Assembly (NCBI GenBank): GCA_028690155.1
Contig: JAQVBU010000019.1
Coordinates: 1 to 35,114, forward strand
Reading direction: 5' to 3'
From: Alphaproteobacteria bacterium
GTDB lineage: Bacteria > Pseudomonadota > Alphaproteobacteria > UBA9219
DNA length: 35,114 nt
A program made the translations under genes and the position numbers. The notes under the pieces are model-generated. The model made no database searches and had not been told where the DNA came from. It worked only from the letters and a program-made list of their open reading frames with translations. Below are positions 1 to 35,114 of the stretch, in pieces; positions within the stretch are counted from its first letter, which is position 1, and every line of letters starts with the position of its first letter.

Positions 1-2
1 TG

Positions 3-1214
3 TCGGTTGGGGGCCGTTGCCATGTTATGGCGCGGGACGGTCGGCGCGTGTTGTGCGAGGCTGTCGGGTTTCGCGATGGACACGCGCTTATGCTTCCTTT
101 TGCCCCGCTTGAAGGGATTGGGCTGGGCAGCGACGTCGAAATGGCCAGCGCGCAACCCGTTATTTTGCCGACCTTGGGGTGGTTGGGGCGCGTCGTGAAC
201 GCGTTGGGCGAACCCATCGATGACAAAGGCCCTTTGCCGCTGGGCGACGATCCGCGGCTTATTCGAAACGCGCCGCCGCCGGCGCATGCGCGCCAGCGTG
301 TTGCCGGGAAACTGGATCTCGGCATTCGTGCGGTCAATGCCTTTACGACGATCTGTCAGGGCCAGCGCATGGGCATTTTTGCGGGTTCCGGCGTCGGAAA
401 ATCGACCATGATGTCCATGGCGGCACGCTATACGTCGGCGGACGTGTCGGTCATCGGTTTGATCGGCGAACGCGGACGGGAGGTTCAGGAATTCTTGCTC
501 GACGATTTGGGCGAGGAAGGCTTGGCGCGGAGCGTCGTCGTCGTGGCGACGTCGGACGAAGCGCCCTTGATGCGGCGACAGGCGGCTTTTTTGACCATGG
601 CGGTTGCGGAATACTTCCGCGATCAAGGCAAAAAGGTTTTGTGTCTTATGGACAGCATCACGCGTTTTGCGATGGCTCAACGCGAAATCGGCCTTGCCGC
701 CGGAGAGCCGCCCACGACCAAGGGCTATCCGCCGACGGTGTTTTCGGAACTGCCTAAATTGCTGGAGCGGGCCGGTCCGGGTCAGGAAGGCGCGGGCAGC
801 ATTACGGGCGTGTTTACGGTTCTGGTGGACGGGGACGATCACAACGAGCCGATCGCGGACGCGGCGCGGGGTATTTTGGACGGGCATATTGTGCTCGACC
901 GCTCGATTGCCGAGCGAGGCCGCTTTCCGGCCGTTAACGTTTTACGGAGCATTTCGCGGACGATGCCCGCGTGCAATAACAAAAAGGAGAATGCTCTCGT
1001 CAATACGGCGCGGCGGCATTTGGCGGCTTACGAGAACATGGCGGAAATGATCCGTCTTGGCGCGTACCGCAAGGGGAGCAATCCGGAAGTTGACGAGGCG
1101 ATGAAATATTATGCGCCGCTCGAAGACTTTTTGCGTCAGGAAAAGGAGGAAAGTTCGACCTTCGCCAAGACGTATGACGCATTAGCGAAAATTCTTGGGC
1201 TTGAAGCGCCATGA
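3..1214 (+). CDS. fliI: Flagellum-specific ATPase FliI (5' end outside window)
   Basis: Flagellar type III export ATPase, related to the F1 β subunit, which works at the cytoplasmic base of the export gate with FliH and FliJ. The frame is open from the first bases of the window, so about 40 N-terminal residues are missing; an internal ATG at 27 is not the true start. Visible are the Walker A loop GSGVGKST (bases 384-407), the Walker B region ending LMDSITRFA, the following [14 protein letters not shown] segment typical of FliI, and the C-terminal helical part ending at 1214. The 403 residues present fit a family of about 440. The stop overlaps the fliJ start by four bases (ATGA), which points to translational coupling. 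fliI-fliJ lie apart from the main flagellar block at 20.8-32 kb. Confidence 0.95.
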
Positions 1215-1630
1215 AAAGCTTTGCGACGCTTGTGAAGCTTCAAAAAAATCGCGTTGACGAGCAGCGGCAGCTTTTATCCAAGCTTTTGGACCGGCTTGAG
1301 CAGGTCGAGAACAGAATCAAGCTGTTAGAGGCGGCGCGGGTGCGGGAACATCGTGCCGCGTCAAAGAATCCCATGCTGATGATGACCTACCCGGCTTTTT
1401 TAGAGGGATTAATCGCCAAGAGACAGGTGGCGGAAAAAGAAAAAAAGTTGGCGCAAAGGGCCGTTCGGTTGGGCAGGGAGAAGCTAGCCGAGCTTTTTGA
1501 GGAGCAGAAGCGGTACGAGATTGCGGAAGAGCAGAGGCTTTTTCGGATAGCCCAAGAGGAGCGTCGCGTGGAAACGATCGAGCTTGATGAGATCGGCGGC
1601 ACGCGTCATGAACGGCGCAAGAAGGCCTGA
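1211..1630 (+). CDS. fliJ: Flagellar export chaperone FliJ
   Basis: A 139-residue, highly charged, almost wholly helical protein rich in Glu, Lys, Arg, Gln and Leu with heptad spacing. This is the antiparallel coiled coil expected of FliJ, the stalk-like partner that inserts into the FliI hexamer and contacts FlhA. It starts with [20 protein letters not shown], which matches the usual FliJ opening, and has the usual length. The ATG overlaps the fliI stop by four bases, so the two are almost certainly co-translated. FliJ sequences diverge quickly, so the call rests on length, coiled-coil character and position after fliI rather than on catalytic residues. Confidence 0.88.
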
Positions 1631-2018
1631 GCTTTTTGTTCTCGCGTTTCCTGTGTTGTCTTTTCCTCGTTCTTTGTCCCGATCTTTTGGGGGCTGATTG
1701 GCTTTCCCATCTCTGGGGGAGTCCCCTTATTTATTAACTAATACCCTATACGAAAGTCGCATAAGATATATTATGTTAAATCATGGGCTCCAAGAGAGGG
1801 CTCTCACGATCTTCTTTTAAAACCTTTTGGGGAACGTTGTGATGTTGTTATGAGGTCCTTTTCCTAGCCCATCGTTTCTTTGTTCCCCGCCACACGGGCC
1901 GCTTGGGATAAAAAGGACCGACGATTTTTTTATTCCTTCGCTTCGTTCAAGACGCTTTCGTTTAAAAAACCCGTATAAGCTCTGGGCCAAGCATATCCGG
2001 TATGGAAAAGTCAAAAAA
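1631..2018. other. Intergenic region with no gene seen
   Basis: The region lies between the converging fliJ and MBL-hydrolase genes. I see no convincing coding frame. It contains a short GC hairpin (GGGG-GAGT-CCCC, 1715-1726) followed by TTATTTATT, and a larger inverted repeat listed separately. The rest is AT-rich without recognisable sites. Confidence 0.6.
1854..1932 (+). terminator. Probable terminator hairpin after fliIJ
   Basis: GGTCCTTTT (1854-1862) pairs perfectly with AAAAGGACC (1911-1919), with further pairing inside (CCCA with TGGG). A run of seven T follows shortly after the right arm. It is read best as a plus-strand terminator of the fliI-fliJ transcript. The long apical part (about 48 bases) is unusual for a simple terminator. 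Confidence 0.4.
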
Positions 2019-2789
2019 CTAAGAACATTCAATGACTAAGCCATCATAAGCCGGACGGATATGCGCCGGAAGCTTGGCGGAAAGCGTATCGTAATCCGTT
2101 TCATGATTCATATGAGTCAGAAAGGCTTGTTCCGGTTTGACTTGATTGATCCACGCCACGGCCTGTTCGACATTTAAATGTGTCGGATGTTCCCTTTCGC
2201 GGACGCAGTCCAGAACCCACGTTCTTATGCCCTTCAAGACCTCTAGCGCCTCATTGTCGAAATCATGGACGTCCGTCGAATACGCAAAATCTCCGATGCG
2301 AAAACCAAGCGTACGAATGGTGCCGTGGTTTTGAAAAAACGGCGTGATGGACATGTTTTTGATTGAAAACGTTCCTTGGACTTCATGCGGTATGACGGCT
2401 GGCGTATAAAACATACCTTTTGTCGATCCATGAAAGATGTATCCAAAGCGATTGACAAGATCGCCCATGGTCATGGGATCGGCATAGATATCGACAGGTT
2501 TTTGGATCAGCCAATTGACGCTGCGAAGCTCATCGATGCCGTGGCTGTGATCGGCGTGGGCGTGTGTGTAAAGAACGGCGTCTAAGTGCTTTAAATTGAA
2601 GGATAAAAGCTGTTGCCTTGTGTCGGGCGGCGTGTCAATAAGAACGGAAGTGCCGTTTTTCTCGACCAAAATGGAGGCGCGCGTTCTCCGGTTCCGAGGA
2701 TTGGACGGATTGCACGCTCCCCAATTATTGCCGATAAGCGGTACGCCCCCTGACGATCCGCAACCTAAAATAGTCACTTTCATCATCAT
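2019..2789 (-). CDS. MBL-fold metallo-hydrolase (PhnP/YcbD-like)
   Basis: A metallo-β-lactamase-fold hydrolase of the PhnP-like phosphodiesterase group, 256 residues, full length. It opens with a glycine-rich strand (TILGCGSSGGVPLIG) and a CNPSNPRNRRTRAS segment like the cysteine/arginine segment of this group. The metal motif HAHADH is at residues 76-81, and further histidine and aspartate ligands follow (STDVHDF, THMNHETDY). It is cytoplasmic with no signal peptide. Three successive ATG codons open the frame; the first overlaps the tatD stop as ATGA, so the pair is likely co-translated. In alphaproteobacteria this gene often follows metG and tatD; metG is absent here. The substrate is unknown: cyclic phosphodiesters are plausible but unproven. 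Confidence 0.88.
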   Translation of the reverse strand: MMMKVTILGCGSSGGVPLIGNNWGACNPSNPRNRRTRASILVEKNGTSVLIDTPPDTRQQLLSFNLKHLDAVLYTHAHADHSHGIDELRSVNWLIQKPVDIYADPMTMGDLVNRFGYIFHGSTKGMFYTPAVIPHEVQGTFSIKNMSITPFFQNHGTIRTLGFRIGDFAYSTDVHDFDNEALEVLKGIRTWVLDCVREREHPTHLNVEQAVAWINQVKPEQAFLTHMNHETDYDTLSAKLPAHIRPAYDGLVIECS

Positions 2790-3571
2790 ATCTCCGGACT
2801 ATTTTTAGGGCACTTTTTAAAAAGACGAAAGAAGTTTTCCGTCGTTTGTGCCGCAATTTCATCATACGAGACTCTTTTGACTTCGGCCAAGACCTCGGCC
2901 GTTTTGACAACATAGGCCGGTTCGCAAATTTTTCCGCGGAAAGGTTCCGGCGCGAGGAACGGCGCGTCCGTTTCGACCAGAAGCCGGTCCATGGGTATGT
3001 CTCGGGCAATCTGGCGCAGCTCTTCGGATTTATTGAACGTCAAAATGCCCGAAAAGGAGAGATAAAGCCCAAGCTTCAGCCCCTCTTCGGCAAGGAATCT
3101 CCGTGAACTGAAGCAGTGCAAAACACCCTGCACGCTTCCTTCGTCCTTTAAAACGCGCAGGGTGTCGTCTTCCGCCGCACGCGAATGAATGACGACCGGA
3201 AGATTTGTTTGTTGGGCAGCCTGAATATGGCGGCGAAAACTTTGTTGCTGCTTGTCCTGCGGTACGGTGTTTCGAAAGTAATCCAAACCCGTTTCACCGA
3301 GCCCTATTACTTTCGGATGGTTCGTTTTTTGGACGATCGTTTCGACCGAAAGGTCTTCGCCCTCGTCGCCTGCATGCTCGGGATGAATCCCAAAACAGCA
3401 GAAAACATCGGAATAGGCCTCGGCGGTTGAGAGGACGGTATCGAACGTCCGTTGGTTCGTGCTGATGTTGACCATGCGCGCAAGTCCTGCCGCGCGCGCC
3501 CGTGCGATAACACCGTCGCGATCTTTGACAAGGGTCGGAAAGTCCAGATGGCAGTGGCTGTCTATAATCAT
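2786..3571 (-). CDS. tatD: TatD family metal-dependent hydrolase / DNase
   Basis: A TIM-barrel amidohydrolase of the TatD family (YcfH/YabD branch), 261 residues, with probable Mg-dependent 3'-5' exonuclease activity. Family metal and active-site motifs appear in order: SHCHLDF at the N terminus, GLGETGLDY, PVVIHSRA, VLHCFS and VETDAPFLAP. The chosen start at 3571 is preceded by a strong Shine-Dalgarno (GGAG five to six bases upstream) and begins directly at the conserved MIIDSHCHLDF. A longer reading from 3661 would add 30 residues unlike the family. It heads a two-gene minus-strand operon with the MBL hydrolase, overlapping it by four bases. Confidence 0.93.
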   Translation of the reverse strand: MIIDSHCHLDFPTLVKDRDGVIARARAAGLARMVNISTNQRTFDTVLSTAEAYSDVFCCFGIHPEHAGDEGEDLSVETIVQKTNHPKVIGLGETGLDYFRNTVPQDKQQQSFRRHIQAAQQTNLPVVIHSRAAEDDTLRVLKDEGSVQGVLHCFSSRRFLAEEGLKLGLYLSFSGILTFNKSEELRQIARDIPMDRLLVETDAPFLAPEPFRGKICEPAYVVKTAEVLAEVKRVSYDEIAAQTTENFFRLFKKCPKNSPEI

Positions 3572-3696
3572 TGAATCTCCTGTCGACGGGATTGGTAAGT
3601 CACACAGGTTCCTTTCCCCGTCAAGATGCGTCTCTCGATCCTTTTGTGTGTCGATTGCCAAATTCCCTCTATTTTTAAGGCGAGTTCAAAGATTCA

Positions 3697-3713
3697 CCCT
3701 TCCTTAAGAAGGG
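3697..3713. other. Short hairpin between divergent genes
   Basis: CCCTTC (3697-3702) and GAAGGG (3708-3713) form a perfect 6-bp stem with a 5-base loop, in the gap between tatD (minus) and the secreted protein (plus). It could be an operator or a 5'-UTR hairpin. No T-run follows it, so a terminator is unlikely. Confidence 0.3.
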
Positions 3714-3768
3714 CGTATTATCCTCTCTAACATAGACTATTTTTCTACCTTTTAGGGGATGCTGCGCG

Positions 3769-4305
3769 ATGTCTTTTTTCAGATCCTTGGTCGTTTTTTC
3801 TCTATGCCCCCTGCTCTTGATCCCCTTGTTTCCGGAACCGGCGGCTGCGGCGACGGGATGCAATCCTTCGTCAAGCGTCTGCGTGGGGAAGCCCTGCGAT
3901 CTGGTCGGGCGCTCCATGATCGATAACGATCAAAAGAATATTATCGCATGCTTGAAGAACGACGAGGGTTCTCTTGTGTGGAAATCAACCGTGGCGAGCG
4001 GCTCGTGGGAAGACGTTCCTTTGAACGATACGGCTCCATTCGATACAAATTGTGCCTACAGGGCTTTTATTCGATACACGGACACAACGTATCTTGCCCC
4101 TCCTTTCAAAAATGACCCTACTTTTGAGTATTATGCGGCGGCAGTACGTCCCGATGCCTTAGTCTATCTCTTATGGGGTGTGGTCGGACAGGGAGGCTCC
4201 TACACACCCTACGATAGAAAAACGGAGTATTGGACGGCCTCTGTCAATGCGGCGAGTGTGAATCCTTCTGTTGTGGTTCAGTCTATACAAAAACTCTGTC
4301 AATAG
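3769..4305 (+). CDS. Secreted hypothetical protein, pilin/shufflon-tip-like
   Basis: I cannot assign a firm function. The 178-residue protein has a clear Sec signal peptide: a basic start, a hydrophobic core of Leu, Val and Phe, and an AAA-type cleavage site near residue 28. The mature part has cysteines (CNPSSSVC, CDLVG, AC, NCAY, LC) suggesting disulphides. The segment NDQKNIIACLKNDEG followed by LVWK resembles the C-terminal receptor-like segments of alphaproteobacterial prepilin and shufflon-type proteins; I recall this pattern and have not searched it. An AGGGGA Shine-Dalgarno lies eight bases before the ATG. It is a single gene, converging with a small minus-strand gene four bases beyond its stop. 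Confidence 0.7.
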   Translation: MSFFRSLVVFSLCPLLLIPLFPEPAAAATGCNPSSSVCVGKPCDLVGRSMIDNDQKNIIACLKNDEGSLVWKSTVASGSWEDVPLNDTAPFDTNCAYRAFIRYTDTTYLAPPFKNDPTFEYYAAAVRPDALVYLLWGVVGQGGSYTPYDRKTEYWTASVNAASVNPSVVVQSIQKLCQ

Positions 4306-4309
4306 ACTT

Positions 4310-4519
4310 CTAGTGCCGTGTCTGATAGCGCATGTTGTCGCGCATGACGGACAAGACGTTATCAAGCCGGTCCTCATAAGACAACTCGGCCACACCGTAT
4401 TCCGAAATGCCTTCAAAACATTCGAGTGTACGCAAAATAAGCCGTGCGTTATCGAAGCCGAGGCTGTCTTCCAGCTCGACAAAATCAAGGGATCCGATAT
4501 CCAGCGTACACGTTTTCAT
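4310..4519 (-). CDS. Small hypothetical protein (69 aa)
   Basis: Not recognised. The 69-residue product is acidic and well balanced in composition (DFVELEDSLGFDNARLILRT, then ending in basic residues), which looks more like a folded cytoplasmic protein than the overlapping frames. Its stop lies four bases from that of the secreted protein on the other strand, a tidy convergent arrangement that supports a real gene. No clear Shine-Dalgarno precedes the ATG, so the start is uncertain. It has no signal peptide or membrane segment. Confidence 0.5.
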   Translation of the reverse strand: MKTCTLDIGSLDFVELEDSLGFDNARLILRTLECFEGISEYGVAELSYEDRLDNVLSVMRDNMRYQTRH

Positions 4520-4656
4520 TGAACAACCGCGTTGATTCTTTCTAAGAAGAAACTAGTCAAAAATGTTCTTCTGATTCAAGCCCCATTTTTGGTAAAGACA
4601 TAAAGAGTTCTCCTTCCCCAACAGAGAGGGAGTCAGCCGGAGCGCTTTCTTTTTTG

Positions 4657-5001
4657 TTAGCCCATTTGTTCGCTCAGAAAAATTTCCATGAGGTTTTGGT
4701 CGAAGCGTTCGCGTTCGTTTTTTTCTTTCATTTTATCCTGCATGTAAACAAGCGCTGTCTCGACGGCCAAAGCCGCGACCCTGTCCATTTTCTTCCCAAT
4801 CTTGGCTTCGAAGGCGGCCATCATTTTCTGTTTCAAAAGCTTGCGATGCGCCTCTTTGGCAAGAAGAAAAAGTTCTTCAGCCTTAGCCTTTTTTCCCAAC
4901 GTGATTTCTTCAACGAATTCTTCGAGATGAAGCGCGCCATCAAACGCGTTGTCGGGGGCGCTGTTCGTTTTTGGACCTGCGGTAACGTCGTATCCATGCA
5001 T
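4657..5001 (-). CDS. Hypothetical charged helical protein (114 aa)
   Basis: Not recognised. The protein is a run of amphipathic helices rich in Lys, Glu, Met and Ala (for example KAKAEELFLLAKEAHRKLLK), with no signal peptide or membrane segment. The start at 5001 is chosen because GGGGGG lies a few bases upstream; an upstream ATG at 5076 would add 25 cysteine- and histidine-rich residues without a ribosome site. It is divergent from aat across a 125-bp gap. The composition suits a small cytoplasmic binding or scaffold protein, but nothing more can be said. Confidence 0.65.
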   Translation of the reverse strand: MHGYDVTAGPKTNSAPDNAFDGALHLEEFVEEITLGKKAKAEELFLLAKEAHRKLLKQKMMAAFEAKIGKKMDRVAALAVETALVYMQDKMKEKNERERFDQNLMEIFLSEQMG

Positions 5002-5077
5002 GATTTCCCCCCTTGATTGTTGATGAATAGGGTTTGTACAACTTATATGATGTGCTGGCGTTGCACAAGATTTCATG

Positions 5078-5083
5078 TATACT
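5078..5083 (+). promoter_or_regulatory. Possible -10 box for aat
   Basis: TATACT preceded directly by TG lies about 44 bases upstream of the aat ATG. The expected -35 position (CTGGCG) is poor, so this would be a weak promoter or one dependent on the TG extension. Confidence 0.3.
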
Positions 5084-5126
5084 CCGGCCCTAACCCGCTT
5101 ATTTTTTTGTTCTTTTCAATACATCC

Positions 5127-5807
5127 ATGTCAAATCGATCGCTTCCTTTTTTAACACCCTCCATGCTTATCCAAGCTTACGCGCAGGGAATTTTTCCTAT
5201 GGCCGAAAGCGCCCAAGCAACGAGGCTTCACTGGTTTGATCCCCCTGTTCGTGCCTTGTTGCCCCTCGACGCGCGGTTTCATGTTTCGCATAGATTGGTA
5301 AGAACCTTGCGGCATACGCCGTTCAAGGTGACGATCAACAGGGCCTTCCAAGAAGTCGTCAGGGGATGCGCCGAGCCGAAAAAAGGGCGCGAAAAGACGT
5401 GGATCAATGCGGAAATCTTGAGTCTTTACACAGCGCTTTATTACCGCGGCAACGCGCATTCAATCGAAGTATGGAACGGGTCGGAGCTTGTTGGCGGCCT
5501 TTATGGCGTTTCTTTGGGAAGCGCTTTTTTTGGCGAGAGCATGTTCAGCCGCGAACGGGACGCGAGCAAAATAGCTCTCGTTCATCTTGTCGCGCTTCTT
5601 CGCGCTTATGACTATAAGCTTCTTGATACGCAGTTTCAAACAACGCATCTCGAAGGCTTCGGCGCCTTCGAAGTCGTTCGTTCGATCTATCTCTCTTTTT
5701 TAAAAGACGCCATTAACACGCGGGCAAAAATTTTTCCCTGTTATCCGAACTGGGATCATTTGGTCGGCGATGTCTTGTCTTTGCAGCCGATGACCCAGAT
5801 ATCGTAA
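5127..5807 (+). CDS. aat: Leucyl/phenylalanyl-tRNA-protein transferase
   Basis: Transfers Leu or Phe from aminoacyl-tRNA to proteins with N-terminal Arg or Lys, making N-degrons for ClpAP. The 226 residues are the usual length. Family signatures present are YAQGIFPMAE, LHWFDPPVRALLPL, TWINAEILSLYTALYYRG, SIEVWNG-ELVGGLYGVSLG, FFGESMFSRERDASKIAL and LLDTQFQTTHLEGFGA. It is cytoplasmic. Its 3' end runs 52 bp into the converging DUF2155 gene on the other strand; aat commonly neighbours this operon in alphaproteobacteria. Confidence 0.97.
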   Translation: MSNRSLPFLTPSMLIQAYAQGIFPMAESAQATRLHWFDPPVRALLPLDARFHVSHRLVRTLRHTPFKVTINRAFQEVVRGCAEPKKGREKTWINAEILSLYTALYYRGNAHSIEVWNGSELVGGLYGVSLGSAFFGESMFSRERDASKIALVHLVALLRAYDYKLLDTQFQTTHLEGFGAFEVVRSIYLSFLKDAINTRAKIFPCYPNWDHLVGDVLSLQPMTQIS

Positions 5808-6157
5808 ATAGGGTGCTCCATGGCTGATAGCGCCGGGCTTGATGCGAACATCCATCCCTGAAAGATCGTCACTTCTTTTTCCGTGCCGGGCTTGATTTCT
5901 TTGACGTCCAGATGGGCCGCCGATTCAGGGGGACTTTCTTCGGGCAGCGTAACGCGGCACGTTTCGGCCTTGATGCGCATGGAGCCGAAAGGAACCGTTT
6001 CTCCGACAGGAAGATTGAGCTCTTCGACGCGCGCGGTCATTTTATCGAGGGCGCGAAGCACAACAATCGGTTTTTCTTGCGTCGGAATAACAGCATGTGC
6101 CGACGATGCGGGAAGAAAAACCGTCAACAGCAGAGCAAAAAAGAAGGCTCGTTTCAT
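5756..6157 (-). CDS. DUF2155 domain-containing secreted protein
   Basis: A 133-residue periplasmic protein of the alphaproteobacterial DUF2155 family. The signal peptide spans residues 1-22 with an AHA cleavage site. The mature part has the family pattern: LRALDKMTARVEELNLPVGE, a conserved CRVTLPEESPPESAAHLDV segment, then IFQGWMFASSPALSAMEHPIYDIWVIGC, with two conserved cysteines. Biochemical function is unknown. Its ATG overlaps the mlaD stop by four bases, and its 3' end overlaps aat on the opposite strand by 52 bp. The operon NDUFA12-mlaD-DUF2155 hints at an envelope role. Confidence 0.9.
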   Translation of the reverse strand: MKRAFFFALLLTVFLPASSAHAVIPTQEKPIVVLRALDKMTARVEELNLPVGETVPFGSMRIKAETCRVTLPEESPPESAAHLDVKEIKPGTEKEVTIFQGWMFASSPALSAMEHPIYDIWVIGCKDKTSPTK

Positions 6158-6651
6158 TGCTTTTCAGCTGTTTTTTTCGTTTCGCTGTCGCTGCGTTTGT
6201 TGCTGTAAATAAGTTGGCCGATAAGATCATCGAGTCGCATCGGCGCTTGTGTGCGCATAATGCGTCCCGTTCCGTCCGTTTTGATCATATCCTCATCGAC
6301 GCCCGGTTCGAGCGACATGTATTTGCCCCCCATTAAACTTTCGGAAGCAATCATGGCGATGGTGTCGGTTGGCAGTTCGATGGACTTATCCAAAGTCATG
6401 GTGACCGTGACGAGATACTGATTGGCATCAGGCGCGGTGTTCAGACGCATGTTTTCAACCGATCCGACTTTGACGCCGTTGATTTTAACATCCGTCCCTT
6501 CTTTGACGCCGTCAACCATGGGAAAATTTGCCGAGACTTTGTATCCGACCACTTTGTTCAAGTCGGCGCTGGAGTAAGCAAAAACAATGAACAACCCACC
6601 CATAGCCAAGACGATGGCGCCGAGAATTGTTTCAAATACATTGTGTCCCAT
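6154..6651 (-). CDS. mlaD: MCE-domain lipid-transport protein MlaD
   Basis: Periplasmic substrate-binding ring of the Mla phospholipid transport system, anchored in the inner membrane. A single N-terminal membrane segment (about residues 8-27) is followed by the MCE domain. Typical MCE features are FPMVDGVKEGTDVKINGVKVGSVE, a VTMTLDKSIELPTDTIAMIAS strand region, and LMGGKYMSLEPG. The 165 residues are a normal length. mlaE, mlaF and mlaC are not in the window. The order NDUFA12-mlaD-DUF2155 is known in other alphaproteobacteria, so the gene is detached from the rest of its pathway. It is coupled to the DUF2155 gene by ATGA overlap. Confidence 0.93.
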   Translation of the reverse strand: MGHNVFETILGAIVLAMGGLFIVFAYSSADLNKVVGYKVSANFPMVDGVKEGTDVKINGVKVGSVENMRLNTAPDANQYLVTVTMTLDKSIELPTDTIAMIASESLMGGKYMSLEPGVDEDMIKTDGTGRIMRTQAPMRLDDLIGQLIYSNKRSDSETKKTAEKQ

Positions 6652-6669
6652 AATGTCTCCCTTGATTTG

Positions 6670-7068
6670 CTATTCGGGCTTCCAAGCTTGGTAGTCTCCA
6701 CGGGCGTGGGGTCGAGGCTCTCCCCGGCATGCCGGAGGGAGCCAAGCCTCATCCGTTCCCGTTTTATTCGGCTCGCGGGGTTTTTGCCACGCTTTTTTTC
6801 CATAGGTTTGCATCGGCGCATCCGCGGTATAATGAAGCCAAATATACCACTCTGGCGGAATTGTCGTCGGATCCGGCTCCCCTTTGTAGAGGACCCATCT
6901 TTTTTGACGTATACGGCTTCCATCCTTACGGGGTGCGCCCCATCGTGCGACGAAATAACGATTTCCATGTTCATCGCGCCCAACGCTTCGTCCGAAAAAG
7001 AACGTGTTTAGGAACGTTCCTATTTGGGAAACCCGGCGTACAAAAGAAAAAGGTTCGGCTTGTTGCAT
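6670..7068 (-). CDS. NADH:ubiquinone oxidoreductase subunit NDUFA12
   Basis: Accessory subunit of respiratory complex I, homologous to the mitochondrial B17.2 protein and confined in bacteria mainly to alphaproteobacteria. Recognised from GRSVGRDEHGNRYFVAR, RWVLYKGEPDPTTIPPEWYIWLHY and the tryptophan- and proline-rich tail (KAWQKPREPNKTGT). It has 132 residues, full length, cytoplasmic or matrix side. It heads the minus-strand operon and ends 18 bp before mlaD. The ribosome site is weak (AAAAGA); no alternative start fits better. Confidence 0.93.
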   Translation of the reverse strand: MQQAEPFSFVRRVSQIGTFLNTFFFGRSVGRDEHGNRYFVARWGAPRKDGSRIRQKRWVLYKGEPDPTTIPPEWYIWLHYTADAPMQTYGKKAWQKPREPNKTGTDEAWLPPACRGEPRPHARGDYQAWKPE

Positions 7069-7150
7069 GGTCTTTTGGGGCGAGGGAAAAGAGACTCATA
7101 GAGGGGACTGTAATCTTTATAAGACTACTTGATCTTGTTGAGAACAGGAA

Positions 7151-7164
7151 ATTGTACACACAAT
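7151..7164. promoter_or_regulatory. Inverted repeat, possible operator
   Basis: ATTGT-ACAC-ACAAT is a perfect 5-bp inverted repeat with a 4-base centre, placed in the divergent gap between the NDUFA12 operon and the NrdJ-like gene. No regulator can be named. Confidence 0.25.
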
Positions 7165-7308
7165 GTTCGTCTTCTCTGATGAAAAGAGGCCATCTCTATG
7201 TCAAAAGCAGCCCCTTCTTTCGCTTTTTTTAGGACCGTTAACCTGTTAATAACTTTTTCTTTATCGCTACCATATTTTGTGTCATAACAACCCCATGCCC
7301 CTTTATCT

Positions 7309-7317
7309 TGTGGATAA
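7309..7317 (-). promoter_or_regulatory. Perfect DnaA box
   Basis: The minus strand reads TTATCCACA, the strongest DnaA-box sequence, 24 bp before the chosen start of the NrdJ-like gene. DnaA is a known regulator of ribonucleotide reductase genes in other bacteria. A single box is also expected by chance at some frequency in a genome, so function is inferred only. Confidence 0.45.
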
Positions 7318-7340
7318 CTTCTTTGGGCGTAAAGGTTTTT

Positions 7341-9428
7341 ATGTTCAACAGTGTGAAAAAACACGATTTTTTCCTTCCTTTTCCGCGCCTTTTTACGCAC
7401 GGGGGAGAGGATCCCTTTTCCTCTATTCCGTTTCAATCGAGCGACTTCTGGGGTGACGAAGGTTTTCCCGATCTGGCGTCGCCAGTCATGTGGCGCGCTG
7501 AGGCCGTTTCGGTCATGGCCGAGGCCGCTTGTGGCCGCGTTCCCTCCTCGCGCCGAGCCAAGGAAGAAAACACCGTTCCGAGCTGGCTTTGGCAACACAG
7601 CGCGCAAAAGGGTTGTTCGGAGGTTGAGGTTGAAACGGATCTTCGCGTTATCATTAATCGTATGGTCGGCTCCGCAGCCGCCAAGGCTTGGAAACTTGGC
7701 CTTTTTACCAGCGAGCGGCACGCGCGTGCTTTCTACGACGAGACCCGTTACGCCCTGATGCAACGGTCTATTGCGATTACGCCAAAAGTTTTTTCTTCGT
7801 GGGGATTGTCTTGGGCTTATGGTCTTGAAGAACAGCCCTTGCCGGTTCTTCCGGAAAATGAGCTTGGCGCGTCCTCTCTTTCCAATGCCGAAATCGATAC
7901 ACTGATTGGTTCCTCCAAGGATGTTTTGGCGGCGCCTTTATGGAAAAGACTTTTTACCTTCGGGAACAGCGGGGCTTCGACGGTTTCCTTGCGCCTTTGC
8001 GATATCGCTGCGGATTGGCATTCGTCGTCTCCCAATCCGGCTCAGGCTGCTGTGGATGTTATGGCTTTGCGCCATGACGACGGACGCGTCGATCTCGACG
8101 CCCTTCGTCACGCGGTCCGGCTTTTGGTGGTTTTGCTGGATCTTCAAGGGCGCTCGGATGTGTCGATCGGTTTGGCCAATTTATCGCCGCTTCTGTTGGC
8201 CCTCGGCTTGGCCTACGACAGCGATGCGGGTCGCGCGATGGCGGCGTCTATTGCGGCTTTGGTTACTGCCGAGTGTGTGGCGACGTCGGCGGAAATTTCC
8301 GTGTTGCGCGGCATGAGCGAAACGTTTGTTTCGAACCGTGAAGCGGTCATGCGTTCTTTGCGCAATCATCGGCGTGCCGTGTATGGCGACAATAACGACT
8401 ACGAAAAACTATCGGTTCTTCCGGCCCCGTTACCGTTAAAGAATTGTCCGGATCTTTCTTTGGTTGCTGAAGCCCAGCGGCGTTGGGACGAGGCTTTATC
8501 TTGGGCGCATGCCTTTGGCCTTCGCGCGACGTGCGTGACCGATTTAACGGTTTCGCCGGTTCTGTCTTTGTTGATGACCAGCGCGTCTCAAGGGCTGGAG
8601 CCGATACGGACGCTGACCGAAATGAAGAACGACAGTGAGGGAAGTACGGTTCTTTCTTTGCATCCTGCCGTTTTTGAAGCGTTTTCGCGGCTTGGTTATT
8701 CCCGTGCAGTCACGATGTCGGCCATGCAAGAAATTGTGGGTGCTTTGTCCCTTCGCCGGGCACCTTTTATCAATGCGACGTCATTGAAAGCGCGTGGTCT
8801 TGACGATGTTGCTCTGGAAAAAATCGAAGCTTATATTCCTTGCGTTCGGTCGTTACGCCTTGCCGTAACGCCATGGATCGTTGGCGAAAAGTATTGCCGC
8901 GAAACGTTGGCTATTCCTTCGGAAAAGCTAAAAGAACCGACGTTCGATCTTTTGAATTATCTTGGCTTTTCGGAAAAAGACATCGCGGCGGCGGATCTTC
9001 ACTGCTATGGCCATGGAACGGCCCGTCAGGCCAAAACTATTCCTTTGAGTCATCGACCCCTGTTCGCCTGCGGGGACGAGATTTCGGCCGAGGCGCGGTT
9101 GCGCATGGCGGCGGCCGTGCAGAGCTTTGTATCCGGCGATACCGATGTGTCCTTGCGGCTTCCGGTGGAGCAAAGTGTGTTGCATGGAGCCGAAATGACG
9201 CTGGCGGCCTGGCAAGCGGGTTTGAAATCTTTGACGCTTACGTTCGATCCGGCACTGGACGAGAAACTTGATTCTAAAGCGCTGGAGAAAGTTGCTGTAC
9301 GGCGAATAAAAGCATCCTCGCACCCTTTGTCTTCGGTAGCGGCTTCGCCTAAGCGGCACTCCATTGAGAGGCGAACGACGGCGGCTGGGCGTAAGGGCTC
9401 GTCTTTATCAAGACGCACTGCGCGTTAA
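7341..9428 (+). CDS. NrdJ-derived protein lacking the catalytic core (pseudo-reductase)
   Basis: The 695-residue protein resembles both ends of class II, B12-dependent ribonucleotide reductase NrdJ. The N-terminal part has ENTVPSWLW, then FTSERHARAFYDETRYAL and SSWGLSWAYG (about 152-162). Later come VSIGLANLSPLLLALGLAYD (from 274), the KARGLDDVALEKIEAYIP region (about 484) and FDLLNYLGFSEKDIAAADL (about 535). Missing, by family knowledge, are the substrate and B12 core with the paired redox cysteines, the GSGTGTN loop, the NPC-E radical motif, the PTGT phosphate loop (here VSPVLSL) and the C-terminal TSCPD domain; NrdJ is usually much longer. About 110 unrelated residues fill the gap. The frame is intact, so this is a maintained protein rather than a decayed gene. 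It ends in a basic Ser/Arg tail. Start at 7341 chosen for AAAGG upstream. Confidence 0.72.
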   Translation: MFNSVKKHDFFLPFPRLFTHGGEDPFSSIPFQSSDFWGDEGFPDLASPVMWRAEAVSVMAEAACGRVPSSRRAKEENTVPSWLWQHSAQKGCSEVEVETDLRVIINRMVGSAAAKAWKLGLFTSERHARAFYDETRYALMQRSIAITPKVFSSWGLSWAYGLEEQPLPVLPENELGASSLSNAEIDTLIGSSKDVLAAPLWKRLFTFGNSGASTVSLRLCDIAADWHSSSPNPAQAAVDVMALRHDDGRVDLDALRHAVRLLVVLLDLQGRSDVSIGLANLSPLLLALGLAYDSDAGRAMAASIAALVTAECVATSAEISVLRGMSETFVSNREAVMRSLRNHRRAVYGDNNDYEKLSVLPAPLPLKNCPDLSLVAEAQRRWDEALSWAHAFGLRATCVTDLTVSPVLSLLMTSASQGLEPIRTLTEMKNDSEGSTVLSLHPAVFEAFSRLGYSRAVTMSAMQEIVGALSLRRAPFINATSLKARGLDDVALEKIEAYIPCVRSLRLAVTPWIVGEKYCRETLAIPSEKLKEPTFDLLNYLGFSEKDIAAADLHCYGHGTARQAKTIPLSHRPLFACGDEISAEARLRMAAAVQSFVSGDTDVSLRLPVEQSVLHGAEMTLAAWQAGLKSLTLTFDPALDEKLDSKALEKVAVRRIKASSHPLSSVAASPKRHSIERRTTAAGRKGSSLSRRTAR

Positions 9429-9475
9429 AGAAACTTGAAAAAAGAAAATGGAATTTAAAGTGGGGGGATTCTGTT

Positions 9476-9796
9476 GCCCGGCTCCCCCCGAGCCGCGTGC
9501 AAGAGGCACACTACCTTACTTCCGCAAAGCGGATATTAGGCAGCGATTGCAACCTTGCTCATGTCAACGTTATCGTTGGCATTTATAAAAGTGACCCGAT
9601 AACGGCGGTATCATGCCGGGCAAAAACCTTGTCTTTACTGCGTGCGTCGATCCTGTTTCGCCCCCGCCTCATTCGCCGTTGCCTTTTTGTGTGCCGCAAC
9701 AGGCGAATCAGGTGGAGGCGCCGGGTACCGCCCCCGGGTCCGCTCCGTCTATTCCACAGGGCGTTTATCGCCATAGTCGGAAAAACCGACATGCGG
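9476..9796 (-). ncRNA. ssrA: tmRNA, two-piece, circularly permuted
   Basis: The minus strand first carries the acceptor piece: a T-arm CCGGG-GGCGGTA-CCCGG and the acceptor strand CGCCTCC followed by ACC (about 9722-9711). Then comes a 45-nt intervening segment (9710-9666) folding into TTCGCC/GGCGAA and GTTGC/GCAAC. The coding piece follows, beginning GGGGGCG at 9665 and AAACAGGATCGACG, matching the 5' end of one-piece tmRNA. GGGGGCG pairs with CGCCTCC with a G-U at the third pair, the alanine identity signal. This order, acceptor before coding, is the permuted alphaproteobacterial type. The final A of CCA is not encoded (T instead). Outer ends are approximate. A hairpin CGGCTC-CCCCC-GAGCCG (9479-9495) lies at the 3' end. 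Confidence 0.92.
9536..9580 (-). other. ssrA: tmRNA tag reading frame
   Basis: Codons on the minus strand from GCC (9580-9578) encode ANDNVDMSKVAIAA followed by TAA (9538-9536). With the alanine carried by tmRNA the tag would be A-ANDNVDMSKVAIAA. The ANDN start is the alphaproteobacterial standard. The end AIAA is a conservative variant of the ALAA/AVAA degron recognised by ClpXP and ClpAP. Confidence 0.93.
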
Positions 9797-9826
9797 AGAA
9801 TACCACAAAAGACTTTAAAAAACCAA
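9797..9826 (-). promoter_or_regulatory. Probable ssrA promoter
   Basis: Minus-strand TATTCT (9802-9797) with TTGGTT (9826-9821) at an 18-bp spacing lies just before the 5' end of the acceptor piece. It fits a σ70-type promoter of moderate match. Confidence 0.45.
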
Positions 9827-10281
9827 GTGTGTGAGCACTGTTAAAAGGCGTTTTTTTCTTGCGTGGCAACCGTAAAAATCGATGCGAATTGCTTTAAAAC
9901 ATGGGTAAAAGGTTAAGGTAAACAAAGACATTGAACAAGATAAGGCCTCTTTATATTTGACAAAAATGATTTCGTTTCCTAGTTTTTGCTTCATTAGAGG
10001 CAATTAAGTTTTTTGTAGGCTTTTCAAATGATTTTTACAGCTAGGGCGTATGTCTTTTGCGTTGCAAAAAGCTATGCAAAGGGGCCGTGTTGTTTGAATC
10101 GTTTCTTTCTTTTTTTCGTTCAACGAGATCGGCATCGGGATGTTCTTGAAAATTTGATGTTGGACGACTTCCTCATTCGTTTGACGGGGGCGTTTGGAAT
10201 GGCGGCACAACGTGCCGCCATTTTTGTTATGGCCGTTTTCCCTCGTCCTTTGTTTTTGTGTCCGATGGTCGGGAGGTTTTT
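9827..10281. other. Intergenic region, possible small RNA
   Basis: No convincing coding frame is present. TTGACA (9957-9962) with TAGTTT (9980-9985) at 17-bp spacing could be a plus-strand promoter. About 230 bp downstream sits a strong terminator (10198-10228), before the Shine-Dalgarno of the next gene. The tract between could be a small RNA or a regulated leader. It does not resemble 6S RNA, SRP RNA or any riboswitch I recognise. Confidence 0.35.
10198..10228 (+). terminator. Strong rho-independent terminator
   Basis: AATGGCGGCAC-AAC-GTGCCGCCATT is a perfect 11-bp stem with a 3-base loop, followed by TTTTTG on the plus strand. No protein gene ends upstream on this strand nearer than 9428, beyond the opposing ssrA gene, so it terminates an unknown transcript or acts as an attenuator for the gene at 10282. 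Confidence 0.8.
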
Positions 10282-12627
10282 ATGTCGGGTGTAGATTCTT
10301 TACGGAAAAAGACGCGTGCGCTTTTTTTATTCGGAACAAGCACACAGTGGAAAATCGAAGAAATGGCGACGATCGCATCGTTCTGCAGCCAAGGGGCCGT
10401 CAAGGTTCAGCCGCTTAGTTACTATCGTTTGTTTCACTCGGCCGTCGAAGATCAATCCACCGCCCTTAAGAACCTTATAAAGAAAGTGACCGAAGTCGAG
10501 GCGACGTTCTCGAGTTTTCGCCAAAAAGAGTCCACCGGGCGAAGCATTTTTAAACAGGTTTTGGCTTCAGAACAGATAGATTTTGTTGGCGGCGACGATA
10601 TGGCGGATTATCGGACATACAGCCTGACGGATGATACGACCGTCAATATACCCTCCGATATTTGGAAAGCCATTTTGCCCGAGCTTCGGAAGCGGGTCGT
10701 TCCGGGATCTTTGAAAGCCGACGTTTGGCCTAAAAGGAAGGGCTATGTCGCTGTCGCCGATATTGGTCCTATTTTTGGAGCCGTTGGTCACGAATTTTTC
10801 TGGACGCTTGTGCGCAACGCCGCATCGAAAATCAAAAAGTACGAGAAAAAGCCGCTCATTATTTATAATCATGTTACCTGTTCCATCCAGAGCCTTTCGG
10901 ATGAAGACGGCGTCCCGTTTAAAACCATAGAATCTTTTGTGCCTGTTCGTGTGCGCGACTTCAAGGACAGCGAACCTCGGCCGCTCATTCCAACGTCTGA
11001 ATTTTATCTTTGTCGCGAGAATGATCCTGAACAGCGGCCGCTTTCCGAAACTTATACAAAGTATCTTTTGGAGGAAAGCCCTCGTCGGAAGATCTGGGAC
11101 CAGATGGTTAAGTTTTTGGAAGAACGGGAAGAGCTTTTCAGCAAGAAAGATTTAATCCGTGAAATTCGCAACAACGCACATTTCTCCCGAGAAGGCGAAG
11201 CGCTTTGCCGATCAGGGGGGCGCGAGCTTTTGAAAATTGTACAGCCTTCGGTTGGTGGAAGTTTCGGCAAAAACGTCGGGCGTACATTCGGCAAAAATGT
11301 CGGACGCGCCAAGGTTCACATTTGCGCTTACCCTAACCCTCAGACAGAGCAGGACGCGCAGTATTTGATTGACGCGCGGGCGATGAAATTTCATTTTAGG
11401 AAGAAAGATATTGCGGAATTTCCCGACGCCATAATCTTTGCGCCGTTTGACCCGCACGATGAAGCGGCGCGCCGTTACAATTTGGCCCGGTTGAACGATG
11501 CCCTTGTCGCCAAGGAGCTTGACCCGGCTTTGACGTATGTGCCTCTTATCGTCATGAACTACGGCGGATGTTATGACTCCGCACTCAAGGCGCACGCTGC
11601 CTATGCCCGGGACGGATACAGCAAAGAATTCGTCCGTCCGGAGGTTTTCGATGGAGTGAAAGAGGGCGGAAGCTTTCTCTCGGGTTTGGGCGTTGTCCAT
11701 ACGCCCCTTCAATTCTGCGACGTGTTGACCAGCCGCAATTGGGATGCTTTGGACGCCGCGGCCTTTGAACTTTTGGACAAGCGGCTCGCCTACTATCGAC
11801 GCCGCGAAGCCATCGAAGACCCTATGGTCGATCTTTTGGGCCGGTCCGCTCCGGGAGTGATTTTGGGAGGGACCAAGAAGCCGGATTTTTTGTGCGGCCC
11901 CAGCCCTTCGGGAAAAGACGACGCTTATGTCACACAGCCGTGTTTTTGCGTCACCGTTTTCGCTTCAGCGTCGAGCGACAGGTTGAGCGGCGACAATAAC
12001 GCGCGCGTTCTCGCGGAGTTTTTAAGCGATTCCAAAATGGCGCTTTGTACGGGCGCCGGAGACCAGCATACGATGGGCGCGCTTATCGAGGGGTATAAGG
12101 TCAAAACCCATCTTACGGGGGCAAGTACGAAGGGAATCGTCAAAGTCGAAACCGTCAACGGACGTATTCCATCCCAGTGCGATTACTGGGAGTTGCACGA
12201 CGATATCGGAGCCCGGATCGAAATGCTTGTGAATACGGGCGACCTTTATGTTTCCGTCGGCGGTGGCGATGGAACCGGACAGGAAACGACGACCGTTCTT
12301 CTTGGCCTTTTGAACGACGATCCTCGGATGCGGGGCAAAGCGATGATTTTTGTCGGAGACACGCCGTCGATGTACGCCGAGATCGAAAACATTCTCGGTG
12401 CCGATATGTTGAAGGCCATGCAGAAAAATCCTTATGCGCTCGAGGATCTCGGAATTTACCTCGTGTCGTCCGCCGAGAAGGCAAAGCCGATCATTACAGC
12501 CTATTACGATAGGTTTTTGACGTCGAAAATTCCTTTCGGTCTCGAAAGCGAATCCGAATCCGAGCCCGTGCGGCCGGAAAAAGCCCTGTACGAAACATGG
12601 GACGGCGCGTCGAGCCCGGTTTTCTAA
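10282..12627 (+). CDS. Large multidomain protein with LOG-like Rossmann modules
   Basis: A 781-residue protein, not assignable to one family. The C-terminal part (about 545-750) looks like a divergent LOG/lysine-decarboxylase-like nucleotide hydrolase: CVTVFASASS, then GAGDQHTMGA (591-600) where LOG has GGG-GLMGA, and GGGDGTGQE (660-668) where LOG has PGGFGTLEE. A middle segment (about 420-490) repeats the tail of a LOG fold: PLIVMNYGGCYDSALKAHAA, later VVHTPLQFCDVL. The first 200 residues (LFLFGTSTQWKIEEM, then VGGDDMADYR) faintly resemble HAM1/RdgB nucleotide pyrophosphatases; this is weak. Two 8-residue repeats FGKNVGRT/FGKNVGRA sit near residues 328-343. Start at 10282 is chosen for GGGAGG upstream. 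Its stop overlaps that of tag on the other strand. A role in nucleotide metabolism is inferred only. Confidence 0.7.
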   Translation: MSGVDSLRKKTRALFLFGTSTQWKIEEMATIASFCSQGAVKVQPLSYYRLFHSAVEDQSTALKNLIKKVTEVEATFSSFRQKESTGRSIFKQVLASEQIDFVGGDDMADYRTYSLTDDTTVNIPSDIWKAILPELRKRVVPGSLKADVWPKRKGYVAVADIGPIFGAVGHEFFWTLVRNAASKIKKYEKKPLIIYNHVTCSIQSLSDEDGVPFKTIESFVPVRVRDFKDSEPRPLIPTSEFYLCRENDPEQRPLSETYTKYLLEESPRRKIWDQMVKFLEEREELFSKKDLIREIRNNAHFSREGEALCRSGGRELLKIVQPSVGGSFGKNVGRTFGKNVGRAKVHICAYPNPQTEQDAQYLIDARAMKFHFRKKDIAEFPDAIIFAPFDPHDEAARRYNLARLNDALVAKELDPALTYVPLIVMNYGGCYDSALKAHAAYARDGYSKEFVRPEVFDGVKEGGSFLSGLGVVHTPLQFCDVLTSRNWDALDAAAFELLDKRLAYYRRREAIEDPMVDLLGRSAPGVILGGTKKPDFLCGPSPSGKDDAYVTQPCFCVTVFASASSDRLSGDNNARVLAEFLSDSKMALCTGAGDQHTMGALIEGYKVKTHLTGASTKGIVKVETVNGRIPSQCDYWELHDDIGARIEMLVNTGDLYVSVGGGDGTGQETTTVLLGLLNDDPRMRGKAMIFVGDTPSMYAEIENILGADMLKAMQKNPYALEDLGIYLVSSAEKAKPIITAYYDRFLTSKIPFGLESESESEPVRPEKALYETWDGASSPVF
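11263..11310 (+). repeat. 24-bp coding tandem repeat
   Basis: Two near-identical 24-bp units (11263-11286 and 11287-11310) encode FGKNVGRT and FGKNVGRA inside the LOG-like protein. They differ at only a few bases, suggesting a recent duplication. Confidence 0.8.
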
Positions 12628-13163
12628 CGGAGGCTCCAAGGCGGCCTTTTATGTGCAATTTTCCCATAGATGGGGCACGATGGCACATGCGCGCCGCGTA
12701 GATAGCCGATACTCATGAGAAATTCGCCGGTAATTTCTTCGCCCGTGAACGCAAACGTTTCCCGGAACAAAGCGACCCATGCCCGTTTGCTTTGAGGGTG
12801 GTGGTTGTCCAACCACGCGGCAAAGCCCCCATGCGTGTCGCGTAGCGTGAGCACGACATGCGCGTTATGGATGATCGCGTTAATCTTGAGTTTGTTTCGG
12901 ATGATCGCGGCATTTTTGAGAAGCTTTTGAACGGTGTTATCGTCATAAGCGGCGACTTTTTTTGCATCGAAGCCGTCGAAAGCCTCAAAAAGTGCGGTTC
13001 TTTTCTTTAGAACGGTTCCCCAGGAAAGCCCGGCTTGCATGATTTCGAGGCTTAGACGCTCGAAAAGCAGGCATTCGTCCTTGATTGGAAAGCCGTATTC
13101 CTCATTATGGTAGGCCTCATGGATGGGGTCTTGTGGCGCTTTTCGGCAGTATTCTTGCGACAT
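12624..13163 (-). CDS. tag: DNA-3-methyladenine glycosylase I
   Basis: Base-excision repair enzyme removing 3-methyladenine. The 179-residue reading has the family features: [34 protein letters not shown] with the active-site region, [16 protein letters not shown], and the zinc-snap ligands Cys (EYC), His (AYH) and H-x3-C (HVPSC). It is shorter than the E. coli enzyme between the NHHPQ segment and the zinc-binding C terminus, a form I believe occurs in other bacteria. The start at 13163 directly precedes the first zinc cysteine; a reading from 13277 adds 38 residues unlike the family. Its TAG overlaps the TAA of the opposing gene (CTAA). It is divergent from rpmE. Confidence 0.9.
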
Positions 13164-13266
13164 GGCGCGTTTGTTAACCTTTGAAGGCGTCTTTTGCAAC
13201 GGTAATCCTTGCATTTTCCCGATCTTTTTTCTAGAAGAAGGCCTCGTTTGCAAGGAAACTTCGAAA

Positions 13267-13578
13267 ATGAAAGACAATCTTCACCCTGATTATCATGAGA
13301 TTACCGTCGTTATGACCGACGGAACCGAATTCGTGACCCGTAGCACCTATGGTAAAACGGGCGATACGCTTCGCCTCGACGTCGATCCTAAGGTTCACCC
13401 GGCTTGGACAGGCATGCACCGCTTGGTTGATCGTGGCGGTCAGCTGGATAAGTTCAACAAGCGCTTTGCCGGCCTTTCAACGAAGAAAAAGGCCGACGAT
13501 AAGGCTACTGCCGAGAAGCCGAAGGAAAAGATTAAGCTCACGACAACGGCTGCTTCGGCCAAGAAGAAAAAGGCTTAA
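13267..13578 (+). CDS. rpmE: 50S ribosomal protein L31 with lysine-rich tail
   Basis: Ribosomal protein bridging the large and small subunits. The core ([62 protein letters not shown]) is the alphaproteobacterial type without the zinc cysteines. The usual protein ends soon after this, at about 70-75 residues. Here roughly 30 further residues rich in Lys, Ala and Thr follow, giving 103. The start is set by AAGGA nine bases upstream. A strong bidirectional terminator follows. Confidence 0.95.
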
Positions 13579-13592
13579 CGGCCGAACGATAA

Positions 13593-13645
13593 AAAAATCC
13601 CCCATTTTCCTAGGCAAAAACCATGTGGAAGATGGGGGATTTTTA
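13593..13645. terminator. Bidirectional terminator between rpmE and glpX
   Basis: AATCCCCCAT-TTTCC (from about 13596) pairs with GGAAGATGGGGGATT, one mismatch, with A-run before and T-run after. It can end both rpmE (plus) and glpX (minus). Confidence 0.85.
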
Positions 13646-13652
13646 TATTCGT

Positions 13653-14633
13653 TTAGGCAATGAAGGGCTTCTTGACGAAGTTGTGATGCGCTTCGATGAT
13701 TCTTACGGTGCCGCTGCTTGACCGCATCATCATTGTATGCGTTACCGCGCCACCGGGGAAACGGCGAACGCCTTTTAGGAGGGTCCCGTTTGTGACCCCT
13801 GTTGCCGAGAACATCACATCGCCGTGCGCCAAGTCATTCAATTCGTATTTGCGGTTCAGATCGGTCACGCCCGACTTGGCCGCGCGGGCTTTTTCGTCGT
13901 CGTTGCGGAACAACAGGCGTCCTTGCATAAAGCCGCCGATGCACTGAAGCGCGGCGGCGGCTAAGACCCCTTCTGGGGCGCCCCCGGAGCCAAGATACAT
14001 ATCGACGCCGGTTTCCGGTTGTGACGTTGCCATGACTCCTGCGACGTCGCCGTCTCCGATCAGCATAATCCGGGCGCCGGACTCGCGGACTTTGGCAATC
14101 AGCTCGCTATGGCGCGGACGATCCAAAATACAGACTTGAATGTCCGAAACATCGGAGCCTTTGGCTTTTGCGAGATTGCGCACGTTTTCGGCCGGCGACG
14201 CATCTAAATCGACTATGCCGGTAGGCAGAGCCCCGCCAATGGCGATTTTATCCATATAAACGTCCGGCGCGTGCAAGAAGCCGCCCTCTTCGGCAAAGGC
14301 AATGACCGCCAGCGCGTTTGCTCCTCCGCGAGCTGTGATCGATGTTCCTTCCAAAGGATCCAGCGCGATATCGACTTTGGGGCCGCGACCGGTTCCGACC
14401 TTTTCTCCAATAAACAACATCGGGGCTTCGTCACGTTCGCCCTCGCCGATAACGACTGTTCCGTCGATATCCAAGGCATTCAAGGCCCGTCGCATGGCGT
14501 TGACGGCGACTTGATCCGCCTGTTTTTCGTCGCCGCGTCCGACAAGCAGCGACGCGGACAATGCGGCCGCTTCGCTGACCCGAACCATTTCCATCGCAAG
14601 ATTTCGATCATTATAAGCTAGCGTGGAAAGCAT
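13653..14633 (-). CDS. glpX: Class II fructose-1,6-bisphosphatase
   Basis: Hydrolyses fructose-1,6-bisphosphate to fructose-6-phosphate in gluconeogenesis, cytoplasmic. The 326 residues carry the GlpX signatures: GRGDEKQADQVAVNAMR, GTVVIGEGERDEAPML, the metal site ALDPLEGTS, YMDKIAIGG, LIGDGDVAGVM, YLGSGGAPEGVLAAAAL and FSATGVTNG. AAGGGGA lies ahead of the ATG. The DUF192 gene lies 56 bp upstream on the same strand and may share a transcript. Confidence 0.96.
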   Translation of the reverse strand: MLSTLAYNDRNLAMEMVRVSEAAALSASLLVGRGDEKQADQVAVNAMRRALNALDIDGTVVIGEGERDEAPMLFIGEKVGTGRGPKVDIALDPLEGTSITARGGANALAVIAFAEEGGFLHAPDVYMDKIAIGGALPTGIVDLDASPAENVRNLAKAKGSDVSDIQVCILDRPRHSELIAKVRESGARIMLIGDGDVAGVMATSQPETGVDMYLGSGGAPEGVLAAAALQCIGGFMQGRLLFRNDDEKARAAKSGVTDLNRKYELNDLAHGDVMFSATGVTNGTLLKGVRRFPGGAVTHTMMMRSSSGTVRIIEAHHNFVKKPFIA

Positions 14634-14689
14634 ATCGTTCCCCTTTATTTTTAAATATCTCTATTTTTATCATGGTTGCGGTGCTTTGG

Positions 14690-15190
14690 CTACCGATTAA
14701 GCGTCAAGGCGTCCGACTTGACCCAATGGCCTCGTTTCAACCCATATCTTTTTGCAACGCCACCTGGGATCTCAAGCACAGCGATAACATCGTCTTCCGA
14801 AAAAATGGGCGCTAAATCCTTGGGTTGTGCATTATGTTTGATGCGACCGATTTCGCCGTTCGGAAGGATGAAGATAATGTCGAGCGGGATGAGCGTCTTT
14901 TCCATCCAAAAAGCGGCTTGTTTGGGGTTGGGAAAGGGAAAAAGCATGCCTTCGTTGCTTGGAAGCGATTTGACGGATTTAAGTCCTTGTGCTTGTTCTT
15001 CGCTTGTTTTGGCTACTCGGACATTGAAGGGAAAACTCGTTCCATCTCCGCGCGTTATCGTTACCGTTGTTTGGGCAAGCGCGGATTGCAACGCATGCGC
15101 ACGACCGCCCTCCTGAGACTTATTGGCATGGCACGTAAACAGGATGATCGCGAGAATCGCGGAACAGACAAGAACGGCAAAGGTTTTCAT
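14690..15190 (-). CDS. DUF192 family secreted protein
   Basis: A 166-residue protein of the DUF192/COG1430 family. It has an N-terminal hydrophobic segment (about residues 5-19) acting as signal or anchor; the following Cys does not fit a good lipobox. The domain shows VRVAKTSEEQAQGLKSVKSL, GMLFPFPNPKQAAFWMEKTL, PLDIIFILPNGEIGRI and VLEIPGGVAKRYGLKRGHWV, all family hallmarks. The function is unknown. GGGGGCG upstream serves as ribosome site. It precedes glpX on the same strand. Confidence 0.92.
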   Translation of the reverse strand: MKTFAVLVCSAILAIILFTCHANKSQEGGRAHALQSALAQTTVTITRGDGTSFPFNVRVAKTSEEQAQGLKSVKSLPSNEGMLFPFPNPKQAAFWMEKTLIPLDIIFILPNGEIGRIKHNAQPKDLAPIFSEDDVIAVLEIPGGVAKRYGLKRGHWVKSDALTLNR

Positions 15191-15334
15191 AACGCCCCCA
15201 TTTTCCTTCAGAAAGACAATATAAGATCGGCATTACGCTCGATAGGAGGCCGATTGGGTGAAGAAAAGCTGGGCGATTGTTTTCAAAAAAGCACCCCAAG
15301 TCAATAAAAACAGAAAATTTTAGTTTTCATTTTG

Positions 15335-15362
15335 TTGACGGCACCAATTCCTTCAGTATCCT
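15335..15362 (+). promoter_or_regulatory. Probable σ70-type promoter
   Basis: TTGACG and TATCCT with a 16-bp spacer lie about 45 bp before the secreted 241-residue protein, a good match to -35 and -10 elements. Confidence 0.55.
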
Positions 15363-15406
15363 TGAAGATATTCTTTTCGAAGACAACGTCTTGAGAGGAA
15401 CTTTTT

Positions 15407-16132
15407 ATGCGTCTTTTATATGGATCGGTCTTTGGGGGCTTTTTGCTGTGCACTCTGTGCGGCAGCAGTTGGGCTTTAACGTCCGTTCTTTTGCCCAAAG
15501 ATACGACCGATGATCCGGCTTCTTTGCCCAATCTTGGTCTGACGGTTCGTTCGCCGGAGCCCCATACGTCGTCTTCCGCCTCAAAGGCAGAGAATCCCCT
15601 TCTTCCCGACTTGTCGGCACAGGCGCAGCCCATTCCCTCCGCATCGGAGAAACCCTCTCTTCAAATCATTGATCGAGAGGACTCTGCCCGAAGCAAGGAT
15701 CGTCCCGGGAAAGAGAGACCTTATGAATTGACGGTTTCCCTTGGTAAGAATTCGCGGTATGGCGCGGTCGATATCGCCACGATTCAACGTAAGCTTGGGG
15801 TTCGGCGGCAAAAAATAGCGAAGGCCTGCCGTCTTTCCTTTCGGGGAACGTTATGGACGACGGATGGCATGTTCGCTGTTCGGGAGAGTGCGGCCCCTAC
15901 CCTTCGGGTCCCCTATGGGGGAACCATTAAAACGGCGTCTTTGACCGCAAAAGCTTTGTGCCGGATTGAAAAAGATGACTTGCCTTCGAACCTCGAGAGG
16001 GTCGTTCGCGTTTCGGGCCTGTATGAAGTGTCTTTAAAGGCTTTCAAATGCCGTGCGCCTTCAGGAAGCCGCGCCAAAACGCTTACGATCACCTATAATG
16101 GAAATACGGACGCGACCTGTGATTATGAATAA
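15407..16132 (+). CDS. Secreted hypothetical protein (241 aa)
   Basis: Not recognised. A signal peptide (about residues 1-23, ending SSWA) is followed by a Ser/Pro-rich low-complexity linker (about 25-105) and a compact C-terminal domain (about 106-241) with cysteines at KACRLSF, ALCRIEK, FKCRAP and ATCDYE that could make two disulphides. A GAGAGGA ribosome site precedes the ATG. The layout of secreted linker plus a disulphide domain suggests a periplasmic or surface role; none can be named. Its 3' end overlaps the ABC transporter gene on the other strand by 10 bp. Confidence 0.75.
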   Translation: MRLLYGSVFGGFLLCTLCGSSWALTSVLLPKDTTDDPASLPNLGLTVRSPEPHTSSSASKAENPLLPDLSAQAQPIPSASEKPSLQIIDREDSARSKDRPGKERPYELTVSLGKNSRYGAVDIATIQRKLGVRRQKIAKACRLSFRGTLWTTDGMFAVRESAAPTLRVPYGGTIKTASLTAKALCRIEKDDLPSNLERVVRVSGLYEVSLKAFKCRAPSGSRAKTLTITYNGNTDATCDYE

Positions 16133-17937
16133 CCCTCTTGGGCGTCGTCGCATGTTTTCTGCATGCCATAAAGTTTTGCGTAAGCGCCGTTTTGGAGCAT
16201 AAGATCCGCGTGCGTGCCGGATTCAACCACACGGCCTTGGTCGAGGACGACGATAACATCGGCATCGACAATTGTGGAGAGCCGATGGGCTACGACGATG
16301 GTCGTGCGCCCTTCCTGAAGTTTTTTCAGCGCAGCTTGAACCGCACGTTCGGATTCGTTATCAAGGGCCGATGTCGCTTCGTCCAACAGCAAGATCGGCG
16401 CGTTGCTGAGCATAGCGCGGGCAATGGCGATGCGTTGACGTTGTCCGCCTGACAATTTGACACCAAATTCGCCAACATGCGTATCGTAGCCGTTAGGCAA
16501 CTCGCGTATAAAGCTGTCGGCCGAGGCCGCAAGGGCAGCCTGTTCGATTTCGTCATGCGAGGCTCCCTGCCGTCCATAGGCGATGTTGGCCCGGATTGTG
16601 TCGTCGAAAAGGGCGGTTTCTTGGCTGACGAGGGCAATTTTAGAACGCAAGCTGTTGAGGAGTACATCCCGGACATCAACCCCTCCAATGGTAACCGAGC
16701 CGGATTGTACGTCATAGAAACGGGGAATAAGATTGATGATGGTTGATTTGCCGGCGCCGCTTGCGCCTACGATGGCGACCGTTTTGCCGCAGGGCACATG
16801 AATATTGAGATGGTCGAGCGCCAGCGTGCCGTCCGGATAGGCAAAGACGACGTCGTTGAGATCGACGGAGAAATTTTTAACGGTCAGAGGCTTGGCGCCG
16901 GGTTTGTTTACAATGGTAGGCTCGACATCCAAAAGCGTGAACACACGCTCCGAAGCGGCAAGCCCGGCCTGAAGCTGGGCGCTGATCCGCCCCATGCGCT
17001 TCATAGGATCATAGGCCAAAACGAACGAGGCGATGAAGGCCACCAAATCGCCGGGCGTGTTCATGCCGCGGTCAACCTGAAGATAGCCGAACAAGACGAG
17101 GGCCGTAATGGCGATGCTGCTTAAGATTTCCATGACAGGACTTGTCAGGGCCGCGGCGTGGACGCTTTTAAGCGAGAAGGCATAGATAGATTCAGTCAAG
17201 TTGCGTACACGAGAGGACTCAAGCGCTTCGTTTCCGTAGGCTTTGACATGGCGTATCCCTTGGAAGGTCTGATTAAGGAGCGCCGACAGGTCACCGGTGG
17301 CGTTTTGCGTGCTGGAAGCCAACCGTCGGATTTTCTTTCCTATTTTTGCGACGTAGAACGCCGAGAGCGGGAAAATCACAATAACGATGCAGGTCAGATG
17401 CCAATCTTGGTAAAACATGACACCGATAAGCGCTGTCAATTCAAGGCCGCCACGGAACGAGTTCAATAGGCATTCATTGACGGCTTGGCGCATAATCATC
17501 ACGTCGTTGATCACGCGCGAAACCAAGGTGCCTGATGAATTGGCATGAAAAAAGGCAAGATCGCTTCGCAACAAATGGCCGCACATCTGCTGTTGCACAT
17601 TGACGACGATGCGTTGGCCAATGCGATTCATAAGGATGGTGTGCAGATAAACCATGCCGCTGCGTATCCAGAAGCTTCCGGCGATCATCCCGCATACGCC
17701 GAGCATATAGGCAAGTCCACGCTTGTCGATCATCCCGTCCACGACAAGTTGTAACAGATGGGTGAAAACGCCGCGCATCGCGGCGGCGCCGGCCATAAAC
17801 ACCATCGCGGCAAGGAATTGTTTTTTGTAGGGAAGCAGATACGACCGGATCAGTCGTTTCAAAAGAACGCTTGTATTTTTGGGCTTCCCTGCTTGCAAAG
17901 CCGTAAGGTTGATGGAAGGTGTGTTTTTTTGATCCAC
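16123..17937 (-). CDS. MsbA-type ABC exporter (fused membrane and ATPase domains)
   Basis: An ABC half-transporter of the MsbA/lipid-export kind. Six membrane segments lie in roughly residues 35-320, followed by a complete ATPase: Walker A GASGAGKST, Q-loop VSQETALFDD, signature LSGGQRQRIAIARAM, Walker B ILLLDEATSALD and H-loop VAHRLST. I favour GTG at 17937 (604 residues) because AGGA lies seven bases before it. A TTG at 17961 would overlap tyrS by eight bases but lacks a ribosome site. The gene runs directly on from tyrS. Lipid A flipping is the likely role, but other exporters of this fold cannot be excluded from sequence alone. Confidence 0.88.
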   Translation of the reverse strand: MDQKNTPSINLTALQAGKPKNTSVLLKRLIRSYLLPYKKQFLAAMVFMAGAAAMRGVFTHLLQLVVDGMIDKRGLAYMLGVCGMIAGSFWIRSGMVYLHTILMNRIGQRIVVNVQQQMCGHLLRSDLAFFHANSSGTLVSRVINDVMIMRQAVNECLLNSFRGGLELTALIGVMFYQDWHLTCIVIVIFPLSAFYVAKIGKKIRRLASSTQNATGDLSALLNQTFQGIRHVKAYGNEALESSRVRNLTESIYAFSLKSVHAAALTSPVMEILSSIAITALVLFGYLQVDRGMNTPGDLVAFIASFVLAYDPMKRMGRISAQLQAGLAASERVFTLLDVEPTIVNKPGAKPLTVKNFSVDLNDVVFAYPDGTLALDHLNIHVPCGKTVAIVGASGAGKSTIINLIPRFYDVQSGSVTIGGVDVRDVLLNSLRSKIALVSQETALFDDTIRANIAYGRQGASHDEIEQAALAASADSFIRELPNGYDTHVGEFGVKLSGGQRQRIAIARAMLSNAPILLLDEATSALDNESERAVQAALKKLQEGRTTIVVAHRLSTIVDADVIVVLDQGRVVESGTHADLMLQNGAYAKLYGMQKTCDDAQEGYS

Positions 17938-17953
17938 GAAACGGTCCTGAACG

Positions 17954-19192
17954 TTAAACAATTTTGATGAGGGCGTGCTTTTTCTTCCCGACGCTTAGCT
18001 TCGCGCCGGAACCGACATCTTGGTCGGTTATGGGCGTTGAAACGGACGGGATGATGGTGTCGTTGATCTTGACCCCTTTTTGTTCGATCAGGCGTTTGGC
18101 CTCGCCGCGGGAAGCGGCCATGCCCAGTGCGACGATTACATCGACGATAAGAGGCGCCGATCCTTTGGCCAGATCGTAGGTGGGAAGATTATCGCTTGAC
18201 GCTTTATCCTCGAACACCGCGCGGGCCGTTTCGGCAGCCTCTTGGGCCGCCTGTTCACCGTGGGCCATTTTGGTCGCCTCGAAGGCCAAAATCTTCTTGG
18301 CTTCGTTGATTTCGGCGTCGCGGAGCTTTTCCAGCTTGGCAATCTCGTCCAACGGCAGATCCGTGAAGAGTTTCAAAAACCGAACGACGTCCGCATCCTC
18401 GGTGTTCCGCCAGAACTGCCAGTAGTCGTAGGAATTCAGCCTGTCTTTGTCTATCCAAATCGCGCCCGAGACGCTTTTGCCCATTTTGGTTCCGGAAGAC
18501 GTCGTGATCAGAGGCGTGGTCAGGCCGAAGAGCTCAATATTTTTCATACGGCGACCAAGCTCAACGCCGTTGACGATGTTGCCCCATTGATCCGCGCCGC
18601 CCATTTGAAGCGTGCAGCCGTAGCGGTCGTACAGCTCGACAAAGTCATAGCCCTGCATGATCATGTAGTTGAATTCGAGGAAGGTCAGCGGCTGCTCGCG
18701 TTCCAGCCGCAGCTTGACCGAGTCGAACGTCAGCATGCGGTTGATCGTGAAATGCCGTCCGATGTCGCGCAAAAACGCGATATAGCCCAATTCATCCAGC
18801 CAGTCGGCGTTGTTGACCATGATGGCGTCTTTGGGCCCGTTGCCGAACGTCAGAAATTTGTCGAAGGCTTTGCGGATTCCGGCGAAGTTTGAGGCAATCG
18901 TTTCGTCCGAGAGAACTTTCCGCAGCTCGTCCTTGCCCGACGGATCGCCGACCTTAGTTGTGCCCCCCCCCATCAACACGATGGGTCGATGCCCTGTTTG
19001 TTGGAGCCGATGTAGCATCATAATGGTGGCAAGGTTGCCAACATGAAGGCTATTGGCGGTCGCGTCGTATCCGATATAGGCTGTGATGGTGCCTTGGGAC
19101 GCCTTGGCATCTAAAGCCTCAAAGTCGGTGCACTGGTTGATGTGCCCCCGTTCGCTCAATACGTTAAGAAGATCGGATTTAAAACGCGGCAT
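17954..19192 (-). CDS. tyrS: Tyrosyl-tRNA synthetase
   Basis: Class I aminoacyl-tRNA synthetase charging tRNA-Tyr, 412 residues, full length. Visible are [15 protein letters not shown] (HIGH-type motif), [13 protein letters not shown], the tyrosine pocket [26 protein letters not shown] and the KMSKS-type loop [14 protein letters not shown]-terminal S4 RNA-binding domain ([19 protein letters not shown]) follows. The ATG at 19192 has a modest AGGG ribosome site. It is divergent from anmK, an arrangement common in alphaproteobacteria, and followed by the ABC exporter. Confidence 0.97.
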
Positions 19193-19305
19193 GACAACGG
19201 CCCTTGTATAAAGTTTACGGTAAAAAACACTTTCCCATAGCCTATTCTGCGTTAAACAGGATAGGATATAAGTGGACCGTTATACTATCTAACCCGTTGC
19301 AAAAC

Positions 19306-20394
19306 ATGAAGCCCAAACTTTACAAAGCCCTTGGTTTAATGAGCGGAACGTCGTTGGACGGCATTGATCTTGCTTTGATTGAGACCGATGGCGCTGATTA
19401 TGTTCGGCCTTTGGGGGCTATGGGGCGTCTGTACGATGAAGGGTTTCGGAACAGTTTGCGCCAGCAGTTGGGCCATCGACGTACAGAAAACAACCCTTCC
19501 ATGGCGTCGGTTGAGCGGACTTTGACCGAAAAACATGCCGAGATTGTTTGCGATTTTTTGGCTCAATCTGGTGAGATGGTGGACGTCATAGGGTTTCACG
19601 GGCAAACCATTTATCATAACCCTGCGGCCCATGAGACGCTTCAACTTGGCGATGGCGCTCTGTTAGCCGAATTAACGGGGATCGATGTTGTGAATGATTT
19701 TCGTTCGGCCGATGTTTTGGCCGGGGGTCATGGCGCACCGTTTGTTCCCCTTTATCACAGGGCCTTGGTTGCAATCCGGCCCAAGCCTATGCTCATCCTT
19801 AATATCGGCGGCGTGTCGAACATCACGTGGATCGGTGGCGTGGCGGATGAACAATTGTTAGCCTTTGACGTTGGGCCGGGGAATGCCTTGATTGACGATT
19901 GGGTTTTGACGCATACCGGACGGCCTTACGACCATAATGGCGAATTAGCAGCTATTGGAACGGTCGCGCAAGATCTTGTCGCATGCGTTTTTGAAAAACC
20001 CTTTTTCCGGGAGCCTCCCCCAAAATCGTTGGATCGCGATGCCTTCGGAGGATCGCTGACCCGTTCTCTAAGCGTTGAGGATGGCGCGGCGACGCTCACT
20101 CGAATAACGGCGCGGGCCGTGGCACTGGCTTTGCCTTTTTTACCCCAAATTCCCCAAGAGATTTATGTTGCAGGCGGTGGGCGTCACAATGGGACGCTGA
20201 TGCGTTGGATCGGCGACGAAACGGGCCTTGCCGTGCATACCGTCGATGAGCTTGGGTGGAGCGGCGACGCCTTGGAGGCACAAGCGTTTGCATGGCTTGC
20301 CGTGCGTTCGATTTTGCGTTTGCCGTTAAGCTTGCCCAAGACGACAGGCGTCCCTTCTCCTATGACGGGCGGCTTCTTGCACAAGGCTCCCTGA
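19306..20394 (+). CDS. anmK: Anhydro-N-acetylmuramic acid kinase
   Basis: Peptidoglycan-recycling kinase turning anhydro-MurNAc into MurNAc-6-phosphate, cytoplasmic. Family motifs are GLMSGTSLDGIDLALIETDG at the N terminus, IGFHGQTIYHNP, LILNIGGVSNITWIG, FDVGPGNALIDDW and the C-terminal AGGGRHNGTLMRWI. The chosen start at 19306 (362 residues) lies directly before the conserved N terminus. The ribosome site is weak, and a TATACT box at 19281-19286 would put transcription start within a dozen bases of the ATG, so translation may be nearly leaderless. Confidence 0.95.
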   Translation: MKPKLYKALGLMSGTSLDGIDLALIETDGADYVRPLGAMGRLYDEGFRNSLRQQLGHRRTENNPSMASVERTLTEKHAEIVCDFLAQSGEMVDVIGFHGQTIYHNPAAHETLQLGDGALLAELTGIDVVNDFRSADVLAGGHGAPFVPLYHRALVAIRPKPMLILNIGGVSNITWIGGVADEQLLAFDVGPGNALIDDWVLTHTGRPYDHNGELAAIGTVAQDLVACVFEKPFFREPPPKSLDRDAFGGSLTRSLSVEDGAATLTRITARAVALALPFLPQIPQEIYVAGGGRHNGTLMRWIGDETGLAVHTVDELGWSGDALEAQAFAWLAVRSILRLPLSLPKTTGVPSPMTGGFLHKAP

Positions 20395-20662
20395 TTCTTC
20401 CGGCACAAAAAATGCATGCATGTTTTTGTAGCTTTTGACTCCTCGAACGTTTCGGGATCGTGACAATTCTTCTTTCTCGTGTGACGTCGAAAACCTCTGT
20501 TTATAGGCTTTTCATGCGAAATGAAAATTTGAGAAATTTTTGTCCACAGAATTCTTTTTTTCAATGGGGCTTAGACCCTTGACCTTCTTCGGTTCTGAAT
20601 CGTATCACCTTAATTCTGCGTTCTCGGGCGTTGATTCGGGGGCGAAACGATGCCTCCCTTCT

Positions 20663-20688
20663 TGCGGCATTTTTTGCCGCATTTCTTA
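20663..20688 (+). terminator. Hairpin, possible terminator
   Basis: TGCGGCA (20663-20669) and TGCCGCA (20675-20681) enclose five T, followed by TTTCTT. It would separate anmK from the flagellar transcript; the T-run is poor. Confidence 0.4.
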
Positions 20689-20715
20689 AAGGTTCCTTCA
20701 GTAAAAATTCTTGAG

Positions 20716-20763
20716 TTAACCAATAATAAATTTACTAGGCAATTTCTGCCTCGTTATGGTTAA
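20716..20763. promoter_or_regulatory. Possible CtrA-type half-sites upstream of fliF
   Basis: TTAACCA (20716-20722) and its inverse TGGTTAA (20757-20763) match the CtrA half-site form TTAACC. Between them AGGCA-ATTTC-TGCCT (20737-20751) forms a small inverted repeat. No full TTAA-N7-TTAA is present; the nearest is TTAA-N7-TAAA from 20716. The fliF operon is CtrA-controlled in Caulobacter, so the location is sensible. Confidence 0.4.
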
Positions 20764-20818
20764 TATCAAGATGTCGAGCGATTCGTTCGAAAAGGTCTAT
20801 AGGTTGAGTTAGGAGTAC

Positions 20819-22537
20819 GTGGACGTGAACGCTTTCTTACAAACCCTACGCAATCTCGGGCCTATGCGGCTTGTCGCTATCGCTGTTGTGGGGCTTAGCT
20901 TGCTTGGGATGCTGGGCTTCATAACAACACGCGTTTCGACGGCGCCTTTAGCCCTGCTCTATACGGAGCTCGACCAGCATGACTCGGCGGCGATCGCCCA
21001 GAAACTCGATGCGCTTAAAGTTCCTTATCAAGTCGATTCCAGTGGAAGCCTGATCCGCGTTCCATCCGATCAGGTCGGCAAAATACGCATGTTGATGGCG
21101 GCCGATGGCTTGCCTAAGGGCGGTTCGATTGGCTACGAAATTTTTGATCAAAAAGAAGGCTTCGGAACAACAAGCTTTGTTCAGAACATCAATCATCTTC
21201 GCGCGATGGAAGGCGAGTTGGCGCGCACGATTAGCGCGATGGATCCTATACAGAACGCGCGCGTGCATCTGGTTTTGCCTCAGCGCGAATTGTTCAGCCA
21301 CGCGACCCAGTTGCCAACAGCCAGCATCTTTTTAAAAATGCGCAACGGCGCCGTTTTATCGCGCGAGCAGATTGCGGCGATCCAGCACCTTATTGCCGCG
21401 GCGGTGCCGCAGCTTCAGCCTAATCAGGTATCGATTGTCGACGACCGCGGCAATCTTCTTGCCCGTCCAAGTAACGGCGCTGCGGGTTCCGTTGGCGGAA
21501 CGGGGATGGCCGACCGGGACGATATGCGCCTTCAATTCGAGCAGACGCAAGTTCGTAAGATTGAAGATCTTCTGACGCAGACGTTCGGATACGGCAAAGT
21601 CCGGGCGCAGGTATCGGCCGATCTTGATTTCGACCGGATTACGACAAGCTCGGAGATTTTTGACCCCGAGAGCCAAGTTGTTCGTTCGACGCAAAGCATT
21701 ATCGAAGATGCTGTTAATGCCGAGGGGGCGTCGGGCGGCACCGTGTCGGTGGGAAACAATCTTCCGGCATCGCCCCAGCAGATTACAGGCGGCATGGGCG
21801 GTGCTTCGACGACCAAGAACAACCGCTCCGAGGAGACGATCAACTACGAGATCAACAAAACCGTTCGTAATCAAGTGCGTGAGAGCGGTCGTATTCGCCG
21901 TCTTTCCGTCGCCGTTGTCGTAGACGGTTCGTATAAAACGGCCGAAGACGGCTCGACCACGTACACGCCCCGCACCGAAGAGGAAATGGCTAAAATTCGG
22001 GAGTTGGTTCGCTCGGCCGTGAATTACGATGCGACGCGCGGGGACGTGATTGAAGTCGTGAACATGCAATTTGCGCAGACGGATATTAGCAAAGAGCTTG
22101 GCGAGGAAGCGCCCAATATGCTGATGGGGATTCCCCGCGCCGATCTTTTCCATGCCGTCGAAACGATCATCCTTGCTTTTATCGGCCTTTTGGTTGTCGT
22201 GTTGCTGGTGCGTCCGATCTTGAAGAAAATTTTGGACGCAAGCCCCAATGGCGTGTTGGGGGGCGATACGCCCGCCTTGTTCAGCGGCTCAAGTACAGCC
22301 ATGAGCGGCGGCGCGTCGGCGGGCGGTGTTGCCCAGCTGCCTTCGCCCGGAGGCTCGGGATCTTTATCCGAGGCGACCGAGGCGGCCGAATCCGAAATCG
22401 AGCGCATGATCGATATTTCGCGCGTCGAAGGGCGGGTCAAAGCCTCGTCGCTTCGCAAAGTTGGCGAGATTGTCGATAAGCATCCCGACGAAGCAATCAG
22501 CATTTTGCGTAACTGGATGTATCAGGAGAGTCGTTGA
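20819..22537 (+). CDS. fliF: Flagellar MS-ring protein FliF
   Basis: Builds the membrane-supramembrane ring, the first structure of the flagellar base, in the inner membrane. The 572 residues have membrane segments near 15-38 and 441-465. The periplasmic ring domains carry [64 protein letters not shown] and [10 protein letters not shown]. The C-terminal cytoplasmic tail (about 540-572), which binds FliG, is intact. The start is GTG; either 20819 or 20825. AGGAG lies three or nine bases before them, so 20825 is equally or more likely (570 residues). The stop shares one base with the fliG start. Confidence 0.96.
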
Positions 22538-23562
22538 TGGCCGGACAACGTCTTCGTGAGGATATCAAGTCCCTTTCGGGGCTGGAGAAGTCGGCGCTGT
22601 TTATTTTGGCGCTTGGCGAAGAATACGCGGCGCGCATTTTCGGCCATATGACGGACGATGAGATTAAGGATTTGTCTCAGGTCATGGCGAATTTGGGGAC
22701 GGTTAGTTCCAATTTAGTCGAAAAGTTGCTCATTGATTTTGCCGAGCAAATGTCGTCATCGGGCGGCACCGTCGGTACGCTGGAATCCACCGAACGCCTG
22801 TTGATGAAGGTTTTGGATAAAAGCCGCGTCAGCAATATCATGGAAGATATTCGCGGCCCAGCTGGCCGAACCATGTGGGACAAGCTGGCCAACGTGAACG
22901 AAGCGGTGTTGGCGGCGTATTTGAAGAACGAGTATCCCCAGACGGTGGCCGTCGTTATTTCGAAGATCAAGCCCGACCATGCCGCGCGCGTTTTGTCTCA
23001 GCTTCCGGAAAGTTTTGCAATGGAGGTGATCACGCGCATGCTGCGGATGGAGGCGGTGCAAAAGGATGTGATTGACGATATTGAACGGACTCTTCGTAAC
23101 GAATTCATGAGCAATCTGGCGCGGACGAACCGGCGCGATTCTCACGAAATGATGGCGGAAATTTTCAACAGTTTCGACCGGACCAACGAGTCCAAGTTTA
23201 TGTCGGCGTTGGACGAACGGAGCCATGAATCGGCCGAGAAGATCAAAGCGTTGATGTTTACGTTTGAAGATCTCGGAAAATTGGATGGCGCGGCGATTCA
23301 GTCGGTGTTGCGCGATGCCGATAAGAGCAAACTTCCCACCGCTCTGAAAGGCGCGTCGGATGCGATCAAGGACCTGTTCTTTGCGAACATGTCCGAGCGT
23401 GCCGGCAAGCTGTTGAAAGAAGATATTGCGGCGCTCGGCCCCGTACGTTTGCGCGATGTGGAAGAGGCGCAGGCGCATCTTGTGACGACGGCCAAGGATT
23501 TGGCGGCTAAAGGCACGATTATCATCTCGAAGGGCGCAGAGGAGGACGAGCTTGTCTATTGA
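22537..23562 (+). CDS. fliG: Flagellar motor switch protein FliG
   Basis: Rotor protein that couples the MS-ring to the stator and switch, 341 residues. The N-terminal domain ([20 protein letters not shown]) binds FliF. The middle domain has the EHPQ-type motif as [16 protein letters not shown], with [10 protein letters not shown] following. The C-terminal torque helix region carries the charged residues ([35 protein letters not shown]). Start ATG at 22537 with AGGAG eight bases upstream; it overlaps the fliF stop by one base. The last 11 bases overlap fliH. Confidence 0.97.
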
Positions 23563-24205
23563 GACAAAAACAGCCGAAGCAAACACGGCCTTCAAAACGG
23601 CGCCGGCGCGGAAATTTATGTTCGACTATTCGTTCGATAACGCGAAGGTCGTGCATCGCGCGCCTGAGCGTAAGGCCGTTCTTATGAAGCCCGATCAGAT
23701 TGATGCGTTTAAGAAGGAAGCTTACGAAAAGGGGTTTGCCGAAGGCAAGATGGAGGGCAAGGACGAACAGATTGCTCAACAAAGCCATATCCTTGATCAA
23801 GTAGGCAAGAGCTTGGGCGCGGTTCTTGAGGCCATAAAGACGATTGAACACGACCAAGAACTTCAAACGCGCCAGATTGCCCTGGCGATTGCACGCAAGA
23901 TCCTGCCCTCCTTCGTCGAGAAGAACGGCCCGCAAGAGATTGAATCTTTGATCGACGAAGCGTTGCGTAGCATGGGGCATCAGGCGCGGCTGATTGTGCG
24001 TTTAAATGAATCGCAGCATGCGATTCTTCAGGAAAAAATTCAGGCTATGGCCAAAGAGAGGGCCTTCCCTGGAGAGCTTTTAATTCAGGCTGACCCTGCC
24101 GTTACGGCGGGCGACTGCCGCATTGAATGGACGGACGGCGGAATCGAACGGAATGTCAAGGAAACCGTCGATGCCGTCGAAAAGACCATCCTTCCTTCGT
24201 CTTAA
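23552..24205 (+). CDS. fliH: Flagellar assembly protein FliH
   Basis: Regulator of the FliI ATPase linking it to FliN at the C-ring. The 217 residues have a variable N terminus, the GxxxG-like run [14 protein letters not shown] and a long helix, then the conserved C-terminal part ([38 protein letters not shown]). It starts at TTG (23552), supported by GGAGG upstream, and overlaps fliG by 11 bases. The position between fliG and fliN is that of the Caulobacter homologue once called flbE. Its partners fliI and fliJ lie 22 kb away at the start of the window. Confidence 0.88.
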
Positions 24206-24217
24206 CAGGAGTGTTCT

Positions 24218-24583
24218 ATGGCAGACGACGAAAACAAAGAAACTCAAGCAAACAAGGAAAACAAAGAGTCCTTGGCGCTGACCGAGCTTGAAGCCAATGA
24301 AGGCGAAGCACCGAAAGACGACCAACCGATTACGGCGAACGATTTGGACGCTGTATACGGCATACCGGTCGAAGTCGCGGCCGTGCTGGGCAAAGCCGAG
24401 ATGCAAGTGAGTCACTTGCTGAAGCTGGGCCGCGGCGCCGTGATCGAGCTTGACCGGAAAGTCGGTGAAGCCATCGATATTTACGTCAACAACCGTCTTG
24501 TCGCGCGCGGCGAAGTGGTGGTCGTTGAAGATCGTCTGGGTATTACCATGACGGAAATCATTAAGTCGGACAGGAACACTTAA
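24218..24583 (+). CDS. fliN: Flagellar motor switch protein FliN
   Basis: C-ring component, 121 residues. A charged N-terminal extension of about 45 residues rich in Asn, Glu and Lys is followed by the SpoA fold: YGIPVEVAAVLGKAEMQVSH, LLKLGRGAVIELDRKVGEAI, DIYVNNRLVARGEVVVVED and RLGITMTEII, nearly consensus. AGGAG lies ahead of the ATG at a good distance, 12 bp after fliH. Confidence 0.96.
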   Translation: MADDENKETQANKENKESLALTELEANEGEAPKDDQPITANDLDAVYGIPVEVAAVLGKAEMQVSHLLKLGRGAVIELDRKVGEAIDIYVNNRLVARGEVVVVEDRLGITMTEIIKSDRNT

Positions 24584-24638
24584 TAACGAGGACAGACAAG
24601 TTTCGGTTTTTGAGACGTGTTTTTGAAAGAGGATAACA

Positions 24639-25994
24639 ATGAGACTTTTGATCGTAGGACAGCTTGAGGGCCCCTTGGGCACGGCGGGGCGTATGGCGAC
24701 GCAACGCGGGGCGAAGGTGGCGCATATCGGGACGATCGACGGTGCCCTGAACGCGTTGCGCAATGGCCAGGGTGCGGACCTTGTGATGATCGAAGTTTCC
24801 TTGGACATTGCTCTTTTTATCAAAAGTTTGAAGTCCGAACGGATCAGCATTCCCGTTGTGGCCTGCGGGATCGGCACGAACGCCGAAGCGGCGGTAAAGG
24901 CCATTCGCGCGGGCGCCAAGGAGTTCATTCCCCTGCCCCCGGATGCCGAGCTTATCGCGGCCGTGCTTCAGGCCGTGGCCGAAGAGGATGCGACGTTTAT
25001 CGCGGACGATCCGTCGATGAAGCCGCTGCTCCGGATGGTCGACAAAGTCGGTCCCAGTGACGCCTCGATCCTGATTACGGGGGAAAGCGGCACGGGCAAG
25101 GAAGTCATGGCGCGCTACATTCACCGCAAAAGCCGCCGGGCGACTTCAAATTTTGTGTCGGTGAATTGCGCGGCCATTCCCGATAATTTGCTTGAGTCCG
25201 AGTTGTTTGGGCATGAAAAAGGCGCGTTTACGGGCGCTGTGGCGCGGCGCATCGGCAAATTCGAGGAAGCGAACGGCGGCACTCTGCTTCTGGACGAAAT
25301 CAGCGAAATGGACAGCCGCTTGCAGGCTAAGTTGCTGCGCGCCATTCAAGAACGCGAGATCGACCGCGTGGGAGGTACACAACCGATCAAGGTTGACATT
25401 CGTTTAATCGCTACGTCGAACCGCAATCTCGAAGAAGAGGTCCGGGCCAAGCGTTTTCGCGAGGATCTTTATTTCCGCTTGAATGTCGTGAACCTGAACT
25501 TGCCACCGCTTCGGGCGCGGATTGCGGACATTGTGCCCTTGGCCGAGCATTTCGCGAGAAAGTACGCCAAGGCCAACGGCCTTCCCAACCGTCCAATCTC
25601 GGAGGACGTGGCGGCGCTGCTTCAAACGCATCATTGGCGCGGCAACGTGCGCGAGCTTGAGAACGCGATGCATAGGGCCGTCCTTCTGGCTCAAGGAGAC
25701 AGGATCGGACCGTCAGCCCTTACCTTTTCCGGTCCGTCGCTGGTTCCCGATGACGTTCGGGTCCCCTCCTCATCGATCCCGGAGTCGGCGGCGCAAGCGG
25801 GCGGATTTGTCGGCCGCACCGTGGCCGACGTCGAACGCGATCTGATCATCGATACGCTTAGCCATTGTTTGGGCAATCGCACGCATGCGGCGAACATTCT
25901 CGGGATTTCCATTCGTACGCTGCGCAACAAACTCAAGCAGTACAGCGACGAGGGTATACCCGTCCCAGGCGGCGAGGAGCGTGCGGCGTCGTAA
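24639..25994 (+). CDS. flbD: σ54-dependent flagellar regulator FlbD
   Basis: Enhancer-binding AAA+ activator of late flagellar genes, 451 residues. The N-terminal receiver-like domain (1-110) lacks the phosphorylation residues: the acidic pair is GQ, the acceptor Asp is Glu (DLVMIEVSL), and the Lys is Leu (FIPLPP), as in other FlbD proteins. The AAA+ domain has Walker A GESGTGKE (148-155), GAFTGA for σ54 contact (195-200) and a Walker B region LLLDEISEMD. The C-terminal Fis-type helix-turn-helix is NRTHAANILGISIRTLRNKL. It follows fliN by 55 bp. In Caulobacter FlbD activity is gated by FliX, which is not seen here. Confidence 0.94.
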   Translation: MRLLIVGQLEGPLGTAGRMATQRGAKVAHIGTIDGALNALRNGQGADLVMIEVSLDIALFIKSLKSERISIPVVACGIGTNAEAAVKAIRAGAKEFIPLPPDAELIAAVLQAVAEEDATFIADDPSMKPLLRMVDKVGPSDASILITGESGTGKEVMARYIHRKSRRATSNFVSVNCAAIPDNLLESELFGHEKGAFTGAVARRIGKFEEANGGTLLLDEISEMDSRLQAKLLRAIQEREIDRVGGTQPIKVDIRLIATSNRNLEEEVRAKRFREDLYFRLNVVNLNLPPLRARIADIVPLAEHFARKYAKANGLPNRPISEDVAALLQTHHWRGNVRELENAMHRAVLLAQGDRIGPSALTFSGPSLVPDDVRVPSSSIPESAAQAGGFVGRTVADVERDLIIDTLSHCLGNRTHAANILGISIRTLRNKLKQYSDEGIPVPGGEERAAS

Positions 25995-26045
25995 GCGGCT
26001 TTCGTTGTTCTTGGTTTTGCTTTTTCGTTTTGACCTTTTTGCCCC

Positions 26046-28142
26046 ATGACCGATCAGTCTACATCTCTCGAAAGCGGCGGCGACCTCTTTGGCGGGCTTT
26101 TCAAGCGCGGCGAGGTCTGGCTGGGTATAGGCCTGATGGTCATCCTGACGGCGCTGGTTTTGCCGCTGCCGCCGTTTCTGATCGACATCGGGCTTTCGAT
26201 CTCGATCACCTTTTCCGTTCTGATCCTTATGACGGTGCTTTTTATAGGCAAGTCGCTGGAATTCAGCTCGTTTCCGACGGTGCTTCTGATCGCGACGTTG
26301 ATCCGGCTGTCGTTGAACCTCGGCACAACCCGCCTTGTCTTGACGCACGGCAACGAAGGCACGGATGCCGCAGGCCATGTGGTCGAAGCGTTCGCCAGTC
26401 TGGTGATGGGCGGCGATTTCATCATTGGTGTGATTGTGTTCGCCATTTTGACCTTGGTCAATTTCGTCGTCATCACCAAAGGTTCGGGCCGTATTGCCGA
26501 AGTGGCCGCTCGTTTTACGTTGGATGCCATGCCCGGCAAGCAGATGGCCATTGACGCCGATTTGTCTTCGGGGCTTATCAACGAAGATCAGGCGCGCAAG
26601 CGCCGCAAGGATCTGGAAGACGAAAGCAACTTTTTCGGTTCGATGGACGGCTCGGCCAAGTTCGTTCGCGGCGATGCGATCGCCAGCTTGGTCATCACGT
26701 TCATCAACGCCATCGGTGGCATCACCATTGGCACGTTTCGTCATGACATGCCCGTTCTCGAAGCGGCAGACACGTATGTGCGGTTGACCGTCGGCGACGG
26801 TTTGGTAACCCAGATCCCGGCTCTTCTTGTTTCGGTCGCAGCGGGCCTTCTGGTGACCAAGGCCAACATGGCCGGGTCCACCGACAAGGCGCTTTTCAAG
26901 CAGTTGAGCGGTTATCCCATGGCTTTGGGACTCAGTTCAGCGATGTTGGCCATTTTGGCCCTTCTTCCGGGCATGCCTTTTATTCCCTTCGCCATCCTCA
27001 GCGCCGTGTCCGGTTTTGGCTGCTATGCCGTGACTCAGGCGGCGGAGGAAAGGAAGGAAGTCCAGAGGACGCTTGAAAAAACGGAACTCGAAAAAGTGCC
27101 TGTGGCGGAAGAACCGATCGCCAAGGCGCTTTCCATCGATATGATCCGGCTTGAGTTAGGATACGCCTTGCTCAGTCTTATCAACAGTGAGACAGGCCAG
27201 CGCCTGATGGAGCAGATCAAAGGGTTGCGCCGTCAACTTGCTTCCGAAATGGGATTCATTATGCCCTCGGTACGCATTCAGGATAATCTGCAACTGCCAC
27301 CGAACGCTTATGTCCTTCGCATTAAAGAAATCGAAGCCGGCCGGGGCGAATTGCGCCCGGGCATGCTTCTTGTCATGGACCCCAAGGGACAGCCCATCGC
27401 TCTTCCCGGCGAAGCGACGGTCGAGCCGACCTTTGGGCTGGCGGCGGCATGGATCGATCCAAGCTATCGGGAAGAAGCGCTGTTCAAGGGCTATACAGTC
27501 GTGGATCCGCCCACGGTCATCACCACACATTTGACCGAGCTTGTGAAGGACAACATGGCCGATCTTCTGTCGTACACCGAGACGCAGAAGCTTTTGGACG
27601 AGTTGGACAAGGAGCAGCAGAAGCTTGTGGCCGATGTGATTCCAAGCCAAATCACCGTCAACGGTTTGCAGCGCATTTTGCAAAATCTTTTGGCCGAGCG
27701 CGTATCGATCCGTGATTTGCCGACGATTTTAGAAGGCATCGCCGAAATTACGCCCGTGACGCGAAATCTCTCCGCAATTTCCGAGCACGTTCGCTCCCGT
27801 TTGGCGCGGCAGATTTCGGATTCGAATACGAACGAGATGGGCTACATCCCCCTGCTGACCTTGTCGTCCGAATGGGAACAGGCTTTTGCCGAATCGGTCA
27901 TCGGCGAAGGCGACTCGAAGCAATTGGCTATGGCACCCAGCCGCTTACAGCAGTTTATTACATCGGTGCGTCAGACGTACGATCGTCAAGCCGCCTTGGG
28001 CGAGGCGCCCATTTTGTTGACGAGTCCCGCCGTTCGTGGCTATGTACGATCTGTTGTGGAACGTTTTCGCCCTTCGACGGTTGTTTTGTCTCAAAACGAG
28101 ATTCATCCGAAGGCGAAGATAAAAACTCTGGGGCAAATATAA
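26046..28142 (+). CDS. flhA: Flagellar export gate protein FlhA
   Basis: The largest membrane component of the flagellar export gate, 698 residues. The N-terminal half (about 20-330) has eight likely membrane segments with the conserved LIRLSLNLGTTRLVL, the cytoplasmic FHIPEP-type loop (ARFTLDAMPGKQMAIDADLS, then INEDQARKRRKDLEDES), and GDGLVTQIPALLVSVAAGLL. The C-terminal cytoplasmic domain (about 350-698) binds chaperones, FliI and FliJ; LTELVKDNMADLLSYTETQK and EIHPKAKIKTLGQI are typical. Full length. The stop abuts the flhF ATG with no gap. Confidence 0.97.
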   Translation: MTDQSTSLESGGDLFGGLFKRGEVWLGIGLMVILTALVLPLPPFLIDIGLSISITFSVLILMTVLFIGKSLEFSSFPTVLLIATLIRLSLNLGTTRLVLTHGNEGTDAAGHVVEAFASLVMGGDFIIGVIVFAILTLVNFVVITKGSGRIAEVAARFTLDAMPGKQMAIDADLSSGLINEDQARKRRKDLEDESNFFGSMDGSAKFVRGDAIASLVITFINAIGGITIGTFRHDMPVLEAADTYVRLTVGDGLVTQIPALLVSVAAGLLVTKANMAGSTDKALFKQLSGYPMALGLSSAMLAILALLPGMPFIPFAILSAVSGFGCYAVTQAAEERKEVQRTLEKTELEKVPVAEEPIAKALSIDMIRLELGYALLSLINSETGQRLMEQIKGLRRQLASEMGFIMPSVRIQDNLQLPPNAYVLRIKEIEAGRGELRPGMLLVMDPKGQPIALPGEATVEPTFGLAAAWIDPSYREEALFKGYTVVDPPTVITTHLTELVKDNMADLLSYTETQKLLDELDKEQQKLVADVIPSQITVNGLQRILQNLLAERVSIRDLPTILEGIAEITPVTRNLSAISEHVRSRLARQISDSNTNEMGYIPLLTLSSEWEQAFAESVIGEGDSKQLAMAPSRLQQFITSVRQTYDRQAALGEAPILLTSPAVRGYVRSVVERFRPSTVVLSQNEIHPKAKIKTLGQI

Positions 28143-29123
28143 ATGAGGCTGAAATCTTTCCATGGCGCAACATTGACGGATGCTATGCGGTCCGTTCGCG
28201 AGGCGCTTGGCGAGGAAGCCATCATTGTTGCAACCCGCGAGGACGAAGGCGGCGGCATTCGTGTGACGGCGGCCATTGACGATGAGACGGCGCGCTCTGC
28301 CCCCCGCCCTTTTATTGAAAAGCCGGATGGTTCGGAAGCCTTGGAATCGATGGCCGAAGCGTTGACGCATCATGGCGTTTATCAACCTTTGGCCGAAAGG
28401 CTGATGGCGACGGCCACTCAAGTTGCCGATGACGACCCTTTGCTGTGTCTGGGCGCGGCAATCGATACCCATTTGACGTTCGAGCCTTTGGATACGGCAA
28501 GGCCCGTTATTCTCGTTGGCCCTTCGGGTGCCGGAAAGACTCTTTGCACGGCCAAGTTGGCGACGCAGGCGACACTGGACAAGGCTCGGCCATCGGTGGC
28601 CAGCACGGACATCGACCGGGCCGGAGGCATGGCGCAGTTGGAGGCGTTTACGAAGCTTCTTCAGGTTCGGTTGATTGAAATTGATGATTGGCACGCTTTA
28701 CGCGATCTTGTTTCCGTAAACAAAGGGCGCCCCCTTTTCATCGACACGGCGGGGCGCAATCCCTTTGTTCTCGAAGAAAAAGGATATATTCGTGATTTTA
28801 TCGGGGCTGTGGGTGACGCGACGCTCGTGCTTCCGGCCGATCTCGATGCCGCCGAGGCAGTGGACATGGCGCAGGCGTTCAAGGAACTCGGCGCCTCGCG
28901 GCTTCTCGCGACGCGGCTCGATACGGTTCGCCGTGTCGGCAACCTTCTGCGCGTGGCGTTCGAAACCCGGTTGCCGTTGACGAATTTCAGCGCATCGGCC
29001 AAGGTGACCGAGCCGATGATGCCTATGAATCCCGTTGTTTTGGCGCGGCGCCTTCTGGGGATCACGGCAGGGGCTTCGCGCAGCGACGCTTCGTCGGGAT
29101 GTCTAAGAAAGGCAGTTTTATGA
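28143..29123 (+). CDS. flhF: Flagellar biosynthesis GTPase FlhF
   Basis: SRP-type GTPase that helps place flagella at the pole. The 326 residues have a short N-terminal segment with the FlhF opening MRLKSFHGATLTDAMRSVRE, a reduced linker, an N domain and the G domain. The G domain shows P-loop VGPSGAGKT, then DIDRAGGMAQLE, the Walker B/G3 DTAGR, and TRLD where the NKxD-type motif lies. It is shorter than many FlhF proteins of 350-450 residues, mostly in the linker. It directly follows flhA and precedes its partner flhG by 34 bp. Confidence 0.92.
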   Translation: MRLKSFHGATLTDAMRSVREALGEEAIIVATREDEGGGIRVTAAIDDETARSAPRPFIEKPDGSEALESMAEALTHHGVYQPLAERLMATATQVADDDPLLCLGAAIDTHLTFEPLDTARPVILVGPSGAGKTLCTAKLATQATLDKARPSVASTDIDRAGGMAQLEAFTKLLQVRLIEIDDWHALRDLVSVNKGRPLFIDTAGRNPFVLEEKGYIRDFIGAVGDATLVLPADLDAAEAVDMAQAFKELGASRLLATRLDTVRRVGNLLRVAFETRLPLTNFSASAKVTEPMMPMNPVVLARRLLGITAGASRSDASSGCLRKAVL

Positions 29124-29157
29124 GCGCGTTTTTCTTCTTTTCTTCGGAGCTTGATTT

Positions 29158-29955
29158 ATGACCGATCCCATTCCCTTGAGAACGGAGAAAGTGTCTTCCG
29201 TTCCCGCTCTTCTGCGATGCCCGAACATGGTGGCCGTCGCCAGCGGCAAAGGCGGCGTGGGGAAAACGTGGTTTTCCATTACGCTATGCCAGGCTTTGGC
29301 CCAACGGGGTAAGAAGACGTTGTTGTTCGATGGAGACTTCGGGCTCGCCAACGTCGATATTCAGCTTGGCCTGACACCCGAAAAGGATTTGGGCGCGGTT
29401 GTAGACGGGCATAGGGCTCTTGAAGATTGTGTGACGCCTTATAAGGAAGGGCGCTTTGATATTTTAGCCGGACGGTCGGGATCGGGTAATCTGGCCACCC
29501 TGCCCTCACAGAAGCTTTTCGAAATGCGCAATGGTCTGATTTCCATGGCGAAGGCGTACGACGTCGTGGTGGTCGATTTGGGCGCGGGCATTGATCGGCC
29601 CGTTCGGCAGATGGCAGGGCCTGCGGCCATGACTTATATTGTGTTGATTGACGAGCCGACGTCGCTAACGGATGCTTATGCTTTCATCAAGTTATCGCGC
29701 GCGGCGAATCCGACGGCGGATTTGCGCATTATCGTGAATATGGCTTCCAGCGTAGCGGAAGGACAAAAAACATACGAGACCATTCGCAAGGCAAGCGCGA
29801 CCTTCTTGAATTACGAGCCGCTTTTGGCCGGGATCGTTCGTCGCGATTCCAAGGTGCGCGATGCTATCCGGGCGCAAACGGCGCTTTTAACCCGTTCGCC
29901 GCTTAGCGATGCGGCTAAGGATGTCGAGACGATCGCGGCTCAATTGCCTTTTTAG
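29158..29955 (+). CDS. flhG: MinD-like flagellar number regulator FlhG
   Basis: ParA/MinD-type ATPase that limits flagellar number and acts on FlhF, 265 residues. The deviant Walker A is SGKGGVGKTWFS, followed by LLFDGDFGLANVDIQLG and VVVDLGAGIDRPVRQM, both strongly FlhG-like. The N-terminal stub of about 20 residues would carry the FlhF-activating DQAxxL-type motif, which is not obvious here. The C-terminal amphipathic helix is AAKDVETIAAQL. It sits between flhF and a FliK-like gene. Confidence 0.9.
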   Translation: MTDPIPLRTEKVSSVPALLRCPNMVAVASGKGGVGKTWFSITLCQALAQRGKKTLLFDGDFGLANVDIQLGLTPEKDLGAVVDGHRALEDCVTPYKEGRFDILAGRSGSGNLATLPSQKLFEMRNGLISMAKAYDVVVVDLGAGIDRPVRQMAGPAAMTYIVLIDEPTSLTDAYAFIKLSRAANPTADLRIIVNMASSVAEGQKTYETIRKASATFLNYEPLLAGIVRRDSKVRDAIRAQTALLTRSPLSDAAKDVETIAAQLPF

Positions 29956-29973
29956 CATAAACAAGGGGCGACA

Positions 29974-32034
29974 ATGCTTGATATCCCGCCCGCCTTATCT
30001 TCCATTTTTTCATCGACGGACGGGGCCTCTCGTCTGGAGCGGGAGGTTTTTATTTCCTTTCCCCTGCCCACAATGTCGAAGGCGCTTGAGGCCACAGGAC
30101 CTTCCACAGGGGCCTCGGTTGAGGTTCTTCCTCTTTTTGTGTCCAAGGCTGGGCATGTCACGTTATCGGTGCCTGGGGCGGGCCCCCTATCTCTTCCGTT
30201 GCCTCAAGAACTCAACCCGACGACGCGCGAAGCTGTAATCCAACAACTGGAAGCGTTCGTTCGGGAACAAAAGCCTCTTATGATGACGGTGCAAAAAAAC
30301 GACGCTTCGTTAACGGGGCTGTTGACCGTTTCTATCCCCAGCGTTACGGAGCGCGTTGCGCGTGGGACGGATGGAACGTCGTCCTTTTTGCCCCGCCCTT
30401 CCCTTCGTGTCGGCGACACGCTACGCGCCGTTGTTTTTATGCCAGAGATCGGGAACGAGGCGTTGTTTGAGGATGCGTTGCAAAGCTCAAAATTACGAGG
30501 CGTTTCAGAAGCCCTCGACCAGCAAGCCGTTGTGCGTCCCTTTCTGTCGAACGGAGTCGTTTCGCTAATTTCGGAAACGTTTTTGGAAAAAACCGAGCAG
30601 GGTGTGGGCAGGGCGGCTTTAGGGCAGGGTGGCGCGGGCAGGGGACAGAGCGTTCGTTCCTTTTCCGCCCAGCCTTCCAACCTGACGCCGTCTGTCGATG
30701 AAGCGAATGTTATGGTTAACAAAACCTCTTTGGCGTCAGGGGGTTCTGTTAAGATCAACACGGAGGCCGTTTCGAAATCCATCGGCAAACTTGAAACGAT
30801 TTTGCAAGGCTTGTCATCGATAGCCGATGATGCCGTACCAAATAATTCCTTGTTGGCTGAAAAGATTGGTTCTGAACAAGCGGCGCGTGCGCCCTCTTCT
30901 TCTTTGTCCTCAGAGCTTTTGAAAAAAACGCAGGCCTTGTCCGAGAAAGAAACTGTCCCTCCCTCTTTGCTAAAGGATGGAAAAGTTGATGTGACCCGCA
31001 GTATGGTTAAGGCGCCTTTCTTCGGGACGGCCCGGTATGCTGCCGAGACAACGCCGGGTGTTTTATCGTCTTTTCCTTCCGTTTCTTCTTCGTCCCCGAA
31101 ACTTTCGCCGGGGCAAGACGTCGCGCTGAAGATTCTTTCGATTTTACCCTCGTCGGATTTGCAGTCCCTGCCCGAACAAATTCGGAATGTTTCGAACAAT
31201 CCAGAGGCTGCCGTTCAACCCATGCTTGCCGTTGTGCGTGAGGCGGGTATGGGCGGGAGCCGATTGGTTCTCGACGTGGATGGCTCTATGGCTTTTCTTA
31301 TCAAAACGCCGATCGAAGCGCTTCCGGGAACGGCTCTTCTTGTTTCCGTTGATGACGTTGGTTTGGCGTCCTGGGATCCCGTTTCTGAATCCAAAGATGC
31401 CGCTTTTTCTTCTTTGCCTGCCGCGCTTTCGGTTTTGGCTCAGAGCGAGGCCCCTCTTTTTCATAATGCCCTTTTGCAGCCGACGCAGGCGCTTTCCGCG
31501 TCGCTGCTTTTCTTTTTAAGCGCCGTCAAGCAAGGGAAGCTTTCCGGCTGGTTAGGCCCGGAGGCTGTCGAGGCCTTGCGCGGAGACGGACAGGACGAGT
31601 TGCTTCATCTTTTGTCAAAAGATATGACCGGTCGAGCGGCGCAGGATTCGATCGTGGGCGATTGGCGCATGTATACCCTTCCTCTTTATGCGCACCCGCA
31701 TTTTCAGAACCTGACCCTTTATGTTCACCCGACTTCGTGGCAGCAGGGAAAACGAGGGCGTCCCAATGAGGATAAAGGCGGCTTGCGTTTTCTTATCGAT
31801 ATGACGCTGAGCCGTCTTGGCGCCATGCAACTGGATGGTTTTGTCCGTGGCAAGGCGCTTCATATGATTTTGCGCAGCGAAAAAGCTTTGCCTTCCGGCC
31901 TTCATCAAACACTTCGCGCGTCTTATTTAAATGTCCTTGAAGGCGTCGGGTGTGCCGGAACGCTGACCTTTCAAGTTGGACGCCAACATTGGATGATTAT
32001 GAAACCGTCTCGGTCTTCCGATATTCTGGCCTGA
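29974..32034 (+). CDS. FliK-like protein, possible hook-length control
   Basis: A 686-residue protein, low complexity for most of its length: Ser, Thr, Pro, Ala and Val rich from about 140 to 400, as in the flexible ruler part of FliK. The C-terminal domain (about 560-680) has a pattern like the FliK hook domain: LTLYVHPTSWQQG, RFLIDMTLSRLGAMQLDGFV, LHMILRSEKALPSGLHQTLR. No signal peptide is present. AAGGGG precedes the ATG, and it lies 18 bp after flhG at the end of the flagellar block. The assignment rests on composition, position and a weak match, so another flagellar role is possible. It converges on cckA with a 12-bp gap and no terminator between. Confidence 0.55.
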   Translation: MLDIPPALSSIFSSTDGASRLEREVFISFPLPTMSKALEATGPSTGASVEVLPLFVSKAGHVTLSVPGAGPLSLPLPQELNPTTREAVIQQLEAFVREQKPLMMTVQKNDASLTGLLTVSIPSVTERVARGTDGTSSFLPRPSLRVGDTLRAVVFMPEIGNEALFEDALQSSKLRGVSEALDQQAVVRPFLSNGVVSLISETFLEKTEQGVGRAALGQGGAGRGQSVRSFSAQPSNLTPSVDEANVMVNKTSLASGGSVKINTEAVSKSIGKLETILQGLSSIADDAVPNNSLLAEKIGSEQAARAPSSSLSSELLKKTQALSEKETVPPSLLKDGKVDVTRSMVKAPFFGTARYAAETTPGVLSSFPSVSSSSPKLSPGQDVALKILSILPSSDLQSLPEQIRNVSNNPEAAVQPMLAVVREAGMGGSRLVLDVDGSMAFLIKTPIEALPGTALLVSVDDVGLASWDPVSESKDAAFSSLPAALSVLAQSEAPLFHNALLQPTQALSASLLFFLSAVKQGKLSGWLGPEAVEALRGDGQDELLHLLSKDMTGRAAQDSIVGDWRMYTLPLYAHPHFQNLTLYVHPTSWQQGKRGRPNEDKGGLRFLIDMTLSRLGAMQLDGFVRGKALHMILRSEKALPSGLHQTLRASYLNVLEGVGCAGTLTFQVGRQHWMIMKPSRSSDILA

Positions 32035-32046
32035 GTGGGGACGAGG

Positions 32047-34605
32047 CTATTTGTTTTCTTCCATGACGTCTTTCACCTTGCTGGCAAGCTGCTTGAGGGT
32101 GAAGGGTTTCGAAAGAAAATAAATCATTTCGCCTGAGGTGAACTGTTCGCGGAGGCGGTCTTCCGTGTAGCCCGACACAAAAATGACCTTGATATTCGGC
32201 CAACGCTCCCGAATGATTTTGTACATTGTCGGCCCGTCCATTTGAGGCATCACGACATCCGAGACGATCAAATCGATTTTGTCGCCGTTTTCCGTTTCAA
32301 GGACGTCGATGGCTTCCTCACCGCTTCGGGCTTCGAACACTTGGTATCCTTTGTTGCGGAGCGCGCGGGACGAAAAGACGCGGACGGCATCTTCGTCCTC
32401 CACAAGAAGAATTGTGCCGGCTCCTGTCAAATCAGGCCCTGGCCTATCTTCGTGCACATCATCGGGTTTGGTGTCTTCTTCGCCCGCCGATCTTTCGTAT
32501 ACGGGAAGATAGACCGTGATCGTCGTGCCGACGCCAACAGTGCTTTCGACGCCGATAAATCCCTCTGTTTGGCGAACGATGCCATAAACCGTAGACAAAC
32601 CAAGACCGGTTCCCGATCCGATTTCTTTGGTCGAAAAGAACGGGTCGAAGATGCGTTGAAGGTTTTCTTCGGGAATGCCGACGCCAAGGTCGGAAACTTC
32701 GATCGAAACATAATTTCCCGGCGGCATATCGTCCTGTCCGCGAAGAATATGCATTTCCTGACGATGGTTGCGCGTGCGAATGGTGAGGGTTCCCCCGTTC
32801 GGCATAGCATCGCGCGCGTTAACGACAAGATTGATAATGACCTGTTCCAATTGCCCCTGATCGACTTTAACAAGGCCCACATCGCGTCCGTGTATCATTT
32901 CGAGCTTGATCTGCGCTCCGATCAGACGGCGAAGTAAGTTGGTGAGTTCCGACAGCACATCGGCAAGATTTAAGACCTTGGGCTGCAACGTCTGTTGCCG
33001 CGAAAAGGCCAGAAGTTGGCGTACAAGATTCGCCGCTCGATTGCCGTTTTGCTTGATCTGCATGATGTCGTTGAAGCTTTGATCCCCCGGCTTGTGCCGT
33101 TGCAAGAGAAGATCACAAAAGCCGATCATGGCCGTAAGCAGATTATTGAAATCATGCGCAACGCCTCCGGCCAGTTGGCCGATAGCCTGCATTTTTTGCG
33201 ACTGGGTAAATTGAATCTGAAGGTGTTTTTGCTCGGTCGCGTCGATAAAATAAAGCATCAAGCCGCTTTGTTCCGTACCGCCCAGAGCCTCTTTGCTCAC
33301 GAGCCCGAAGCGTTTGACGAAAACCTGAGCGATGACTTCTTTCTCGCCGGCCATTTTGACTTCAAGCGGTTTGACCTGATCGGTTCCTCCCAGAACCTCG
33401 GCAAGCTTGGCCATCATTTCCTTGCGATCGTTTTCGTCGATCAGTTCCGCCAAGGGCGATCCAACAACGCTGCCGTGCGTTCGTCGAATGATGGAGTGGA
33501 AAGCATAATTGCACTCCATGACCATGTATTTTTCATCGACGAGGAGAATGCCGATAGGCGCTTCGGCAAAAAGCCTTTGGAAACGATGCTCGGAAACCGA
33601 AAGAGCCTGTTGCCATTCTCTCTCGGGCGATTGATCCCGCACGACAGAACGTGTTCGTAGCGTTTTGCCGTTTTCATCCATAATAACGGTTTGCGTAATC
33701 GCGACGGGAAACAACGAGCCGTCCCGTCGGCGCATGACGGCCTCGCCAATCGTTTCGCCCTGAGGCCCGCTTGTAAAAGCGTGCGCGGCAATGTCTTGAG
33801 GCGGATCGCGCAACACGTCGTGAAGACGGATATCGCCTTTAACAAGCTCTTCCGGTGTTACCTGAAGCCATTCGGCAAGCGTTTTGTTCACAAAACAAAA
33901 CCGTCCATGCTGATCAACGGAATAAATGCCAACCGGGACATTCGCCATGAAATCGACAAGCTTAGCTTGTTCACCCTGCATGGCTTTTTCCATACGACGG
34001 CGTTCGCTGATATCGTCAAAGCGCCATAAATAAAGATTTGACGATCCCTCAAGCGGGCGAGCGACGATCCGACGCCATTCGATGATTTTTCCGCCGCGAA
34101 CAATGGGAAGTTCGGCAATGCCTGCATGCTTTTTTTGCAAAGAAGTGCGAATCTGTCCGAATTCCTTTGAGCCTTCGGGCGTTGCCGAAAAGCGTGCGAC
34201 CAAGGCTGCTTCGGCGTTTTGAGAACCAAGATCGATCCATCCGCGAAACGCGCGGTTAGCCATAATAAGAGCGCCCTTCTCGTCCGTAATGAGCTGGGGC
34301 GTGAGGACACTGTGGAAGGCTTCGCGCAAAAGAAATTCATGTTTGTTTTCGCTGGGGCGGCGCATTTTTCTAAAAAGACGCCACGTCGTTCCAGCGGCGA
34401 CGAGAAGAAGCCCTCCAACAACAGAACTAGCACCAATTCCGGCGGTGCCGGTCATGAGATGGGGAATTAAAATGGCCAAGGCTCCGAGGCCCGTCATGGA
34501 ACCAATGCCCCAAAGAGCTGCGGGAATGAGATCCTCAGAAGCCTTTTCAGAGCTTGCTGTTGGGGGATGATGAGGCTTGGATTCTTTTGTTTGAAGTTCG
34601 GTCAT
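32047..34605 (-). CDS. cckA: Hybrid sensor histidine kinase CckA
   Basis: Membrane kinase/phosphatase of the CckA-ChpT-CtrA phosphorelay, 852 residues. Two membrane segments (about 27-51 and 57-75) are followed by three PAS-like domains (about 90-200, 215-335 and 345-465). The catalytic core has the HisKA His484 in [14 protein letters not shown], the N box [12 protein letters not shown], the G1 box [28 protein letters not shown], and a C-terminal receiver with Asp783 in [13 protein letters not shown]. This order matches CckA fully. The ribosome site is weak. It is a single gene, convergent with the flagellar block; a CtrA-type box lies 111 bp upstream of the start. Other alphaproteobacteria also carry cckA near flagellar genes. 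Confidence 0.96.
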
Positions 34606-34910
34606 ATGAATGGCGCTGGATTCTTTATATTTTTTGTACGCGAGGTATGAGAGCCCCTAATTTCGGCGCTGATTCTTTCACTTGTTGCCGAGAAAGTCAC
34701 CATACAAAGGTCCCATTAACAGGGTCTTAACGCCATTAACGAGAAGTTTTGCCGCTTTTTTATGTTTTTTTCTTCTGAACTCAATAAGTTGATTGACTTT
34801 CAACGTTTGAGGCGTCAAAACAACGCGACTTCTTGGAACAAGAGGCTCTTGAGGCCTTTTTTCGTGAAGTATTGGGCTAGTTAGTCTAAATTTGAATAAT
34901 AGCCATTGAA
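34606..34910. other. Intergenic region upstream of cckA
   Basis: No gene is seen. It contains the CtrA-type box (34716-34739). A TTGACT element (34792-34797) has no clear -10 partner. CAAGAG-G-CTCTTG (around 34840) followed by GAGGCCTTTTTT could be a weak terminator. Confidence 0.5.
34716..34739 (-). promoter_or_regulatory. CtrA-type binding site upstream of cckA
   Basis: TTAA-N7-TTAA (34716-34730) is a full match to the CtrA core spacing. A third TTAA follows five bases later (34736-34739). The site lies 111-134 bp upstream of cckA. Feedback of CtrA on its own kinase is inferred. Confidence 0.6.
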
Positions 34911-35114
34911 GATCGCGGGGTGGAGCAGCCCGCCCTAGCCTTTGCGAAGCAAGGGCATAAAGATGAAGCTACCGGGCTCCAGAACGCCGGTAGCTATTAA
35001 AGATCGCGGGGTGGAGCAGCCCGCCCTAGCCTTTGCGAAGCAAGGGCATAAAGATGAAGCTACCGGGCTCCAGAACGCCGGTAGCTATTAAAGATCGCGG
35101 GGTGGAGCAGCCCG
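34911..35114 (+). repeat. 91-bp perfect tandem repeats carrying initiator-tRNA 5' end
   Basis: Two identical 91-bp units (34911-35001 and 35002-35092) are followed by the first 22 bases of a third. Each unit begins GAT and then CGCGGGGTGGAGCAGCCCG, the first 19 nt of bacterial initiator tRNA-fMet. The remainder departs from tRNA: GCCCT...AGGGC forms a hairpin, GGAGCAGCCCG pairs with CGGGCTCC around it, and AGCTACCGG pairs with CCGGTAGCT. A diverged form of the flank (AGCCATTGAAGAT against AGCTATTAAAGAT) precedes the first copy. Confidence 0.9.
35096..35114 (+). tRNA. Possible start of tRNA-fMet (cut by window end)
   Basis: The last 19 bases match the 5' end of initiator tRNA, including the C1 that gives the unpaired 1-72 position. 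The same 19 bases start both preceding repeat units, which are not tRNAs. The window ends exactly where tRNA and repeat would diverge, so a true tRNA and a third repeat copy cannot be told apart. Confidence 0.35.

Follow-up and report, generated by a model that had tools for sequence, protein, structure and literature searches.

The end of one contig of a draft alphaproteobacterial genome of the order UBA9219 carries a tandem array of units built on the 5' end of the initiator tRNA, and related units lie directly ahead of tRNA-fMet, and of several other tRNAs, in members of the same order. The anatomy of these units is certain, while their function is not. With a confidence somewhat short of even, we read the array from its sequence as a co-transcribed tRNA-leader cassette that would act at the RNA level.

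Tandem units at the contig end

The window, by which we mean the whole stretch of 35,114 nucleotides that was analysed, is the complete contig 31 of a 2.1-Mb draft genome in 43 contigs (here G000). The presence of the repeat array was confirmed: TRF reports a single array in the window (34900-35114, period 91, 2.4 copies), positions 34909-34999 recur without differences at 35000-35090, and the 19-mer CGCGGGGTGGAGCAGCCCG, which equals nucleotides 1-19 of tRNA-fMet in relatives, starts at 34914, 35005 and 35096, its sole occurrences on the two strands of the window. Folding of the unit is stronger than that of dinucleotide shuffles both as RNA (z -3.42, 2 of 200 as good) and as DNA (z -3.90, 0 of 200), and these folds together with the exact repeat positions rule out a chance origin. 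The following features, all on the plus strand, were assigned:

34793..34827, +, promoter-like stretch, TTGACT ... TCAAAACAACGCG, of the probable fMet locus (alignment with relatives)
34904..34913, +, leader ahead of unit 1, CATTGAAGAT, resembling the in-array spacer ATTAAAGAT (sequence)
34914..35004, +, unit 1, 91 bp (TRF, sequence positions)
34914..34932, +, copy of tRNA-fMet nucleotides 1-19 in unit 1 (tRNA of relatives, positions)
34915-34919 with 34929-34933, +, HP0 of unit 1, in which GCGGG can pair with CCCGC (the DNA fold also closes this region)
34938..34956, +, hairpin H1 of unit 1, 8-bp stem (6 of 300 shuffles as long)
34957..34966, +, A-rich linker of unit 1 (sequence)
34967..34995, +, hairpin H2 of unit 1 (fold, comparison with relatives)
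34967-34979, +, 5' arm of H2, AGCTACCGGGCTC, containing GCTACCGGGC, the reverse complement of fMet D-arm nucleotides 15-24
35005..35095, +, unit 2, 91 bp, the same as unit 1 letter for letter (sequence positions)
35096..35114, +, 19 nt, the opening of a third unit or of tRNA-fMet itself (contig end, tRNA of relatives)

A preliminary description of this DNA, made from the sequence alone, had proposed identical 91-bp repeats that start with the 5' end of the initiator tRNA, and on both points it holds: there are two full units with no mismatch between them, and their opening 19-mer is that of tRNA-fMet in relatives. As an array of repeats it thus comprises two full units, whereas the supposed third copy is only 19 nt long and could instead open the real tRNA-fMet; unit and tRNA part ways right after the base at which the contig stops, so that these final nucleotides may belong to the tRNA gene, and we infer that the assembler halted at the fork between the two. 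The break of the tRNA copy falls within the D-loop, in agreement with the D-arm position that had been described, but the inserted part is two hairpins and a linker rather than one palindrome. GTAGCT, earlier taken for the next tRNA bases, is the 3' arm of H2; since this arm varies among genomes, it represents no constant tRNA remnant.

The missing tRNA-fMet of the assembly

No tRNA-fMet was found in this assembly with the Rfam tRNA model (45 matches), with ARAGORN (three genes with a Met anticodon, two of them identical in sequence and none starting like an initiator) or with two fMet patterns, which gave no match in the genome. TTGACT and TCAAAACAACGCG ahead of unit 1, however, align with the region upstream of fMet in four of the five congeners that have the gene and were aligned (G002, G003, G007 and G010), and likewise in the family member G013; at the fMet gene of the remaining congener, G005, no alignment was obtained. 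As the upstream stretch aligns with that of fMet and the assembly has no such gene, the fMet locus is the most likely site of the array, and the tRNA gene would lie in the assembly gap. A real initiator tRNA after the array, which the preliminary description had proposed to look for, is seen in the relatives with a like arrangement and not in this assembly; in these relatives the initiator tRNA is close by and begins with the same 19 nucleotides.

Units at initiator tRNA genes of the order and beyond

A pattern combining the start of the D-arm with the antisense motif gave 13 matches, spread over 7 of the 34 genomes searched in the order and all at fMet loci, and in the six genomes other than that of the window one to three units immediately precede an intact tRNA-fMet of like orientation. 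In a survey of fMet genes that was independent of the antisense motif (25 loci in 24 genomes of the order), units were present at seven loci, namely those of the six genomes above and a decayed one in G024, and lacking at 18. With up to two mismatches allowed, the start of a D-arm complement lies 30-44 nt ahead of the tRNA at all seven loci with units and at none of the 18 unit-free loci of the order (Fisher P 2e-6, for genomes that are related to each other). It should be noted that most fMet units had been found by patterns that include part of the antisense motif, which we count against the cassette. Units change between close relatives and between tRNAs: in a single genus, G025 has none, G029 one and G031 two behind a common upstream stretch whose promoter was read by eye, and the insertion in G029, by lengths taken from the sequence, spans 83 bp and has a direct repeat of 29 bp. 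In G001 two fMet genes, on contigs C31 and C53, are both unit-free.

Beyond the order such units are rare. A unit-plus-fMet pattern matched 1 of 385 genomes of the class, and this one, G026, is a member of the source order. A strict class pattern matched 8 of the 385, among which G000 and G026 were real and the other six looked like chance, and a covariance model run over the same genomes (best 11 candidates per genome) returned G000, G026 and one match in G403, which is without fMet and reads as a terminator. A scan of named genomes yielded five loci with true units (L167, L171, L193, L198 and L213) among 80 of at least 119 matched stretches. Among the matches listed, units precede fMet in Novosphingobium huizhouense, Rhodospirillaceae EAC36 and Robiginitomaculum S139_58; in UBA12226 they precede a tRNA start that runs into N. 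Only fMet units turned up outside the order among the matches listed for named genomes. The units of G026 come after 23S and 5S rRNA, and the Novosphingobium contig also holds tRNAs for Ile and Ala, which suggests an rRNA operon context there as well.

In three contigs of a viral collection, fMet is preceded by a whole or partial unit: L283 and L285 hold true units, and L284 starts inside one. The scans of viral contigs returned 33 stretches at first and then 2, 1, 51 and 28, with 113 loci re-examined; a phage-borne element was not supported, as all 33 stretches of the first scan read as chance by eye, and the viral-contig scans for Ser and Gly units gave none. At about 195-500 of L283 the 3' end of fMet recurs downstream of the tRNA gene, a layout that a prophage integrated at a tRNA 3' end would be expected to leave. 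By eye, the DNA just downstream of tRNA-fMet in G027 (L083) resembles the start of an integrase gene.

Anatomy of the fMet unit

From 5' to 3', a unit consists of the tRNA 5' end up to the D-loop, closing bases, a hairpin of free sequence, an A-rich linker, the D-arm complement and a leader-like spacer. Well-kept fMet units open with tRNA nucleotides 1-19 followed by C(C), or CGG in G029. The sequence of H1 is unrelated among lineages; the antisense is GCTACCGGGC or a near match to it, and the second arm of H2 drifts before the spacer follows. Upstream of the motif, over a stretch of at most 11 nt, A residues make up 59% in 16 units, compared with 26% over eight whole inserts, and ACAAA occurs in the linker of 8 of the 16. 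In Novosphingobium, EAC36, Robiginitomaculum and UBA12226 the order of parts is kept around an unrelated H1, which counts for the cassette.

The copied acceptor strand can form HP0 with the bases at the break point, with 4-8 bp in 11 examples counted without a shuffle control, and one HP0 pair of the decayed G024 unit is altered on both sides, again a point for the cassette. Against it we count that RNAalifold gave eight pairs with one two-sided change and a covariation term of +0.4 and did not recover H1, and that the H1 stems, 3-9 bp long, beat shuffles (at most 29 of 300) in only 12 of 22 units.

Units at Gly, Lys and Ser tRNA genes

The preliminary description had considered fMet alone, a scope that proved too narrow, and a function confined to fMet is weakened by related units at Gly, Lys and Ser tRNAs. 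These were found by searching for the first 16 nt of each tRNA, with up to two mismatches, within 400 nt upstream. In the source genome (44 distinct ARAGORN tRNAs, 43 with at least 150 nt upstream) four tRNAs have such a copy: Lys-CTT, with an upstream copy of its start, Gly-CCC, with four 67-bp units, Ser-GGA, with two 118-bp units, and Ser-TGA, with a 37-nt copy and a differing insert. The copy at this Ser-TGA (start of C10, L504) reaches the anticodon loop and lies 131 bp upstream, and its GC-rich insert is unlike those of other units. In G003, G014, G026 and G029 an upstream copy was found, among the matches listed, at 5 of 146 tRNAs (Gly-TCC, Ser-GCT, Ser-GGA twice and Ser-TGA); 141 of these tRNAs have at least 150 nt upstream, and the set leaves aside the fMet genes of G003, G026 and G029. 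Downstream copies of the 5' end within 400 nt were absent from all 190 tRNAs of the source genome and these four relatives among the matches listed. Copies of the tRNA 3' end within 400 nt downstream, an ordinary sight, occur at 7 of the 190.

A looser 14-nt search added the Ala-TGC of the source genome, where it had picked up the adjacent Ile tRNA, and a tRNA-Thr of G003. The latter case, at tRNA-Thr(TGT) (L486), is a 68-bp upstream segment that opens like the tRNA, continues with a TCCTCC..GGAGGA hairpin and returns to tRNA-like sequence; it may be a unit in decay or of another form. In six other alphaproteobacterial genomes, no unit was seen at 111 distinct tRNAs from the three named carriers, whose fMet units lay outside this sample, and from G042, G061 and G087, and the two matches obtained were both complete neighbouring tRNA genes; the sample is not random, as 40 of its stretches were picked, mainly for Ser, Leu, Tyr and Gly genes. 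As a separate observation, low-scoring tRNA matches in unusual sequence cluster beside the Gly and Val(AAC) tRNAs at 53843-57442 of contig C35 in G000 (L033, L049), perhaps a mobile element.

Complementarity to the own tRNA and predicted folding

Complementarity to the own tRNA is a feature of the fMet, Lys and most Ser units. For 13 of 17 hand-set inserts the best-matching D-arm among the isoacceptor families is that of their own tRNA, the exceptions being two Gly inserts, the Ser-TGA insert of the source genome and a tie for G014 Ser-GGA; the sum over all own D-arms was reached by none of 20000 label permutations, in a set in which 8 of the 17 inserts are fMet. In the match to their own D-arm, five of the nine non-fMet inserts are equalled or bettered by no more than 9 of 500 shuffles, and for G003 Ser-TGA the figure is 43 of 500. 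No D-arm complement was found in the Gly units and the Ser-TGA unit of the source genome (342-500 of 500 shuffles as good), which speaks against the cassette. In the Ser-GGA units the match lies in a hairpin loop, AACCAC in the source genome and G014 and AAGCAC in G029; all stem pairs are kept in four sequences, two of them changed on both sides, and this value is lost on sliding the partner, yet it is reached by 72 of 500 shuffles.

When the last unit was folded jointly with its own tRNA, the antisense was predicted to pair with the D-arm and the 3' acceptor strand of the tRNA with the unit. Nine of the 12 fMet cases gained 9.9-13.4 kcal/mol, which no more than 5 of 100 shuffled inserts equalled or surpassed; the gain was unremarkable for Robiginitomaculum, L283 and L285 (26-62 of 100). 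The 18 unit-free fMets gave 0 to -8.3, and several of them are also predicted to misfold. At other tRNAs the Ser-GGA of the source genome alone stands out (2 of 100), while nine of ten do not (21-79 of 100). Given three unremarkable fMet cases in 12, nine among ten other units, and controls that misfold, the energy argument is weak; a switch is best supported for fMet, where it is a matter of prediction only.

Possible function and origin

In the cassette reading, the stretch from about -10 to the tRNA D-loop is present in extra copies between promoter and tRNA-fMet, and the insert of each extra copy can close the copied acceptor strand in HP0, adds H1 and the A-rich linker and carries the D-arm complement in H2. 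The units would be transcribed together with the tRNA, and in the nascent transcript the hairpins would hold both the copy and the antisense off the tRNA. Upon opening of the hairpins, two helices could form, one between antisense and D-arm and one between the copied acceptor strand and the tRNA 3' end, which would yield a misfolded precursor; in this way the cassette would delay or tune maturation of its own tRNA in cis. The A-rich linker beside the antisense might recall the (ARN) sites bound by Hfq. The position of the units on the tRNA strand, directly ahead of the tRNA and behind a common upstream stretch, counts for the cassette, and the order of parts common to distant lineages favours a working RNA; the patchy occurrence, with most fMet loci of the order lacking units, counts against it. 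It might further be speculated, as a tentative and on balance doubtful extension, that across the order, and for fMet also in several other lineages, each such tRNA has its own antisense leader cassette, whose copied 5' part and D-arm complement would switch folding or maturation in cis or damp it in trans. 

Patchiness, direct repeats and the tracking of host sequence, on the other hand, favour a mutational by-product, and that the units arise by template switching or snap-back synthesis at tRNA genes is a serious, if still doubtful, possibility. A stalled strand ending in the D-loop would fold back on itself, synthesise sequence complementary to its acceptor strand and D-arm, and resume in the leader; tRNA leaders would tolerate the resulting hairpins, and recombination between direct repeats would add and remove copies. 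HP0 and the D-arm complement are the leftovers expected from such fold-back copying, and the direct repeat of the G029 insertion and the variation of units between close relatives and between tRNAs agree with it. So does the resemblance of spacers to the leader of the same tRNA (P 0.0008 by permutation across 10 hand-set lineages), which is strong in only four (G000, G033, the G029/G031 genus and Novosphingobium) and weak or absent in the other six. Unit positions 7-9 equal those of the own tRNA in all 10 chosen lineages, a count that takes unit 3 of G027, units 1 and 2 of which differ from the tRNA, and excludes the decayed G024, Robiginitomaculum and L283 copies. What fold-back copying leaves unexplained is H1 with the A-rich linker, in the same order in distant lineages, and, as a weak point, that the loop AACCAC is kept while its stem changes.

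We consider it unlikely that the units are a small mobile element that enters tRNA D-loops, duplicating target sequence as far as the leader. Such an element would fit the D-loop break in fMet, Lys, Gly and most Ser units, whose inserts often begin with CCC(G), the presence of CCCGCGAGCG in the Gly units of two genomes and in the Ser-GGA unit of the source genome, and the sporadic occurrence in other orders. Yet no unit was seen away from its tRNA, the order-level matches lying without exception at fMet loci, and a search of the source genome for the unit elsewhere, which the preliminary description had suggested, returned matches of 14-17 nt outside the array. Break points also differ in G026 Ser-GCT, G003 Ser-TGA and the Ser-TGA of the source genome, spacers track the host leader in several lineages, and no enzyme or longer form was found. 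The units might also mark an integration site, an idea raised in the preliminary description, or be tRNA fragments of an integrated element; 65-131 bp leave no room for a gene within a unit, larger elements with the same ends were sought by two patterns, no integrase is shown to act at the 5' end, and all order-level places lie at fMet loci. Two further roles suggested in that description, tRNA mimic and RNase P substrate, with cleavage at the copied +1, may apply. Finally, an assembly artefact is highly improbable: the array does extend to the contig end, but like arrangements lie within contigs of six other genomes of the order and of named genomes, and the four-unit Gly-CCC array of the source genome is internal to a contig.

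Should the cassette be functional, it would provide direct control of individual tRNAs, the initiator of translation among them; otherwise the units are the record of a mutational process at tRNA genes with a recognisable signature. Draft assemblies may miss such units, as here, where the contig stops within the array.

Comparison with known families and systems

Neither ARAGORN nor Rfam detected the unit as a tRNA, the only hit of both in the window being the tmRNA, which is of the alphaproteobacterial type. Rfam 15 has no family over the units of the window at gathering score, and a permissive search of 11 loci with units gave only sub-threshold matches over them, none of them credible. A dispersed repeat of the REP or MITE type was not supported, as the source genome and the order show no copies at unrelated sites. 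We found no description of such units in the literature searched, in which subscription papers were thinly covered.

In the common view, tRNA leaders are short and plain; some of the leaders described here, in contrast, are tandem copies of the 5' end of their own tRNA with an antisense to its D-arm. T-boxes, which read the anticodon and the acceptor end and control mRNAs, are similar in being leader RNAs complementary to one tRNA, but the units match the D-arm and lie ahead of a tRNA gene; a T-box leader was rejected, as there is no Rfam match and the next gene in relatives is a tRNA and not an mRNA. Spacer RNAs of tRNA precursors such as 3'ETS-leuZ act as sponges that bind small RNAs; like the units, they are non-tRNA parts of the transcript with a possible base-pairing role, whereas the units complement the tRNA itself. 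The 178-bp repeats of Escherichia coli tyrT, with the rtT RNA, are also tandem repeats beside a tRNA gene, each with a piece of that tRNA, but they repeat its 3' end, downstream of the gene. The window unit instead contains the 5' end, with its counterparts in relatives located upstream, so that it is no repeat of the tyrT type, and it differs further in the D-arm complement and in the occurrence at several tRNAs. Partial duplication of tRNAs also results from the integration of roughly 9-23 kb of foreign DNA (PMC9897764). The fragments described there resemble our units as partial tRNA copies beside or near an intact gene, and differ from them in that the units are 65-131 bp long, place a 5' fragment upstream of the tRNA and add hairpins as well as an antisense to it.
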